Below, piece after piece: positions 1 to 64,000 of a DNA stretch of 64,000 nucleotides. How positions within the stretch are numbered: position 1 is the stretch's first letter; each line of letters begins with the position of its first letter. A model generated the notes under the pieces. It ran no database searches. It was not told the origin of the DNA and worked only from the letters and a program-made list of their open reading frames with translations. A program made the translations under genes and the position numbers. Where the stretch lies: assembly GCA_018267275.1 (NCBI GenBank), contig JAFDYV010000004.1:682001-746000 (forward strand), given 5' to 3'. This DNA comes from Bacteroidota bacterium (GTDB taxonomy: Bacteria > Bacteroidota > Bacteroidia > Cytophagales > Cyclobacteriaceae).

Positions 1-637
1 GCCACCGATTTGCTTGCTCTGGGTTAGTTGCAGTCATTTCTTGAAACTGCGCATTGCCCTGAATTACATAGGAGCTGTCGTTGGCAGAAAAGTTTCTAAG
101 AAAGAACAGGATCTTATAACCAAGCCATAGATTTTCGATTTCAATGGGTTCGGTAGCGGTTGCAGTTAACCACTTTCCCTTTTTAACTTCCACCACCCAA
201 GGGTTTAATATGTTGCACATTTGGGCAGCCGAATTGTTTCCGAGAAAGAATCGTTTGAATCGTCTAAAATTTCTTTCCCAGCTAGCATCGCGTTTTGCTT
301 TTACTTCCACTTCATTTAGGGCTGTCTCGTCTGGTGTCAATCGGATTATCCCAAGTTTATTCTTATCTGGTTGTATAGGCACTTTTGCTCGATAAGTCTT
401 ATAGCCAACAAAAGAAATAACGATGTCGTAGTGCGCGGGGTAAAAAACGTTGCGAATCACAAATTCGCCATTTTGATCAGACGCTGCTCCCAATGTAGTG
501 TTATCTAAAAAGACGTTCGCAAAAGGAACAGGCTCGCCCGTTTTTCCATCTACTACCGTGCCTTCGAGCGTTGTGGTAGTTTGCGCATTTAACAGCGTAA
601 TTGAAAGTAGTAGTAAAAAGAATAGGGGCGTTCTCAT
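1..637 (-). CDS. Secreted protein with carboxypeptidase-like regulatory domain (partial, C-terminus off window)
   Basis: An open frame runs on the minus strand from an ATG at 637 off the left edge, about 212 residues visible. It begins with a signal peptide (MRTPLFFLLLLSITLLNAQ). A carboxypeptidase-D regulatory-like beta-sandwich follows at about residues 22-95, with the motifs EGTVVDGKTGEPVPFANV, DQNGEF and SFVGYKTY. Such domains open many Bacteroidota envelope proteins, including TonB-dependent receptors and DUF5686-type proteins. The part after residue 110 has no TonB-plug motif, so a non-transporter surface protein is more likely. Its ATG overlaps the stop of the upstream gene by 4 nt (ATGA), so the two are translationally coupled. 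Confidence 0.75.
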   Translation of the reverse strand, partial: MRTPLFFLLLLSITLLNAQTTTTLEGTVVDGKTGEPVPFANVFLDNTTLGAASDQNGEFVIRNVFYPAHYDIVISFVGYKTYRAKVPIQPDKNKLGIIRLTPDETALNEVEVKAKRDASWERNFRRFKRFFLGNNSAAQMCNILNPWVVEVKKGKWLTATATEPIEIENLWLGYKILFFLRNFSANDSSYVIQGNAQFQEMTATNPEQANRW

Positions 638-1374
638 TTTAGTTTAAGACCTACCCACAAGTAAGCCGGCACAGCCAGAATGCTATAACCACCTCCGCCA
701 GCAAAGCCGCGCTGCCCAAAACCCTGAGCGGGCGGAGCAGCACTGGCCGGCTGGTTGGCAGCCGTTTGTCTACCTGTTTCAATGGTGATGCCCAATACTG
801 GTGTTTTTGACTTGTCTATACCAAAGGCTTTAAAAGGAATTTTTGCTTCATAAATATAGTTCGCATTTTCATCGGGCGTAATCAACACTTCAATACCATT
901 TGCAAGCCCGAGCCTGCTGGCCATAATACCTTCTTTAGCCAGACCAATCAATTCCACCACTTCAACATCGCCCAACATTTGGCGCTTGTATGCTTCCACT
1001 GCGGCTGCATCGGGCAGCTCTACGGGTTTTTCTTTTTTCAGCTCACGATCATCTTTACCAATAGGGTATTTCAAACCCACTTTACCTTTCTTCTTTCCGC
1101 TTGCATCAAATTTGATGTACAATCCATACATCGCAATTTTTCGTTGGGTTAAATCATCTGTAAACTTCAAACGCACGTAGAGGTTTTCGGCATCGTTGCA
1201 AAAGTTGTAGAGGATTTTGCTTTCGCCATCCAAGTTCCAGTCTGCAGTCCATTCCCCCGCATTGCCATCTATGGTTGGTGGTGTCGTAGCTTCACAACTT
1301 TCGCGTACTCCCTTTTGAGCAAAAGAAACTACACTCCACGCAGCAATGACCGACACTAACAGTTGTTTTCGCAT
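634..1374 (-). CDS. Secreted CBM9-like (carbohydrate-binding-fold) protein
   Basis: A 246-residue protein with a signal peptide (MRKQLLVSVIAAWSVVSFAQ). Residues 30-110 resemble the CBM9-like fold: PTIDGNAGEW, then a strand pattern ending in ENLYVRLKF and a YIKFDASGKKKGKVG segment. The middle has DENANYIYEAKIPF and a FGIDK loop typical of such sandwiches. The C-terminus is Gly/Gln-rich (QGFGQRGFAGGGGY) before a final strand. Likely role: extracytoplasmic ligand binding or folding partner; no catalytic residues are evident. It is coupled by ATGA overlap to the regulatory-domain protein downstream, suggesting the two act together at the cell surface. Confidence 0.6.
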   Translation of the reverse strand: MRKQLLVSVIAAWSVVSFAQKGVRESCEATTPPTIDGNAGEWTADWNLDGESKILYNFCNDAENLYVRLKFTDDLTQRKIAMYGLYIKFDASGKKKGKVGLKYPIGKDDRELKKEKPVELPDAAAVEAYKRQMLGDVEVVELIGLAKEGIMASRLGLANGIEVLITPDENANYIYEAKIPFKAFGIDKSKTPVLGITIETGRQTAANQPASAAPPAQGFGQRGFAGGGGYSILAVPAYLWVGLKLK

Positions 1375-1438
1375 GAACCAATGTTTGATTGCAAATTTAA
1401 GATTTTATAGAACTATTTCTTCTACATAAATTTGAGTG

Positions 1439-4400
1439 ATGAGGAGATCGTTGCTAATTTTTTTCTGCTTGGCAAATAGCGTTGCCAACGGACAGTGCCT
1501 AACTACTTTCAGTAAACTAGTACCGGATCAAACAAAGACTTTTGCGGAGAGTTTTGGAAGTTCATTTGCCGTGTATGGCGATATATTGGCAGTGGGAGCC
1601 GCTTTCAGCGATACTTTAGCAACTCGTGGTGGCGTAGTTTATTTATACAAACAGCTAGGTACAAATTGGACTAAGGTTGGCATTCTGTTTCCGTCTAATG
1701 TCAGTAGTGAAATGAGATTTGGCACGTATATTACAATGACGGAAAACTACATTATAGTAAGTTGTTGGCAGTCGACTGCTTTATACGTTTTTAGGAAACC
1801 GCCTTCAGGCTGGCAAAACGCTGCAGAGTCTGCAATTCTTCAAGTTCCAGGAGCCAATTTTGCTCTTTCAAGATGTGATATTTCTTCGGACGAGCAGACT
1901 ATTGTGGCAACAGATGCGATTTCAAATTCTGGTGCCTTTTATGTTTTTCATAAACAAGCCAGTCAAGAGTGGAGTAGTGCGAGCATAACACAGAAAGTAG
2001 AGAACCCCGACAAGAATAATGGCGTAACGTTATTCGGTGTTGGCGGGGTTAAATTTTTGTCAGATGGGAAAATCGCATGCGCCACATCGGCTGGGTTTAG
2101 CTCATCTGTAGGGTCAATTTATATCTTCAAAGATACTTCGGGGGCGTTTAGTTCATATCAGCTAGAAGCCAAATTGACAGACAACTATCAGTCGTCATAT
2201 GGGCCAACCTTTGCTATTCACCCGGATGGTATTTTTAAATCCGATCGAAGTGGTAAAATTATTTTTTATCCAAATCCCACCAATGGTGTTTGGCAGAACA
2301 ATTCTCCTTTTTGCGAGTTTGCTCTCGGTACCATAGATGGAATGTCAATAAAGACTAACACTATTAATTATGAAAGCAGCGGAAATGAGTTGTATTTTTT
2401 TGTAGAACTTTCTGATAAGACTGGGCGATTGTTCTCATTAAGTAAAACTGGCACCGATTGGTGTAGCGGTACGTCTAAGGCGGTACTTTATCAAGAACCC
2501 ACTCCGCCACAAACCAGCGACACTTTTTTCTATCGATCGTTCACAGTATATAAAAACGAACAAATCGTCTACAGCTGGACAGTAGATATGGAATCAAAAC
2601 TTCCTTACGCAGTAGGCGTACTTACAAAACAAAGTAGTGGTGCGTGGAATAGAACAACGATTTCAAAGACAATTTCCGAAGCCAATGGATTTAACTTTGG
2701 AAGGTCTCTTTGGCATAATGAAGATTATCTTTTTATTACTGCTAGAGATGAAAAGTCGTTTGACAGAAAACCCCGAGGCGCTGTTCATGTTTATAACAAG
2801 CAAAATGGCAAATGGGTTGTGGTGAACAAGCTTTATGAGCCACCCCAAAAGAGTGACGATCGGAATTATGGAAGTGGTATTGCAGGGCATGGGCAGTACG
2901 TTGCAATAGGAGCATTTGGATATCAGCCGAGTAAAATATACATCTACAAAGCAGGCAGTAGTGATTTCTCTAACCCCACTTTGCAGCAGACCCTCGTGTT
3001 ACCCACAGATAGATTCATCCAAGAGATTGGAAATTTGGCCATGGAAAATGAGTGGCTTGTTGTGCCTGTTAGTACAAACGACCAAAGGGTAGGCCCTAGA
3101 AATGTTTTATTTTTTTATAAAAGAGACGCTAACGAGACTTGGAATTTAGACCACGAACTGGAATTGGGGGTAACAAATGTCATTATCAAGCGCGTGCCTT
3201 ACGTTGATATGGAGAATGGCGTGATTGTTTCCAGTGACGGATATAACAAAGTGGGCATAATTGAATTTGACAATCAACAAAAGAAGTGGACTTGGAACCA
3301 CACGTTAACAGCCTCCGATCCTGACAACGATTTGATCTTCCAAGTTCCTGGTTGGCCAGGTATTTTTGCAGATGCTTCTTTTTTTGGCGCATCGGTCGAG
3401 TTGGACGGGGACAAAATTTTCGTAGGAGCACCCGGAAAAAATGATTTAAGTATAAATGATGTTGGTGCAATCTACGTTTACAAGCGCGACCTGCGAAGAG
3501 GCTGGTCTTCAGGGACAGAGTCAAGCAAGATACTACCAGTAAATAAGCTAATCAATACCTACTTTGGTTCTTCATTAGATGTATTAAATAACACAATGGT
3601 GGTTGGAGCTGCATCGCTTGATAGGCCAGGCAAAGCTTTTGTCGTTCAAACTCAGGATTACTTTTGGAAAAATACAATTCAACTACTTGAGTTATCGGGT
3701 GATACATTTGTGACGGACTATTTTGGATATGAAGTCTCACTTGACAAGGACAACTTTTTCATCACGTCACCGATTGAAACCAATAAATCTGGCGCTAATG
3801 CCGGAACCGTTTATGTGACTATTCCACCACCATTAGTTAAACTGGAACCACCCATTTGCATTACCGAAACCGCATACAATCTTTTTGGTTATCCGTTTCA
3901 AGGCAGTTGGACTGGCCCCGGAATAACAGATGCATTAAAGGGAACATTTAGCCCTCAACTTGCTGGTGCAGGCATACACCGTATATCTTACAAAACGCCT
4001 AACTGTCTTTATGAAGGCAATCTTCAGATTGAAGTAAGCGCGCTGCCACTTGCTACGCCTGAGGGCAATTTGCAAACTGTAATCTGTGACGTGGGCAAAA
4101 CAGCAACCTTACTTTCGGTTGTCGACCAAGCAAATGTTCAGTACAAGTGGTCTTTTCAAGAAAAAGTGGGTGACAATTTTGTCTTGGCTTCGAATGAAAC
4201 CACCCGACAAAGAAATACTAACCAAGCAGGGCGGCATCGAGTAGATATTTTTAACGCGAGTTGTTCTGTGTTTACAATTTTTACGGTCGAAAAGGAAAAA
4301 CTTGCAGTAGAGATTGCTCCGTTCCCTGAAGTTTGTGATGATTCGAGAAAAACAGTTACGCTGCAATCAAATTATGCCGGTGGAGCATGGACGTTCAAAA

Positions 4401-5302
4401 ACAACATAAATCCAAATGTTATAAGCGCAGTCTCCTCGCCCTTGCCAGTTGAAAACCTATCGAATGGCATATACACAGTTTCATATTCTTATACATCAAT
4501 TAATCAATGCATTTACAATTCTGAACGAGTACTTCTGGTGAATCGAATACCCGCCCTAGGTCTTTCTCGTTCGGGCAATCTGTGCACTGACGGCAACGTT
4601 ACACTTTCAATCAATGGTCAAACGCAAGGTCTTCGATTCGTTTGGTTGTACAAAACAAGCAATGGAGATTCCATTCTGTCAAACACAACAAGTGGTAATT
4701 TAGTGGCGAGCAAAAACGGCTTGTATAGTTTATATTATTCAAATTCGAAAGATTGCAAATCACCTACTAGTTTTATCACCATCAATGACAACTTCAATTC
4801 AAAAATCTTGCCTGAGCGAGACCCGCTCATAAATTGCCCTCTGCTCCCGTTTTTGTTGACTGTGCAGTCGGATGGGTTCAACCAAAAATATACTTGGATA
4901 TACAAGAAAACGCTAGATACTAACACGGAAATAGTTGGTAATGAAAATCAATATGAAGGAAAATCCAGTGGCTACTATTCTGTCCGCGTCACCCAGGGTG
5001 GATGTACCTTTCACACACCTTTTAAAAAGGTTAATTATTCTGGTGCCGATTCTCTTTTTGTACCAAATGTATTTACGCCCAATGGCGACACTTTTAATGA
5101 CGTTTTTAAAATCTTTACATCTTACCACCCAGTGCAGCTCAAGGTGATAAACAGATACGGATCAGAAGTCTTTTCTGGCGATGGATCGACTGGTTGGAAC
5201 GGTGGTGAATCGCCAGCAGCGGTCTATTTTTGGTTTGCTTCTTTTGTAGCCTGTGATGACCAGAAAAAAACAATCAAGGGTTTTGTTCAGTTGATCAGAT
5301 AA
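1439..5302 (+). CDS. Large secreted beta-propeller protein with gliding-motility (type IX, type B) C-terminal domain
   Basis: About 1287 residues. A GTG lies one codon earlier (1436), but the ATG at 1439 gives a normal signal peptide (MRRSLLIFFCLANSVANGQ). Residues 25 to about 800 repeat FG-GAP-like blades: phrases such as FGSSFAVYGDILAVGA, GAVHVYNKQNGKW, FGASVELDGDKIFVGAP and GAIYVYKRD recur. The next part (about 800-1200) has immunoglobulin-like/PKD-type segments with paired Cys. The last 90 residues carry the CHU_C signature FVPNVFTPNGDTFNDVFKI, a WNGG motif and a terminal LIR, a type IX secretion sorting domain. It is therefore probably exported to the surface, perhaps as an adhesin. The stop abuts the convergent permease stop with no spacer. 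Confidence 0.85.
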   Translation: MRRSLLIFFCLANSVANGQCLTTFSKLVPDQTKTFAESFGSSFAVYGDILAVGAAFSDTLATRGGVVYLYKQLGTNWTKVGILFPSNVSSEMRFGTYITMTENYIIVSCWQSTALYVFRKPPSGWQNAAESAILQVPGANFALSRCDISSDEQTIVATDAISNSGAFYVFHKQASQEWSSASITQKVENPDKNNGVTLFGVGGVKFLSDGKIACATSAGFSSSVGSIYIFKDTSGAFSSYQLEAKLTDNYQSSYGPTFAIHPDGIFKSDRSGKIIFYPNPTNGVWQNNSPFCEFALGTIDGMSIKTNTINYESSGNELYFFVELSDKTGRLFSLSKTGTDWCSGTSKAVLYQEPTPPQTSDTFFYRSFTVYKNEQIVYSWTVDMESKLPYAVGVLTKQSSGAWNRTTISKTISEANGFNFGRSLWHNEDYLFITARDEKSFDRKPRGAVHVYNKQNGKWVVVNKLYEPPQKSDDRNYGSGIAGHGQYVAIGAFGYQPSKIYIYKAGSSDFSNPTLQQTLVLPTDRFIQEIGNLAMENEWLVVPVSTNDQRVGPRNVLFFYKRDANETWNLDHELELGVTNVIIKRVPYVDMENGVIVSSDGYNKVGIIEFDNQQKKWTWNHTLTASDPDNDLIFQVPGWPGIFADASFFGASVELDGDKIFVGAPGKNDLSINDVGAIYVYKRDLRRGWSSGTESSKILPVNKLINTYFGSSLDVLNNTMVVGAASLDRPGKAFVVQTQDYFWKNTIQLLELSGDTFVTDYFGYEVSLDKDNFFITSPIETNKSGANAGTVYVTIPPPLVKLEPPICITETAYNLFGYPFQGSWTGPGITDALKGTFSPQLAGAGIHRISYKTPNCLYEGNLQIEVSALPLATPEGNLQTVICDVGKTATLLSVVDQANVQYKWSFQEKVGDNFVLASNETTRQRNTNQAGRHRVDIFNASCSVFTIFTVEKEKLAVEIAPFPEVCDDSRKTVTLQSNYAGGAWTFKNNINPNVISAVSSPLPVENLSNGIYTVSYSYTSINQCIYNSERVLLVNRIPALGLSRSGNLCTDGNVTLSINGQTQGLRFVWLYKTSNGDSILSNTTSGNLVASKNGLYSLYYSNSKDCKSPTSFITINDNFNSKILPERDPLINCPLLPFLLTVQSDGFNQKYTWIYKKTLDTNTEIVGNENQYEGKSSGYYSVRVTQGGCTFHTPFKKVNYSGADSLFVPNVFTPNGDTFNDVFKIFTSYHPVQLKVINRYGSEVFSGDGSTGWNGGESPAAVYFWFASFVACDDQKKTIKGFVQLIR

Positions 5303-7801
5303 CTACTCATGCTTAAGCGCCTTTACAGGGTTGGCCATTGATGCCTTCAGCGACTCGTAACCTACTGTGATCAACGTGATGAATGCAATGGAGCCCATGA
5401 CACTGAGGAATAGTAGTACCGAAAGTTCAGTCTGGTACACAAAGCCACGCAGCCAATTGTTCGCTATAAAATAAGTAATGGGCAACCCGATGGCGCAGGC
5501 AATAAGAAGCAGTTTGCCAAACACCGAAAGCAGCAACAACAAGATTTGAGTGTTACTTGCCCCCATGGTTTTTCGGATTCCTATTTCTTTTGTCCGCTGT
5601 TGCGATAAGAATGAGGCAAGCCCATACAATCCCACACAGGTGATCAAAATTGCCAGCCACGAAAACCTTTTGGTGAGGCCAGCCACGCGCACTTCGTTTT
5701 CGTACATGCGACCAAATTCTTCATCGATAAACCAGTAGTCAAAACCCAGCCCTTGAAATATTTTTTTCCATTGCTGCTCGATCATCACAATTTTTGCTTG
5801 CATTTTACCAGCAGGTAATCTCACGTGGATGATTCGATCAACGGGGTGCGGTTTGGGGCAAATGGCAAGCGGTTCAATTTTGTTGCGCATCGATCGATAC
5901 GGGAAATCTTCTACTACCCCAATGACGGTACCCGTAATGGGTTTTTTCGTAGAGTCTACCTGGGAGTAGCCCATGCTCCAATCAGGCCGCACCACTGCTT
6001 TGCCAATTGCCTCGCTGGGCGAGAGATGCAGCGCATCAACGGCCGCACGGTTGAGTAAAACTGAAGTAGAGTCTGCTACGTTTTTGCTGTCAAAATCACG
6101 ACCAGCGATCACCTTCAACTGAAATGTTTTGGTGAAGTCGAAATCGCCATTTAACTGGAACCATTCATGCTTCTCTTCATTGATATCGGGGAACTGCATC
6201 TGCATGTTGATGGGACCAAAAAAGTCGAGGCGAGGCAAGTGATTGGCAAGGGTAACGTACTCGATTTCCGGGTCGGCCAACACCGCATTTTTGAACAACA
6301 GGTATTTGTAGTCGGGTGTCGGCTCATTAAATCCCCCGAAGCGGATGGAGATAACTTGCTTACCGGATTCATTTAGTTTGGAATTGCGCATTAAATCCAT
6401 TTGCCTTACAATAATAACGGTGCCCGCCAGTAGCATTACCGCTACCACAAATTGCGTGGCCGTAAGAAATTGCCGAAAAAACACGGAGCCTTTACGAAAC
6501 GCAAATTTACCTTTTAGCACAGTAGCTGGCTGGAAACCCGAAACAAACAAAGCTGGGTAGCTGCCCGCTAAAATGGTTACCACTACAATTACCCCCAATA
6601 AGATTAAGAGCATGGAAGGGTTGAAGACATGGTGAAACGTAAAGGTCTTTCCTGTTAGCTGATTGAATTGTGGAGTAAGCAGCAGCACGAGTAATATGGC
6701 AACCAGCGCAGCCATTATCACCAATACGAATGACTCCAACATAAACTGTAAAAATAATTCCGCGCGCACGCCTCCGAATGTTTTTCGAAGCCCAATTTCT
6801 CGCGCACGCCCGGCAGACTTGGCGGTAGATAGGTTCACATAATTGATGCATGCCACCACTAGTATTAACATCGCAATGGTGATGAAGACATACATGTATT
6901 TGATGTCCGCAGTTTTGTGATCGATCGTCCAATCCATTTCCGAATCAAAGTGCACATCCGTAATCTTTTTAATGACGGGTTTGAATTTTACGTCCCATTT
7001 ATTTTTGGCAATCAGTGCGTCTACCTTCTTCTGCATGTCATCCATAATTAGCGGGATGCGCGTAGGGTCGTTGCACACAAAATAGGATTGCGTAAACAAG
7101 TTGTTGTTGCCATCTGCCATGGAGGTATTAAGCAAATTCTCCAAGTCGGGCATAAAAGGTTTAAGTGCTAAAATGTTGGCCACAAAGCGCGGCCGAATGT
7201 GCGAGTTGGACGGTAGGTCTTCAATAACTCCCGTCACCATCATCTCTACCTTTTTGCCTTGTGTTGCCCACGTGTGCATCACGGTCACGGTTTGGTTCAA
7301 GGGGTCGTCATCGCCAAATAGTTCCTTCGCAGCCGATGCCGTGAGGATGATAGAGTTAATGTCTTTCAGTGGTTTTTGCGTAGTGCCTTTTAGCACGGGT
7401 AAATAAATCAAGTCGGTGATGGTAGACTCTGCCCAAATCAATTCTTCCGTTAATACGATGCGGTCTTTGGCTGCGTATTGCACGCTGGTCGGCATGCCCC
7501 ACGAAGTGTAACTGGTGATCCCACCTATACCGGGGAAATTGGCCTGCAAATAATTGTCCCAGCCTGCAGGCGCGTAGGGGGCTGCCTGTTTCTCGCCATT
7601 GGGAAATGAAACCACGTAACCCATTCGATAGGTTTCGTTGGCTGCGGGGTGCATGGTATCGAACGTAAGCTCATCGCGCACATAAAGCAAGATGAACAGC
7701 GCAGCGGCCAGTCCAATCGCCAAGCCTAGTGTATTCACAATGGTGTAGCTGCGTTGCTTTGCGATATTGCGAAAGGCGAGCAAAAGGTAGTTGGTAAACA
7801 T
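5303..7801 (-). CDS. ABC transporter permease, MacB/FtsX family
   Basis: An 832-residue inner-membrane protein. The N-terminus (LAFRNIAKQRSYTIVNTLGLAIG) is the usual start of the MacB-type family, with a first membrane helix at about 20-42. A large MacB_PCD-like periplasmic domain follows to about residue 280. Two FtsX-type membrane cores come next, each with the cytoplasmic RExGxRK signature: AREIGLRKTFGG near 320 and KEIGIRKTMGA near 745. The duplicated architecture is the type common in Cytophagales, usually working with a separate ATPase, none of which lies next to it. Substrate cannot be inferred. The gene ends exactly where the convergent surface-protein gene ends. Confidence 0.9.
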   Translation of the reverse strand: MFTNYLLLAFRNIAKQRSYTIVNTLGLAIGLAAALFILLYVRDELTFDTMHPAANETYRMGYVVSFPNGEKQAAPYAPAGWDNYLQANFPGIGGITSYTSWGMPTSVQYAAKDRIVLTEELIWAESTITDLIYLPVLKGTTQKPLKDINSIILTASAAKELFGDDDPLNQTVTVMHTWATQGKKVEMMVTGVIEDLPSNSHIRPRFVANILALKPFMPDLENLLNTSMADGNNNLFTQSYFVCNDPTRIPLIMDDMQKKVDALIAKNKWDVKFKPVIKKITDVHFDSEMDWTIDHKTADIKYMYVFITIAMLILVVACINYVNLSTAKSAGRAREIGLRKTFGGVRAELFLQFMLESFVLVIMAALVAILLVLLLTPQFNQLTGKTFTFHHVFNPSMLLILLGVIVVVTILAGSYPALFVSGFQPATVLKGKFAFRKGSVFFRQFLTATQFVVAVMLLAGTVIIVRQMDLMRNSKLNESGKQVISIRFGGFNEPTPDYKYLLFKNAVLADPEIEYVTLANHLPRLDFFGPINMQMQFPDINEEKHEWFQLNGDFDFTKTFQLKVIAGRDFDSKNVADSTSVLLNRAAVDALHLSPSEAIGKAVVRPDWSMGYSQVDSTKKPITGTVIGVVEDFPYRSMRNKIEPLAICPKPHPVDRIIHVRLPAGKMQAKIVMIEQQWKKIFQGLGFDYWFIDEEFGRMYENEVRVAGLTKRFSWLAILITCVGLYGLASFLSQQRTKEIGIRKTMGASNTQILLLLLSVFGKLLLIACAIGLPITYFIANNWLRGFVYQTELSVLLFLSVMGSIAFITLITVGYESLKASMANPVKALKHE

Positions 7802-7955
7802 ACAAACAGGTTTGGGATAATGACGTTAAAGATCGACAATTGGTTTTGATAACGAGGTTCCATAGCGCAGCTTATCACAACATGTTACATTTTGTGACAA
7901 ATGGGTGCAAACCAACGCTTGCTTTTATTACCTTCACAACAAAACAAAGAACACT

Positions 7956-8474
7956 ATGCTACTGAACCTCGATACTATCCCTCACTTTTACAAAAACTAT
8001 ATCAAGCAAATTGAAGAAACGGACTTGTTGCAGGCCTTGCGCATTTCAGGTCATCGAATGGTGGAAGTAGTGCATTCAATACCCGTTGCCAGGCAAGACT
8101 ACCGATATGCCGATGGTAAATGGAGCGTGCGAGAGTTGCTTTGCCATGTAATGGATGCCGAGCGAATTTTTACTTACCGTGCGTTGCGCTTTGCGCGGAA
8201 TGATAAAACCCAATTAGAAGGTTTTGAAGAAAACGACTATGCCCCACAAGCCAATGCGCACAATCGGTCACTTAGCAGCATTGCCGATGAAATGGCACGG
8301 TTGCGCGCCAGCACTATCGATTTGTACCAAAGCTTTTCGCCTGAGATGATCATGCGCAAGGGGGTTGCAAACAAAAATGAAATTTCGGTAATGGCACTTG
8401 GTTTTATCATTGCAGGTCATGAAACGCACCACCGAAAAGTATTGGTGGAGCGCTATCTCGCGGAGAACAAATGA
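7956..8474 (+). CDS. DinB family protein (putative metal-dependent hydrolase/transferase)
   Basis: 172 residues from the ATG at 7956; the frame is open 51 nt further upstream but those residues look like read-through of the leader. Motifs fit the DinB four-helix bundle: KWSVRELLCHVMDAERI (first metal His), a central helix, and AGHETHHRKVLVERY (two more His near the C-terminus). DinB proteins use a three-His metal site, often for thiol transfer or maleylpyruvate-type chemistry; the substrate here is unknown. Its stop overlaps the next start by 4 nt (ATGA), so it is co-translated with a PBP4-like peptidase. Confidence 0.85.
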   Translation: MLLNLDTIPHFYKNYIKQIEETDLLQALRISGHRMVEVVHSIPVARQDYRYADGKWSVRELLCHVMDAERIFTYRALRFARNDKTQLEGFEENDYAPQANAHNRSLSSIADEMARLRASTIDLYQSFSPEMIMRKGVANKNEISVMALGFIIAGHETHHRKVLVERYLAENK

Positions 8475-9739
8475 GGTCAATCTTTTTCCTTTTGTTGCTT
8501 GCTGCCTGTAGCCCAGCGCTGCAAATCAAAAAAGAGCTTAGAAAAGCGGAGGCTGCGCAACAAGATCACATCGGATTTTTGTTGTATGATCCGCAATCAC
8601 AAAAGAAGATTATTCAGCACAATGATGCGCGCTACTTTACACCTGCCTCGAATACCAAAATCTTCACACTCTACGCAAGCGTTAAGTTGTTGGGCGATTC
8701 GTTGAAGGCTCTTGAATACGTGCAACGCAACGACTCTACTATTTTTTGGGGCTTGGGCGATCCCTGTTTCTTAAATCCACTGTGCCATAACAATCCGCGC
8801 GTTTTCAATTTTTTGCAGAACGCGAAGGGCAAGCTTATTTTTTCGGCTTCGAATTTTAACACCACTGCTCTTGGTAATGGTTGGAGTTGGGATGACTACA
8901 ACTACAGTTATTCTACCGAGCGAACGCCCCTTACAATTTACGGCAACTTGATCACAGTAAAGAAAACGGAACAAGGGCTAAGAACGGAGCCGAAATTTTT
9001 TGAAGAACATTTGGTATCGGCAAACGAGGAAAGAGAATATGAGGAAGTGGTGCGAGATGTAGATGACAATCAGTTGATCCATTATGCTGGGCAAAAGCAA
9101 ATGAAGCAGCAAGAGATACCATTTCACTTCAGTGGCGATTTATTGGCTGATTTGCTTACAGATACTTTAAAACGCCAAGTGGAATTTGTCCATATCCCAT
9201 TTCAAAAAGGAGCAGGAATAAAGAGTATCCCGGTTGATAGCATTTACCGGGTAATGATGCAAGACAGCGACAACATGATGGCGGAACAATTATTGTTGCA
9301 GTGCGCGGCAGTGGTGAGCGACACTTTACAACCCGAAATCGCCATTCGGTATACAACAAGAAACTTGTTGCCCACTTTACCCGACAAGCCTCAATGGGTA
9401 GACGGGTCGGGCTTGAGTCGATTCAACTTATTCACCCCGCGTAGCATTGCCCATGTGTGGGAGAAACTGTACAAAGAAGTTCCACACGAAAGGCTCTTTA
9501 AAATCTTGGCAGTAGGTGGGCAAACGGGCACACTTAAGAATTATTATAAATCTACACCACCTTATGTTTTTGGAAAAACGGGGACCCTGAGCAATAACCA
9601 TTCATTAAGCGGCTACTTGCTCACCAAAAAGGGCAAGACGCTGATTTTTAGCTGGATGAACAACAACTTTGTGACGCCCACCAGCGAGGTAAGGAAAAAA
9701 ATGGAAACAGTGCTGGCCCAAATTAGAGACCACTACTAA
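8471..9739 (+). CDS. dacB: D-alanyl-D-alanine carboxypeptidase/endopeptidase (PBP4, S13 family), lipoprotein
   Basis: 422 residues. The N-terminus LLLLAACSP is a lipobox, so the enzyme is probably membrane-anchored in the periplasm. The three penicillin-binding motifs are present: S60-N-T-K63 (SxxK), SDN within MQDSDNMMAEQ (SxN) at about 273, and K369-T-G (FGKTGTLSNN). Such enzymes trim or cut peptidoglycan cross-links. It is slightly shorter than E. coli PBP4 (477) but has all the active-site elements. Start overlaps the DinB stop; the gene is followed by a small hairpin (9740-9756, CGATTT/AAATCG) without a U-tract. Confidence 0.92.
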   Translation: MRSIFFLLLLAACSPALQIKKELRKAEAAQQDHIGFLLYDPQSQKKIIQHNDARYFTPASNTKIFTLYASVKLLGDSLKALEYVQRNDSTIFWGLGDPCFLNPLCHNNPRVFNFLQNAKGKLIFSASNFNTTALGNGWSWDDYNYSYSTERTPLTIYGNLITVKKTEQGLRTEPKFFEEHLVSANEEREYEEVVRDVDDNQLIHYAGQKQMKQQEIPFHFSGDLLADLLTDTLKRQVEFVHIPFQKGAGIKSIPVDSIYRVMMQDSDNMMAEQLLLQCAAVVSDTLQPEIAIRYTTRNLLPTLPDKPQWVDGSGLSRFNLFTPRSIAHVWEKLYKEVPHERLFKILAVGGQTGTLKNYYKSTPPYVFGKTGTLSNNHSLSGYLLTKKGKTLIFSWMNNNFVTPTSEVRKKMETVLAQIRDHY

Positions 9740-9794
9740 ACGATTTCAAAAATCGGATTTGTTTAGGTTACTTGCAGGTCGAAATTTTTTGACA

Positions 9795-10136
9795 ATGAAC
9801 CTAGTAGAACAATTCAATACCTACCGCAGCCAAATGAACGAGCGCATTTTGGAGGCGGACAACCTGATCATCAAACGCATTTTTAATCTTGATACCAACG
9901 CCTACCAAGCCGGAGCACTGGATGTAAAGTCCAAAGAATTGATTGGACTAACCTGCTCGCTCGTACTGCGGTGTGACGACTGTGTGAAATATCACTTGGG
10001 CAAATGCAAAGAAGTTGGCTTCACCACAGCAGAAGTACATGAAGCCATGGGTGTGGCAACCCTCGTGGGCGGAACCATTGTTGTGCCCCATTTGCGCAGG
10101 GCTTTTGAGTATTGGGATGAATTGATCAAAGGCTGA
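9795..10136 (+). CDS. Carboxymuconolactone decarboxylase / AhpD-like family protein
   Basis: 113 residues from the ATG at 9795; an earlier in-frame start at 9759 adds an unconvincing basic leader. The diagnostic redox motif is CDDCVKYHLGKC (CxxC...H), preceded by KELIGLTCSLVLR and followed by the helix EVHEAMGVATLVGG. AhpD-type proteins use the CxxC pair for peroxide or disulphide reduction. It overlaps the following gene by one base (TGATG), indicating coupling. Confidence 0.9.
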   Translation: MNLVEQFNTYRSQMNERILEADNLIIKRIFNLDTNAYQAGALDVKSKELIGLTCSLVLRCDDCVKYHLGKCKEVGFTTAEVHEAMGVATLVGGTIVVPHLRRAFEYWDELIKG

Positions 10137-10510
10137 TGTTCAAGCGGGATTTAGAATTGGACAGAACATGGGCCGCGTTGCTGTCATCCATGGAAAGCAT
10201 GATAGGTAAACGACCTAAGGACCTCAATGAAGTATTGTACTTGATTGGCATACAAGAACTGGGGCAAGGGGCTAAGCGTTTTAGTAAGGAAGAAAAACAA
10301 GACCTAATGCACATTGCGATTTGCAAAGTGTTGAGCCTAGCGGGTTATTACGAGTTGGAAGGATCAGATGCTCAGGGGTGGCCGCACTGGAGGCTGATTA
10401 AGAAACTCCCGCATTTTGATATGCTCGAGCAAGAGAAACTGTTGAAGATGCACGTTATCGAGTATTTTGAAAAAGAGTTTGAGTGGAAGTTTTCTCCGGT
10501 TATTGACTAG
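10136..10510 (+). CDS. Conserved hypothetical cytoplasmic protein
   Basis: 124 residues, no signal peptide or membrane segment. The protein is helical, with features such as KRPKDLNEVLYLIGIQELGQG, then KEEKQDLMHIAICKVLS and a C-terminal HVIEYFEKEFEW helix. I do not recognise a Pfam family, though small proteins of this type occur widely in Bacteroidota. The start codon overlaps the stop of the AhpD-like gene by one base, so the two are probably co-expressed. The 3' end overlaps the convergent gene at 10507 by 4 nt. Confidence 0.7.
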   Translation: MFKRDLELDRTWAALLSSMESMIGKRPKDLNEVLYLIGIQELGQGAKRFSKEEKQDLMHIAICKVLSLAGYYELEGSDAQGWPHWRLIKKLPHFDMLEQEKLLKMHVIEYFEKEFEWKFSPVID

Positions 10511-11229
10511 TTTTCTCTTGTTACCAGTTTGTTGTAGTATTCAAATATGCTTATCAAGTCATTTTCAGCTTTCAGCTTCTTTGATTTTCCAAAGGCTTCC
10601 ATTTCTTTTTGCCGGTCACCAAAAATCGTGAAGAAGTTCTTTTTTGAAATAGGGTAAATCAAACCATTCTTTAAATAATAGAAGAAATGATTTTTTAAAT
10701 ACTTGTGATCTTTGCTTCCAACATTCAATGCCGGATTGAAGTTTGCTTTTAAAAACTCTAGTTCGGTCTTTTTCAACAAAGGAATTTCACCTTCCACTAA
10801 TAGCTCATAAAAACCTACCGAAGGGATTCCCGCTGCCGACTTAAATGATTTACCATTAAAGTAATAGTGCGGAATCTTGGTGAGTGAATCGAGGCTTACC
10901 ACACTTCGTACCAAATCACCATTTAGTACGCGCACGCCCTGCGGTGTAATGAGATTGAATTCGTGACGTTGTAAATCAAGCTTCGAAAAGAAGCCGCTTA
11001 CTTTCTGTTCTTCTTTGAATAGTGTGAAAGATGATTCTTGAAAATGGGGCGTTAAATACACGTCACCTTGTAGTCCAGGAGGTGCTGAGGGTAAGTTTGG
11101 AATGCTACCCGTTTGCAAACTGTTGAGATCAGCCAAACGCTCCACAATATATCGTTTGTGTAAGAAGTTTTCATTTTGGCCAAATGTGTTAGCACACACC
11201 AGTACTAACAAAGCAAATGATAGTTTCAT
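10507..11229 (-). CDS. Secreted hypothetical protein
   Basis: 240 residues with a signal peptide (MKLSFALLVLVCANTFGQ). The rest is a soluble alternating-strand protein: residues 50-150 contain PPGLQGDVYLTPHFQESSF, FNLITPQGVRVLNGDLVRSV and YYFNGKSFKSAAG. The C-terminal 60 residues are lysine-rich and helical (KNGLIYPISKKNFFTIFG, DRQKEMEAFGKSKKLK). No known catalytic motif is visible. It is monocistronic, converging on the upstream gene with a 4-nt overlap. Confidence 0.65.
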   Translation of the reverse strand: MKLSFALLVLVCANTFGQNENFLHKRYIVERLADLNSLQTGSIPNLPSAPPGLQGDVYLTPHFQESSFTLFKEEQKVSGFFSKLDLQRHEFNLITPQGVRVLNGDLVRSVVSLDSLTKIPHYYFNGKSFKSAAGIPSVGFYELLVEGEIPLLKKTELEFLKANFNPALNVGSKDHKYLKNHFFYYLKNGLIYPISKKNFFTIFGDRQKEMEAFGKSKKLKAENDLISIFEYYNKLVTREN

Positions 11230-11415
11230 ATTCGGTGGTTCCCTTGTTTAAAAAGCACGTTGCTTAGAGTAAGGTATTCAAAAATAATCGAGTTCAACCG
11301 TTTTCGCTAATAAGCGTTAGCACGTTTTGTAAATATTTTATTTTAAAAAATGTGATAAACGCAAAATCAAATTTCATAGTTACCTATATTCACAGACTAA
11401 AATACGTTTTGTATC

Positions 11416-14400
11416 GTGAACGAACCTCTACATCAAGGCCTTTATCATCCTTCTTTCGAACATGACTCCTGTGGCGTAGGTTTTATCGCCAACATGAAAG
11501 GTCATAAATCGCATCAAATTGTAAGCGATGCACTTACCATGCTCGAGCGTATGGAGCACCGCGGTGCATGTGGTTGCGAACCCAACACAGGCGATGGTGC
11601 TGGTATCTTGATTCAAGTACCACATGCCTTCTTCATCAGCGAATGCAGCAAACTTGGTTTTAAACTCCCCGCCTTCGGAAGTTATGGAGTAGGGCTGGTC
11701 TTTTTTCCGCGCGATGCAAAAGTGCGCGAAGAATGCCGCGTTACGCTCAACCGACAAATCAAGAAAATGAAAATGGGCTTACTCGGCTATCGTGCATTGC
11801 CGACTAACAATACTCACTTGGGTGAAAGTGCGCAGAATGCAGAGCCTGTGATGGAACAAGTTTTTATCAAACGATTGGATGCTGGCACCAACCCCGAAGA
11901 TTTTGAGCGCAAACTTTTTATCCTGCGCAAGTACGTAACACATGTGATTACGGAGTCGGTGAAAGGTGTGGAAGGTCAGTTTTACTTTTCTTCGCTATCG
12001 TACAAAACCATTTCGTACAAGGGCATGCTCACCTCAGGGCAACTCAAGCCGTACTTTCCAGATTTGGAAAATGAAGAGGTGGTTTCTGCTTTGGCTGTTA
12101 TCCACTCGCGCTTTTCTACCAACACTTCACCTTCGTGGCGATTGGCTCAACCGTTTCGTTACATCGCGCACAACGGTGAAATCAATACGGTGCAGGGTAA
12201 CATTAACTGGCTGAAATCAAAAGAAGCATTTTTTTCTTCGCCCTACTTTTCGCGCGAAGAGTTGAACATGATTTTGCCGATTTGTAACCCCAAGCAATCC
12301 GATTCTTCTAACCTCGACAACGCAATTGAATTGCTCGTTCATGCAGGCAGACCTCTGCCGCATGTTATGATGATGTTGATACCCGAAGCGTGGGATGGCA
12401 ACGAGCAGATGACGCAAGAAAAAAAAGACTTTTACGAATACCATGCTAACCTGATGGAACCCTGGGATGGTCCGGCATCCATCACATTCACAGACGGAAA
12501 AATCGTAGGTGCTACGTTGGATAGAAACGGTTTACGCCCTTCACGTTTTGTCGTCACCGATGATGATTTGGTCATCATGGCATCGGAGGTGGGAGTGTTA
12601 GACATCGACCCGACCAAGGTGATTACCAAAGGTCGCTTGCAACCAGGGAAAATGTTTGTTGTGGACTTGGAGAAAGGACGGATTGTAAGCGATGACGAAT
12701 TGAAAAAAGAAATCTGCACGCGCCAGCCTTATGGCAAGTGGGTGAAAGAAAATAAAGTGCGCTTGTCCGACCTGCCCGAACCGGGGGGAAGTTTTCATAA
12801 GTATGATCCCGTCACTTTTTTGAAACGCCAGATTTCTTTTGGTTATACGTCTGAAGATTTGCGCGTGATTTTGGCGCAGATGTGCGAGACTGGAAAGGAA
12901 GCACTCGGCTCCATGGGTAACGATACACCGCTTGCCGTTTTGTCAAACCAAGCACAGCATTTATCAAGCTACTTCAAACAATTGTTTGCGCAGGTGACCA
13001 ACCCACCCATCGACCCGATTCGCGAGCGATTGGTGATGTCATTATCATCGCACGTAGGCGGCTCACTCAACTTGCTAGAAGAATCGCCCGAGCATTGTAT
13101 CACGCTTGAATTGCCCACTCCGATTTTATCGAACAATGAATTAGAGAAAATTCGCTACATCGACCACCGGCATCTGCAAACCAAAACCATTTATACTTAC
13201 TTCAAAGCAGATGGTCAGCCAGGGCAGTTGGAAAAAGGTTTGAACCGGGTTTGTCAGTATGTAACCGATGCCATTGAAGATGGCTTTACCATCATCATCC
13301 TCTCTGACAGAAGTTTCGATAGCGGGCATGCGCAGATTCCCTCGTTACTGGCAGTATCTGCTGTGCATCACGATTTAATTCGAAAAGGCATTCGCGGGAA
13401 AGTAGGTTTATTGGTAGAAGCGGGTGACGTTTGGGAAACGCATCACTTCGCTACACTTTTAGGTTACGGTGCTTCGGGCGTTAATCCGTACTTGGTGTAC
13501 CAAACCATTCACGACATGAAAAAGCGAAATCTTTTACGTGAAGAAATTACCGAAGAGAAGGCACTCTACAATTATAAGAAAGCGGTGGCGGGCGAGTTGC
13601 TCAAGATTATGAGCAAGATGGGCATCAGCACATTGCAGTCGTACCATGGCGCACAAATTTTTGAAGCGTTGGGCATTCATCAAGAAGTAGTCAATCAATA
13701 TTTCACCGGCACGGTGTCGCGCATTGGTGGATTAACATTGGATGACATCGCGAAAGAAGCCTTGGCCAAACATCAATTGGCGTTTCCAAAAACAGCCAAC
13801 CTCGCACCTCGCTTAGAGGTGGGCGGTGTGTATCAATGGAAACAACGCGGTGAAGTACATCTGTTCAATCCGCAAACCATTCACTTGCTTCAGCAGTCCA
13901 CCAAAACAAAAGATTACCAACTCTTCAAAAAATATTCATCGCTCATCAACGAGCAAAGTGAAAAAGCAATCACACTTCGCAGCTTGCTAAAATTTAAAAA
14001 CAACACTTCGATTCCGTTAAGCGAAGTTGAACCAAAAGAAAAAATATTCAAACGGTTTGCGACAGGAGCGATGTCGTTTGGTTCTATTTCGCACGAAGCA
14101 CATAGTACATTAGCGATTGCTATGAATCGCATTGGCGGTAAAAGCAATTGTGGCGAAGGTGGCGAAGATGAAATTCGCTTTCACCGAAAGGAAAATGGGG
14201 ACTGGGAGAATTCGGCTATTAAACAAGTGGCTTCGGGTCGCTTTGGGGTGACGAGCTATTACTTGACCAACGCGCAAGAGTTGCAGATAAAAATGGCGCA
14301 AGGTGCCAAGCCTGGCGAAGGCGGGCAGTTGCCAGGTCACAAAGTAGACGATTGGATTGGTCGCGTGCGGCACTCCACCCCCGGTGTTGGTTTGATTTCT

Positions 14401-15930
14401 CCGCCTCCACATCATGATATTTATTCGATTGAAGATTTGGCGCAACTGATTTTTGATTTGAAGAATGCCAATCGTGCCGCACGTATCAGTGTGAAACTAG
14501 TAAGCGAGGCAGGCGTAGGCACCATTGCATCAGGTGTGGCCAAGGCTCATGCCGATGTGATTTTGATTGCAGGCCATGATGGTGGAACAGGTGCATCACC
14601 CCTAAGTTCGATTCGCCATGCGGGGTTGCCGTGGGAATTGGGCTTGGCCGAAGCACACCAAACATTGGTGAAAAACAAATTACGTGGCCGTGTTGTGTTG
14701 CAAACCGATGGGCAGATTCGCACGGGCAGAGATTTGGCGATTGCTGCGTTGCTTGGTGCGGAAGAATGGGGCGTAGCTACTGCCGCGTTGGTCACAACGG
14801 GGTGTATCATGATGCGCAAGTGCCATCTGAATACTTGCCCAGTGGGCGTAGCAACACAAAACAAAGAGTTGCGCGCACTATTCACGGGCAAGCCCGAATA
14901 CGTTGTCAATCTATTTGAATTCTTGGCAGAAGAACTTCGCGAGGTGATGGCCGAGCTGGGTTTCCGCACGGTAGATGAAATGATTGGGCAAACGGATAGG
15001 TTGGAAGTGAAGGAGACCGAACAATGGAAGCACGCCAATCTAGATTTGGCTGCCATACTTTACAGGCACCCAACGAGTTTGGATACCGCTTCGTTTCATC
15101 AAGAAGAACAAGACCATGGCATTGAAACCGTTTTAGATAAAAAATTAATCAAGGCCGCTGCCCCTGCATTGAAGGAGATCGTCCCAGTGCGAGAAAGTTT
15201 TAACATTAACAACCAAGACCGTGCCGTGGGCGCGATGTTGAGCAATGAAGTTTCAAAAATATTTTTAGGCCCTGGCTTGCCAACCGATACGATTCATTTT
15301 CATTTTGCTGGTACTGCCGGCCAAAGCTTTGGTGCATTCACTACAGGCGGAATCACGTTTGAATTGGAGGGCGATGCCAATGATTATTTCGGAAAAGGAC
15401 TATCCGGTGGCAAACTGATTCTCTACCCTAACAAAAGATCTACTTACAACCCAGCAAAGAACATCATTGTCGGCAACGTGGCTTTCTTTGGCGCTACCTC
15501 GGGCGAGAGTTACATCAACGGCATGGCAGGCGAACGATTTGCCGTGCGCAACTCGGGTGTGAAAGTAGTGGTGGAAGGCGTGGGCGACCACGGCTGCGAA
15601 TACATGACGGGCGGCACGGTAGTCATTTTGGGTGAAACAGGACGAAACTTTGCTGCGGGCATGAGTGGAGGTGTTGCGTATGTGTGGGATGTGAACAAGA
15701 CGTTTGCAAAAAATTGCAACATGGAAATGGTGCTGCTGGATGAAATGGATGGCGAAGACGAATTGCTGTTGAAAAAAATGATTCACGCCCACCAACAATA
15801 CACCAACAGCCAAGTAGCTGCGCACCTGCTAAGTTATTGGTCAAGCGCTTTTAAACATTTTGTGAAAGTGATGCCGATAGATTACAAAGCGGTGTTAGAG
15901 AAAAGGAGAGTGACCCAACTGGTGAGTTAA
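11416..15930 (+). CDS. gltB: Glutamate synthase, large (alpha) subunit
   Basis: 1504 residues. It converts 2-oxoglutarate and glutamine to two glutamates with the small subunit encoded next. The start is a GTG at 11416. The N-terminal class II amidotransferase has catalytic Cys19 in HDSCGVGF, implying a short propeptide, and contains EHRGACGCEPNTGDGAG. Central and FMN-binding domains follow, with GHDGGTGASPLSSI near residue 1055. The [3Fe-4S] cysteines sit in CIMMRKCHLNTCPVG. The C-terminal right-handed beta-helix has repeated Gly-rich turns (GGTVVILGETGRNFAAG). Length equals the usual bacterial size. It lies 89 nt upstream of gltD. Confidence 0.98.
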   Translation: MNEPLHQGLYHPSFEHDSCGVGFIANMKGHKSHQIVSDALTMLERMEHRGACGCEPNTGDGAGILIQVPHAFFISECSKLGFKLPAFGSYGVGLVFFPRDAKVREECRVTLNRQIKKMKMGLLGYRALPTNNTHLGESAQNAEPVMEQVFIKRLDAGTNPEDFERKLFILRKYVTHVITESVKGVEGQFYFSSLSYKTISYKGMLTSGQLKPYFPDLENEEVVSALAVIHSRFSTNTSPSWRLAQPFRYIAHNGEINTVQGNINWLKSKEAFFSSPYFSREELNMILPICNPKQSDSSNLDNAIELLVHAGRPLPHVMMMLIPEAWDGNEQMTQEKKDFYEYHANLMEPWDGPASITFTDGKIVGATLDRNGLRPSRFVVTDDDLVIMASEVGVLDIDPTKVITKGRLQPGKMFVVDLEKGRIVSDDELKKEICTRQPYGKWVKENKVRLSDLPEPGGSFHKYDPVTFLKRQISFGYTSEDLRVILAQMCETGKEALGSMGNDTPLAVLSNQAQHLSSYFKQLFAQVTNPPIDPIRERLVMSLSSHVGGSLNLLEESPEHCITLELPTPILSNNELEKIRYIDHRHLQTKTIYTYFKADGQPGQLEKGLNRVCQYVTDAIEDGFTIIILSDRSFDSGHAQIPSLLAVSAVHHDLIRKGIRGKVGLLVEAGDVWETHHFATLLGYGASGVNPYLVYQTIHDMKKRNLLREEITEEKALYNYKKAVAGELLKIMSKMGISTLQSYHGAQIFEALGIHQEVVNQYFTGTVSRIGGLTLDDIAKEALAKHQLAFPKTANLAPRLEVGGVYQWKQRGEVHLFNPQTIHLLQQSTKTKDYQLFKKYSSLINEQSEKAITLRSLLKFKNNTSIPLSEVEPKEKIFKRFATGAMSFGSISHEAHSTLAIAMNRIGGKSNCGEGGEDEIRFHRKENGDWENSAIKQVASGRFGVTSYYLTNAQELQIKMAQGAKPGEGGQLPGHKVDDWIGRVRHSTPGVGLISPPPHHDIYSIEDLAQLIFDLKNANRAARISVKLVSEAGVGTIASGVAKAHADVILIAGHDGGTGASPLSSIRHAGLPWELGLAEAHQTLVKNKLRGRVVLQTDGQIRTGRDLAIAALLGAEEWGVATAALVTTGCIMMRKCHLNTCPVGVATQNKELRALFTGKPEYVVNLFEFLAEELREVMAELGFRTVDEMIGQTDRLEVKETEQWKHANLDLAAILYRHPTSLDTASFHQEEQDHGIETVLDKKLIKAAAPALKEIVPVRESFNINNQDRAVGAMLSNEVSKIFLGPGLPTDTIHFHFAGTAGQSFGAFTTGGITFELEGDANDYFGKGLSGGKLILYPNKRSTYNPAKNIIVGNVAFFGATSGESYINGMAGERFAVRNSGVKVVVEGVGDHGCEYMTGGTVVILGETGRNFAAGMSGGVAYVWDVNKTFAKNCNMEMVLLDEMDGEDELLLKKMIHAHQQYTNSQVAAHLLSYWSSAFKHFVKVMPIDYKAVLEKRRVTQLVS

Positions 15931-16019
15931 AAAATTGCACGCAAAGGCGCAGAGACGTAAAGTTTAAGGGGAAGAAAATACACTTACTTCGCACCTTCGC
16001 GTGGGAAAAAGAAAAAGAC

Positions 16020-17480
16020 ATGAGTAAACCAACTGGATTTTTAGAAGTGCCGCGCGAGCTTCCGCAAAAGCGCGACCCGAAGAAGCGCATCAATGACTAC
16101 AATGAAGTAGAAGGTGATGTGAATCTTGACATGACAATGAAGCAAGCCACTCGCTGCATGGATTGTGGTGTTCCCTTTTGCCATAATGGTTGTCCGCTGG
16201 GCAATATCATTCCGGAGTTTAATGATGCTGTCTATCAAGGCAATTGGAAACTGGCGTATGAGATTTTAATTTCAACTAACAACTTCCCCGAGTTTACCGG
16301 GCGAATTTGCCCTGCGCCTTGTGAGGCCTCATGTGTGTTGGGCATCAATAAACCGCCAGTTGCGATTGAGTATATCGAGAAAACGATTATTGAAAAAGCA
16401 TTTCAAGATGGTTATGCAAAACCGCGGATTCCTTCCACGCGCACAAGTAAGAAAGTAGCCGTCATCGGTTCGGGCCCTGCCGGGTTGGCAGCCGCTGCAC
16501 AGTTGAATTATGCAGGGCATTGGGTAACCGTTTTTGAGCGTGCTGATGAGATAGGCGGGCTGTTACGCTACGGTATTCCAGATTTTAAATTGGATAAGCA
16601 AGTGCTCGAGCGCAGAGTAAACCTAATGACGGAAGAAGGAGTAAAATTTCAGGTCAACACATCAGTTGGAGAAAATCTTTCCGTAAAACAATTAGAGGAA
16701 GAGTATGATGCAATTTTATTATGTACGGGTTCTACCATTCCGCGCGACTTGCCCATCCCCGGAAGGGAACTGAAAGGCGTGCATTTTGCTATGGACTTTT
16801 TGACCCAGCAGAATAAACGCGTGAGTGGAAAGAAAAACACAAACGAGGAAATTTGGGCAACGGGAAAAAACGTGGTGGTAATAGGTGGTGGCGATACAGG
16901 TTCAGATTGCGTGGGTACGTCCAATCGACATGGTGCAAAAAGTGTAACGCAAATTGAAATCATGCCGAGGCCACCGAAGGAACGAACGGATGCGATGCCG
17001 TGGCCAAACTGGCCGATGATTCTGCGCACCTCCACTTCTCACGAAGAAGGCTGCGAGCGACAATGGAGCATTGTCACCAATGAATTTTTGGGTGATGCAC
17101 AAGGCAATTTAACGGGAATCAAAATTTCGGAAGTAGAAGTAAAAAACCAGCCTGGCAAAGCACCTTCGTTTATTGAAATTGCCGGAACGGAAAAAGTTAT
17201 TCCGTGCGAATTAGCATTACTCGCGATGGGCTTCTTGCACACGCAGCATGCGCTGCCCAAGCAGCTTGGCATTGAGCAAGACGAGCGGGGCAACATCAAA
17301 TGCACGCGCTACCAAACTTCGAAAGAAAACATATTTGCCGCGGGGGATGCGCGTAGAGGGCAGAGCCTCGTTGTGTGGGCCATCAGCGAAGGACGCGAAG
17401 CTGCACGAGCAGTCGATAGGTATCTTTCTGAAGTTACCTTCCTAGAAGCAAAAGATGAAGGCGCGCTCCTGCTGAAATAA
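16020..17480 (+). CDS. gltD: Glutamate synthase, small (beta) subunit
   Basis: 486 residues. It passes electrons from NAD(P)H through FAD and Fe-S centres to GltB. The N-terminus has the two [4Fe-4S] clusters: CMDCGVPFCHNGCPLGN and CPAPCEASCVLG. FAD binding is shown by VIGSGPAGLAAAAQL, and the second nucleotide fold by VIGGGDTGSDCVGTS. The C-terminal FAD motif is ENIFAAGDARRGQSL. Length is normal. It follows gltB in the same direction and ends 3 nt before the convergent permease pseudogene. Confidence 0.98.
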   Translation: MSKPTGFLEVPRELPQKRDPKKRINDYNEVEGDVNLDMTMKQATRCMDCGVPFCHNGCPLGNIIPEFNDAVYQGNWKLAYEILISTNNFPEFTGRICPAPCEASCVLGINKPPVAIEYIEKTIIEKAFQDGYAKPRIPSTRTSKKVAVIGSGPAGLAAAAQLNYAGHWVTVFERADEIGGLLRYGIPDFKLDKQVLERRVNLMTEEGVKFQVNTSVGENLSVKQLEEEYDAILLCTGSTIPRDLPIPGRELKGVHFAMDFLTQQNKRVSGKKNTNEEIWATGKNVVVIGGGDTGSDCVGTSNRHGAKSVTQIEIMPRPPKERTDAMPWPNWPMILRTSTSHEEGCERQWSIVTNEFLGDAQGNLTGIKISEVEVKNQPGKAPSFIEIAGTEKVIPCELALLAMGFLHTQHALPKQLGIEQDERGNIKCTRYQTSKENIFAAGDARRGQSLVVWAISEGREAARAVDRYLSEVTFLEAKDEGALLLK

Positions 17481-17483
17481 TTA

Positions 17484-20114
17484 TCATTCAGTTTTCAACA
17501 CCACTGCCGGATTTGCCTTAGCCACTTTTAGTATTTGTGAGCTAATCATGGTGAGTGCCAAAACCAAAATGGCGAATATCCCCAACAGCATTTCCCCTAC
17601 GTTGAGAGGTGCATGGTTGGCCGTGTTGGGGAACACCACTTTTTCAAAAAACAAGATGATCACGGGCATGCTGATGCAGGTAGATATCAACAACAAAACT
17701 ATAAACCCTTTGCCGAGCAAGTACATTAGTTTTCCCTCGCTTGCACCTAACACTTTTCGTATACTCATCTCCTTCAACCGGATTTCAGTTGTGAACACCA
17801 CCATGCCCAATAACCCGAGTGAAGCAATGCAAATGGCGAGAAAGGCCAGGAAGCCAGCCAGCTTTACCGTTGCTCTTAAGCCTGCAAAAGCTTCTTCAAT
17901 TTGCTGGCTATAGAAACGGCCTTCAAACGGATGAACAGGGTCTATCTTTTTCCACACGGCCTCTATCTTGGCATGCGTAGCGAACAAATCGTTTGATTGA
18001 AGTTTTACGTTTAGCCAATTGGCTCTGGCAGGCATTTGGCGAAAAATGATCTCTCGAGCTGTTTTATCGTTTGATCGGCCGTATTGGAAATCTTTTAAAA
18101 CACCTACGATGGTCATGTCAGTATTATTGACACGCACCACATCGCCCAGTGCTTTGTCAGGATTCTGGCCACCAATGTTGAATCTTTTGAGTACGGCTTG
18201 ATTCACAATTACCTCTGATTCTTTTGCGCTGTCGGGTTTGTACAAAAAGTTTCTACCGGCAAGTAATTTGTGGCCGTGAAGAGGAATGTAGTTTTCATCA
18301 ACGCCATTGAAGCTAACGCTAGACGAATCGTTAGGACTTCCGTGGTACTTAATATAGGTGCCCCAATAGTTGCCCACGCTGGTAACCAAAACCGATTGCG
18401 AGATAGACTTCACTTCTGGCAATTCTTCCAGTTCTTTTCGCAACAATTCTGCTTTGTTGCTCTGTAGCGAGATGTTGAGAATGTTCTCGGTGCTGAAACC
18501 TAAATCGAAGTTAATGTAGTGTTGATATTGGCGATACACCCCAATACTAGCCGACACAAGAATAATGGAAATGCAATATTGAATGACTGTCAGCACTTTT
18601 CGGCCGTTGATTTTCTTAATGCTGCTGAACGAAGGCGAGCTCTTTAACACCTCAATGGCGCGGATATTGGCAAAAAATAAAGAGGGGAAAAGACCAGCCG
18701 CAATTCCAACCAATAGCGCAAATAGCACAAAGTAAAGAAGCATGGCTGGCGAAATCTGAAGCGTAAACATCTTCTGCATGTCGGGCTCAATGCTTAGAAA
18801 GTGCGGTCGTAGTAGAAAGAAAACAAGCATGGCAATGAGCAAAGCACAAAATGAAATAATTACCGCCTCTACAATGAACTGCATTACCACATGGTTGCGC
18901 ATGGCGCCAATCACTTTGCGCACACCGACTTCACGGGTTCTGCGTAGCGAACGTGCAACAGACAAATTAGTATAGTTGAAGCAAGCGGATAGAATGACGA
19001 TAAATGCCAGCCCGCCAAAAACCCAAAGCAGCGTACTGCCAAGCACGGGACTGATTTGATTGCCCATGCTGTCGGTGAACATGATCTTGTTCATTGGCTG
19101 TAGCGCCAACTCGATGTGGGTGTTTTTCACAGACAGATCCTCCTTTGCACTCAGTTTGTCTAAATTTGATTTGATGAGTTGTAGGTCGGCTTCGGGAGGC
19201 AATAGCAAGTAGACCCATGTGTTCCAAACATCATCCCAGGCATTGGCGTTCTAATCTTCTTTTTCGATGATTTCAAGGGTATTAAACGAGCCAAGCATTT
19301 CGAATTTGATATGTGAGAAGAACGGAACATCTTTCGCAATGCCTGTGATGGTGTAAGCCTTGTCATTGTATACGATGGATTTGCCCAGCGCTTCTTCGTT
19401 ACCAAAAAGTTTACTTGCAGCAGTCTCGGTCAATACCAATGAGAAAGGTTCATTCAATGCAGTAGAAGGATTTCCTTTGAGCAATTGAAAAGTGAAGACC
19501 TCGAAAAGTGCGGGGTTTGCCCAAAACCCATTGAGGGGAATCGTTTTTTCATTGAATTTGAAATCGCCTTGCATCGACCGCAGCATCGCCACTTCTTCGA
19601 CACCTGCAAAATTTTCTTGTACGTGCCTGGCCGCACGTAAAGATGTAGTGGCCATAAAGCTATTGCCCTTATCACCCAAATATTCATAACGACTAATAAG
19701 ACGATAAACTTTGTCTCGATTGACGTGGAACCGGTCGTACGAAAGAATATCTGACAGCACACCTATCAGCACTAACCCCACCGACATACTCACCGCCAGA
19801 CCAACAATATTGATAAATGAAAAAAGCTTGTTGCGCACAATGCTGCGCCCGGATGTTTTGATGTAGCTTCCGATCATAACGTAGTTAATAAAGAGGTTGA
19901 TGAATGCTGGTTTGCGGATGGTGTAGAGGCGAAAAAAATTTAACACATCGATGATGTAAATGAGTTTTGCTTTTTTTACTCCTTTTGATTTTACGTTTCG
20001 TTCAAAATATTCAGTTAAGTCACCTTGGAGGTCTTCCAGCAACTCTGGTTTGCAATACCACGTGAGTAGCTGGGTGGCCCATTTTGGCGGAAATATCCTG
20101 TTGTGTTCTTTCAT
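17484..20114 (-). pseudogene. ABC transporter permease (MacB/FtsX with N-terminal prefix domain), interrupted by in-frame TAG
   Basis: One frame of about 876 codons with a single internal TAG at 19253-19251. The first part (20114-19254) has the permease prefix domain (residues 1-60, PKWATQLLTWYCKPELLEDL), a membrane helix and a MacB_PCD-like domain. After EKED comes TAG, then NANAWDDVWNTWVYLLLPPEAD in the same frame. The remainder holds the FtsX cores with TREVGVRKVIGA and KEMSIRKVLGA. Both pieces are otherwise intact, so this is a nonsense mutation, a sequencing error, or read-through. I chose the ATG at 20114 over an earlier start whose extra residues come from a repetitive leader. The PadR gene lies just upstream and probably controls it. 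Confidence 0.85.
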
Positions 20115-20183
20115 TTGGGTTTCAGTTAAGTTGGCAGTAGGCAGGCTGACTGCCGACTGCAAACTGCATCCTGCCGACTAAAA

Positions 20184-20516
20184 TTAGATTCTCTTCAACG
20201 ACAACTCAGGAATAATGCTCCAATACTGATCGCGCAGCTCTTTTGCTTTTAAGAGAGCAGATTTTCCTGCGTTTGTTACCGTGTAGTATCGCTTCCTTTT
20301 TCCACCACGCGCATTTGTAGCTTCACCCAATCTGCTTTTTGCCAGACCTTTTTCTTCCAAGCGGTTCAGCACGGCATGCACTACCCCTAATTTCACCGAG
20401 CGTTTTGTCTTCTTTTCCAAGTCATCGCAAATGGCTACGCTGTACGCTTCATTGACCATCGAGGCCACCGTTAGTAAGACTAGCTCTTCAAATTCACCAA
20501 GATTAGTTCCTTTCAT
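20184..20516 (-). CDS. PadR family transcriptional regulator
   Basis: 110 residues, a minimal PadR winged helix. GEFEELVLLTVASM begins the first helix, YSVAICDDLEKKTKRSVKLGVVHAVLNRLEEKGL is the recognition region, and GGKRKRYYTVTNAGKSAL is the wing. In Cytophagales such genes typically precede large permeases with an N-terminal prefix domain, as here: the interrupted permease starts 70 nt downstream on the same strand. It probably represses this two-gene unit. Confidence 0.92.
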   Translation of the reverse strand: MKGTNLGEFEELVLLTVASMVNEAYSVAICDDLEKKTKRSVKLGVVHAVLNRLEEKGLAKSRLGEATNARGGKRKRYYTVTNAGKSALLKAKELRDQYWSIIPELSLKRI

Positions 20517-20565
20517 AAGCGGCTATTAATTACGTAAATGTATGTATTATTGTTGTGATTAATTT

Positions 20566-20576
20566 ATACTTTGTAT
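20566..20576. promoter_or_regulatory. Candidate PadR-type operator upstream of padR
   Basis: In the AT-rich leader of the PadR gene an exact dyad ATAC-TTT-GTAT lies at 20566-20576, 50 nt before the ATG. The sequence GTATGTA recurs at 20540 and 20573. PadR proteins commonly bind AT-rich dyads in their own promoter, so autoregulation is a reasonable inference. The rest of the 255-nt gap 20517-20771 shows no gene. Confidence 0.3.
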
Positions 20577-20771
20577 GTAAAATATTATAACATATTAAAA
20601 AGTCAACTTTGAAAAACGGGTTATCTTCTGAGTAACGAGAGCCCGCATTTTGGGAGTGGGATAGCACGGCCCGAGCTTGAGTGATCGTATGATTCGATAT
20701 TTTCGCTCACAATCGTGCGACCACTGACAAGACAGAGGCCGTCCTGCTTCGCGAAATTCAACCCCCGAGGT

Positions 20772-23591
20772 TTAATACCCTTTTGTAGTTCCTTTCTCCA
20801 CCGCAGAAATTCCCGTTTTCATCCATGGCGGCATAGGCGCACCTTTCAAAAAATGGTCGAAGAATTGCATCAAGCGTATGGCGAAATCGGTGCGGTCTTG
20901 TCGCTGTGTGAGGCCGTGGCCTTGGCCATTGTAGTTCAACATCCACACTGGTTTGTTCAACCTGCGCATGGCCATATAGTATTCAATGCCTTGGTACCAG
21001 GGCACCGCGCCATCGGCATCGTTGTGCATCATCAGTAGCGGAGTTTGCACTTTATCGGCAAAGAAGATGGGCGAGTTTTCCAAATAGAGTAGCGGCTTTT
21101 CCCATAAAGAGCCTCCCAATCGACTTTGCGATTTTTCATATTGAAACATACGGCTCAACCCACTCTCCCAACGCACACCACCATAGGCGCTGATCATGTT
21201 TACCACAGGTGCACCCGCTTCAGCAGCTGCAAACAAATTGGTTCGAGTAATCAAATAGGCCGTTTGATAACCACCCCAACTGTGGCCTTGTACACCAATA
21301 TTTTTCTCATCAACAAAACCTTTGCTGATAAGAGACGTGACGCCCGGTAAAATGCAATTGTGCGCACTCTCGCCCGGGTAACCGATTTTGTACACGATGT
21401 CAGGTACAAAAACCAAGTAGCCATTGCTGGCATACAACGAAAAGTTGATAAAGGAGCGAATGGGTGCTGGCGCATAGTGTTGATGAATATCATCCGCATA
21501 CTTTTCGTAGAAATACACCATCATCGGGTATTTCTTTTTCGGGTCGAATCCTTCGGGTTTGTAAAGAAGTCCTTCCAACGGAAGATTGTCGAGTGAGGTC
21601 CAAGAAACTCGTTCAACCGAGCCCCAGAAATAATTTTTCATTTGAGGATTAGCATCCGATATCTTCTTTGGAGCCGTAAATGGAAAATCAGATGTCCATA
21701 CATCGGGGTACTCGCGGAAGTTTTCACGCGTGAACAAGACCTGATTGGCGCTCTTTGCTTTGGCTGTAAATGAATAGCGATGATCGCTCATCAATAGCTT
21801 CGTCAACTGATTGGTTTTCAAATTTAGTTTGTAATAACCAGCCGCTTTGGTCGTTTCGTTAAAAGCGCTCAACAACAATTCTTGATCGGGGTCAATAAAG
21901 CGCTCCTCATTATCGAGGCGTATGTAGCGGAACCTGATTTTTTCTCCGCGACCGATTTTTGTAAGATTCACTGGCACCTCGTTTCCTTTTGGGTCCAACG
22001 ACCACATATCGTAACGGTCGTAAACCAACATGCGCGCATCATCTTTCGTCCAGCCTGCTATGCCGTACGAATTCGGAAAATCAGGGTGGTCATCTTCTTC
22101 ATCGCCCGTGCGAATACCTTTTGAAATTTGAATTGTTTTTTCGGTAGCGATGTGATAGGCAAACCAAGCTGTGTCTGGCAGATTGTACCAATAGACATAC
22201 TCGGCTAACGGAGAAAGATTGGCATTTCCCTTAATTTTTTCCTGAACGAGCTTTTTCGTATTGGAAGCCAAATCAAAAACATATACATCTGAAAAATTCT
22301 GTGTGTCCCAAGTAATCATTTTTCGGTGTTTCACATCACTCTCGCCCAATAAAATCTTTGCGTTGCCCTCGTTGCCGAGTGTGATGGTAGGGACTTCTTT
22401 GTCGCCAATTTGCTTGATGGTGCGCGCAGCTAAATCATAAACCGCCAGGTAGCTGCGTTTCTTTTCCGTGTCGAGTTGTTTGTTTTGCTGCGGGTAAATG
22501 TAATCGTCATTGCCGCCCCATACTTCCACCACAGCCATTTCTTCTGGCAACAAGGTAGTGTCGGCCACCGCTGGGGTGGGTGCGGAGCCAAAAAATAGTT
22601 TGCCGCCATCTTTGCTGAACAAAGGAGTATAGTTTTCACTGACAAGCCAATTTGTGGGTAGCGCGAGTGAGTTTTCGGCATCAATAAGTTTTGCGGCCGG
22701 TTCACCCTGTTTCCACAAATGCAATTGAAAGTGTCGAACCAATGCTTTTGTTGTATCAGTGTCAACCAGAAATGCGGCTTGTTTTCCGTCTTCGCTGATG
22801 GAAAGGCCTTTGTATTTGAATTTTGATTTGCCTTGATATAGCGGGGTTAAATTGGCAGATGCCAAATCGTACCAATACACACCGGCCTTCATGGTAGAAT
22901 CATTTCCCGTAGATGAAAACATCAGACCTTGGCCAAATTTTGCCCACGCATACTCCTTTACATAGCCAAACGATTTTTCTTTTCCATCGGCCAGCGAGCG
23001 AACTACTAGCGTGTAACCATTATCATCACTATTCACTTTTTTCTTTTTGGGCTTTGGCTCGGCTTTCCCTTCAGATTTGGACTTTTCGTCTGCTTTGGCC
23101 TTTGCTTCTTTCTTCGCCTCCAATTGGTATGCCAACCATCCGCCCTTTTTTTCAGGTATTTTATACGATTTTACGTCAGCCACTTTTTCTATTTTTCGCG
23201 AAGAAATCGTATAGAAGCCAAGCGAGTCCTTTGGCAGATCCTCTTTTTTCTTTTTCTGCCTGCGCATGTCCTTTACCGTTTTTTGCTGTGGCTTGATTTT
23301 AAATACCACATGCTTGCTATCAAACGTGAGCCCAATTTCTGCCGCGCGCTTTATTGAGTCTTGTACGTTTGTTTTTAGGTGATAGAACACAGCTCTACCA
23401 TCGCCATCTTGCGGGTTAATGGCCATCACGGCAACCGTGCCATCGGGCGTTAACGCTTTAAAGGGGATTTCTTTCCAGCCATCGTACACCGAATGGGTGA
23501 GGGGTTTTTTAACAATAGGTGCAGGTGTGTTCTTTTTCTGTGAGAAAACCGAAAAAGAAATGAAACAACTGAACAATAGTAGATAGCGCAT
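20772..23591 (-). CDS. Secreted S9 family prolyl oligopeptidase-like peptidase
   Basis: 939 residues. A signal peptide (MRYLLLFSCFISFSVFSQ) is followed by a long beta-propeller region (about 40-680) with a Lys-rich insertion (about 170-190, EAKKEAKAKADEKSKSEGK). The C-terminal alpha/beta hydrolase has nucleophile S771 in GHSWGGYQ, Asp858 in MMHNDADGAVPW and His892 in GQGHGLTQRQD. Such enzymes cleave peptides in the periplasm or outside the cell. The gene is monocistronic. Confidence 0.93.
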   Translation of the reverse strand: MRYLLLFSCFISFSVFSQKKNTPAPIVKKPLTHSVYDGWKEIPFKALTPDGTVAVMAINPQDGDGRAVFYHLKTNVQDSIKRAAEIGLTFDSKHVVFKIKPQQKTVKDMRRQKKKKEDLPKDSLGFYTISSRKIEKVADVKSYKIPEKKGGWLAYQLEAKKEAKAKADEKSKSEGKAEPKPKKKKVNSDDNGYTLVVRSLADGKEKSFGYVKEYAWAKFGQGLMFSSTGNDSTMKAGVYWYDLASANLTPLYQGKSKFKYKGLSISEDGKQAAFLVDTDTTKALVRHFQLHLWKQGEPAAKLIDAENSLALPTNWLVSENYTPLFSKDGGKLFFGSAPTPAVADTTLLPEEMAVVEVWGGNDDYIYPQQNKQLDTEKKRSYLAVYDLAARTIKQIGDKEVPTITLGNEGNAKILLGESDVKHRKMITWDTQNFSDVYVFDLASNTKKLVQEKIKGNANLSPLAEYVYWYNLPDTAWFAYHIATEKTIQISKGIRTGDEEDDHPDFPNSYGIAGWTKDDARMLVYDRYDMWSLDPKGNEVPVNLTKIGRGEKIRFRYIRLDNEERFIDPDQELLLSAFNETTKAAGYYKLNLKTNQLTKLLMSDHRYSFTAKAKSANQVLFTRENFREYPDVWTSDFPFTAPKKISDANPQMKNYFWGSVERVSWTSLDNLPLEGLLYKPEGFDPKKKYPMMVYFYEKYADDIHQHYAPAPIRSFINFSLYASNGYLVFVPDIVYKIGYPGESAHNCILPGVTSLISKGFVDEKNIGVQGHSWGGYQTAYLITRTNLFAAAEAGAPVVNMISAYGGVRWESGLSRMFQYEKSQSRLGGSLWEKPLLYLENSPIFFADKVQTPLLMMHNDADGAVPWYQGIEYYMAMRRLNKPVWMLNYNGQGHGLTQRQDRTDFAIRLMQFFDHFLKGAPMPPWMKTGISAVEKGTTKGY

Positions 23592-23663
23592 AGAAAAAAG
23601 TTTGCGCTAAAGTTGTTTTATTTTTTTTGGAAAGCAACCAATTTATTAGGAATGGTAATTCCG

Positions 23664-24266
23664 TTAATTTGGGTTTTCCAGTTCGGTTATTAGCTGCTTT
23701 AACTCCTCAAGGCACTTGCCATAAGAAACCTTGTACAGCCACTTTGCCAACAACCAACACGGAGGCGTCAAGATCAAAGGCACCACTACCAATGACGCTA
23801 GTACCCATTTGTTATCTAGGTATTTTGTGGCTTCACCACCCCCCACCGCCAAACCCATCAGCATGCCGGCAGCCGCACACAAAGGATAGATATACAAACT
23901 AAAACGCTCTTGAAATCGAATATTATTCTTAATAAACAGGTACGTGTCTTCGAGTGCCGACTTCAGGTTCTGATCAAAAAGAAGACTAGTGTCAATTCTG
24001 TTGTACGCTTTGAAATTTATGTAAACGAAAAAAACATAAATGACCACTACCACTCCAATGCCAAATCGCACGATTGGTTCGGGAAATAGAAACAAAAGGG
24101 CGATAAAGCAGAACAGAAAGAATACAGCAAAAAGCGTAGAGATAAAATAAGCCCGCTTCAATTTTTCAACCGGATGTTTAGATTTTTTTTGAATATGCAC
24201 CGCCCCTAACACAGGTTTACTGAGTTTATCTGATTCAAGTTTCTTCCAAAGCTCCCTCAATTCCAT
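23664..24266 (-). CDS. Integral membrane protein, putative partner (anti-sigma-like) of adjacent ECF sigma factor
   Basis: 200 residues with four apparent membrane helices: about 42-65 (FISTLFAVFFLFCFIALLF), 68-88, 125-145 and 155-180. The N-terminal 40 residues are soluble and basic (LWKKLESDKLSKPVLGAVHIQKKSKHP is spread over this stretch), which would face the cytoplasm. The start lies one base after the sigma-factor stop, so the genes are co-transcribed. That pairing is the classic layout for membrane anti-sigma factors, but I see no zinc-binding HxxxCxxC motif. The role is inferred from context only. Confidence 0.6.
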   Translation of the reverse strand: MELRELWKKLESDKLSKPVLGAVHIQKKSKHPVEKLKRAYFISTLFAVFFLFCFIALLFLFPEPIVRFGIGVVVVIYVFFVYINFKAYNRIDTSLLFDQNLKSALEDTYLFIKNNIRFQERFSLYIYPLCAAAGMLMGLAVGGGEATKYLDNKWVLASLVVVPLILTPPCWLLAKWLYKVSYGKCLEELKQLITELENPN

Positions 24267-24267
24267 G

Positions 24268-24747
24268 CTAAAATAATTTTAGCTTTTTAGTTAATGTTTC
24301 TTTAATGCGATGCAGCTTTACGGCTACATTGTTTTTTGTGAGTCCTGATATTTCTGCGATTTCGTCATTCTCATACCCATCCAAATGCAGCGTTACAATC
24401 ATGCGATCAATTTCATTCAGTTCACGAATAGCAATATATAAGGCCTCCGTCTCTTCATTCTGGATCTTGTCGCCCGAACTGGTTTTCAATTGCGATAGAT
24501 CTTCGTGCGGTACAACTAATTGAGGTCTTCGCTTAAACGTTAAAACCGTGTTTAACCCTACCCGGTACAACCAAGTAGAAAACTTTGATTGCCCTTTGAA
24601 GTTGGGATACGAGCGCCAAGCCTGAAAAAGTATTTCCTGAAACAAGTCACGCTCATCCTCCTCATGGTTTACATAAAGACGAATCACCTTAAAGATGATA
24701 CCCCGGTTCTCTACGATGAGTTTAGTGAATTCACGCTCAGATGTCAT
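24268..24747 (-). CDS. ECF RNA polymerase sigma factor
   Basis: 159 residues. Region 2 is seen in IFKVIRLYVNHEEDERDLFQEILFQAWRSYPNF and STWLYRVGLN; region 4 in ALYIAIRELNEIDRMIVTLHLDGYENDEIAEISGLTKNNVAVKLHRIKE (quoted in segments: REL.EIDRM, YENDEIAEISGL, NNVAVKLHR). Length is typical of a minimal group 4 sigma factor. It is followed directly by a four-helix membrane protein that may sequester it. Target promoters are unknown. Confidence 0.93.
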   Translation of the reverse strand: MTSEREFTKLIVENRGIIFKVIRLYVNHEEDERDLFQEILFQAWRSYPNFKGQSKFSTWLYRVGLNTVLTFKRRPQLVVPHEDLSQLKTSSGDKIQNEETEALYIAIRELNEIDRMIVTLHLDGYENDEIAEISGLTKNNVAVKLHRIKETLTKKLKLF

Positions 24748-24844
24748 ACATCAGCAGTTGCTAGATTACCAAACCCATTTTAATCCAAATTGTTTTCTGT
24801 TAAGATTTGTCGCACAACCAATGCCATAATTACAAGGCCTCATA

Positions 24845-25906
24845 CTAATTATAGAAGTTTTCTACCCTCTTCGCCAATGCCTCATAACTTTTATCCCCCG
24901 ATATCGCTGCAGTGAAATAAAATGTCAGTAGTGTATCAATCCATGCTATTTGTTTTTCGGCACCCAAAAACTCTTCGCCACCGGGGTAAACCCGGGTGTT
25001 TCCTTTGAGAGAAATCTCGCCAGTTGATAGCACTCGCGAAGCTTGCCATTGCACGCTGCAACTCAATGCTTTTTGTAAGGCGAGATAAATCGTCTCTTGG
25101 GATGGTAACACACCCAGCAAAATAAGACCCAGACGCACCGATACACCGTTGTAGCTACTATCAAATCCTCCACCTTCAGTGAAATAGCCAGCTGCATCTT
25201 GTTTGCTCAATGCCAATTGGATAAACTCTATTCCGATAGTTTTTGCTTCCGTATCGTTCAGGTAAACACCCATTCCATAGAATGCCAATGCATCAAATAG
25301 TAATCGGTTGGGCGCATCGCCATCGTATTGTTTCAAGGCTTCCTTTTGTGTTTTAAGAAAAGCCATCGCCAATTGAAATTTTGGGGTCAAACTGTTCAAC
25401 CGCGATTTTAGATTATCGCTGGGCCTGCTTGCAAACCAAGTCGATTGATTTAACAATGCCAATGAAGAGCCTAGCGCAGACAGAAAAAAACTGGTGCCAC
25501 TGGCTAAGTCAGCTGCCGAAGGTTGGCCGAGGTATTGAAGGTCGGCTGGAATCACCAATTCAAAATCACCCGCAGGTTTTTGCTTGTTGAACGAATACTC
25601 GGTTGCCAGGATAAAATTTTCCAACGCCCCATCGCTGTTGAATTTCACCGCATACGAAGCCAGGAACCCAATGTCCATCTGAAAGCGAACATGAAAGTAG
25701 CCCTCCCGATTTCGTCCCAACGCACCGCTGGCATCAGGTTTTTTGGTTAACCCTTCCACAACATTGCTTGGAAGAGAATTAATGAGCGAGTGAAAAGTAG
25801 AGGACGATGCAAGTAGGTTTTGATTGCAGGAAGGTGTATCCATTTTGTCCTGCCCGCAGCCAGCAACTGTCCATACAATAAGAAAAATGATAAATGTCTT
25901 TTTCAT
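24845..25906 (-). CDS. Hypothetical lipoprotein, helical-toroid-like
   Basis: 353 residues from the ATG at 25906; an upstream in-frame start at 25942 only adds leader. MKKTFIIFLIVWTVAGC is a lipoprotein signal with Cys at position 17. The body is mostly helical with repeated helix-loop pairs (LLFDALAFYGMGVYLND, IEFIQLALSKQDAAGYFTEGG, VSVRLGLILLGVLPSQETIY), suggesting an alpha/alpha-toroid. The segment TEGGGFDSSYNGVS is a loop of the sort seen in glycan-active toroids, but no family can be assigned. It follows the ECF sigma gene at 25944 with 37 nt between stop and start and could belong to the same transcript. Confidence 0.65.
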   Translation of the reverse strand: MKKTFIIFLIVWTVAGCGQDKMDTPSCNQNLLASSSTFHSLINSLPSNVVEGLTKKPDASGALGRNREGYFHVRFQMDIGFLASYAVKFNSDGALENFILATEYSFNKQKPAGDFELVIPADLQYLGQPSAADLASGTSFFLSALGSSLALLNQSTWFASRPSDNLKSRLNSLTPKFQLAMAFLKTQKEALKQYDGDAPNRLLFDALAFYGMGVYLNDTEAKTIGIEFIQLALSKQDAAGYFTEGGGFDSSYNGVSVRLGLILLGVLPSQETIYLALQKALSCSVQWQASRVLSTGEISLKGNTRVYPGGEEFLGAEKQIAWIDTLLTFYFTAAISGDKSYEALAKRVENFYN

Positions 25907-25943
25907 GGTCTGACGTATACTCGTTAGACGAAGGTAGGTCATT

Positions 25944-26798
25944 TTAGTTTAAGCGTTCGACCACCGGCACAGCTATCTCACCCATTCCCATTCTGTCGCA
26001 TTTCATCAATAAGTCTTGCAGGTCTGCCCCTTTTCCACGCAAGGGGTCAATGGCTTTTACCAATTTGGTGCGCATGTCAAAGAGTTCATCGCGATCAAAT
26101 TTTTTCGAGCCCTTCGCAAGATCAAGTTGATTCAACGCCTCTTGTTGGTTTTGCCTGGGGTTGAACATGCCGTTGAGTTCAGAGCATTGGTTGCACACGC
26201 CATTTTTGTTAATCAGCGCACAGCGGTTGTCGAAGATGTCCATCATGGTGTGGCGCGCGTCTTGCAAGAGATGTTTCACCACATCTTGTGATTTGTCTAT
26301 GATAACAGCAATTTCTTTGACAGAAAAATCATAGATGTCTTTTAAGATCAGCGCCACTTGTTTTTCGATGGCTAATGTTTTGCCCATGCACGTAAAACAG
26401 TGGTCGATGTGGTCACGAATATCGAATGTGCCTTCGGGAGATTCTTGTCCTTTTTTCATAATGGAGTTGCAAACCGTTTCATTGCTCATCACAATGCCTT
26501 TGGCGATCTCTTTGGTGTTCACCGTCCAGCGTTTGAATTGACGCAAGTGATCGTATGCTAGGTTGGTGGCAATTTGGAACATCCATGTTTTGAAAGACGA
26601 TTTCCCTTTGAAGGTAGACACTTTATCAAACCCGCGAATGAAGGCATCGTGTGCAATGTCTTCGGCATCCTCGCGACTGGCCACCAACCGATACAAATAC
26701 GATTTGAGCTGCGGTTGAAATTCGGCATACAATTTTTGAAACGCATGAATATCGCCACCCATGGCGAGCTTTAAGGTTTGTTCGTTGGAGTTTTCCAT
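25944..26798 (-). CDS. ECF sigma factor with cysteine-containing C-terminal extension
   Basis: 284 residues. Region 2: FQKLYAEFQPQLKSYLYRLV, REDAEDIAHDAFIRGFDKV and SSFKTWMFQIATNLAYDHLR. Region 4 is looser: YDFSVKEIAVIIDKSQDVVK. Between them is DHCFTCMGKT (CxxC), and after region 4 is CALINKNGVCNQC (C-x8-C-x2-C) followed by an 80-residue tail. A related factor lies at 35673. The Cys positions suggest metal or redox input, an inference only. No anti-sigma gene is adjacent; the next gene downstream encodes a lipoprotein. Confidence 0.88.
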   Translation of the reverse strand: MENSNEQTLKLAMGGDIHAFQKLYAEFQPQLKSYLYRLVASREDAEDIAHDAFIRGFDKVSTFKGKSSFKTWMFQIATNLAYDHLRQFKRWTVNTKEIAKGIVMSNETVCNSIMKKGQESPEGTFDIRDHIDHCFTCMGKTLAIEKQVALILKDIYDFSVKEIAVIIDKSQDVVKHLLQDARHTMMDIFDNRCALINKNGVCNQCSELNGMFNPRQNQQEALNQLDLAKGSKKFDRDELFDMRTKLVKAIDPLRGKGADLQDLLMKCDRMGMGEIAVPVVERLN

Positions 26799-26807
26799 GG
26801 TATGAAA

Positions 26808-27554
26808 TTAACGAATTGGATTCTTAGGATTAACAATTGAAAAGGCAAGAGAAGGAAAAAAACGATGCAAGTAATAAAACGGCTTAGCAATAGAAACATG
26901 AACTGTAGAGCGATTGTTTTTCAAGCCATTTATTAAGTCTTTCGCCACGCGTTCGACTGAGACCTTTTTAGATGTAAAACTTTTTGTGGCCTCTGTGTCT
27001 ACGGTGGGCGGAATCAGCTCTATCACATGTATGTTTTTGTGTAACGCGGATAGTTGATAGCGGAGTGACAATACATACGAATGCAGCGCAGCCTTCGAGG
27101 CCGAGTACGTAGGCACAAAAGCTGCAGGCAAATACGCTACTGCCGAAGAGGTAAAAACAAGCGCTACCTCATTTCGCTTCCCTAGTTCCGGCAAAAACAA
27201 ACTTGTAAGCCGCACGGCTGCCAAATAATTCGTTTCCATTTCGCTCGTAGCAAAAGCAATCGCAGTTAGCTCGGCAAGCGAATGCACATTCACCACACCC
27301 GCGTTGTGATACAGAACATCGATACCGCCACTAGTTACGACTAACTGATGCATTAAACTCACGTCTTCTGATTTGGTGATATCGCAACTGATCGTTGCGA
27401 TGGATGGAAACTTGCTTTTAACCTGCTGCAATTTCAATCCATCGCGCCCACAGATGATGACCTTCATGCCCTCGGCCAAAAAGTGTTTGATGCTTTCCAG
27501 CCCTATGCCCGAGGAACCACCGATGATCAAAATGGTTTTGCCGTTCAGTTGCAT
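26808..27554 (-). CDS. SDR family NAD(P)-dependent oxidoreductase
   Basis: 248 residues from the ATG at 27554; the frame is open far upstream but that part overlaps the preceding gene. Cofactor motif IIGGSSGIGLES, NNAG-like YHNAGVV, catalytic Ser in FTSSAV and Y-S-A-S-K in PTYSASKAALHS are all present, so it should be active. Sequence is closest to the DltE-like short-chain group. It begins 2 nt after the stop of the NTF2-like gene; the two form an operon preceded by copy 1 of the 30-bp repeated element. Confidence 0.9.
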   Translation of the reverse strand: MQLNGKTILIIGGSSGIGLESIKHFLAEGMKVIICGRDGLKLQQVKSKFPSIATISCDITKSEDVSLMHQLVVTSGGIDVLYHNAGVVNVHSLAELTAIAFATSEMETNYLAAVRLTSLFLPELGKRNEVALVFTSSAVAYLPAAFVPTYSASKAALHSYVLSLRYQLSALHKNIHVIELIPPTVDTEATKSFTSKKVSVERVAKDLINGLKNNRSTVHVSIAKPFYYLHRFFPSLAFSIVNPKNPIR

Positions 27555-27556
27555 GT

Positions 27557-27901
27557 TCAATAAAAGTATTTTTCCAATACCACTTTCCCATCTTTCACTT
27601 CGTACACACCAATTTCTTTCCAGCCGCCACGCGGTTGACCTTTGTAGGTTATATCCCAGGTAAAAGCCAAACTGAAAAAATTTCCATTCACCAGCGGCTT
27701 TGAGATTTTTAGACTGTGGATTTTCTCCATGCTGCCCACCCAGGCTTTTTGTTTTTTGTCGAGTGCCTTCAGGCCTTTCATTTTTTTGTTGTCGGCCTCC
27801 TGGCATACTACATCCTCCGCAAACAATTCGTGGCGGGCTTCGCTAAATTTTTTCTTCGCGCAGAGCACAATCATGCGCGTAGCAATTTGTTTTGTTGTCA
27901 T
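27557..27901 (-). CDS. NTF2/SnoaL-like family protein
   Basis: 114 residues with the cone-shaped alpha+beta pattern of NTF2-like proteins: the helical start QIATRMIVLCAKKKFSEARHELFAEDVVC, then strands GNFFSLAFTWDITYKG, WKEIGVYEVKDGKVVLEKYFY (given here in segments). Members act as isomerases, dehydratases or small-ligand binders; the activity here is unknown. It is the first gene of an operon with the SDR gene and begins 21 nt after the repeated upstream element. Confidence 0.8.
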   Translation of the reverse strand: MTTKQIATRMIVLCAKKKFSEARHELFAEDVVCQEADNKKMKGLKALDKKQKAWVGSMEKIHSLKISKPLVNGNFFSLAFTWDITYKGQPRGGWKEIGVYEVKDGKVVLEKYFY

Positions 27902-27922
27902 CGTTTCTTGTTTTTTTGATTT

Positions 27923-27952
27923 AGACGAACAGCTCGGCCAAAACGGGCGAAA
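27923..27952 (-). promoter_or_regulatory. 30-bp repeated upstream element, copy 1
   Basis: On the plus strand it reads AGACGAA, then 8 variable bases, then a block ending AAAACGGGCGAAA. It agrees with copy 2 (29657) at 27 of 30 positions. In gene orientation it is CGCCCGTTTTGG ... TTCGTCT and ends 21 nt before the NTF2 start. The two-block layout fits an AraC-family activator site or an ECF-type promoter with a CGTCTAA -10. Confidence 0.6.
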
Positions 27953-28009
27953 CTTTAATTAAAAAAGATTGCCGGCATAGGCGAGCAACCTTCATTTTGG
28001 TTTAAAACC

Positions 28010-28801
28010 CTAGAACTTACCATTCTGATTTTTCCAATTCGCTTTGAGGGGAATCAATTCTACTACGTCCCAATGTTCTGCCCAGTTTGCCATTTTCTAA
28101 ACGAAACAGATCATAAAACGCAGCTAGCTCACCTTCTCCCTGTCCGATTCTCCCTTCGCTTACGGTAAGCACAAAATTGCCTTCTCCAAGAATTTTATGA
28201 GTCTTCATGATTTGCAGTGTTAAGCCACGGTCTTTGAAAAGCTTAAAAGCAGCAGCCAGACCTTGTATGCCATCGGCAATAGTTGAACTGTGTTGACGAT
28301 AATCGGGACTTAGATAATCAGCAATCTTTTCCATCTTGCCGGAAATCAAGATATCATTTACAAAGTTTTTTATAACGGCTTTGTTAGATGCTGTTTTATC
28401 TTTGTCGATCACTTTTGTTCCACCATCTAATTGTGTTCTGCCGCTGGGGTTTTTAGGTTGAATTGGTTCGAGGTTATCCCAATGTTCTGCCACCTGCCCA
28501 TTTTCAAATCGAAAGATTCCAAACCCAGCCTTCGCACCAAAAAAATCGTATTCTGAATGAGTGATCACATAATCGCCACACTAAAGCCGGCAAGTCCATT
28601 CCCGATATTCAAATTGTGTTGAATGTATTCGGGCTTTAGGTAAAGTCGGGCTGCCGTAGGGTCGCCCGTTTCGAAGCTTGCATAGAGCGTTTCGATTTTT
28701 TCTTTATTCGTTAAATTCATTTCATTATTTCTATTTGTGGATTGACCTAAAACCCAACTAGCACCGGACAGGGCAATGAACAGAGCAATTGTATTTTTCA
28801 T
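28010..28801 (-). pseudogene. Tandem NTF2/SnoaL-like protein, broken by deletion and by a 1-nt insertion
   Basis: The N-terminal part (28801-28565) has a signal-like leader and the SnoaL motif PEYIQHNLNIGNGLAGF. It then leaves frame, while the next frame continues GDYVITHSEYDFFGAKAGF, IFRFENGQVAEHWDN and a second SnoaL-like domain (YLSPDYRQHSSTIADGI). Five bases separate GLAGF from GDYV where family members have many more residues, so a 3n+1 deletion is inferred. Near the end, GGG at about 28079 shifts the frame. With GG the protein would end LAEHWDVVELIP...NGKF with a TAG at 28012-28010. Two lesions make an error-only explanation unlikely. Confidence 0.8.
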
Positions 28802-28819
28802 TTGAGAATGTTAAAAAGG

Positions 28820-29628
28820 TTAAATCACCATCATGCTGCCAAAGTCTACATCAATGATGTGGCTGTTGAGTGCAGCGCCCGCATCCGAAACGAGAAAGGC
28901 AGCAACATCGCCAACTTCTGTAAGCGTTGGGGTGCGTTTGCCTGCCAACAAGTGTGCACCTGTTTGCATTCCTTTCAACGCCTCAGCAGATATTCCCATC
29001 GTCTTCGCTAAGTTGGCATTTGATTCTTGAATAGAACGCGACTCAAATAAGGCAGTCGAATTCAAACCGATTGCTCTAATTCCAAAATTTCCAAACTCGG
29101 CAGCTAATACACGCGTCAATCCTTCTATCGCGGTGCTGGCCGAAGAAATGCCCGCCATGAAAGGCAACTTTAATTGCGATAAGCTGGACGTAAGTGTGAG
29201 AATGGTCCCTTCGCTCTTCGTTTCAATCATATACCGGGCTGCAATTTTGGATGTAAGAAACTGCGATCCCACAATTGTTTTGATCGGCTCGAGAAAATGT
29301 TCTAGCGATGTGATAGCGGTTGGTAAACCCATGCTGACATCATTGGCGCGAACCCCAATGCCGTTGAACACGATGTCGAGTTTACCATTCTCTTCTGAAA
29401 TCTTTTTCAGATAGGTGTCGATCTGACTTTCGTTCAGCGCATCTACCTGATGTGCTTCGGCTTTACCACCGGCTTGCTTGATTTGTTCGGCAAGTTTTTT
29501 ACTTCCTTCACGTTTCTACCGGACAAGTAAACTTTTGCACCGTGTTGTGCAAATGATTTTGCGACTGCACTCGCAATCGCTCCGTTGGCTGCAAACACAG
29601 CCGCTACTTTATTTTGTAAGGTTGACAT
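28820..29628 (-). pseudogene. SDR-fold protein (atypical catalytic site), frameshifted
   Basis: The N-terminal frame (29628-29443) reads KVAAVFAANGAIASAVAKSF and VYLSGRNV. After RNV, near 29510, one base is missing, and the next frame continues EGSKKLAEQIKQAGGKAEAH, DIVFNGIGV, GTILTLTSSLSQ and ADFG-like DVDFGSMMVI at the end. Restored length is about 268 residues. Even when restored, the usual GxxxGxG is absent and the YxxxK position reads SSAST, so the subfamily is non-canonical. It heads an operon with the NTF2 pseudogene (18-nt gap), behind copy 2 of the repeated element. Confidence 0.82.
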
Positions 29629-29656
29629 AAATTGATTTTTTTAGTTTGTAGAGTTC

Positions 29657-29686
29657 AGACGAACAGATCGGTCGAAACGGGCGAAA
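29657..29686 (-). promoter_or_regulatory. 30-bp repeated upstream element, copy 2
   Basis: Plus-strand AGACGAAC...AAACGGGCGAAA, 27 of 30 identical to copy 1. It lies 28 nt before the start of the frameshifted SDR gene. Its conservation despite the decay of the downstream genes suggests the decay is recent. Confidence 0.6.
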
Positions 29687-29796
29687 TATTAGACTATACC
29701 CAAGAGGCTACCATTCACGATTTCTACAAGGAAGGTGAACATAAAATTATCTTTTGGAAAAAGTTGCTTTAGGTAAGCTTCGTATGCAGAATAGCA

Positions 29797-29826
29797 AAAG
29801 CCATTCTCTTTGCTGAGAATGGCTTT
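29797..29826. terminator. Bidirectional rho-independent terminator
   Basis: A perfect 12-bp stem AAAGCCATTCTC / GAGAATGGCTTT with a 6-nt loop (TTTGCT). On the minus strand it follows the stop of the gene at 29849 and runs into TTTTGCTATT; on the plus strand it is followed by ATTTATTT. Confidence 0.85.
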
Positions 29827-29848
29827 ATTTATTTCATCAAACTGACTT

Positions 29849-30436
29849 TTATTTTTTCACCACCGCAGGAGTAAGCTTCGTAGGTCTCTTTTCAGGTGAA
29901 CACATGTTGTTATCAGCGGGGCGTTCGCCAAAATACAGTTTGCCGTCTTTATCCAATGAAAGCAAATCGTAATCGCCCGGGCAGTTGGCAACGGATTGCC
30001 ATGCAGAGCAACCAGTAATCGAAATATCTTTTTCTACATCTTTCGTCAAGTTGCAGGCAGCGAAGCCAAATGCTTGAATCAAATTAGCATCATCTGTTTT
30101 AAGAGTTACCCATTTTTTATCTTCATAGAACACAGCATTGTAAGTATTATCAACAATTTTGGATTTGTCCAACACTTTGTATGTGCCTGCGGTTCGGAAA
30201 GTAAAGACTTGCATCTTCAATTCCGGATCGAGCCCAAGTGTAAAGAGCAATGTCCACTTGCCTTTGTCGAAAGTGAATACGCGCTTGCCCCACGCTTTGC
30301 CATAGTTGTACGGTGCAGGATCGGCATAGGTTCCAGATAATTTTTCTAGTGCCGCCTTGCTGTCGGTGGTTTTGGTGAAACTGAATGCAAGGACAATGGC
30401 TACCATCAGTCCCGCTACTAAAAATAGTTTTTTCAT
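29849..30436 (-). CDS. Secreted hypothetical protein (APCDD1-like pattern)
   Basis: 195 residues from the ATG at 30436, which gives a clean signal or anchor (MKKLFLVAGLMVAIVLAFSF); the upstream TTG extension overlaps the regulatory element. The body contains LSGTYADPAPYNYGKAWGKR, FTFDKGKWTLLFTLGLDP, FRTAGTYKV and a C-terminal four-Cys region (AACNLT, TGCSAW, ANCPGDYD, NMCSPEKRPT). This recalls the APCDD1-type beta-barrel family, but I hold that loosely. The gene is monocistronic, ends at a strong terminator, and starts 24 nt after copy 3 of the repeated element. Confidence 0.65.
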   Translation of the reverse strand: MKKLFLVAGLMVAIVLAFSFTKTTDSKAALEKLSGTYADPAPYNYGKAWGKRVFTFDKGKWTLLFTLGLDPELKMQVFTFRTAGTYKVLDKSKIVDNTYNAVFYEDKKWVTLKTDDANLIQAFGFAACNLTKDVEKDISITGCSAWQSVANCPGDYDLLSLDKDGKLYFGERPADNNMCSPEKRPTKLTPAVVKK

Positions 30437-30460
30437 ATTGTTTTGGTTTGTTTGTCGTTC

Positions 30461-30490
30461 AGACGAATGAGCCAACCAAAACGGGCGGGA
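30461..30490 (-). promoter_or_regulatory. 30-bp repeated upstream element, copy 3
   Basis: Plus-strand AGACGAA, a divergent centre, then CCAAAACGGGCG. It agrees with copy 1 at 21 of 30 positions, with mismatches concentrated between the two blocks. It ends 24 nt before the start of the secreted protein gene and lies 42 nt past the stop of the AraC gene. Confidence 0.5.
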
Positions 30491-30532
30491 TTTTGATTTA
30501 AAAAGTTCGAGTTCGGTGTCAATCAACGTTGC

Positions 30533-31417
30533 TTACTTGGCCACGCCCCTGGCAAAGCCCACTGTCTCACGATAAAGTTGGGGCGAAACATCGGAATTGA
30601 TTTTGAAGAAGCGACTAAAGTAATGCTCATCTTCATAACCCAATTCACTGGCTATTTCCTTCACTGGCTTATTGGTCAAATACAACTCGCGCTTGGCTTC
30701 AATGATGATGCGTTCAGATATCAAATCGGTTAGCGTTTTGTTAAAATGCGTTTTCGTGATTTTGGCTAGTGCTTTGGGTGTAATATTCAATAGATCGGCA
30801 TAGTTGCTGGCAGAGTGTTTAGTCCTGAAATGTTGCTCGATGGCATCTTTTAAATTTTGTAGGATGAACGGCTCTTTGTTGTTGGCCGTTGCTTTCTGCG
30901 CTTCGGGTTGTTGTTGTGCCTTTAAGCGGGATGCGGTGATTAGAAATATTTTTAGATAAGAAACTAAAAGTTCGTATTGCGCCAAGGCCGGATTTTGCAT
31001 CTCTGCTTTCATTTGATCGAGCACCATTTTCAATGTTGGCTCTGATACCTCATCTACTTTGGTGATGGGTGGGTTGTAAATGTTGTTGAAGAGCACTCCG
31101 TTGCAGGAGACTTCTTTGTGATGTTTAAGAATGCAAAAAAAATCGGAGTGGAAGTAGAGAGCCACACCTTTAACATTCTTAGCTTTTGAAATCATAAAGG
31201 GTTGGTAGGGCGCAAAGGCAAGCAATGAATTCTTGCTGAATTTATATGTTGCGAAATCAGCTTTTAATTCGCCACTCCCCTCCATCACCCAGATGATCGT
31301 GAAATAATTATGCCGTTGAACATGGTCAAAGCTGCTGTGGTCGTCAAAAGCAGCAAGTTTGAAACCCAAGTTGCCATTTTGTGGATTGACCAGTGTAAAA
31401 GTAGTTTGGTTGAGCAT
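30533..31417 (-). CDS. AraC family transcriptional regulator
   Basis: 294 residues. The N-terminal cupin-like sensor (about 1-160) has HNYFTIIWVMEGSGELKADF and LLAFAPYQPFMIS. The C-terminal double helix-turn-helix has SASNYADLLNITPKALAKITK and KEIASELGYEDEHYFSRFFK, ending [12 protein letters not shown] close paralogue at 37720 is interrupted. It sits directly upstream of, and co-directional with, the genes bearing the 30-bp element, so it is the natural candidate regulator for those sites (inference). Confidence 0.93.
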   Translation of the reverse strand: MLNQTTFTLVNPQNGNLGFKLAAFDDHSSFDHVQRHNYFTIIWVMEGSGELKADFATYKFSKNSLLAFAPYQPFMISKAKNVKGVALYFHSDFFCILKHHKEVSCNGVLFNNIYNPPITKVDEVSEPTLKMVLDQMKAEMQNPALAQYELLVSYLKIFLITASRLKAQQQPEAQKATANNKEPFILQNLKDAIEQHFRTKHSASNYADLLNITPKALAKITKTHFNKTLTDLISERIIIEAKRELYLTNKPVKEIASELGYEDEHYFSRFFKINSDVSPQLYRETVGFARGVAK

Positions 31418-31438
31418 TGAGTTGCGTTTACAACATGA

Positions 31439-31855
31439 CTATAATACTATTCGTTCCGATTTCACAATTTCCAAATCGTTGATGCTGGCGTAGCGCTTCG
31501 CCATATATCCGTTTTCATCAAACTCCCAATTTTCATTTCCATATGCCCGAAACCATTTTCCATCTACGGTCTGATATTCATATTCAAAACGAACCGCAAT
31601 GCGATTACCGGTATGGGCCCAATATTCTTTCTTGAGTTTGTAGTTTAACTCCTTCTCCCACTTTTCGGTGAGGAAGTTAACAATTTCCTCGCGACCATTG
31701 ATAAACTGACTACGGTTACGCCATTCGCTATTGATCGTGTAAGCTTTGGAAACGCGCACGGGGTCCTTACTATTCCAGGCATCTTCGGCCATCTGTATTT
31801 TTTGTTTGGCCGTTTCCGTAGTAAACGGTGGCAAAGGCAATCTTTTTTCTTCCAT
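31439..31855 (-). CDS. DUF1348/SnoaL-like (NTF2-fold) protein
   Basis: 138 residues from the ATG at 31855; the longer frame overlaps the thioredoxin-like gene upstream. Motifs of the DUF1348 group are clear: [36 protein letters not shown] and the strand [21 protein letters not shown] followed by [12 protein letters not shown] (segments). It is a small cytoplasmic NTF2-fold protein of unknown reaction. It starts 11 nt after the thioredoxin-like stop, so the two are an operon. Confidence 0.85.
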
Positions 31856-31866
31856 GGTTAATATTG

Positions 31867-32499
31867 TTAGTTGAAACAATCTTGGCAAAACATGCTTGCC
31901 CGGTTCACTAGTTTGATGACCTCCGATTCCAATGCTTTTTGTTTGTTGAGCGCGTACCACTTATGAAGTTCGGTGGCGTAAGATGCTGCCGTTGCTGAAT
32001 TTGATTTAAGCTCCTTCACCAATTTTTGTGCTTCTGATGGCCGTGGCCCCCAGATGCCGGTGACATTGAAATGCGCATCCAATTGAATAAGTTTTGGTAT
32101 TGATCTACTTTCTCCCGTGAGGTACGCATCCATCAAAGCAGGATTTTCATCGCGATAAACGAGTTTCATTTCAATCATGCCATTCGTTGAATCAGCCACC
32201 TTTTGAAAAATGGGCAGTGTTTGTGCTGCATCGCCACACCAGTGCTCGGTTAAAACCAACCAGTAGGTTTTATGCGTCAGTCTTTTGAGCTGCTGCACCA
32301 GTGCCTGACTCACTGTATACGTTTTCTCTACGCGGCTCATGCGATGCTGATTTAGGTTAACGTACTCTTTTACTTTGGGGTCAGGATTGCGCAACAAGTC
32401 CTCAGCCATTTGGTGTGTGTACCGATCGTAACTTACGCCTTTTTGAAGGTAGTATGTATAGTCCGATTTTCGAATTGCCTTGATTTCTTCAATAGTCAT
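31867..32499 (-). CDS. Thioredoxin-family protein
   Basis: 210 residues from the ATG at 32499; upstream in-frame residues belong to the leader. The core motif is [16 protein letters not shown], where the usual CxxC is WCGDAAQ with a single Cys, followed by the cis-Pro-like [13 protein letters not shown] helical N-terminal region (about 1-70) precedes it. The extreme C-terminus carries a second motif, FCQDCF (CxxC). This belongs to the thioredoxin-like group widespread in Bacteroidota, probably in thiol handling. It forms an operon with the DUF1348 gene. Confidence 0.85.
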
Positions 32500-32752
32500 A
32501 GCTTTTCTTGGATTAACTATGCAAAGGTGCAACCTCATGTTGGGCTATAACATGGAGGATTTACGCTTTGAGTTGGACAATTTTTCCTTAGAAAAGTATC
32601 TGTCCTCATTTTCATTTCCCCATGAAACGCTCTTATCCTTTGGGCCGTGGGGAGCGATTTAAACGCAGCACACCTAGTTCGCCTGAACTTGATAATTTTG
32701 ACCCTCGCATATCAAAAAAACCACTACTAACCTTTTACCTTCGCCACCTGAA

Positions 32753-33349
32753 ATGATAGTTATGGATGCTCAATATTATGCAGTGCTTTGGGAACACATC
32801 AACCGTTACAAAAAAATTGGCTACGAAGATTTTGAGAAGTGTAAACCGTATTTTCAGATAGAGCACTTTAAACAACATAGCCTTGTTGTAAGATGCGGAG
32901 GCCCGGTAACCAAACAGTATTTTGTTGTAGAGGGTTGCCTCCGCACGTTCATGCCCGATGATGAGCGTGATCGAGAATACACCGTGCAATTTGCAGTAGA
33001 AGAATGGTGGGCCAGTGACTATATCGCCTACTATGCCGGAACGCCAGCCTTACTAAATGTGGAATGTCTTGAAGATGCTATTCTACTGTCCGTCCAGAAA
33101 AAGGATATCGAGACCCTCTATACTCAGGTTGCCGGCTTGGAGTCATTTTTTCTTCGGAAATTGGAAAACGCATTTGTAGCTTTTCAAAAACGGATACTGG
33201 GTAACTTAAAGGAAACTGCTGAACAACGCTACGATGAGTTCAGTCGACAATATCCCAATATTGAGCAGCGGGTAAAGAACTTTCAAATCGCCTCATACCT
33301 GGGTATAACGCCCGAAAGCCTCAGTCGCATACGAAAAGCACGCCAGTAG
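32753..33349 (+). CDS. Crp/Fnr family transcriptional regulator (first of three)
   Basis: 198 residues (or 195 from the ATG at 32762). The cyclic-nucleotide-binding-like beta-roll covers about 30-120, with QYFVVEGCLRTFMPDD and FAVEEWWASDYIAYYAGTPA. The helix-turn-helix at the end reads IASYLGITPESLSRIRKAR. The ligand is unknown; Fnr cysteines are not present. It is divergent from the thioredoxin/DUF1348 pair (253-nt gap, no other gene seen there) and 105 nt before the ABM gene it may control. Confidence 0.92.
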   Translation: MIVMDAQYYAVLWEHINRYKKIGYEDFEKCKPYFQIEHFKQHSLVVRCGGPVTKQYFVVEGCLRTFMPDDERDREYTVQFAVEEWWASDYIAYYAGTPALLNVECLEDAILLSVQKKDIETLYTQVAGLESFFLRKLENAFVAFQKRILGNLKETAEQRYDEFSRQYPNIEQRVKNFQIASYLGITPESLSRIRKARQ

Positions 33350-33427
33350 AGAACACCTCTTACCCTACATCAATTTTTTTGGTTGCGTACTTACCGTACA
33401 TCAACTACAAGTGCAGGCACACGCCCC

Positions 33428-33435
33428 TACCTTTG
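33428..33435 (+). promoter_or_regulatory. Bacteroidota -7 promoter box (TAnnTTTG) before ABM gene
   Basis: TACCTTTG matches TAnnTTTG exactly and lies 19 nt before the ATG at 33455, giving a short leader. No clear TTTG at -33 is present, so an activator may be needed. Confidence 0.4.
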
Positions 33436-33454
33436 ATGTATCAAATCGAAGGAA

Positions 33455-33754
33455 ATGGAAACACAAAACATCTATGTGATTGCACGCTGGAAAGTGCAAC
33501 CACAAAACCTGCAAAAAGTGCTGGATACCCTGCGCGAGTTAGCGGTACACAGCAGACGCGAACCCGGCAACGTTATGTACAACACGTATCATGCTGCGGA
33601 CGATTATACCACCATCTGGCTGTACGAAATCTACCAAGATGAGGAGGCTGCACGAGCACATCGCGCGTCTACGCACTTTCAAGAATTAGCTCTTGGCAAA
33701 ATTGTGCCGTTGCTATCCGAACGTGAGGTGATTCGAGTGCTACCTCTGGTGTGA
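33455..33754 (+). CDS. Antibiotic biosynthesis monooxygenase (ABM) / quinol monooxygenase-like protein
   Basis: 99 residues, the full ABM ferredoxin-like fold: IYVIARWKVQPQN, LRELAVHSRREPGNVMYNTY, TTIWLYEIYQDEEAARAHRAS and the terminal HFQELALGKI. The YgiN group oxidises quinols, and others act as heme or small-aromatic oxygenases. The gene lies between a Crp/Fnr regulator and a DJ-1/PfpI gene, which together suggest a response to reactive electrophiles or quinones (inference). Confidence 0.9.
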   Translation: METQNIYVIARWKVQPQNLQKVLDTLRELAVHSRREPGNVMYNTYHAADDYTTIWLYEIYQDEEAARAHRASTHFQELALGKIVPLLSEREVIRVLPLV

Positions 33755-33808
33755 CCCAAAATCAAAAATTAAACTTTGTCAATTGTTCCACTATTAAACT
33801 TAAATTTT

Positions 33809-34477
33809 ATGTCAAAAAAAGTGTTGTTTATTGTTTCGAGCGCGGCCCAAATCGGACCCAAGAACAGAAAAACCGGAAATTATCTTCCTGAAGTTGCTCA
33901 CCCTTATCATGAATTCGAACAGAAAAAGTACGTGATCGATTTTGCGAGTGTGCAAGGTGGAGAACCGCCTGTTGATGGCATGGAACTTACGGAAGATCCT
34001 ATTAATGTTTCGTTCATTAATGGCAAAGGGCTTCGCGATATGAAGCAAAGCAAAAAAATAAGTGAGACAAATGTGAAAGCATACGATGCCATCTTCGTTC
34101 CCGGAGGGTTGGGCCCCATGGTAGACATGCCCAATAACCAAGACATTCAAAAGGCTATTGCCGAAACTTATGATCGTGGGGCCATTGTGGGGGCCGTCTG
34201 CCATGGACCTGCCTCGCTTTTAAATGTGAAGCTAAAGGATGGGTCCAGCCTAATTGAAGGAAAAACTATTTCTGCATTCACCAATGCCGAAGAAGAAGGG
34301 TATGCAAAAGACGATGTTCCATTCTTGTTGGAAAGTGCCATCAAAGAAAAGGGGGCGAAGTTTATATCTGTATCGCCCTGGCAAGCAAACAGCATTGCTG
34401 ATGGAAGATTGGTAACGGGCCAAAATCCTGCTTCTGCAAAAGGGGTTGCCGAGAAAATGATCGCTCTTCTGAATTAA
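33809..34477 (+). CDS. DJ-1/PfpI family protein (type 1 glutamine amidotransferase-like)
   Basis: 222 residues from the ATG at 33809. The nucleophile Cys is in GAIVGAVCHGPASLL, preceded by YDAIFVPGGLGPMVD with the supporting Glu region near the start. The pattern matches the Hsp31/GATase1-like group, which includes glyoxalase III and protein-repair enzymes. It follows the ABM gene by 54 nt in the same direction and ends at a strong terminator, so the two likely form one transcript. Confidence 0.92.
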   Translation: MSKKVLFIVSSAAQIGPKNRKTGNYLPEVAHPYHEFEQKKYVIDFASVQGGEPPVDGMELTEDPINVSFINGKGLRDMKQSKKISETNVKAYDAIFVPGGLGPMVDMPNNQDIQKAIAETYDRGAIVGAVCHGPASLLNVKLKDGSSLIEGKTISAFTNAEEEGYAKDDVPFLLESAIKEKGAKFISVSPWQANSIADGRLVTGQNPASAKGVAEKMIALLN

Positions 34478-34498
34478 AAACCTTTGTAAATCGCAGAG

Positions 34499-34529
34499 AG
34501 GCTACCAAATAAAAGGTAGCCTTTTTTTT
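34499..34529 (+). terminator. Rho-independent terminator after DJ-1/PfpI gene
   Basis: Perfect 8-bp stem AGGCTACC / GGTAGCCT with an 8-nt loop (AAATAAAA), followed by eight T. It is 22 nt after the stop. Confidence 0.92.
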
Positions 34530-34858
34530 GCTCTATCGTTAAACGTTTTTCGGATTACTGGCGAGAATAATGTGTACTGAAGTGCCACTCGTTCAATCGC
34601 AAGGTTCGGACTGCTCTTGTTGAACAAAAGAAAGTAAAAAAAAGTCAGATCACGCCAGAACAATATTTCACAGCAATGAGCAACACATCACAAAATCTCA
34701 ATTTATTATATGGGTACTTGACTTGGCTAAACGGTAAAGCTTCCAGCATGGCACCGGGTTTGACTTTCTAAAAAAAAATTTCCCAACTGTAACACACCCA
34801 ATTATTGCCTGTCTAACTGTCAAACAAAAGACATTCATAAACTTAAATTGTAACAGAC
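34530..34858. other. Intergenic region with an unexplained open stretch
   Basis: This 329-nt gap holds no recognisable gene. One plus-strand frame is open from about 34570 to the TAA near 34771 and has protein-like content around SQITPEQYFTAMSNTSQNL and LYGYLTWLNGK, with a possible ATG inside, but I recognise no family. It may be a remnant or chance. The last 80 nt before the SDR gene are AT-rich and presumably contain its promoter. Confidence 0.3.
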
Positions 34859-35608
34859 ATGAGCAAACTAAAAGGGAAAGTGGCCGTGGTGATTGGAGGT
34901 AGCACCGGCATTGGATTGGCGTCAGCCAAAGAATTTATCAATGAAGGAGCCAAAGTGGTTCTTTTTGCACGAAACAAAAAAGATCTGGATGCTGCCGTAA
35001 AAGATCTCGGTTCGAATAGCCATGCAGTCGTGGGCGATGTAACAAAGCTGGCAGATTTGGATAGACTCTATGCCGAAACAAAGAGCAAATTTGGCGGAGT
35101 GGATGTGCTGTTCGTCAACTCTGCACAAGGTAAATTGGTACCGATTGCCCAAACCACCGAAGCCATCTATGACGAGATGCTAAACGTGAACCTGAAAGGC
35201 GCCTACTTTGCTTTTCAAAAAGCAATTGCCCATCTCAACAAAGGTGCGTCTGTTATCTTAACTACTTCATGGATCAATGATATTGGTTTTGGAGGAACAA
35301 GTTTACTAAGCGCGAGCAAAGCTGCATTGCGTTCGTTGGTACGTGTCGCCTCTGCAGAACTTATTGGCAATGGTATTCGCGTAAATGCGGTATCACCCGG
35401 TGCCATCGGCACACCGTTCTGGGGTAAATTAGGATTGCCTGCCGATGCACTTCAAGGTGCGGCTGAAGCAATCACTAACTCAGTTCCGTTAAAAAGATTT
35501 GGAAAACCGGAAGAAGTGGCAAAAGCGGTGTTGTTCTTAGCCACCGATGATTCATCCTATATTGTTGGCAGCGAAATAAATGTCGATGGTGGGTTAAATC
35601 AATTGTAA
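34859..35608 (+). CDS. SDR family protein lacking the catalytic tyrosine
   Basis: 249 residues. The cofactor motif is typical (VVIGGSTGIGLASA), as are D-binding GDVTKL and the C-terminal GSEINVDGGLNQL. The catalytic Ser (TTSWIND) and Lys (SASKAAL) are in place, but the residue four before the Lys is Leu (SLLSASK) where a Tyr is standard (YxxxK). Redox activity is therefore doubtful, or a different residue serves. The NN-A-G motif is also altered (VNSAQGKL). It sits just upstream of an ECF sigma gene in the same direction. Confidence 0.9.
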   Translation: MSKLKGKVAVVIGGSTGIGLASAKEFINEGAKVVLFARNKKDLDAAVKDLGSNSHAVVGDVTKLADLDRLYAETKSKFGGVDVLFVNSAQGKLVPIAQTTEAIYDEMLNVNLKGAYFAFQKAIAHLNKGASVILTTSWINDIGFGGTSLLSASKAALRSLVRVASAELIGNGIRVNAVSPGAIGTPFWGKLGLPADALQGAAEAITNSVPLKRFGKPEEVAKAVLFLATDDSSYIVGSEINVDGGLNQL

Positions 35609-35672
35609 GTTGCAGGGGTCGGCTCCATCCGCCTTTAGCGAGTCGACTCCTCTTCTTATCTTACATTCAGAT

Positions 35673-36551
35673 ATGGAAAATCCGTTTCATCTTAATTATA
35701 CTGATCAGACTGATCTTGACTTAGTGAAGCTTGCCACGCAAGGCGACAAGAAAGCCTTGGAGAGTCTGATTACCCGTCACCAAATTTTCGTCTACAATCT
35801 AGCGTTGAAGATGACCCACCAATCAGCGGATGCGGAGGATTTAACCCAGGAAGTATTTATCAAAGCGATTACCGCGCTGGGAAAATTTAAAGGCAAAAGC
35901 AGTTTTCGCACGTGGATGTATCGGATCACCGTCAACCATTTTCTAAACACCCGAAAAAAGAACAAAGAAATTCGCGTCCACGATTTCGAAAGCTATTTCA
36001 ATTCCATTGATGCGATTCCAAACACTGAACTGAATAGCACCGAACAAAAAGAGCTGAGCGAAACGATAGAAGAAATTCGTATCAATTGCACAGCAGGCAT
36101 GTTGATGTGCCTGGATCGGGAGCAACGGTTGATTTACATTCTGGGAGAGATGTTTGAGATCGACCATGTACTAGGCTCCGAAATTTTAGGAATCACACCC
36201 GGAAATTTCCGCATCCGCCTCATGCGGGCGCGAAATGATCTCTACAACTGGATGAACAAGCGTTGTGGATTAGTAAACGAAGCGAACCCCTGTCGCTGTG
36301 CGCGAAAAACCAAAGGGTATATCAAAGCCGGGATTGTTGACCCCGATAACTTAACCTTCAACGTTCGTTACAAGCAACGCATTTGGGATCTATCCAACAA
36401 AGACGCTAAGGCTATTTCTGAAACTGTAGAAGATCTGAACAAGCGAGTATTTCAAAGTCATCCGCTGCAGCTGCCTTTAACTAAAAACAGGATTTTGGAT
36501 GAAGTGCTCAATAATAAGTTGATCAAGGGATTGTTTAGCTCCCAATTGTAA
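35673..36551 (+). CDS. ECF sigma factor with cysteine-containing C-terminal extension
   Basis: 292 residues from the ATG at 35673. Region 2: NLALKMTHQSADAEDLTQEVFIKAI and SSFRTWMYRITVNHFLN (segments). Region 4: MFEIDHVLGSEILGITPGNF. Cysteines occur between the regions (RINCTAGMLMCLD) and just after region 4 (KRCGLVNEANPCRCARK, C-x8-C-x-C), then a 90-residue tail. The layout parallels the factor at 25944, so the two are related. It starts 64 nt after the SDR stop and has no adjacent anti-sigma gene. Confidence 0.9.
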   Translation: MENPFHLNYTDQTDLDLVKLATQGDKKALESLITRHQIFVYNLALKMTHQSADAEDLTQEVFIKAITALGKFKGKSSFRTWMYRITVNHFLNTRKKNKEIRVHDFESYFNSIDAIPNTELNSTEQKELSETIEEIRINCTAGMLMCLDREQRLIYILGEMFEIDHVLGSEILGITPGNFRIRLMRARNDLYNWMNKRCGLVNEANPCRCARKTKGYIKAGIVDPDNLTFNVRYKQRIWDLSNKDAKAISETVEDLNKRVFQSHPLQLPLTKNRILDEVLNNKLIKGLFSSQL

Positions 36552-36728
36552 ACCGCGAGGCTTGCCCTCGTTGTATTCAACACCACAGAATCCTTCAGCG
36601 CAATAATCCCATCGATTTTATCTAAAAAAATAATCTATCAAATGTCATTATTTGTCCATTACCCGGGCAGGCCTGTCGCTGCACCTTTGCACTGTCAATA
36701 TTGACGCAACAATTAAAAAACAAAAAAG

Positions 36729-37163
36729 ATGAGGAAGATTTTATTACTGGCTGTCGTCTCAGCTAGCTACGGCACAATGACAATGGCACAAATTGCGAGT
36801 ACGCCAACCCGAACAAGAACAACGGAGTTAAAATGGTACGATGCTGGTTTGGGTTTCGGCATTCAAGTTTCACCCGTTTACGGAAATCTGCAAAAAGGCG
36901 AGCATTCAACTTATGTCAAATTTCCGGCAGGCACCACTTTACCCATGCACACACACACGGATGATTATTATGGAGTGGTTATCAGTGGTAATTTAAGGCA
37001 CCCGATAAAAGGCCAACCCGAAACGAATGTATCGTTGCCACCAGGTTCGCATTGGTCGATGCCCGCGAATGTAGAGCATGTTACCGAATGTGAGCCGGGT
37101 GTTGAGTGTATAGTGATGCTTACCCAAAAGAAGCCATTCGATTTCAAGCCAACAAAAAAATAA
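36729..37163 (+). CDS. Secreted cupin-domain protein
   Basis: 144 residues. A leader (MRKILLLAVVSASYGTMTMAQ) is followed by one cupin barrel. The metal motif is PMHTHTDDYYGVVISG, with the second His in ANVEHVTECEPG. A Cys pair (ECEPGVEC) sits at the end of the barrel. The reaction is unknown. It is preceded by ACCTTTGC-type promoter-like sequence at 36675 that only approximates TAnnTTTG. Confidence 0.85.
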   Translation: MRKILLLAVVSASYGTMTMAQIASTPTRTRTTELKWYDAGLGFGIQVSPVYGNLQKGEHSTYVKFPAGTTLPMHTHTDDYYGVVISGNLRHPIKGQPETNVSLPPGSHWSMPANVEHVTECEPGVECIVMLTQKKPFDFKPTKK

Positions 37164-37246
37164 TGCTTGGCCGATAATTCACCAAATTTGCGGTGGCCAC
37201 AAATTGTGGGTGCCGCAAATTTTAACTGTAAAATCATTGCCGGAAA

Positions 37247-37720
37247 ATGCCAAAGGAAATAGAATTTTTCAGGAAGATAAGAAAGCACGTGTTGCAATTA
37301 CTGGAGCACATGCACGCAGCCCAACTCAATCAAGTTCCAACCGGTTTCAGCAATAACCTTGTATGGAACCTTGGACATCTCTTGGTGACACAACAGTCTA
37401 TTTTATATAGGTCATCTGGCCTCCAGCCAAAGTTGGATGATTCGTACTCACTGTTGTTCAAATCTGGCACAAGGCCTGAGAAAGAATTTGCTGCTGAAGA
37501 TATCAACGCCATTAAGCAATTGTTCAAAGCACAAATAACGGACCTTGAAGCAGATTGGGCGAAGGGCATTTTTCAGCACTACAACAGTTGGAATCATCGA
37601 GACACCGGTATTGTTGTCAGCTCGATGGCTGACGCCTTAAATTTTATTATTTTTCATGAATCAATGCACTTGGGTATAATCAAGTCAATAAAGAAACAAG
37701 TAACAACATCCCCAAAGTGA
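37247..37720 (+). CDS. DinB family protein
   Basis: 157 residues. The metal His motifs are NNLVWNLGHLLVTQQ and FIIFHESMHLGII; the pattern is the DinB four-helix bundle. It differs clearly from the DinB at 7956. Its TGA stop overlaps the ATG of the AraC-type gene by one base, so they are co-translated. Confidence 0.85.
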   Translation: MPKEIEFFRKIRKHVLQLLEHMHAAQLNQVPTGFSNNLVWNLGHLLVTQQSILYRSSGLQPKLDDSYSLLFKSGTRPEKEFAAEDINAIKQLFKAQITDLEADWAKGIFQHYNSWNHRDTGIVVSSMADALNFIIFHESMHLGIIKSIKKQVTTSPK

Positions 37721-38595
37721 TGACTGAATTTTCCTATAAATTGGTGAGCCCACAGACGGGCAATCTGGCCTTTAAACTGTTTTCGTTGAAAGACGACAAT
37801 AGCGATTTCAATCATATTCAACGTCTGGGTTACTTCACATTGATATTCTTAGAAGAAGGTAGCGGCAATGTTAAGGCAGATTTTAATGAGTATGCGTTTG
37901 ATTCAACCACTTTTTTGAGTTTCTCCCCGTACCAACCCTTTATGATTGAAACGCATGGACTCATCAAGGGCAGTTGTATTTTCTTCCATCCCGAATTTTT
38001 TTGCATTTATAACCACATAAAAGATGTTGCCTGCAATGGCGTGTTGTTTGAAAACGCGTACAAGCCTCCGCTTACCATTTTAGATGGTGCACAGAAGAGC
38101 TATTTAAAAACAATCTTGGAACAGATGAAGGCTGAATTGCCGTTGGCCAATTTTGCCCAATCGGATATGTTGATCTCGCTACTGCGGATTGCTATGATTT
38201 ATGTTTCGAGAATCAAACTTGAACAAAACCTGGACTTAAAAGCAGAATTGACCGATGAAGAACCTTTTGTGTTACAAAATTTAAAAACAGCGATTGAAAG
38301 CAACTTTAAAACAAAACACGCGGCCAGCGATTATGCAGAGATGCTAAACGTATCTGCTACGGCCTTGGCAAAAATTTGTAAAAAATATTACTAGAAAACA
38401 CTCACCAATTTAATTTCAGAACGAATCATGGTCGAGGCCAAACGAGAACTTTATTTGACTTCTAAGACAATTAAGGAGATTGCCATTGAACTTGGTTATG
38501 AGGACGAATATTACTTCAGTCGATTCTTCAAAAAAAATGCAGAAGTTTCACCAAGTCTTTATAGGGAGACCGTTGGGTTTAAAGTAGTGGCATAA
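37720..38595 (+). pseudogene. AraC family regulator, paralogue of 30533, interrupted by in-frame TAG
   Basis: 292 codons in one frame with TAG at 38392-38394. Before it: GNLAFKLFSLKDDNSDFNHIQR, FLEEGSGNVKADF, FSPYQPFMIE, then SDYAEMLNVSATALAKIC. After it: [39 protein letters not shown] and LYRETVGF, ending with TAA at 38593. The paralogue has Asn at the interrupted position (HFNKTLTDL). The stop falls between the two helix-turn-helix motifs, so the truncated product would lose half its DNA-binding domain. The frame is otherwise undamaged. It overlaps the DinB gene by one base. Confidence 0.88.
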
Positions 38596-38649
38596 AAAAA
38601 TAAAATATCCTGTATTACATAGCAATCCGGTTCGCCATTGCAATACTTT

Positions 38650-39450
38650 CTAAGGTTCTAACTTCAAAGAGTTGATAATCTTCAACTCATCCCCCACCCG
38701 CAGCCATTTTCCTTTTTGCGTTTCTGGAATGTAGGTGTTGATGGTAAGATGATATAAGTTTCCATATTCGAGGAGGTGACTGCCTTGCGGGAGAGAAGCT
38801 GCGCGGCTCTTCATCATGCGTTTCACAAATGTTTTGTCGGTGATGCCAGTCAACGGATCGCGCGGAGGCACATTGCAACGGGCGCGTGGACTTACACCAA
38901 TCATTTCTACATCACCTACCCGAATGCGCATGCCCACTCCGGGTTCACCTACCAAATTCTCTTCCCAATAAGCATCTACGCCTGTCAGTTCGATGGAGGC
39001 GCGAAAGCGAAGACGCACATCTTCAAGTGCACGATCTGAAAATTCCTGATGCAGAGATTTCAGCGAAGCCTCGCTTACAATGGTCACACTGCTGGCCGTG
39101 GGAATGTCCATTAATTCGCCCTTATTATTTTGAATCAGTGACACGGGTTCGCCAAAGAAGTCTTCCAAATACATCTCTAGTTTGCGTTTATCCTCGATTA
39201 GGTGGAACGATTCCACTGAGCCTCCCGCACGCGGTGAAAGATGCACTGTGTAGTTAGTCAAATCATAACTAGCCCTCAGTTCATTAACTCTTCCGGTTCG
39301 CTTGCTGTTGATAAAACGTTGATCGTGTGTGATCATGGCAAACTCTCGGTCATGGCGGAGCGAGTGAATGCCTACTTCTGCCTCCTGCAATTCGACAGGG
39401 TCAAGCGCTTTGATAGGGTAGATGCGGATGCGTGAGATGACAGGCTTCAT
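38650..39450 (-). CDS. MOSC domain protein
   Basis: 266 residues (ATG at 39450; 39459 is an alternative). The N-terminal MOSC_N barrel starts ISRIRIYPIKALDPVEL and contains LRHDREFAMI. The C-terminal MOSC domain has the cysteine signature SPRARCNVPPRDPLTG, the likely molybdenum-cofactor-sulfide ligand site. Such proteins move sulphur on Moco or reduce N-hydroxylated compounds. The gene is monocistronic. Confidence 0.92.
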   Translation of the reverse strand: MKPVISRIRIYPIKALDPVELQEAEVGIHSLRHDREFAMITHDQRFINSKRTGRVNELRASYDLTNYTVHLSPRAGGSVESFHLIEDKRKLEMYLEDFFGEPVSLIQNNKGELMDIPTASSVTIVSEASLKSLHQEFSDRALEDVRLRFRASIELTGVDAYWEENLVGEPGVGMRIRVGDVEMIGVSPRARCNVPPRDPLTGITDKTFVKRMMKSRAASLPQGSHLLEYGNLYHLTINTYIPETQKGKWLRVGDELKIINSLKLEP

Positions 39451-39468
39451 AGTGTGCAAGTTAAGAAT

Positions 39469-39502
39469 ACCAAAACGCCAGGTTTTCGCCTGACGTTTTG
39501 GT
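39469..39502. terminator. Intrinsic terminator-like hairpin
   Basis: Long stem ACCAAAACG-C-CAGG / CCTG-A-CGTTTTGGT with one mismatch and a 6-nt loop (TTTTCG). It lies 26 nt past the stop of the AhpD-like gene on the minus strand and continues TATTCTT there. Confidence 0.65.
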
Positions 39503-39527
39503 TGATATTCTCTTTTCCACGGTTTGG

Positions 39528-40082
39528 TCAGACCGCGGCTGCCTCCAACAGTTCAACTTTGGGGAAGTCGATGGCAGTGCCAGCCGTGTTATTGAAGTAG
39601 TTTGTGAACGTGTTCAATGCCACATGGCCTACAATCTCCCCTACTTCACCTTGCGTAAAGCCTGCAGATAATACTGCATTCACATCACTGTCGCTTACGT
39701 GGCCTCTTTTTTCAACCAGCTTATGCGCAAACAACAGGGCTGCGTCAGTTTTTGCATCAATCTTGCCCAACGTTCTGGCCGATTCGATTTTTGTATCATC
39801 TAAACCATTTAGGTTTTTTCCAATAAACGCGTGGGCAGATGCGCAATACTGACATTGGTTTGCTTCGGCAACGGTCAGTGCGATCAAAGTACCGAGCTTG
39901 GCGCCCAATGTTCCTTCACCAAGTGATCCACTGAAGTTTAGGTAGCCACCCAATAAAGCAGGCGAGTTGCCCATGGTGCGCATCATGTTGGGTACCATAC
40001 CTAGTTTGCCGTTGATGGCGGTAAACAATTCTTTTGCTTTACCCGAAGCCTGGTCGGGGTTCAGCGCGGTTAAACGTGTCAT
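39528..40082 (-). CDS. Carboxymuconolactone decarboxylase / AhpD-like peroxidase-related protein
   Basis: 184 residues. The redox motif is EANQCQYCASAHAFIG (CxxC...H), in the all-helical AhpD fold, with MVPNMMRTMGNSPALLGGYL near the start, typical of the peroxidase-related subgroup. It is divergently transcribed from the Crp/Fnr gene at 40221 (138-nt shared region), a layout that suggests control by it. Confidence 0.92.
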   Translation of the reverse strand: MTRLTALNPDQASGKAKELFTAINGKLGMVPNMMRTMGNSPALLGGYLNFSGSLGEGTLGAKLGTLIALTVAEANQCQYCASAHAFIGKNLNGLDDTKIESARTLGKIDAKTDAALLFAHKLVEKRGHVSDSDVNAVLSAGFTQGEVGEIVGHVALNTFTNYFNNTAGTAIDFPKVELLEAAAV

Positions 40083-40220
40083 AATTTTTTTCTTTTTGTT
40101 TGTCGTTGTTGACGGTACAAAAGTGCGTGGCTTGACAACCGTTTAAAATGGACGATGTACGCGAGTAGATGGACGATTTTCTCGGAAAAAAACCGGATTT
40201 TAGCGGCTAATTGCACCACG

Positions 40221-40790
40221 ATGGACAATTTGATACGGCCATTTCTTGAACGGTATTGCCATGGCATGGTATTGACGACTGACACACTGAGCGAGTTGGA
40301 GAACCATATGACCATTGTAAAATATGCAAAGGATAAAATTTTGCTAGCCGAGAATCAAACGCACGACTATGCCTACTACATCTTACAAGGCGCAGCCAGA
40401 AGTTATTACTTAAAGGATGGCATAGAGGTCAACACTTGGTTTGCATTTGAAGGAGAGGTGATTGGCTCGCTCCATGCATATAACAATCTTCCCTCGCGCG
40501 AGACCGTGGAATTGCTAGAGGAAGCAACGTTGGTGTCTGTTAATCTGCGAACGTTAAAACCGTTCATTCATTCCAATCTTCCGATCAGCAATTTCATAAG
40601 GGCAGTCATTGAAGAGTATGCACAGTTTCTCGAAGACAGACTTTTTAATTCACAGTTCATGAGTTCGATGGAGCGATACGAGTTGTTGCTCAAACATGAA
40701 CCACAGGCGTTGCAACGGGTACCTCTCACCTACATTGCTTCCTACCTGGGAATTTCGCGGGAAACCCTGAGCCGGCTGCGTAGCAAGTGA
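40221..40790 (+). CDS. Crp/Fnr family transcriptional regulator (second)
   Basis: 189 residues from the ATG at 40221; the open frame upstream adds 22 weak residues. Beta-roll: AYYILQGAARSYYLKDGIE and FAFEGEVIGSLHAYNN. C-terminal helix-turn-helix: LTYIASYLGISRETLSRLRSK. No Fnr-type Fe-S cysteines. It sits between the divergent AhpD-like gene and a flavin oxidase 66 nt downstream. Confidence 0.93.
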   Translation: MDNLIRPFLERYCHGMVLTTDTLSELENHMTIVKYAKDKILLAENQTHDYAYYILQGAARSYYLKDGIEVNTWFAFEGEVIGSLHAYNNLPSRETVELLEEATLVSVNLRTLKPFIHSNLPISNFIRAVIEEYAQFLEDRLFNSQFMSSMERYELLLKHEPQALQRVPLTYIASYLGISRETLSRLRSK

Positions 40791-40795
40791 TTTTG

Positions 40796-40807
40796 TGACA
40801 TTTGTCA
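40796..40807. promoter_or_regulatory. Candidate Crp/Fnr-type dyad
   Basis: TGACA-TT-TGTCA within TTTTGTGACATTTGTCAAAT, 49 nt before the amine-oxidase start. The dyad resembles binding sites reported for Crp/Fnr relatives. An imperfect relative (TTTGTGACAAA) occurs at 7891-7901. Confidence 0.35.
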
Positions 40808-40855
40808 AATGAATGCGACTGGCCGTTGCCAACCTTTGCAGAAACATTGGATGTT

Positions 40856-42277
40856 ATGCAAAGAAAGGAATTTCTCAAGCTCGCAGCCTTCGGGCTGGCC
40901 TCATTGCCCTTTTATTCGTTGAGCAGAAACGATGGAGATGAATTATATGATGTAGTCATAGTCGGTGCCGGTCTCAGCGGCCTTACCGCTGCCAGGCGAT
41001 TAGCCGAGGCTAACAAAAAAATTCTCGTACTCGAAGCACAAGACAGGGTGGGCGGTCGTACGTGGTCGCAACAGGTGGGTGAAAAAGATTTTATAGATAT
41101 AGGCGGCCAGTGGATTGGAAAAGGCCATGACGCCATGTATCGGCTGGTAGCGGAGGCCGGATTGAAAACATTCCCTACGTTCACCAACGGCAAAAGTATT
41201 TTAAGAAAGGATGCAGAAAACAAAATCTATAGTGGAGATACTCCACCGCTCGGCTTCTTTGCTTTGCTCGCTACGCAAAAAGCTTTGAACCGGTTTGATA
41301 AAGCCGCTTCGCTACTTTCGCTGGAAGCACCATGGCAGGCCTCAAATGCGGTTGCGCTAGACGACATAAGCATCGGTAGTTGGATTGATGCGACTATCAC
41401 CAACAAAAACGCACGAACACTTATTAAGCGAATGGCGGAAGGAGAGCTTTGCCAACCGGTAGAAAAGATTTCTGCATTGCAGGCTCTTGCCGCTGCCAAC
41501 GCTACGGGCTCTTTCAGACAAGCAGAAAAAGTAGAAGACGGTGCCTTAAGAGATCGGATTTTTGGAGGTGCGCAGGGTGTGAGTCACTTCCTTCATCGGC
41601 AACTAAAAGATCTGGTAAAGCTGAATAGCCCTATATCTTTTGTAAAACAGCTGGACCATTATCTGGTAATCGGAAACGAAAATTTTTCTGTACGTGCAAA
41701 AAAGGTAATCATTACTGCCCCGCTGCCGATAGTAAAGAAAATTCAATTTACGCCATCGTTACCAAAAGAAAAACAAATACTGATCGACTCGATGGAAATG
41801 GGCACGGTGATCAAATGTCACGCGGTGTATGCCACGCCCTTTTGGAGAGCGCAAGGGTTGAACGGCTCAGTGACATGCCTCGATGAAGCTGTTGAACTTG
41901 CCGTGGATAACTCGGTGCCCGGATCTGAGAGAGGGATCATCACCTCGTTGATTCATGCCGATCGTGCCAAAAGCTTGTTGAAACTATCCGATGAAGAAAG
42001 AAAACAAGTTTTACTAAATGCCTACGCGAAATTATTTGGCGAGCAAGCTCTTCTTCCACAATTATACCACGACTATTCATTTACAAACAATCCGTGGATT
42101 GGCGGAGCGTATTCTGGCTATTTTAAAACTGGCGTGTTCTCGCAATACGGAGAGCACATCGCCAAGCCCTTTGGCAACATTTACTGGGCGGGCACTGAGA
42201 CATCTACTTTGTTTAAAGGGTTTATGGAAGGAGCTGTGCTTTCGGGAGAAAGAGTTGCAAAGGAAGTTATTTCGTAA
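40856..42277 (+). CDS. FAD-dependent flavin monoamine oxidase family protein, probably exported
   Basis: 473 residues from the ATG at 40856. A leader MQRKEFLKLAAFGLASLPFY with a basic start may be a signal (RK, not RR). The dinucleotide motif is VVIVGAGLSGLTAARRL, with the amine-oxidase signature VGGRTWSQ and IDIGGQWIG. The C-terminal FAD motif is GNIYWAGTETSTLFKGFMEGA. It likely oxidises an amine, with H2O2 produced. It follows the Crp/Fnr gene. Confidence 0.9.
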   Translation: MQRKEFLKLAAFGLASLPFYSLSRNDGDELYDVVIVGAGLSGLTAARRLAEANKKILVLEAQDRVGGRTWSQQVGEKDFIDIGGQWIGKGHDAMYRLVAEAGLKTFPTFTNGKSILRKDAENKIYSGDTPPLGFFALLATQKALNRFDKAASLLSLEAPWQASNAVALDDISIGSWIDATITNKNARTLIKRMAEGELCQPVEKISALQALAAANATGSFRQAEKVEDGALRDRIFGGAQGVSHFLHRQLKDLVKLNSPISFVKQLDHYLVIGNENFSVRAKKVIITAPLPIVKKIQFTPSLPKEKQILIDSMEMGTVIKCHAVYATPFWRAQGLNGSVTCLDEAVELAVDNSVPGSERGIITSLIHADRAKSLLKLSDEERKQVLLNAYAKLFGEQALLPQLYHDYSFTNNPWIGGAYSGYFKTGVFSQYGEHIAKPFGNIYWAGTETSTLFKGFMEGAVLSGERVAKEVIS

Positions 42278-42407
42278 GCTACAGATCAAAATACTTCCGC
42301 ACACAAGCGGTTGATACGATCTCATCTGGGATAAAGAATCCTGATCAAGGACAACCAAAAATAAAACCAACCGATCGGCTTAACCGGTTAACAAAAACCT
42401 GGAATAA

Positions 42408-42438
42408 TTTGTATAGTTAGGAATCCTTACTATATTTG
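42408..42438 (+). promoter_or_regulatory. Bacteroidota-type promoter of protoglobin operon (TTTG-N19-TATATTTG)
   Basis: TTTG at 42408-42411, a 19-nt spacer, then TATATTTG at 42431-42438. Both boxes and the spacing match the housekeeping consensus TTTG-N19-TAnnTTTG. The first protoglobin start is 33 nt past the -7 box. Confidence 0.75.
42412..42434. promoter_or_regulatory. 23-bp dyad operator overlapping the protoglobin promoter
   Basis: Centred on A42423, 10 of 11 base pairs match: TATAGT(T)AGGA / TCCT(T)ACTATA. It fills the spacer and covers the first half of the -7 box, so a bound protein would block polymerase. A further inverted match, TTAGGA (42417) / TCCTAA (42441), extends downstream. 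Confidence 0.65.
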
Positions 42439-42471
42439 TATCCTAATTTATCCCAACCAAAAACACACATT

Positions 42472-43050
42472 ATGGAATTAACCATTAAAGGGTACGCCTA
42501 CGGGCATGTGGCGCAATCACCTGTAAGCATTGCGGATTTAGAGCTCTTAAAGAAGACTGTTCTTTTTGATGCAGAAGATGAAAAATACCTTAAGCTGGCA
42601 GGGGAAGTACTCAAAGACCAAACTGATCAGGTGTTGGATTTTTGGTACGGTTTTGTAGGCGCGAATGCTCATTTGGTTCACTACTTTGGAAAGAATGGTA
42701 CACCCAACATGGAGTACCTGACCGCTGTACGTGCCCGGTTTGGGCAGTGGATCATCGATCTATGTACGAAGCCATATGATCAAACCTGGCTGAACTATCA
42801 ACACGAGATTGCACTGCGACATCACTCTGCCAAGAAAAACAAAACAGATCAAGTTGATGCGGAGCCGATCATCCACTATCGGTATATGGTTGCTTTTATT
42901 TTCCCGATCACCGCCACTATCAAATCATTTCTGGCAAGTAAAGGACACGATACTTCTACAGTAGAAAAGATGCATGCAGCCTGGTTTAAAGCGGTAACGC
43001 TTACGGTCATTCTTTGGACTTACCCCTATATCAATAAGAATGAATTCTAA
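42472..43050 (+). CDS. Protoglobin-domain protein, cytoplasmic
   Basis: 192 residues from the ATG at 42472. The protoglobin fold is recognisable: LELLKKTVLFDAEDEKYL, FWYGFVGANAHLVHYF, FGQWIIDLC, then the proximal-His region YQHEIALRHHSAKKNKTD (candidate heme ligand H117) and HAAWFKAVTLTVILW. W58-Y59 match the distal Trp-Tyr pair known from archaeal protoglobin. It should bind heme b and O2, CO or NO; there is no output domain. It has no signal peptide. A second protoglobin gene follows after 32 nt. Confidence 0.9.
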   Translation: MELTIKGYAYGHVAQSPVSIADLELLKKTVLFDAEDEKYLKLAGEVLKDQTDQVLDFWYGFVGANAHLVHYFGKNGTPNMEYLTAVRARFGQWIIDLCTKPYDQTWLNYQHEIALRHHSAKKNKTDQVDAEPIIHYRYMVAFIFPITATIKSFLASKGHDTSTVEKMHAAWFKAVTLTVILWTYPYINKNEF

Positions 43051-43082
43051 ATAATTATCCAAACGAAAAAATCAAAACAATT

Positions 43083-43730
43083 ATGAAAATTGTATTACTG
43101 TTAACCGTATTGGCATTTGCCTCTGTTGGCTTTGCCCAGCAAACCAAAGTTCCTGCCGGATATACGTATGGCACCAGCCAAATCAAAAAATCACCCGTTT
43201 CTTTAGAAGAGCTAAAACTTCTTCAGCAGTCTTTGCTTTTTGGTGAAGAAGACATCAAGTATTTACGGATGTCCCACAACATCTTGAAAGATCAAACAAA
43301 TGACATCTTAGATGTTTGGTACGGGTTTGTTGCATCTACCCCGCAGCTGGTCTATTTTTTTGGAAATAAAACCACAGGAAAACCCGATGGTGAATACCTG
43401 GCGAAAGTGCGTGAACGGTTCGGCATGTGGATTTTGCAAACAGCCGAAGCCAACTATGACCAGAAATGGCTAGACTATCAACATGAGATCGGATTGCGAC
43501 ACCATTCTGCCAAGAAAAACAAAACGGATAATGTTAACTCTGTCCCAATTATTAACTATCGCTACATACCAGCTTTGACCATACCTGTGACTACAACATT
43601 AAAACCCTTTCTGGCCAAAAAGGGAAACAGCGCAGAGGAAGTAGAAAAAATGCATGCCGCGTGGGTAAAATCAGTGCTGCTACAATCTATCCTGTGGGGC
43701 CAACCATATATCAATAAGGGCGAATTTTAA
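43083..43730 (+). CDS. Protoglobin-domain protein with signal peptide (exported paralogue)
   Basis: 215 residues. The N-terminus MKIVLLLTVLAFASVGFAQQ is a standard Sec signal with cleavage after SVGFA. The rest is a full protoglobin related to the gene before it: LLFGEEDIKYLRMSHNILKD, VWYGFVASTPQLVYFF, YQHEIGLRHHSAKKNKTDN (candidate ligand H140) and HAAWVKSVLLQSILWGQPY. All heme-pocket residues seen in the first copy are kept (WY, IGLRHH). It would act in the periplasm. Co-transcription with the first copy is indicated by the 32-nt gap. Confidence 0.9.
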   Translation: MKIVLLLTVLAFASVGFAQQTKVPAGYTYGTSQIKKSPVSLEELKLLQQSLLFGEEDIKYLRMSHNILKDQTNDILDVWYGFVASTPQLVYFFGNKTTGKPDGEYLAKVRERFGMWILQTAEANYDQKWLDYQHEIGLRHHSAKKNKTDNVNSVPIINYRYIPALTIPVTTTLKPFLAKKGNSAEEVEKMHAAWVKSVLLQSILWGQPYINKGEF

Positions 43731-43745
43731 GCACCAACAAAACAT

Positions 43746-43769
43746 AAGGCAGATCGTTTGGTCTGCCTT
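43746..43769. terminator. Hairpin after protoglobin operon
   Basis: Stem AAGGCAGA / TCTGCCTT with an 8-nt loop, 15 nt after the stop of the second protoglobin. It lacks a U-tract (continues AACC), so termination may be partial. Confidence 0.5.
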
Positions 43770-43826
43770 AACCTAATCCGCCCTGGCAACCTGATTTTTA
43801 ACATTTAGATTAAACTGTTACATAAT

Positions 43827-44087
43827 ATGAGAGTAGACGTTTTTGACACTTACGTTGTCAGGAAAAATGGACAACTCATGAATTTTGATATTCTAGTTCC
43901 GGAGGGTGTTGACGCAGATCATGTATACCGCTATGGACGAGCCTATCTAGAGTCGAAGGGTGAAGGAAATCAATCGCTCACCGCTACTGAATGCCGACTT
44001 TGCCACGTAGAACAGGCAACGGAATCGGTAGCTATTGAAATTCGCAAAACGGGCTATTGCATTGTGGAGTTACACGGGTGCGACTGA
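43827..44087 (+). CDS. DUF2024 family protein
   Basis: 86 residues matching DUF2024: VDVFDTYVVRKNGQLMNFDI, AYLESKGEGNQSLTATECRLC and RKTGYCIVELHGCD. It has four Cys... three clear: ECRLCH (CxxC), GYC and HGCD, a pattern compatible with metal binding, but function is unknown. It lies 96 nt after the protoglobin pair in the same direction and may be in the same functional group. Confidence 0.88.
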   Translation: MRVDVFDTYVVRKNGQLMNFDILVPEGVDADHVYRYGRAYLESKGEGNQSLTATECRLCHVEQATESVAIEIRKTGYCIVELHGCD

Positions 44088-44114
44088 GTGAAATTTCAAT
44101 ATAACACTTCGATC

Positions 44115-44141
44115 AGCAAAAACAGTATTTTGGTTTTTGCT
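44115..44141 (+). terminator. Hairpin after DUF2024 gene
   Basis: Stem AGCAAAAAC / GTTTTTGCT with a 9-nt loop, 27 nt after the stop. There is no T-run after it, so it is a weak terminator candidate. Confidence 0.4.
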
Positions 44142-44221
44142 CGGCAACTAATTGCAGAACCTATTGAAGGTCAGCTTGCAAAAAAACAAACAAGCATTAT
44201 TGAACAAGTCGTATCTTTCGA

Positions 44222-44236
44222 ACCTGATTAACAGGT
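44222..44236. promoter_or_regulatory. Candidate autoregulatory operator of the MarR gene
   Basis: Exact inverted repeat ACCTG-ATTAA-CAGGT 21 nt before the ATG at 44258. A TAnnTTTG-like TATCTTTC lies just upstream (44212-44219). MarR proteins usually bind such short dyads in their own promoters. Confidence 0.4.
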
Positions 44237-44257
44237 ATCAAAGTTTTGACAAATTTC

Positions 44258-44863
44258 ATGGGTAGTTTTTTTGATCTGACACTTCAGAATAAAAATTTAG
44301 ATGCCAAGATTGCAGCTGGACTTGAGCGGCTATCAAGTGCATTTCGGGTGTTGTTGTGGGAACAAGCGAAAGAATATGGACTCAGTCCGATTCAAATTCA
44401 AATATTAATTTTCCTAAAATATCACAACCAGAAATTCCTGAACGTCAGTTACCTGGCTAAGGAAATGAACGTGACTAAACCTACTGTTAGCGATGCGGTG
44501 CGCGTGTTGGAACAAAAGTCACTAATTAAGAAAACCGCGGATTCGATTGACACCCGGAGCTACAGCATTCAACTGACGGCTGCCGGAAAACGGATGGTAG
44601 AAAAAACAGAATCGTACGCATCATCAGTACAACAGTTGATCTCTAAAATCAAGTTATCAAACAAAGAATTGATTTGGGACGCGTTAAGTTCTTTGATTTT
44701 TGAGTTGAATAGATCGAACATTCTCACCGTGCAAAGAACATGTTTCAATTGCTCCTTCTTTAAAAAGGGTATACCTCATCAATGTAGCTTACTTAATATA
44801 CCACTTCAGGCATCTGACATACGCCTCGACTGCCCTGAATTTGCTGATATGACCACTCATTAA
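44258..44863 (+). CDS. MarR-type winged-helix regulator with C-terminal four-cysteine cluster
   Basis: 201 residues from the ATG at 44258; a TTG 12 nt earlier is less likely. The winged helix spans about 40-130: LSPIQIQILIFLKYHNQ, VSYLAKEMNVTKPTVSDAVR, RVLEQKSLIKKT and SIDTRSYSIQLTAAG. After a helical linker the tail reads RTCFNCSFFKKGIPHQCSLL and LDCPEF: C-x2-C-x10-C-x15-C. That spacing could bind zinc or an Fe-S cluster. Next to protoglobins it is a candidate gas or redox sensor (inference). Confidence 0.88.
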   Translation: MGSFFDLTLQNKNLDAKIAAGLERLSSAFRVLLWEQAKEYGLSPIQIQILIFLKYHNQKFLNVSYLAKEMNVTKPTVSDAVRVLEQKSLIKKTADSIDTRSYSIQLTAAGKRMVEKTESYASSVQQLISKIKLSNKELIWDALSSLIFELNRSNILTVQRTCFNCSFFKKGIPHQCSLLNIPLQASDIRLDCPEFADMTTH

Positions 44864-45005
44864 GTTTATACAAACACTGACGCTCTTCTTCAATATTCTT
44901 TCAGAAGACAAAATATTCACAACTTTTTTTGGATAAAGAATTAGTTTTGGGCAAAAATAAAAACGTCTAAAATTGAAAGTTGCAGGCATGACAGACTCAA
45001 ATACT

Positions 45006-46061
45006 ATGAAAGCAACCCAGAAAATTCTTCCAATACTTTTGCTCCTCGTTTTATTCGCATTTGGTTGTAGCAAAAATGATGAAAATCCTGTGACGCCAAG
45101 TGCAAACATCACATTTTCAACCTCGCCATTTGATTTGCAAGGTGTCAATGCAAAATTTGCGAAAGACATCGCCTATGACAGCAAAGACAGGACCCAGTTT
45201 GACATATGGCTACCTACCTCCAACTCACCCACCGGCTTGGTCATTTATGTGCACGGTGGCGGGTTTACCAGTGGTGATAAAGATTTTGTTTACACAGTTC
45301 AGTCAGGCGGAGCTTGGGATTTTCCGGCTGACATTCGGTTTTTACTTCAAAACAATATTGCGTTTGCAACAATTCGTTATACGTTATTAAGCCCCACAGG
45401 CGAAACACAAGGAGTTAAAAAGTCCATGGCTGATGTTAGAAGGGCTTTGCAATACATAAGATCCCGGTCAAATGATTTCAATATTGACAAGTCTAAAATA
45501 ATTCTGGCAGGTAACTCTGCAGGTGCAGGCACCTCTCTTTGGATAGCATTTAATAATGACTTTGCTGATGTCCAAAATAGTGATTTGGTGTTAAGGGAAT
45601 CAACCAGAGTAAAAGGCGTAGTGGCCAGAGAAACACAGTCAAGTTACAATATCGAAGAGCGATGGGTAAACAATGTATTTGTCGATTATGGTCTCACGTG
45701 GTCACAAATATTGGCTAACGAAACAGGGAACATTCAAAAAATCTACGGGGTCTCCTCAAATGCACAGTACGAATCGGCTGCAATTGATACATACAGGGCA
45801 GAAGTTGATATGTTGTCTTTACTGTCCTCTGATGATCCTGAAATTTGGATAAACAATACACTGAGAGATGTTGTCAATCCTTACAATCCTTTTAATCCTG
45901 ACATCCCTTCGCACCACGCTTTTCACGCGAGGGAATTGAAAAAAAAGGCAGATGCTGTCGGGGTTAAAAATATTTCCTACTACGGCAAAAACCCGGTACT
46001 GTATTCACATCCAAGTAGCGAGACCTGGACTCAATTCTGTAAGCGAAAAATTAACGAATAG
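45006..46061 (+). CDS. Lipoprotein alpha/beta hydrolase (carboxylesterase-like)
   Basis: 351 residues from the ATG at 45006 (44988 is an alternative). Lipobox LFAFGC. The hydrolase core has the oxyanion HGGGF (VIYVHGGGFTSGD), the nucleophile GNSAG (ILAGNSAGAGT) and late candidates for Asp and His. HGGG with GxSAG places it near the HSL/BD-FAE type esterases. Probably anchored in the periplasm. Monocistronic; the leader carries an AACGTCTAAA sequence at about 44962. Confidence 0.85.
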   Translation: MKATQKILPILLLLVLFAFGCSKNDENPVTPSANITFSTSPFDLQGVNAKFAKDIAYDSKDRTQFDIWLPTSNSPTGLVIYVHGGGFTSGDKDFVYTVQSGGAWDFPADIRFLLQNNIAFATIRYTLLSPTGETQGVKKSMADVRRALQYIRSRSNDFNIDKSKIILAGNSAGAGTSLWIAFNNDFADVQNSDLVLRESTRVKGVVARETQSSYNIEERWVNNVFVDYGLTWSQILANETGNIQKIYGVSSNAQYESAAIDTYRAEVDMLSLLSSDDPEIWINNTLRDVVNPYNPFNPDIPSHHAFHARELKKKADAVGVKNISYYGKNPVLYSHPSSETWTQFCKRKINE

Positions 46062-46121
46062 CGGTGTGAAGTATTTGTTCACAAAAGCTATCGACTTTAG
46101 TTTTTTCAACGATCGGCAGAT

Positions 46122-46739
46122 ATGAACCTCAAAAGACTACACTTCTTTTCGGGATTGACTATTGCGGTGTTCATAGCGCTGCACTTATTCAATCACGGCT
46201 ACAGTATTGTGGGTGCCAACAAACACATTGAATTGATGACGACTTTGCGGCTTTTCTATCGCCATATTGTCGTGGAGTCTATTTTACTTATAGCCATTGG
46301 CATTCAAATTTATTCTGGGCTCAAACTCTTCAATGCGAAACGACATAGCGCCAATACTTTTTTTGAGAAACTACATGTTTGGACGGGACTAAACTTGGCA
46401 TTTTTCTTTGTCATTCATTTGAGTGCCGTTTTCGCAGGCCGGTTTATTCTCCGACTCGACACCAATTTTTACTTTGGCGTTGCCGGGCTCAACTCATTTC
46501 CGGCCAATTTGTTTTTTATTCCTTATTACGCACTTGCCATTCTTTCTTTTTTTGGGCATGTGGCTGCCATTCATAGCCAGAAAATGACAAAGCAAATTGT
46601 AGGCTTGACTCCCCACGCTCAAGCACGTTTGATTTTGATTTTGGGAGTTATCTCAACCGTAGCAATATTCTATGGGCTCACCAACCAATTCCATGGCGTA
46701 ACGATACCAAACGAGTATAACATACTCATCGGAAAATAA
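46122..46739 (+). CDS. Five-helix membrane protein, cytochrome-b-like His pattern
   Basis: 205 residues with five apparent membrane helices (about 8-25, 48-67, 85-105, 130-150, 170-190). His residues recur inside helices: FIALHLFNHGY, LFYRHIVVES, KLHVWTGLN, FVIHLSAVF, SFFGHVAAIH. That pattern recalls succinate dehydrogenase/fumarate reductase cytochrome b or related heme-b anchors, but no flavoprotein or Fe-S partner gene is present. Function unknown. Confidence 0.65.
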   Translation: MNLKRLHFFSGLTIAVFIALHLFNHGYSIVGANKHIELMTTLRLFYRHIVVESILLIAIGIQIYSGLKLFNAKRHSANTFFEKLHVWTGLNLAFFFVIHLSAVFAGRFILRLDTNFYFGVAGLNSFPANLFFIPYYALAILSFFGHVAAIHSQKMTKQIVGLTPHAQARLILILGVISTVAIFYGLTNQFHGVTIPNEYNILIGK

Positions 46740-46814
46740 ACGCGCGAAATCAGTAATAAAAGTTTTAAGCGCCTGTAATTCTTTCGCCTCAAACCCTACT
46801 AACTGGAAAAATGA

Positions 46815-47039
46815 ATGATGGAAAAGAAAAAATTGCTTTTTGGCAAGTATGCGCTTACGGTAGGCATTGTCGCTGGTTTTGTCTTTCTAGCAGCACTTTT
46901 TACTGTTCTCGATTCAAGTTCTGATGTTTCTGATACGATGACTTGGGTAGCGATTGCTGCCAGTTCCATGTCGGTTTTTCTATCTTCTATGGAAACGCAA
47001 AAGAAAAAATCTTGCAAAACATCAACCCCTAAAGTATGA
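46815..47039 (+). CDS. Small two-helix membrane protein
   Basis: 74 residues, two membrane segments (about 10-32 and 42-60, ALTVGIVAGFVFLAALFTVL and MTWVAIAASSMSVFLSSM) and a Lys-rich tail. No family recognised. Its stop overlaps the next start (ATGA), so the pair is co-translated. Confidence 0.6.
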   Translation: MMEKKKLLFGKYALTVGIVAGFVFLAALFTVLDSSSDVSDTMTWVAIAASSMSVFLSSMETQKKKSCKTSTPKV

Positions 47040-47416
47040 CCACAACAAAAGAAAACGTTAAACCCAAAGACCTTACTTTTAAGTACAACCGATTTCTGTA
47101 CGGAGCATTGGTGCTGCTGGGGCTTTACTTTTTGTTGTTCAAAAAAGATATTTCCACAGCCATGTCAAATTTTGGGATCGCACTAATATTCGATCCGTTT
47201 GACCAAAAAGTGCTGTGGAATAATCGTCCTGCTTACCAACAGATTTGGTTAATTTTTCACCTAAGTATTGTGTTTGGCTTGTTGGGCATTATGCTTTACA
47301 ACTGGCTGGCTCGGCAACCCCAAATTTTATCTCGTTTGTGTTCTTTTGAATGGGTTTTTGTTGGAATGCAAATAGTCTATCGAGTTTCAGAAACGAAACG
47401 TTGCATCGCCTCTTAG
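47036..47416 (+). CDS. Small membrane protein
   Basis: 126 residues with two membrane helices (FLYGALVLLGLYFLLF and IWLIFHLSIVFGLLGIMLY). Between them is ALIFDPFDQKVLWNNRPAYQ, a loop I have seen in Bacteroidota hypothetical membrane proteins. The last 30 residues look less typical and could follow a frameshift, which I cannot show. Coupled to the 74-residue protein. Confidence 0.55.
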   Translation: MTTTKENVKPKDLTFKYNRFLYGALVLLGLYFLLFKKDISTAMSNFGIALIFDPFDQKVLWNNRPAYQQIWLIFHLSIVFGLLGIMLYNWLARQPQILSRLCSFEWVFVGMQIVYRVSETKRCIAS

Positions 47417-47456
47417 CCGTAGTTTGTTGTTCGATTCCGCTAACAGGGCACATGGG

Positions 47457-48164
47457 TTAACCAAAGATTAATTTCACCAATTCCTCTTTTCGTTCTCGGC
47501 TAATGGGTATTTGCGCCTTACCCACTTCAAGCATGTTACCATCGAGTGATCGCACCTTATTTTTCGCAACCATAAATGACTTGTGAACCCTCAGAAACTG
47601 GGGTGAGGGAAGTACTAACTCCAAATTTTTAAAGGTTTCGAGGGTGATGAATGTTTTTTGTTCGGTAACTATTTTCACGTATTCTTTCAATCCCTCGATA
47701 AAAAGAATATCATCAAAAGAAATTCGGTAGAGTTTGCCGTCTGCTTTGATGGACAAGTACTGAGTATTTGTCGCTTGCGCAGTTGGTCCACTCTCTTTTC
47801 TTGATCTTATGAACTCAACGGCTTTTTGCGTGGCTTGCAAAAAACGATCAAACGAAAATGGCTTTACCAGGTAGTCTACTGCACCTAACTCAAATGCTTC
47901 GACCGCATATTCGGAATACGCAGTTGTAAAAATCGTGACTGGCCGGTACGGCAGTGTTTTTAAGAATAGATTTCCATTAATGGCGGGCATTTGAATATCC
48001 AGATAGAGCAATTCGATGGCATTTTGTTGCAGCACCTCCATTGCATCAAGCGGAGTTTTTACTTTACCCACAATGTCAATCATCGGCAACTGACCAGCAA
48101 AGGTTTCAAGAACATTCAATGCCAGGTATTCATCATCAACGAGTAGTGTCTTAATCTTATCCAT
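47457..48164 (-). CDS. LytTR-family response regulator
   Basis: 235 residues. The receiver domain has the acidic pair D10-D11 (LLVDDEYLA), phosphoacceptor D56 (LYLDIQMP) and Lys in YLVKPFSF. The C-terminal LytTR DNA-binding domain has ILFIEGLKEYVKIVT and FLRVHKSFMVAKNKV. It overlaps the upstream kinase gene by 8 nt. Typical LytR/AlgR-type regulator. Confidence 0.95.
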   Translation of the reverse strand: MDKIKTLLVDDEYLALNVLETFAGQLPMIDIVGKVKTPLDAMEVLQQNAIELLYLDIQMPAINGNLFLKTLPYRPVTIFTTAYSEYAVEAFELGAVDYLVKPFSFDRFLQATQKAVEFIRSRKESGPTAQATNTQYLSIKADGKLYRISFDDILFIEGLKEYVKIVTEQKTFITLETFKNLELVLPSPQFLRVHKSFMVAKNKVRSLDGNMLEVGKAQIPISRERKEELVKLIFG

Positions 48165-49212
48165 TGCGTTTATCTATTTCTAAAACAACTGCAAAGGTGT
48201 TCGTTTCCTCCGTGAATGTTAACGAATGACGGTTCGGATACAATAGCGCCAGTCGCTGTTTGATGTTTTCGAGGCCGATTCCTCCAGTGGCCCGCGTATG
48301 TTGAGATTGTGCATCTGTTGAATTCTTCAAGCTAACGCGAATGACTCCGTTCTTTTCTTCTAGAACAATCGAAATAAAGGCATTAGGTGCATGGTGAATG
48401 TTGCCATGCTTGAAACAATTTTCAACCAATGGGATCAGTATCATAGGCTCTATCAAAACATCTGGTGATGATAATGAAGAAGTAAACGTTATCGCAAGGG
48501 TTTTTTCACTTTTTAATTGGTTTAGCACAATCATTTTCTTGATTTGTTCGATCTCGTTTGATAATAACACATGCTCGTTTTTGCTTTCATAAAGCGCATA
48601 CCGCAACACATCTGATAGAAGTAATACCATTTCGGTTGCTTGTGGTGCTTTCCCAATTGTCAACGAATAAATGTTATTGAGGGAATTAAACAAAAAATGA
48701 GGACTTATTTGGGCTTTTAGAAAATTCAGCTGTTGTTGTTGTTGACTGAAAATGATTAGTTGATACTCCTTTTCCTTACGCGATCGATTAATCAACAAGC
48801 CATAGAATAGACTAATTGCCAAAACCATCAATGTACTGGCTCCCGAGAAGAGGTATTTCCAGCTTGCACTGATTGGGTAAGATTTCAAGTATTGACTGAG
48901 ATAAAATGAATTAACGGCAAACCGGATGCAGGTGATTGATACCATTAATGCAATTAGCAACAAAATGTAAACCAAATATTGTTGTGTTTCAATAAACCGA
49001 TTGACGAAGTAGATGTTGGTATAATAGGCTACTATCAGCGCACCCACGTTGAAGAATGAGAATGTGAGTGCATGTTCAAAAGACGTAACATTAGAAATTA
49101 AAATAGCGGTAAAAACCAGAATCACCAGCCAGGTTACGCTGTTGGTTACCCACACCAAAGGTTTATCCTTCAGCTTTTGAAATCCATCGGAAAAAAAATC
49201 AACTACATCCAA
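48157..49212 (-). CDS. LytS-type sensor histidine kinase
   Basis: 351 residues. Four or five N-terminal membrane helices (about 18-150) carry no sensor domain I recognise. The kinase domain begins LNFLKAQISPHFLFNSLNNI, with the phosphorylated His, and the ATPase domain has LIPLVENCFKHG (N box) and GGIGLENIKQRL (G box). Paired with the LytTR regulator and preceded, 5 nt away, by a barrel-like protein gene in the same direction. Confidence 0.94.
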   Translation of the reverse strand: MDVVDFFSDGFQKLKDKPLVWVTNSVTWLVILVFTAILISNVTSFEHALTFSFFNVGALIVAYYTNIYFVNRFIETQQYLVYILLLIALMVSITCIRFAVNSFYLSQYLKSYPISASWKYLFSGASTLMVLAISLFYGLLINRSRKEKEYQLIIFSQQQQQLNFLKAQISPHFLFNSLNNIYSLTIGKAPQATEMVLLLSDVLRYALYESKNEHVLLSNEIEQIKKMIVLNQLKSEKTLAITFTSSLSSPDVLIEPMILIPLVENCFKHGNIHHAPNAFISIVLEEKNGVIRVSLKNSTDAQSQHTRATGGIGLENIKQRLALLYPNRHSLTFTEETNTFAVVLEIDKRNG

Positions 49213-49217
49213 GACAT

Positions 49218-49907
49218 TTAATTTCTCCCGAATTTATAAACAAAAAAGACATTGATGCTAGGTAGGTATCCGTAATCCAGATAGGTGGTTTTAAGTTCGG
49301 CATCTACCAGGGTGCTGAGTGTTTCAAGCGCACGTTGTGGTGATTCTACATAGCTAGAGGAGGCTATTGTCTTGGCAAAACTAAATTCAGTATGAAGTTC
49401 AATTTTAGGATTTGCAAATGTGAATCTTCTGCCATACAAGATACCCACATTGTACAAATCGGAGGCAAGCGTTAAAGTGACTGGGTTTGAATTGTTCTGT
49501 CTCGGCCTTGTAGGGTAAGACGCTACTGATACGTTAAAGGCTGCCTCCACGGCACTCACAGGAGTATCGGCAGCGTTTAAATGAATCCACGAACCCAACG
49601 CGCCAACATAATTTTTTCCAAAATGATAGTTACCACCCACCTGCGTAATCACGCCAAAATTAAACGCACTGTTTAAGACATTCACAATTTCCTGCTCTAC
49701 ACCCAATGCATTCAGTAAGTTTAAAATCACCGCATCGTAAGGTTTTGTCAAGACGCCAACTTGAGCATTGGCTGACCATTTTGGATGAAAATGATAATCG
49801 TACTGAACGGCATACTGAATAGGAAACTGAGTACCGATTTTTAATGAATGCTGTGCCAACAGTGAGACGGGCAAAGTGGCAAATAGGAAGAAGAGTAGTT
49901 TATTCAT
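49218..49907 (-). CDS. Outer-membrane-barrel-like secreted protein
   Basis: 229 residues with a signal peptide (MNKLLFFLFATLPVSLLAQ). Alternating strands with aromatic ends (YAVQYDYHFHPKWSANAQVG, YGRRFTF, LHTEFSFAKT, NVFFVYKFGR) suggest an eight-stranded barrel. Its stop is 5 nt before the kinase start, so it is the first gene of a three-gene operon and may supply the signal or be the target. Confidence 0.7.
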   Translation of the reverse strand: MNKLLFFLFATLPVSLLAQHSLKIGTQFPIQYAVQYDYHFHPKWSANAQVGVLTKPYDAVILNLLNALGVEQEIVNVLNSAFNFGVITQVGGNYHFGKNYVGALGSWIHLNAADTPVSAVEAAFNVSVASYPTRPRQNNSNPVTLTLASDLYNVGILYGRRFTFANPKIELHTEFSFAKTIASSSYVESPQRALETLSTLVDAELKTTYLDYGYLPSINVFFVYKFGRN

Positions 49908-50123
49908 ATTGGTATTTAGCGGGTTAAGTATATGTTAAAATAAATTTCCCTTTCGAAAATTTAAACAAACAGACGATTTATACCTACCAATTGCACAAAC
50001 CGGATGATAATGTCTTTTGTGCAGGTCATGTACAGTATAAGGCGGTTGGTTGAAAAGCAGAATTTTCACTTAAACCTTTGGCTAACATCGCTATCTGAAA
50101 GGCCAAACAAAAATTAAAAAAAG

Positions 50124-50948
50124 ATGAAAACGAACCTATTCTTTAAACTATTTTCTGCGCTGACGCTTACAGGAATTATCCTACTGTCGTCCTGCAGCAG
50201 CGACACTGAACAAACCGCAGACACCACCAATGGCGAAAGAGCATCTGAATCAGAGGACCTTATTCAAGACGCAGTGGCTACTGCCAACGATGGCTTAGAT
50301 GGAACGATAGACGGTATTTCGAACGGAAGGAGTCAAGTTTGTGGCACCATTAGCAATAATGCAACAGCGAAAATTTTGACGGTTGATTTTGGCACGGCTG
50401 GCTGCCAGGGTGCCGATGGAAGAACAAGAAAGGGAAAAATCGACATTCTGTATGTTGGTACAGCTCCACAGAATTCTGCATCTCGAACGATTACATTTAC
50501 CAACTATTCTGTTAATAACTATTCAGTTAACGGTTCGATTACGCAATCTAATTTTCAGCGACTGTCTGCGGGAAGTTTTTCGTTCACTCTTTCAGCATCT
50601 AACCTAGCTATTGTATTGAGTGATGGCAAGACCTACACTATCAGCCAACTGCAACGCACGATTTCTACCAATTCGGGTGTTCTGCAAGATTTAACAGATG
50701 ATGTAACAACTATTACGGGTAATTCTACGCAAACAAATCCATCTGGAAATACAACAACAGTGAATATCACTTCTCCGATCACGATCAAAGGTAGCTGCAC
50801 CGTTACCGGGTTCTATTATCCAGCGTCTGGGGCGTATGATGTTATTGACGGAAAAGTTACGTATACAATAGACTGGGGAACCGGAACATGCGATAAGACT
50901 ATTTCTATTACCGCCTTTGGGAAGACTGCAATAAAAACATTGCCTTAA
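50124..50948 (+). CDS. Hypothetical lipoprotein
   Basis: 274 residues. Lipobox LLSSC, then a Ser/Glu/Asp-rich linker and a Thr/Ser-rich all-beta body (TFTNYSVNNYSVNG, FSFTLSASNLAIVL, TTTVNITSPITIKGSCTVTG). Four Cys are spaced as pairs (VCGTIS, AGCQGA, GSCTVT, GTCDKT). Surface lipoprotein of unknown function. The preceding gap (49908-50123) has only a weak CTTTGG promoter-like sequence. Confidence 0.7.
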   Translation: MKTNLFFKLFSALTLTGIILLSSCSSDTEQTADTTNGERASESEDLIQDAVATANDGLDGTIDGISNGRSQVCGTISNNATAKILTVDFGTAGCQGADGRTRKGKIDILYVGTAPQNSASRTITFTNYSVNNYSVNGSITQSNFQRLSAGSFSFTLSASNLAIVLSDGKTYTISQLQRTISTNSGVLQDLTDDVTTITGNSTQTNPSGNTTTVNITSPITIKGSCTVTGFYYPASGAYDVIDGKVTYTIDWGTGTCDKTISITAFGKTAIKTLP

Positions 50949-50959
50949 AGACAATTACC

Positions 50960-51793
50960 ATGTTTAGTGCAGATTTTTTAAATGAAAATGGCGTATTGGC
51001 TACTTGGTTGGCCAGTACGTCATTTATTTTACTTCGTTTCGTATTATTTGCGGGCGCAGCGTTTTTCATCTTCTATAAAATTTGTGTTACAGAATTATTA
51101 AAACGAAAAATCCAGCCACGTTTTCCAACATCCAAGCAATTGAAACAAGAACTACTCAATTCGGCTGTCTCAAGTGTTATTTTTGGTTTGTTCACAGTCT
51201 TTGTAATTGTGCTAAAGGTGCAAGGCCATACATTGATTTATAATGATATTTTGAAATACGGATATGGTTACTTGATATTCTCTTTGATTGCCATGATTTT
51301 TTTACATGACGCCTATTTTTACTGGATGCACCGATTGTTACATCAGCCAAAATGGTTCAAACAGATACATTTCGTTCATCATTATTCTCATAATCCTTCT
51401 CCTTGGGCTTCATTTTCGTTTCACCCACTGGAAGCCATTCTTGAGTTCGCTATTTTGCCGATTGCGGTTTTCATAATGCCGCTACACCCGCTCGTATTAT
51501 TTGCTTGGAGCATGTGGATGATTTCCTGGAATGTAATAGGCCACCTAGGCTACGAGATTTTTCCAAAGAGATTTTCAAGTTCTGTTTGGTTCAATTGGTT
51601 AAACACATCTACACATCACAATCTTCACCACGCTCACTCAAAAGGCAATTTTGGTCTTTACTTCAATTTTTGGGATAGATGGATGGGAACAAATGATTGT
51701 AGCTATCGGAAAACTTTTGATGAGGTAGTTGAGCAGCATAACATACCTACCCGGAAATTTTTCGCATCAGCAATTCGAAAGGGCCGTTCTTAA
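50960..51793 (+). CDS. Sterol desaturase / fatty acid hydroxylase family protein
   Basis: 277 residues, membrane protein. The di-iron His motifs are present: HDAYFYWMHRLLHQP, HFVHHYSHNPSPW and THHNLHHAHSKGNFG. These are standard for hydroxylases acting on lipids or carotenoids. It starts 11 nt after the lipoprotein stop, so it may be co-transcribed. Its 3' end overlaps the convergent gene by 47 nt; both C-termini look natural. Confidence 0.92.
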   Translation: MFSADFLNENGVLATWLASTSFILLRFVLFAGAAFFIFYKICVTELLKRKIQPRFPTSKQLKQELLNSAVSSVIFGLFTVFVIVLKVQGHTLIYNDILKYGYGYLIFSLIAMIFLHDAYFYWMHRLLHQPKWFKQIHFVHHYSHNPSPWASFSFHPLEAILEFAILPIAVFIMPLHPLVLFAWSMWMISWNVIGHLGYEIFPKRFSSSVWFNWLNTSTHHNLHHAHSKGNFGLYFNFWDRWMGTNDCSYRKTFDEVVEQHNIPTRKFFASAIRKGRS

Positions 51794-52832
51794 ATCGGGC
51801 CGACCAGCGTGCGCTAAATAAAACAGCCAGAAGAAAATATACAATGGAGTAAATCAGAATTGCTGAAGGAGATAGTGGTGACTGGTTAGTGACAGCGCCC
51901 ACGTATGTCTTTCCTGAAATCCAAGCGAGCACTAACATTCCCAACGTAAGTGAAAAAATGTAATGCGTTAATGTCATGCGGCCGGTGTTGGCCAAAACGG
52001 ATGCGAACTGCGTATGATGAATTTTCTCTCCAATCCAAAACGTGCAAACCAAAATTACGCAACTCAGGCTGGCAGTACTCAACAAAAAAGGTAGTGTGGG
52101 CGGCAAGTAATCGGCCGTGATATACATTTTTACAGCAGGCGATAGCGGTGCTCGTTCAGCGAAGTACCGAATGCCCTCGGTAGCGAGATAAACCACCTCG
52201 GCAATGGCAAACACTTTAATCTTCACCGATTTCTCGTTCCAGTTCAAGCGCCCCAACCACATGCCTAATAAAAAGTAAGCGATCCAAGCAAAGATTGGAT
52301 TCCAGCCATTGTAAAATGTATTGCGCAGAAATCCGGGGATCGTCCAGAAGTCAGTGTATTGAAACGTGGTAAAATCCCATCCGTTTTCAAATGGAATGGC
52401 CATTAACAAAACATGCCAGGCAATAATCGCAAATGCGGCACTCACAATGTACCACCTCTTTGGTAAAAACAACAGAAATGCAGCAATGTGCATATAGCCT
52501 CCATAAAAGTGCAAGATGTCGGCAGGCCACCAAACGTAAAGCAACAAGCCGGCAAAAAATAAAAACCATGAGCGCTTGACTACAATGCTCGTAATTTTCT
52601 TTTTCTCTATTCCATCATACTGTTGGCGATTACTCATCAGCGCTACGCCCATGCCCGCGAGTATCACGAACAGCGTGCTTGAGTTGCCGTTGAAGAGATT
52701 GAGAAAACCACTCAAACCTTCATGATTAACATGACTGCCAAACACTGTGTTAAAGTTGACAATGAACATTCCGAAAAGCGCATATGCACGCGCCAGGTCG
52801 AAGCCAATAATTCTGTTGGTTGTAGATTCCAT
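51747..52832 (-). CDS. DUF418-like membrane acyltransferase-type protein
   Basis: 361 residues from the ATG at 52832; the longer frame adds a leader. It has about nine membrane helices and opens NRIIGFDLARAYALFGMFIVNF, the typical DUF418/heparan-acetyltransferase-like start. It ends ARFKNGPFELLMRKISG, again DUF418-like. Substrate unknown. A TTTGA-N6-TCAAA dyad lies upstream. Confidence 0.82.
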   Translation of the reverse strand: MESTTNRIIGFDLARAYALFGMFIVNFNTVFGSHVNHEGLSGFLNLFNGNSSTLFVILAGMGVALMSNRQQYDGIEKKKITSIVVKRSWFLFFAGLLLYVWWPADILHFYGGYMHIAAFLLFLPKRWYIVSAAFAIIAWHVLLMAIPFENGWDFTTFQYTDFWTIPGFLRNTFYNGWNPIFAWIAYFLLGMWLGRLNWNEKSVKIKVFAIAEVVYLATEGIRYFAERAPLSPAVKMYITADYLPPTLPFLLSTASLSCVILVCTFWIGEKIHHTQFASVLANTGRMTLTHYIFSLTLGMLVLAWISGKTYVGAVTNQSPLSPSAILIYSIVYFLLAVLFSARWSARFKNGPFELLMRKISG

Positions 52833-52878
52833 GTGTTGCGATTTGTGCACAAACATGGGAGAAAGGGGTGCAGTGGAA

Positions 52879-52894
52879 TTTGATATAAGTCAAA
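52879..52894. promoter_or_regulatory. Candidate Crp/Fnr-type site (TTTGA-N6-TCAAA)
   Basis: TTTGATATAAGTCAAA, a dyad with exact 5-bp arms, 47 nt before the DUF418-like start and 63 nt past the stop of a Crp/Fnr gene on the same strand. It resembles known Fnr/HcpR-type boxes in form. Confidence 0.4.
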
Positions 52895-52956
52895 TAATCT
52901 TCAAGTCTTCCTTCAGGAGATGGTGCTATAGAACAAGGTCCTTATCCTTGCTGTGT

Positions 52957-53526
52957 TCAAATTCTTGCCCGAATGCGGCTCAATGTTTCTAATGAGATGC
53001 CCAAATAAGAAGCCAGGTAGGTCAACGGAATCTGCTGAACAAAATGAGGCTGTTGCTTTAGCAGCAGCATGTAGCGTTGGGTCGCGTCCATTGTGTGGAA
53101 CTGAAACAGTCGCGCTTCCAACCACAGTGCATAATACTCGGTCATCAACAAGTCTAATTCTAATAGTCCTTTGTGCTTTTGTTTTAGTTCTTGAAAAGCC
53201 TGGTAATTGGTAACGCTGACGGTGCAGGGTTCAATCGCCTGAATAAATTCTTTACTGGGCTGCTGCAGCGTGTAGCTTTCCAGCGATACTGCAATGTCAT
53301 CTGTAAAAAATAGTTCAGTGGTGATTTCTTTTCCATCATTTAAATAGAATTTTCGCGCCACACCGGAAACAATTTGAAATCCTGATTTACATATTTCACC
53401 TGCCTGCAGCAAGTATTCGTTCTTTTGATATTTTTTAATGTGGGTGGCATTTTCTATAGCCTCACGCGCTTTTTCATCGAGCGATGCCAGATGCTGCTGA
53501 ATTTTTGAAAGGGAATTTTCGACCAT
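52957..53526 (-). CDS. Crp/Fnr family transcriptional regulator (third)
   Basis: 189 residues. Beta-roll: NEYLLQAGEICKSGFQIVSG and FFTDDIAVSLESY. Helix-turn-helix: LTYLASYLGISLETLSRIRAR. It closely parallels the one at 40221. The next gene downstream on the same strand is the DUF418-like gene. Confidence 0.92.
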   Translation of the reverse strand: MVENSLSKIQQHLASLDEKAREAIENATHIKKYQKNEYLLQAGEICKSGFQIVSGVARKFYLNDGKEITTELFFTDDIAVSLESYTLQQPSKEFIQAIEPCTVSVTNYQAFQELKQKHKGLLELDLLMTEYYALWLEARLFQFHTMDATQRYMLLLKQQPHFVQQIPLTYLASYLGISLETLSRIRARI

Positions 53527-53548
53527 TGACCAGAACCCAAACTTTGTT

Positions 53549-54424
53549 TTACGAGATTTCCAACTCGCGATTTATGCTCTTTACTACTTCATCAATTTCA
53601 TTTGCTTGAAGCTTGATCTTTTCGAAAATAAATGTAGGTTCCAATCCAGCATCTAATTTGGAAATCTGAACCAACCCCAGCAACCTGGCAACGGGCCCTC
53701 GCAGATGGTGGGCATTGGTGTATGCATATTTGATTAATCGTTCATTCTGGAGTTGTACTTCGCGTGTCCGTTCCTCTACCATCGCTTCAAGGCGCGAATT
53801 AAGACTGTGAAGCGTTTCTTGGCTTTGGATAAGCTCTTCATTCTGCGCTTCTATTTCATTCGACTTTTCAACCAACTCAAAATTTTTATCGCGGAGAGCC
53901 GTATTCATTAAGTCGTAGCGCATCTTAATTACATAAGATGAGTAACAGATTACAAAGTAAAGTATTAAGTAAGTGATTCCGACAACGATAATACTATTGC
54001 TGCCTGTGTGCCCATAATCTGAGGGGTGGGTCACATTCCACGAAAAAACAATGATCATCGCAACGAATACAACCGCGTGTACAACGGCCAATAGTTTTCC
54101 ACGCAAAAGAACAGAAAAGCCAAAGCCAATGACCATCACAACGGCCATAGAAGTATTGGTGATGTGATCTGCAGTGATGGCTTGGTAGCACATGGCCGCA
54201 ACGGTAATGCTGCCAATGATGAGTACTGAAACTTCAAACTTTTGTTGTTTGAAGAATAGAAATGCCACAGCAATGGCAAAGCCTACGCTCGCATCAATCA
54301 TTAAAGCAGTGGCAGGCCGCTCAGATGTAAAGAAAATATCGGTGATGGTAACGATGACCTGCGTTAACAACGCGAGCCGCAGTAGCAAAAGGAGAAAGAA
54401 ATGCTCCAATGATTGTTTTTCCAT
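53549..54424 (-). CDS. Histidine-kinase-like membrane protein with DHp domain but no ATPase domain
   Basis: 291 residues. Five or six membrane helices (about 10-165), then a coiled coil (NTALRDKNFELVEKSNEIEA, QNEELIQSQETLHSLNSRLE). The C-terminus is a DHp-like helix with YTNAHHLRGPVARLLGLVQI, ending at residue 291 with no N, G1 or G2 box. The next 120 nt do not continue it in any frame. Such truncated forms occur in Cytophagales, so it may be natural rather than broken. It might act in trans with another kinase. Confidence 0.8.
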   Translation of the reverse strand: MEKQSLEHFFLLLLLRLALLTQVIVTITDIFFTSERPATALMIDASVGFAIAVAFLFFKQQKFEVSVLIIGSITVAAMCYQAITADHITNTSMAVVMVIGFGFSVLLRGKLLAVVHAVVFVAMIIVFSWNVTHPSDYGHTGSNSIIVVGITYLILYFVICYSSYVIKMRYDLMNTALRDKNFELVEKSNEIEAQNEELIQSQETLHSLNSRLEAMVEERTREVQLQNERLIKYAYTNAHHLRGPVARLLGLVQISKLDAGLEPTFIFEKIKLQANEIDEVVKSINRELEIS

Positions 54425-54679
54425 GGCTGACAGGATCTACGCAAATTTAATGTTATCCGATTACTTTGTTGATTTTCCTAATCACTTGATCAATGCGGTC
54501 GGTCAACACTCGGCTAAAACGTATTCTTAAACCAGTATAGGGGTTGGGTTTGCTGGGTTAATGAGGCGCGGGAGTTAAAGCAGCAACTGCAATTTTTGAA
54601 TCAGCCGTACCAAAGTACAGAAGCCACCTTCCGCGAAAGAAAACAAGACCTTCGACAAAACAAACCTGATTGACTTTTA

Positions 54680-54958
54680 GTTACGTGGACAAAACACGGT
54701 TTGGCACTGGCAGGCAGTTATCAGGACACCTGGAGTAAATCGGGGGCCATTGTGGCAAAAGAAGTGGGTTCAAAAATCATTGCACAAAAAATCAACGAGA
54801 AGTATTGGATGTATTTCGGTGACACCGATCTATTTATGGCTACTTCTGATGATCTTATCCGTTGGGAGCCACTAATAGAAAACGGCAAATTGAAATCTAT
54901 ACTTCGGGCAAGGCGCGGGTATTTTGACAGCCGCTTGGTGGAGAGCGGTCCTTACGCC
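54680..54958 (+). pseudogene. GH130-like glycosidase/phosphorylase, inverted middle fragment
   Basis: An open plus-strand stretch reads VTWTKHGLALAGSYQDTW, SKSGAIVAKE, KYWMYFGDTDLF, MATSDDLIRWEP and RRGYFDSRLVESGPYA. This pattern is the middle of GH130 (mannoside phosphorylase) proteins as I know them. It has a stop upstream (TGA near 54670) and no start of its own beyond a TTG. The other parts of the same gene lie on the opposite strand immediately to the right. Confidence 0.65.
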
Positions 54959-55225
54959 GGTAATCTCGTATGGCCGATCTGGCCGCAGGAAATTCTTTTC
55001 AAGCCTATCCACCAGCCGCGTGGGATCTTGAGAACATCGAACGAGATCCTTTACGATGGAACAATCAAACACACCGCTGCCGGCAGATAAAATCGGATTA
55101 AGGCTATCTACTTTTACGAATGGTATCATTGCCCAATTGGGGTAGTCTTCATCATGAAAATTGTTCTGCTGTCTTAACGAACAACCCATCAGCAGAACCG
55201 GTGCAAGCAGAAAAAACAATTTCAT
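54956..55225 (-). pseudogene. GH130-like lipoprotein, N-terminus fused to C-terminal fragment
   Basis: From the ATG at 55225 the minus strand gives MKLFFLLAPVLLMGC (lipobox), YPNWAMIPFVKVDSLNPIL and GSGVFDCSIVK. It then passes at about 55049 to QDPTRLVDRLEKNFLRPDRPYE, which belongs near the GH130 C-terminus. At about 54957 it meets the inverted middle fragment. A normal GH130 protein would need about 250 more residues between these parts, so the gene is deleted and rearranged. Confidence 0.6.
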
Positions 55226-55362
55226 GTGCAAGATGAGCAAAGGTGAATTTTCACAAGGTACATTAACGCGGTGAAAAATTTTATTCAAACAAAACAGAGT
55301 TGGCCTTTAATTCGAAGTTTTGAATAAAGATTTTCACGTTTTCAATTCTATCTTTGTCGCTT

Positions 55363-57963
55363 ATGGCTGCAGCAGGCGCAATGGATACACCTCTTATGAA
55401 GCAGTACAGCGCCATTAAGGCGAAGTACCCTGGTGCATTATTACTGTTTCGTGTGGGTGATTTTTACGAAACGTTTGGCGAAGATGCCATTAAGGCCAGT
55501 AGAGTGCTTGACATTACACTGACCAAGCGTGGCAACGGCTCCGCTTCGGAAATTGAGCTGGCAGGCTTTCCGCACCACGCACTTGACTCCTACCTGCCAA
55601 AGCTGGTGCGCGCGGGTCATCGCGTAGCCATTTGCGATCAATTAGAAGATCCGCGGTTTGTAAAAGGCATTGTGAAGCGGGGCGTAACTGAGCTGGTCAC
55701 GCCAGGTGTATCTTTCAACGACAATGTGCTGGAGCGCAAGCGCAACAATTTTTTGTGCTCGCTTTATGTAGGCAAGGTTTTTGGTATTGCTTTTCTGGAT
55801 ATCAGCACTGGCGAATTTTACTGTGCGCAAGGAAACGATAGTTATGCTTTTAAGCTGATTCAGAGCCTGGGTCCTGCAGAAATTATTTTCAGCAAAGGCA
55901 GCCGCGATACGCTAGAACAACATATTGGTGATGACTATGCCACCTTTGCGCTGGATGATTGGGTGTATGCATTTGACTATGCCCACGACAAGCTGATTCA
56001 CCAATTCAAAACGGCTACACTCAAAGGTTTCGGTATTGATGGTATGAACGAGGCCATCATCGCTGCTGGCGCGATTTTGCATTACCTCGAAGCCACCGAA
56101 CACAAAGACACGCACCACGTTGCTTCTATTGCACGGATGGATGAGGAGCATTACGTGTGGCTCGATAAGTTCACGATTCGAAATCTGGAATTGGTTAATG
56201 CACAACATGAAGGTGGTGTGCCGCTGTTGCAGATCCTGGATCAAACCGTAACGCCCATGGGCTCGCGCCAATTGAGGCGTTGGATGGTGTTGCCACTCAA
56301 AGAAAAGGAAGCCATTGACGAGCGACTCGAGATAGTTGACCATTTGTATCAACATGCCGATGTCACTGAAGCGGTTGCACAGCAATTGAAGCAGGTGGCT
56401 GATCTAGAGCGATTGATTTCAAAGGTGGCGGTAGGCCGCGTCAATCCACGCGAGTTATTGCAACTGAAACGATCGCTGCAAGCAATCCTGCCGGTGAAAG
56501 ACTTATTGGCGGCACAGTCGTCAGTTGGATTGAAGAAGTTGAGCGATCAGCTTCATCGCTGCGAATTTCTTTTGGAGAAAATCGAAAAAGAATTGAAAGA
56601 AGATGCACCGATGTTGCTGCATCAGGGTGGCGTGATCAAGGATGGCGTAAATGCCGAACTAGATGAGCTGCGTCAGTTGGCTTTTTCGGGAAAGGATTAT
56701 TTATTGCAGGTACAAAAGCGTGAGATTGAACGGACGGGTATTAACTCGTTGAAGATATCTTACAATAAAGTGTTTGGCTACTACCTGGAAGTGAGCAACG
56801 CCAACAAAGACAAAGTGCCTGCTGACTGGATTCGCAAGCAAACACTGGTGAATGCCGAGCGCTACATCACCGAAGAGCTGAAAGTGTATGAGGAGAAAAT
56901 CCTCCATGCGGAAGAAAAACTGAGTGTCATCGAGCAACGATTGTTCAATGAGCTGGTTCGCCACACCAGCGAGTTTATTGCACAAATTCAGCAAAATGCA
57001 AGGACGGTGGCCGTGCTCGATTGCCTTCTTTCCTTTGCGCTGACGGCTCGAACCAACCGGTACGCTAAGCCAGAAATCAGCGACTCAACGCGCCTCGCCA
57101 TCAAAGCAGGTCGCCACCCCGTAATTGAAAAGCAATTGCCCGTGGGCGAAACCTATGTGCCCAACGACATTTTTCTCGACACAGAAACACAACAGATACT
57201 GGTTATTACGGGCCCGAACATGGCAGGTAAGTCGGCCTTACTACGACAAACGGCATTGATCGTGTTGATGGCACAGATGGGCAGTTTTGTTCCGGCCGAA
57301 AGTGCCGTGGTGGGGTTGGTCGATAAAGTATTTACCCGTGTAGGCGCCAGCGATAACCTGTCGCGGGGCGAATCCACTTTTATGGTGGAGATGACGGAGA
57401 CGGCCAGCATCCTCAATAATCTAAGCAACCGCAGTTTGATTTTGATGGACGAAATCGGGCGCGGCACGTCTACCTACGATGGCGTTTCCATTGCGTGGGC
57501 TATTGTGGAATATCTGCACAATCACAAAGAAGTTCGGCCTAAAACGCTATTTGCCACCCATTACCATGAATTGAATCAACTCGCGGAAGACTTGCCCCGC
57601 GTGAAAAACTTCAACGTGAGCGTAAAAGAGGTGGGCGACAAAATCATTTTCATGCGCAAGCTAAAGGAAGGCGGCAGCGAGCACAGTTTTGGTATCCACG
57701 TGGCACAACTCGCGGGCATGCCCAACCCTGTAGTGTTACGCGCCAACGACATTTTGCATTTTTTAGAAAAAGACAAGCGCAAAGAAAGCCGTAGAAAAAA
57801 TTTGGAAGAGCTGCCTAAACCTCAGTTTCAGATGAGCCTCTTTGAAGCCGATCCTAAAATGAAAGAAGTCCACGACTTGCTCAGCAAAATCGATATTAAC
57901 ACCATCAGCCCAGTGGATGCACTGTTGAAGTTGAATGAAGTGTTGGGTGTGATGAAGAAGTAA
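55363..57963 (+). CDS. mutS: DNA mismatch repair protein MutS
   Basis: 866 residues from the ATG at 55363 (55381 is an alternative start). It binds mispaired DNA. The mismatch-contact motif FYE is in FRVGDFYETFGED near the N-terminus. The ATPase has Walker A TGPNMAGKSALLRQ, the signature NLSRGESTFMVEM, Walker B LILMDEIGRGTSTYDG and ATHYHEL. Length is normal. Monocistronic; upstream is the GH130 pseudogene. Confidence 0.98.
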   Translation: MAAAGAMDTPLMKQYSAIKAKYPGALLLFRVGDFYETFGEDAIKASRVLDITLTKRGNGSASEIELAGFPHHALDSYLPKLVRAGHRVAICDQLEDPRFVKGIVKRGVTELVTPGVSFNDNVLERKRNNFLCSLYVGKVFGIAFLDISTGEFYCAQGNDSYAFKLIQSLGPAEIIFSKGSRDTLEQHIGDDYATFALDDWVYAFDYAHDKLIHQFKTATLKGFGIDGMNEAIIAAGAILHYLEATEHKDTHHVASIARMDEEHYVWLDKFTIRNLELVNAQHEGGVPLLQILDQTVTPMGSRQLRRWMVLPLKEKEAIDERLEIVDHLYQHADVTEAVAQQLKQVADLERLISKVAVGRVNPRELLQLKRSLQAILPVKDLLAAQSSVGLKKLSDQLHRCEFLLEKIEKELKEDAPMLLHQGGVIKDGVNAELDELRQLAFSGKDYLLQVQKREIERTGINSLKISYNKVFGYYLEVSNANKDKVPADWIRKQTLVNAERYITEELKVYEEKILHAEEKLSVIEQRLFNELVRHTSEFIAQIQQNARTVAVLDCLLSFALTARTNRYAKPEISDSTRLAIKAGRHPVIEKQLPVGETYVPNDIFLDTETQQILVITGPNMAGKSALLRQTALIVLMAQMGSFVPAESAVVGLVDKVFTRVGASDNLSRGESTFMVEMTETASILNNLSNRSLILMDEIGRGTSTYDGVSIAWAIVEYLHNHKEVRPKTLFATHYHELNQLAEDLPRVKNFNVSVKEVGDKIIFMRKLKEGGSEHSFGIHVAQLAGMPNPVVLRANDILHFLEKDKRKESRRKNLEELPKPQFQMSLFEADPKMKEVHDLLSKIDINTISPVDALLKLNEVLGVMKK

Positions 57964-57984
57964 ATGACATAAATCCATGAAACT

Positions 57985-59070
57985 ATGATGAAGAAACGCA
58001 CAGCAATGACAATCATTTTGTTGCCCTTCTTGCTTTCATCCTGCCTTGTCGGCCGCTTTGCTTGGTACAATTTTTCGGGCATCACCGATTACAAGATTTT
58101 TCCAGCGCGAGTGTTGGTTAAATCAGACAAACCATTTCTTTTTACAGATGCCATTAGAACTGACCGAATAGGCAAAGTCAGCGTGCAAAAACTAGACAGT
58201 GTTGTAAAAAGCAACAACACCGTTGCGTTTCTGGTCATCAGAAACGATTCGGTTTTATTCGAACGTTACTATCAGGGCTACGAAGCGCAATCCACCGTTG
58301 CTTCTTTTTCAATGGCGAAATCTTACACATCTGCATTGATCGGTGCAGCCGTTGCCGATGGATTCATCAAAAGCATCGATGAGCCAATCACCAATTATAT
58401 TACTGAACTAAAATCCAAGAAGGGCTTTGATGAAGTAACCATTCGTCATTTATTGTTGATGACAAGCGGCATCAAAGCAAATGAGAGTTACTACAACCCT
58501 TTTGGCCAGGCGGCACGACTTTATTACGGTCGTAATTTGCGCAATTACATAAAGCGATTGGAAATGGATCATCAACCCGGCACACGTTTCGCTTACCGGA
58601 GTGTGAATACACAGCTTTTGGGGTTGATTGTTGAGCGTGCCACAAAAAGAACGGTAACAGACTATATGAACGACCGTATTTGGAAGCACTTGGGTGCACA
58701 ATATGAGGCTGACTGGAGCATCGACAAAAAGAAAAACGGATTGGAAAAAGCGTTTTGTTGTATCAACGCCAAAGCGCCCGACTTTGCGAAGTTTGGCCGG
58801 TTGTACTTAAATAAAGGCAATTGGAATGGCACGCAGGTGCTTCCGAGCGATTGGGTGCAAGAGTCAATCACGTCTTCTAACGAGCATGGCGCTGCAAAAT
58901 TTTACAAATACCAGTGGTGGCTCACCCAGCGCGGCTATGAGGCCAACGGATTGCACGGTCAGTTCATTTTTGTGTGTCCCGAAAAAAACCTCATTGTTGT
59001 TCGTTTAGGTAAGAGTGAAGGGAAATTGAACTGGGAGAATCTGTTTGATCAGCTGGCGGAAAAGATTTGA
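57985..59070 (+). CDS. Lipoprotein serine hydrolase, class C beta-lactamase family
   Basis: 361 residues. Lipobox LLSSC. Active site S109-M-A-K112 (ASFSMAKSYT), then the tyrosine motif FAYRSVNTQ and a HGQ-like third motif near GLHGQF. This group (beta-lactamase-related, Pfam Beta-lactamase) includes esterases and D-aminopeptidases; drug resistance cannot be inferred. It follows mutS by 21 nt and may be co-transcribed. Confidence 0.9.
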   Translation: MMKKRTAMTIILLPFLLSSCLVGRFAWYNFSGITDYKIFPARVLVKSDKPFLFTDAIRTDRIGKVSVQKLDSVVKSNNTVAFLVIRNDSVLFERYYQGYEAQSTVASFSMAKSYTSALIGAAVADGFIKSIDEPITNYITELKSKKGFDEVTIRHLLLMTSGIKANESYYNPFGQAARLYYGRNLRNYIKRLEMDHQPGTRFAYRSVNTQLLGLIVERATKRTVTDYMNDRIWKHLGAQYEADWSIDKKKNGLEKAFCCINAKAPDFAKFGRLYLNKGNWNGTQVLPSDWVQESITSSNEHGAAKFYKYQWWLTQRGYEANGLHGQFIFVCPEKNLIVVRLGKSEGKLNWENLFDQLAEKI

Positions 59071-59174
59071 ATAGAAACTGTTCTTTCCACAGTCTGGATC
59101 ATGGTGACGATTATCTGTAAATGGTGATGACCAATATCATAGACAAATTGTAGGCAATAGCTGAAATTTGTTCA

Positions 59175-60878
59175 ATGAAAAACGCGTTGGCGAAATTGCC
59201 GGCCGTGTGCTGCATCTTTGCTTTGGGTGCTTTACTAACCTGCTCAAAAGATGAGCAAATTGCTCCCTTACCACCCTTGGTAATTTCAGGGCTACAACTT
59301 GACCAGCCTTACTACATCATTTCCAATTTGCCCACGTTTGACATTTCGGGAACGCTTGCATTTTCGGGCGCCAGGGGCGGAATCAAAACCCTGCGCGTTA
59401 CTTCCGATTTGGGAATAGATGAATCTGTAGTTGTCAATGGCGTGAGCCAAGAAAATGGTCAATTAGTAGGCGTCTTTACACTGCAGATGATTTCCAATCC
59501 CGGCAGATATGGATTTACTATTTGGGTTGTTGATGGTGCCAGGCGAGAGTCAAATAAGCTCAATGGCTTTTTTGAAATGATTGAAGACCCAAACAAAAGG
59601 CCTACACCTGTGCAGTTGATTACTGCCAACTGGGATAATAATCAAAACGCGACCAAGCTTGTTTGGACAAAAAACACCAACTCTGATTTTTCGGCCTACG
59701 TAATCAAACGCCACTACCCGTTAATAAGTCGTTACGGAGTAGAAGAGTCGGCTGAGGTTGCGAGGGTATTTGATTCAAATGTCACTTCTACGTTTGATCT
59801 AGAAACCAATGGCGTTGGTTTTAATTTTTCGTACAGTGTTTCAGTTTCAAATGGAAAATACTTGTCAGAAAGCAATCGAGTGACCGTAACCTATCCCTAT
59901 GCACACAAGCTTTTAGCATCTGCGCAGCCCGCTGGCCGTCCAATCTTTTCATCAACAGGAGACAGAATGTATTTCATCAATGACGAATCATACTTTGGAA
60001 AAACACCAACAATCAAAGCCATTTCAACGCAATCCAATGCTGAAGTGAATAGTTTTGATCTAGCGGGTTTCAGCCCTTACTTGCCGTTGGCGTTAAGTAA
60101 GGATGACTCAAAACTCTATGCGGTAATGGAGAATAATTTGATCGCCCTGCATGCAGCTAGTTTTACTGTGTCACTAAATACCGCCCTTGATTTCTACAGC
60201 TATAGTGTGGCATGTGGCAGATCCAACCGACTTTATTTAGTGGCTTATGCACCCGCATCAGAAAAAGGTAAAGTGAAAATTTTGGACGCAAGTAACGCGA
60301 CCGAAGTTGGTAAAATAGAAATTACCGATGTGCAGATGCGATCAGTCATTGTTTCAGCGAATGGAAATACTTTGTACAGTGTCGGCCAAAAGATAGAAGC
60401 CGGGCTGCCAGTGGGTATGTTAAAAGTTTTTGAATTTGACGTCAGTACAGACATACCAAATCTGCTCAATGTACGCGATGCTTCAGATCAGGTGAATATT
60501 CAGTTAAGTCCGAATGGCGAGAAACTTTTTGTAGAGCAACACTATTTCCCATCTACGAATACGGTTTTGGATGTTTGGAATGCTACCTCGTTGCAGAGTG
60601 TAGCGCAATTTGACCTGACCAATAAGCAAGGCTACTTAATTAATAACGATACACCATTCGGATACAACTTTAAGCGTGACGCGGATTGCCCATCGGGATA
60701 CTATTACCAACTTGAATTGGTAAACCTGGTTCCGGGTTCTTTACCAAAGTTTTGGAGTTATTTTTCTGGCTGGTCGGGCGATACTGGAGTGATGCTCGTT
60801 TACTCAAAAGATTTCAAGTCAATTTACTTGTTTGACCAACATCGAAGTGTGTATGCGATCAATTTATTGCGTGATTAA
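59175..60878 (+). CDS. Lipoprotein with FN3-like and beta-propeller regions
   Basis: 567 residues. Lipobox ALLTC. A first beta domain (about 35-135) is followed by an FN3-like domain (about 140-230, TKLVWTKNTNSDFSAYVIKR). The rest is a seven-bladed-like propeller with LALSKDDSKLYAVM, VIVSANGNTLYSVG and QLSPNGEKLFVEQ, the style of YVTN-type repeats. Surface protein of unknown role. Its stop overlaps the convergent acyltransferase by 4 nt. Confidence 0.8.
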   Translation: MKNALAKLPAVCCIFALGALLTCSKDEQIAPLPPLVISGLQLDQPYYIISNLPTFDISGTLAFSGARGGIKTLRVTSDLGIDESVVVNGVSQENGQLVGVFTLQMISNPGRYGFTIWVVDGARRESNKLNGFFEMIEDPNKRPTPVQLITANWDNNQNATKLVWTKNTNSDFSAYVIKRHYPLISRYGVEESAEVARVFDSNVTSTFDLETNGVGFNFSYSVSVSNGKYLSESNRVTVTYPYAHKLLASAQPAGRPIFSSTGDRMYFINDESYFGKTPTIKAISTQSNAEVNSFDLAGFSPYLPLALSKDDSKLYAVMENNLIALHAASFTVSLNTALDFYSYSVACGRSNRLYLVAYAPASEKGKVKILDASNATEVGKIEITDVQMRSVIVSANGNTLYSVGQKIEAGLPVGMLKVFEFDVSTDIPNLLNVRDASDQVNIQLSPNGEKLFVEQHYFPSTNTVLDVWNATSLQSVAQFDLTNKQGYLINNDTPFGYNFKRDADCPSGYYYQLELVNLVPGSLPKFWSYFSGWSGDTGVMLVYSKDFKSIYLFDQHRSVYAINLLRD

Positions 60879-61822
60879 ACCAGCCAAATCAATAAGGTTG
60901 TCAACAACAATATAACACAAACGGTCGCGACAAGCCATACGAAAACAAACTTCAGTGATGCTACAAACACTCGGTCTTTGATCTTGGCATCCCAACGTCT
61001 CCAAAGCAAAATCAAAGGGAACAAAGGCATGCGTAGCATAGCACCAAACAAATCGGGCGTTGACGGTTGCAGCGGTAAAGGCAAAGTTGGTTGTGCAATC
61101 CAGGCATTGACTTTTTGTGGTTGTAAAAAATCAACCGGCTTGCCTCGCCATTCTTCTCGCAAAAGATCTTTTTCTTCGGGTAGGTGTGTGATGATAGATT
61201 TGAGCGCCCCGCTCAGTACTTCGCGCAATTTTTGTGCGCCTTGTTGTTCGCCCATCTTAAAAAATTGGTTTACGTTAAGCGCAGCACCGTATACAATGTG
61301 CACATCGCCACGCGCTGCGGTTGGGCTTGAATAGTTTAAACCAACGGGTACGATGTACAATGGCAAGTTGGGATCTGTACGCAATGCCTCAAAGGCCACG
61401 CGCGTAAAACCTTTGCTTAATGGCCGTAAGCGCCTGGCGCTACCGTGGTTGCCTTCCGGGAAAATTACTACGGCTTCTTCCTGTTGTAGTAGATGGGCAC
61501 AGGCTTCAAACGTCTTTTGATTTTGGGTCAACGATTGCCAACCATCCCGGGTTCGATAAATCGGTATCATGTTAATCCACCGCAAAAGCATTTTTGCCCA
61601 CGCTTTTTTGAATATGTCGGCCCGGGCTAAAAAGTGGGTGTAGCGTCCCGATGAGCAGACCACTAACAGTGCGTCCATAAACGCATTTTGGTGGTTGGGG
61701 GTGAACAATACCGCACCCCGTGGTACCTCACGTTTTCCGCTTACTTTAATTCTACGAAAAAAGATATGGAGTGCGGCCCACACATAAATTCGAAGTGCAG
61801 AAAAGAAAAATCGCTGCATCAT
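60875..61822 (-). CDS. 1-acyl-sn-glycerol-3-phosphate acyltransferase-like (PlsC family)
   Basis: 315 residues from the ATG at 61822 (61819 also possible). The acyltransferase motifs are NHQNAFMDAL (HX4D) and FPEGNHGSARRL. A C-terminal membrane segment (FVWLVATVCVILLLTTLLIW) anchors it. It likely transfers acyl chains in phospholipid synthesis. The start overlaps the stop of the symporter gene (ATGA). Confidence 0.9.
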   Translation of the reverse strand: MMQRFFFSALRIYVWAALHIFFRRIKVSGKREVPRGAVLFTPNHQNAFMDALLVVCSSGRYTHFLARADIFKKAWAKMLLRWINMIPIYRTRDGWQSLTQNQKTFEACAHLLQQEEAVVIFPEGNHGSARRLRPLSKGFTRVAFEALRTDPNLPLYIVPVGLNYSSPTAARGDVHIVYGAALNVNQFFKMGEQQGAQKLREVLSGALKSIITHLPEEKDLLREEWRGKPVDFLQPQKVNAWIAQPTLPLPLQPSTPDLFGAMLRMPLFPLILLWRRWDAKIKDRVFVASLKFVFVWLVATVCVILLLTTLLIWLV

Positions 61823-62733
61823 TTTGCCAACACCGTAGCAGGTTTTGATCGTGCCCATAAAAGTGCCAAGGCAAGACCCGAGATAATGTGCCATATACCC
61901 CACCATGCTGCCACTAACGCCATGCCTCCCATGCCATCAAAAAAACGAAATATCAGAATCAGACCCAGCCCAGAATTTTGGATACCTGTTTCAATACTGA
62001 TTGTGCGTTGATCGGCCAGCGAAAGACCTGCCCATTTTGCTGTTAGAAAACCCGTGCCCAACGCTATCGCATTGTGAATCGGAACGAGCAACGCCACCTT
62101 GCCAATGTGTTCGGTAAAGTGTTGGTAGTTATTAGAAAAAGCTATCGTCACAAACCCGATAAATATGACCACCGAAACAGGTTTAACCCCTTTTGAGAGC
62201 TTTTCAGCTGCGGTCGGAAAAAACTGGTTCACCAACATGCCAAGTCCCAGCGGAATTCCGGCTAGCGTGACAATTGTTTCGATCATGTTCCAAGGGTCTA
62301 AAGAAATTTCCTGTAGTAATCCTGAAGTAGGCGCATAGAGCCCCGCCCAGAAACTTAAGTTGATGGGCGTGGTAGCAATTGCCAGCACCGTTCCTACGGC
62401 CGTTAAACTGATGGAGAGTGCCGTATTACCACCAGCCAAATGTGTTAAAAAGTTGCTGATGTTGCCCCCAGGGCAAGCCGCCACCAACAGCATGCCCAAT
62501 GCCAAACTTGGGTGTGGGCGAAGCGCCATCACCAGCAAGAAGGTGATTGCAGGTAACAATAAAAACTGTGACGCGATACCGACCAATGAGGCTTTTGGGT
62601 TTTCTTTTAGTCGAACAAAATCCATCCACTTCAACTCGAGCGCTACACCAAACATGATGAATGCAAGTATCCAATTTAGCAACTGAAGACTGTTGGGGTT
62701 GAAGTTGAGCCGAACGGCATCTACATTGTTCAT
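61819..62733 (-). CDS. Bile acid:sodium symporter family protein
   Basis: 304 residues, about nine or ten membrane helices. BASS/SBF motifs: LELKWMDF region near the N-terminus, ACPGGNISNFLTHLAGGNTALS (segment ACPGGNISNF) and the late ETGIQNSGLGLIL. Substrate may be a small organic anion rather than bile acid. First gene of a pair with the acyltransferase. Confidence 0.92.
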   Translation of the reverse strand: MNNVDAVRLNFNPNSLQLLNWILAFIMFGVALELKWMDFVRLKENPKASLVGIASQFLLLPAITFLLVMALRPHPSLALGMLLVAACPGGNISNFLTHLAGGNTALSISLTAVGTVLAIATTPINLSFWAGLYAPTSGLLQEISLDPWNMIETIVTLAGIPLGLGMLVNQFFPTAAEKLSKGVKPVSVVIFIGFVTIAFSNNYQHFTEHIGKVALLVPIHNAIALGTGFLTAKWAGLSLADQRTISIETGIQNSGLGLILIFRFFDGMGGMALVAAWWGIWHIISGLALALLWARSKPATVLAK

Positions 62734-62846
62734 GGTAAGCTAAAGTAGTCAAAAAAGATGACCATAATAGTGCTGGTGCATCATTATGCCAGAACTTACA
62801 TTGAGGAAAAACACCATTCACAAGTTTTTTGTTAATGCTTGATGCG

Positions 62847-62854
62847 TAACTTTG
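62847..62854 (+). promoter_or_regulatory. Bacteroidota -7 box before yqeY-like gene
   Basis: TAACTTTG fits TAnnTTTG exactly and ends 21 nt before the ATG at 62876. A TTTG lies upstream at 62828 but at only 15 nt, so the -33 box is uncertain. Confidence 0.45.
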
Positions 62855-62875
62855 CGCGACACACATTTACAATCT

Positions 62876-63328
62876 ATGAGCTTAAAATTGCAAATCGATA
62901 ACGACATCAAGAAAGCGATGCTCGCCAAAAACAAAGAAGAACTGGAGGCACTAAGAAGTATCAAGAGTATGATATTGCTTGCCGAGACTGACAAGGGAGC
63001 AACGGGTGACATTGCCGTAGACACGGAGAACAAGATCTTAATGAAGGCTGCCAAGCAGCGGAAAGAGTCAGCAGAGATTTTTCAAAAAGAGGGCCGAGCG
63101 GATTTGGCGCAGCGAGAAAATTTTCAATTGGAAATCATTAGCCGGTATTTACCAAAACAGCTTTCTGAGGCCGAAGTAGAGATAGAGTTAAAAAAAATAA
63201 TTGAACAAGTAGGCGCCAAGGGGCCACATGATATGGGCAAAGTAATGGGAGCTGCCACCAAGGCACTGGCCGGCAAGGCGGACGGAAAATTAATTTCAGA
63301 GCTTGTTAAAAAACTGTTGGCATCTTGA
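62876..63328 (+). CDS. GatB/YqeY domain protein
   Basis: 150 residues from the ATG at 62876. The YqeY fold is plain: LQIDNDIKKAMLAKNKEELE, LRSIKSMILLAETDKG, KQRKESAEIFQKEGRADLA and RYLPKQLSEAEVE, then MGKVMGAATKALAGKADGK. It may affect tRNA-dependent amidation or translation; the role is unclear. Its stop overlaps the next gene by 4 nt (TTGA). Confidence 0.95.
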   Translation: MSLKLQIDNDIKKAMLAKNKEELEALRSIKSMILLAETDKGATGDIAVDTENKILMKAAKQRKESAEIFQKEGRADLAQRENFQLEIISRYLPKQLSEAEVEIELKKIIEQVGAKGPHDMGKVMGAATKALAGKADGKLISELVKKLLAS

Positions 63329-63831
63329 GCAAAGCGGATATCATCATCGCGCTGGTGTTGGCATTGGCTGCATACCTGGGTTACAAACGCGGATTTCTTT
63401 TGGAGCTTTTTTATTTTCTGGCTATCGTTTTAGGAATTTTTGCGGGTTTCAAGTTAACTGGGTGGGGAATGGAAGTGCTACAGCAACAGTTTAATGCCGA
63501 TAAAAAGTTTTTGCCGTATTTGGCATTCGCCATCATTTTTGTGCTGGTGCTGGTGGGTACGTTATTCATCGGCAACCGAATCAAACACATGATGGATGCT
63601 ACTTTTTTAGGAAAGGTAGACGCCATAGCAGGTGCCGCACTTAGCGTAATAAAATACGCATTTTGTTTAAGCGTTTTGATTTGGTTGGCTAATTCGATGA
63701 AAGTATCACTTCCATCGCATTGGACAGCCGGATCATTTTTGTATCCACAGATAGGCAATCTGGCACCAAAAATGTCGGTATGGGCAAGCGATCTGCTGCC
63801 TTTTTTTAAAGAAACATTCAGACAGTTCTAA
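63325..63831 (+). CDS. CvpA family membrane protein
   Basis: 168 residues starting with TTG at 63325. CvpA pattern: ADIIIALVLALAAYLGYKRG, FFLAIVLGIFAG-like LAIVLGIFAGFKL, and VDAIAGAALSVIKYAF. Four membrane helices. CvpA is needed in some bacteria for envelope homeostasis and colicin V production. Coupled to yqeY. Confidence 0.9.
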   Translation: MSKADIIIALVLALAAYLGYKRGFLLELFYFLAIVLGIFAGFKLTGWGMEVLQQQFNADKKFLPYLAFAIIFVLVLVGTLFIGNRIKHMMDATFLGKVDAIAGAALSVIKYAFCLSVLIWLANSMKVSLPSHWTAGSFLYPQIGNLAPKMSVWASDLLPFFKETFRQF

Positions 63832-63876
63832 GGTTCAATTATTTTTAGTTACTTATCAGAAAATTGCTCCAACTTC

Positions 63877-64000
63877 ATGGCATTGCACGTAAAAGAACAG
63901 GGTGAATTCAAATATGTGGACGAAGGCAAGGGCCAAGTGCTAATGCTTTTGCACGGTTTGTTCGGTGCGCTAAGCAATTGGGAAGGAGTGGTAAATCACT
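63877..64000 (+). CDS. Alpha/beta hydrolase (partial, N-terminus only)
   Basis: 41 residues are visible from the ATG at 63877. YVDEGKGQVLMLLHGLFG carries the HG oxyanion motif near the start of an alpha/beta hydrolase. The catalytic residues lie beyond the window, so the subfamily cannot be told. Confidence 0.75.
   Translation, partial: MALHVKEQGEFKYVDEGKGQVLMLLHGLFGALSNWEGVVNH

Follow-up and report, generated by a model that had tools for sequence, protein, structure and literature searches.

Two distinct protoglobin lineages, to judge from their mature-domain sequences, were brought side by side in a Cyclobacteriaceae genome, and one of the two proteins carries a conserved Sec signal peptide. 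The genes lie in a 64,000-nucleotide stretch of DNA that was analysed as a whole (hereafter the window). Together with an operator, a DUF2024 gene and a gene for a MarR-family regulator with a tail of four cysteines (MarR-Cys4), all absent from the first-pass annotation of this DNA, they make the unit described here. The protoglobin family is known; its genetic setting is new, and the exported lineage has been conserved long in two phyla. Bacterial globins are treated as cytoplasmic proteins, a view from which this lineage would depart. The pair probably belongs to a MarR-Cys4 stress operon. We read the whole as a redox or nitrosative stress operon under MarR-Cys4 control, with one globin in the cytoplasm and one in the periplasm, a reading that we hold with as much reserve as conviction. 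The features of the unit are as follows.

42408..42438, + strand: promoter with embedded operator, also conserved ahead of the p1 genes of other genomes
42408-42411, + strand: TTTG box, presumably the -33 box
42417-42429, + strand: palindrome (operator) TTAGGAATCCTTA, recognised by conservation and rarity
42431-42438, + strand: presumed Bacteroidota -7 box TATATTTG
42472..43050, + strand: p1, cytoplasmic single-domain protoglobin, 192 aa (PF11563, match to 2veb, no signal peptide called)
43083..43730, + strand: p2, predicted Sec-exported single-domain protoglobin, 215 aa (PF11563, leader, AlphaFold model)
43083..43136, + strand: p2 signal peptide MKIVLLLTVLAFASVGFA, predicted cut before Gln19 (rule-based caller, relatives, Q-rule of PMC5837995 and PMC10653852)
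43745..43770, no strand assigned: stem-loop AAGGCAGATCGTTTGGTCTGCCTT between p2 and the DUF2024 gene (z -1.95; no T-run on the + strand)
43827..44087, + strand: DUF2024 protein, 86 aa, CRLC motif (PF09630, 98.9 bits; solved relative 2hfq)
44258..44863, + strand: MarR-family regulator (MarR_2, PF12802) with a C-terminal four-cysteine tail (CxxC ... C ... C)

A tandem pair of protoglobins

The two genes lie on the + strand, 32 bases apart, and their products share 56% identity. Profile search matched both to the Pfam family Protoglobin (PF11563; 101.8 bits for p1 and 96.3 for p2, cut-off 25) and to no other Pfam family, and the best solved relative of both is the protoglobin of Methanosarcina acetivorans (MaPgb, 2veb; E values of 1.5e-74 and 6e-69). 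The first-pass annotation was thus right in describing two adjacent, related protoglobin genes with the same heme-pocket motifs, since WYGF and ALRHH/GLRHH are present. The span it gave, 42408-43730, ends correctly with p2, but its first position is the start of the promoter, and the ATG of p1 lies at 42472. An alternative p1 start at the TTG at 42436 was rejected; it falls within the -7 box, and orthologues start at the aligned ATG.

Both proteins retain the pocket residues W60, Y61 and F93 and the proximal His F8 (H120). Of these residues, W60 gates tunnel 1 in MaPgb, Y61 is located at tunnel 2 and F93 acts as the ligand sensor (PMC3680402). Family, fold and these four residues are shared by p2 with MaPgb and with the Aeropyrum pernix protoglobin (7ute), the identity to MaPgb being about 53%. 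The AlphaFold model of p2 (pLDDT 85) matches 2veb with a target-normalised TM-score of 0.94, and the N-terminal extension that precedes the globin helices in the protoglobin fold aligns, with its GYxYG motif. What sets p2 apart from these two relatives is its Sec leader (the solved MaPgb sequence is leaderless), its place in a MarR-Cys4 operon and three changes in the G helix: F145L, V143P and I146T. While p1 retains F145, L145 and T146 are invariant in the exported clade described below, and P143 is found in nine of its ten members. These substitutions suggest that the chemistry of p2 has changed, and tell against a mere storage role. F145L was rejected as a sign of export: Leu is also found in leaderless relatives from Nitrospira, Nitrosomonas, Acidobacteriota and Myxococcota, so that it marks the wider p2 lineage.

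A different pocket was seen in protoglobins of Longitalea and Niastella (L029-L032), a long-branched Chitinophagaceae group in which Arg replaces the distal Tyr61 and Met directly follows the proximal His; their chemistry is possibly different.

A protoglobin lineage with a predicted export signal

The N-terminus of p2, MKIVLLLTVLAFASVGFA followed by QQ, is of the Sec/signal-peptidase-I type. A rule-based Sec/SPI caller scored it at 12.8 with a cut after residue 18, between Ala and Gln, and did not call p1; its background amounts to 2.5% of shuffled p2 sequences and 17 of the 59 open reading frames in the window. The first-pass proposal, p1 cytoplasmic and p2 with a signal peptide, is supported. 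A misplaced p2 start was also considered, but no start gives a leaderless full-length protein, the sole in-frame alternative before the globin being a TTG inside the leader.

The strongest evidence for the leader comes from evolution, since it is not peculiar to this genome. Orthologues of p2 came to light in one scan of bacterial genomes, in seven further assemblies of Bacteroidota (Cytophagales, Chitinophagales, Flavobacterium) and in two Burkholderiales, Rubrivivax and Advenella. The same rules called a leader in all ten exported proteins, that of the window included. Gln occupies position +1 in every one of them; the scoring gives a small bonus to this residue, so the exact cut position is partly led by it, though every one of the sequences does contain the Gln. 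The ten leaders differ in sequence and have the n/h/c build in common. Mean identity among the eight Bacteroidota proteins is 32% in the leader versus 86% in the mature domain, which looks like selection for a signal peptide and not for its sequence.

Gln at +1 of Sec/SPI substrates is known as the Bacteroidetes Q-rule (PMC5837995, PMC10653852), and p2 conforms to it with a positive n-region, a hydrophobic core, small residues at -3 and -1 and Gln at +1. Neither Cys at +1 (lipobox) nor a twin Arg in the n-region was present in MKIVLLLTVLAFASVGFA and the following QQ, as would be expected of a lipoprotein or a Tat substrate. Given its conserved Sec leader, the cytoplasmic location that is usual for protoglobins, though not defining for them, and that fits the leaderless p1, is not expected for p2, and we consider its export very likely. 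That the leader is non-functional and p2 remains in the cytoplasm appears most improbable: ten divergent leaders have been kept as signal peptides with Gln at +1, compared with a calling rate of 2.5% for shuffled p2, and residues 1-20 of p2 have low confidence in the model and lie outside the predicted fold instead of joining it.

The search for further signal-peptide members of PF11563, as proposed in the first-pass annotation, gave nine proteins in one clade with p2. An eleventh case lies on a plasmid of Agarilytica rhodophyticola, on a longer branch, with a leader that by eye ends in SA before G. Exported protoglobin genes are rare. They were found in two of 296 family genomes, and with 395 genomes of the phylum also sampled, only the genome of the window and one congener had them; most signal-peptide members come from metagenome-assembled genomes. 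No exported protoglobin was found in the open literature searched. Vitreoscilla hemoglobin, a bacterial globin of a different globin family, was once reported to be partly periplasmic in E. coli, a location later called a possible artefact (PMC3962134).

Separate ancestry of p1 and p2

In a tree of mature domains, from which the leaders had been removed, the ten exported proteins form one clade (support 99/97), nearest to leaderless proteins of Acidobacteriota, Nitrospira, Nitrosomonas and Myxococcota, while p1 groups among other Bacteroidota p1 proteins. A single clade of tandem p1 and p2 proteins was rejected in the AU test (p-AU = 9e-7). Recent tandem or local duplication is rejected by the tree and this test; p1 and p2 belong to separate lineages and are not two copies of one duplicated gene. 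A single origin of the exported forms is supported for the ten, and adding the Agarilytica plasmid copy gave p-AU = 0.21. Six genomes carry p1 and p2 together (that of the window and L003-L007); p2 was found without an adjacent p1 in Flavobacterium (L008 and L009, at this locus), Rubrivivax and Advenella.

Operator, operon and MarR-Cys4 regulator

Upstream of p1, the region TTAGGAATCCTTACTATATTTG places the palindrome directly 5' of the -7 box; we take the promoter boxes to follow the Bacteroidota consensus TTTG / TAnnTTTG. The palindrome is kept upstream of p1 genes whose upstream DNA is otherwise unlike. It is expected 0.02 times in the window, is present as a single copy in the 4.25-Mb genome and was found in 48 of 292 family genomes. 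In relatives, 44 of the 50 distinct instances examined precede one gene set within 2.6 kb (30/30 with at most one mismatch, 14/20 with two). A global NO regulator as the owner of the operator is unlikely, as the motif is single-copy in the genome.

Members of this gene set in the relatives are the protoglobin, DUF2024 and MarR genes, together with those for HTHP, a glutamine amidotransferase, a redoxin with a CPGC motif, a thioredoxin-like CPVC protein (77 aa) and a secreted protein about 240 residues long. The operator is followed by one or more protoglobin genes and/or the CPVC mini-thioredoxin, the secreted 240-aa protein or HTHP, then by DUF2024, redoxin and MarR; in the window the order is operator, p1, p2, DUF2024, MarR. 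In many operons, DUF2024 recurs between the globin or thioredoxin genes and MarR. The stem-loop at 43745-43770 is possibly a processing or attenuation point, and could stabilise or end the globin transcript. We did not find a description of this operon in the literature searched.

The MarR reading frame opens at a TTG at 44246, and the ATG at 44258 fits the orthologues better. Its winged-helix domain matches PF12802 with 45.2 bits and PF01047 with 35.7 bits. The four C-terminal cysteines do not vary among the intact orthologues whose genes adjoin a protoglobin gene in Bacteroidota, Chloroflexota, Acidobacteriota and Myxococcota, and the MarR protein beside the Agarilytica plasmid protoglobin has the same four. 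The solved MarR proteins found as sequence matches align to the winged helix only, without the cysteine tail. To judge from its build, the tail might be a site for a metal or Fe-S cluster, or else a thiol switch, and this regulator, which co-occurs with the palindrome, may bind it. Besides the window (44258-44863), MarR-Cys4 genes were seen beside protoglobin genes at loci L011, L014, L015, L021-L023, L026 and L110; the Rubrobacter copy (L034) is frame-broken in a draft contig. Both the regulator and the secreted 240-aa family extend well beyond the genome of the window.

Two further observations concern the sister operons. The CPVC mini-thioredoxin (77 aa; L081:1741-1971), with weak thioredoxin/glutaredoxin profile matches only, is the commonest first gene behind the operator. 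The secreted family (HPDFDDTPLWDEN ... WHPHWVVL; L081:940-1659) is strongly conserved and occupies the protoglobin slot in many of them; it had no Pfam, NCBIfam or PDB match, and its model is weak (pLDDT 66).

Putative function and alternatives

What would a bacterium gain from a globin on each side of its inner membrane? The role of protoglobins is still termed unknown in the literature (PMC3680402). Our best guess, about evenly poised between right and wrong, is that the operon serves in defence against reactive nitrogen or related species. In the mechanism that we propose, a MarR repressor whose four-Cys tail binds a metal or Fe-S cluster or forms a thiol switch would sit on the palindrome between the -33 and -7 boxes and keep the operon off until a reactive species modifies the tail and MarR is released. 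One protoglobin would then be made for the cytoplasm and the other exported unfolded by Sec, trimmed by signal peptidase I to an N-terminal glutamine or pyroglutamine, and loaded with heme in the periplasm. The globins may bind and convert a small reactive ligand, most likely a nitrogen species (NO, peroxynitrite, nitrite) and next a peroxide; in sister operons, thioredoxin-fold partners might keep thiols or heme reduced. More specifically, and tentatively, these genes may represent an undescribed MarR-Cys4 regulon that supplies globins to cytoplasm and periplasm alike; the dedicated Sec-exported lineage would then act enzymatically in the periplasm against reactive species of nitrogen or oxygen, in concert with thioredoxin-fold partners.

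Several analogies are consistent with such a stress operon. Thioredoxin-fold neighbours of protoglobin genes recur: the CPVC protein and redoxin in Bacteroidota, a glutaredoxin in Chloroflexota (L021), AhpC/TSA in Advenella (L016) and yghU in Agarilytica. HTHP, a heme protein of an unrelated family (PF11534) encoded in the same operator-bearing operons of relatives, has peroxidatic activity (PMC4813847). A plasmid of Hymenobacter volaticus carries, in this order, genes for hmpA, Rrf2, catalase, the secreted protein, HTHP, protoglobin, DUF2024 and MarR. In vitro, MaPgb isomerises peroxynitrite and reduces nitrite (PMC4020757), and the Nitrosococcus protoglobin gene Noc1089, numbered beside that of nitrosocyanin (Noc1090), is energy-induced (PMC3772326). 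Against this reading count the rarity of the exported genes and the content of the window's own genome, in which neither the CPVC protein, HTHP nor a relative of the secreted 240-aa protein was found and nothing scored above the cut-off for a Cu nitrite reductase. Globin turnover also requires an electron donor. No flavohemoglobin-type globin was found in this genome; it has one truncated globin.

A comparable known arrangement is that of the NsrR/hmp nitrosative-stress regulons, in which a repressor governs an NO-consuming globin. hmpA and an Rrf2 gene do adjoin the operon in Hymenobacter, but the linked local regulator is of the MarR type with a C-terminal Cys4 tail, not Rrf2-type, and the operator is TTAGGAWTCCTWA. 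As a side observation, hmpA, Rrf2 and catalase lie immediately 5' of the protoglobin operon there (plasmid unnamed6, 684-4221, L113; also L111), an arrangement that forms a plasmid-borne nitrosative/oxidative stress island.

The same neighbours also allow for defence against peroxide or hypohalous/thiol oxidants in place of nitrogen species, with the exported protoglobin as a weak peroxidase beside thioredoxin-fold proteins. HTHP and catalase in Hymenobacter, the AhpC/TSA and redoxin neighbours and the cysteine tail of MarR all fit; catalase, however, is a neighbour in one genome only, and protoglobins are not known as efficient peroxidases. We consider this account possible, if rather unlikely. 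Less probable still is a ligand carrier or reservoir, a periplasmic globin that takes up O2, NO or heme and passes it on without acting as a catalyst. The operon has no reductase gene, and O2, CO and NO bind reversibly to protoglobin in vitro (PMC3680402), yet a stress-type regulator, the thiol-redox neighbours and the G-helix changes of p2 speak against mere carriage.

The first-pass annotation had taken the inside/outside pair to suggest gas detoxification or sensing across the membrane. The pair recurs in six genomes and detoxification is compatible with its neighbours, whereas sensing by p1 and p2 is very improbable despite the fold that protoglobins share with globin-coupled sensors: p2 occurs without p1 beside it, control falls to another protein, MarR, which itself has a cysteine tail, and neither p1 (192 aa) nor p2 (215 aa), with PF11563 as their only domain, has the C-terminal transmitter domain of HemAT, AfGcHK or BpeGReg, to which identity is about 10-15%.

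For the stress operon that we favour, the conserved exported lineage, its own operator and regulator, and the recurring redox partners provide a directly testable genetic context for the protoglobin family. Elsewhere in the 64-kb window, we noted three related Crp-type regulators (40155-40790, 32753-33349 and 52957-53526), one of them upstream of the amine-oxidase gene next to the globins.
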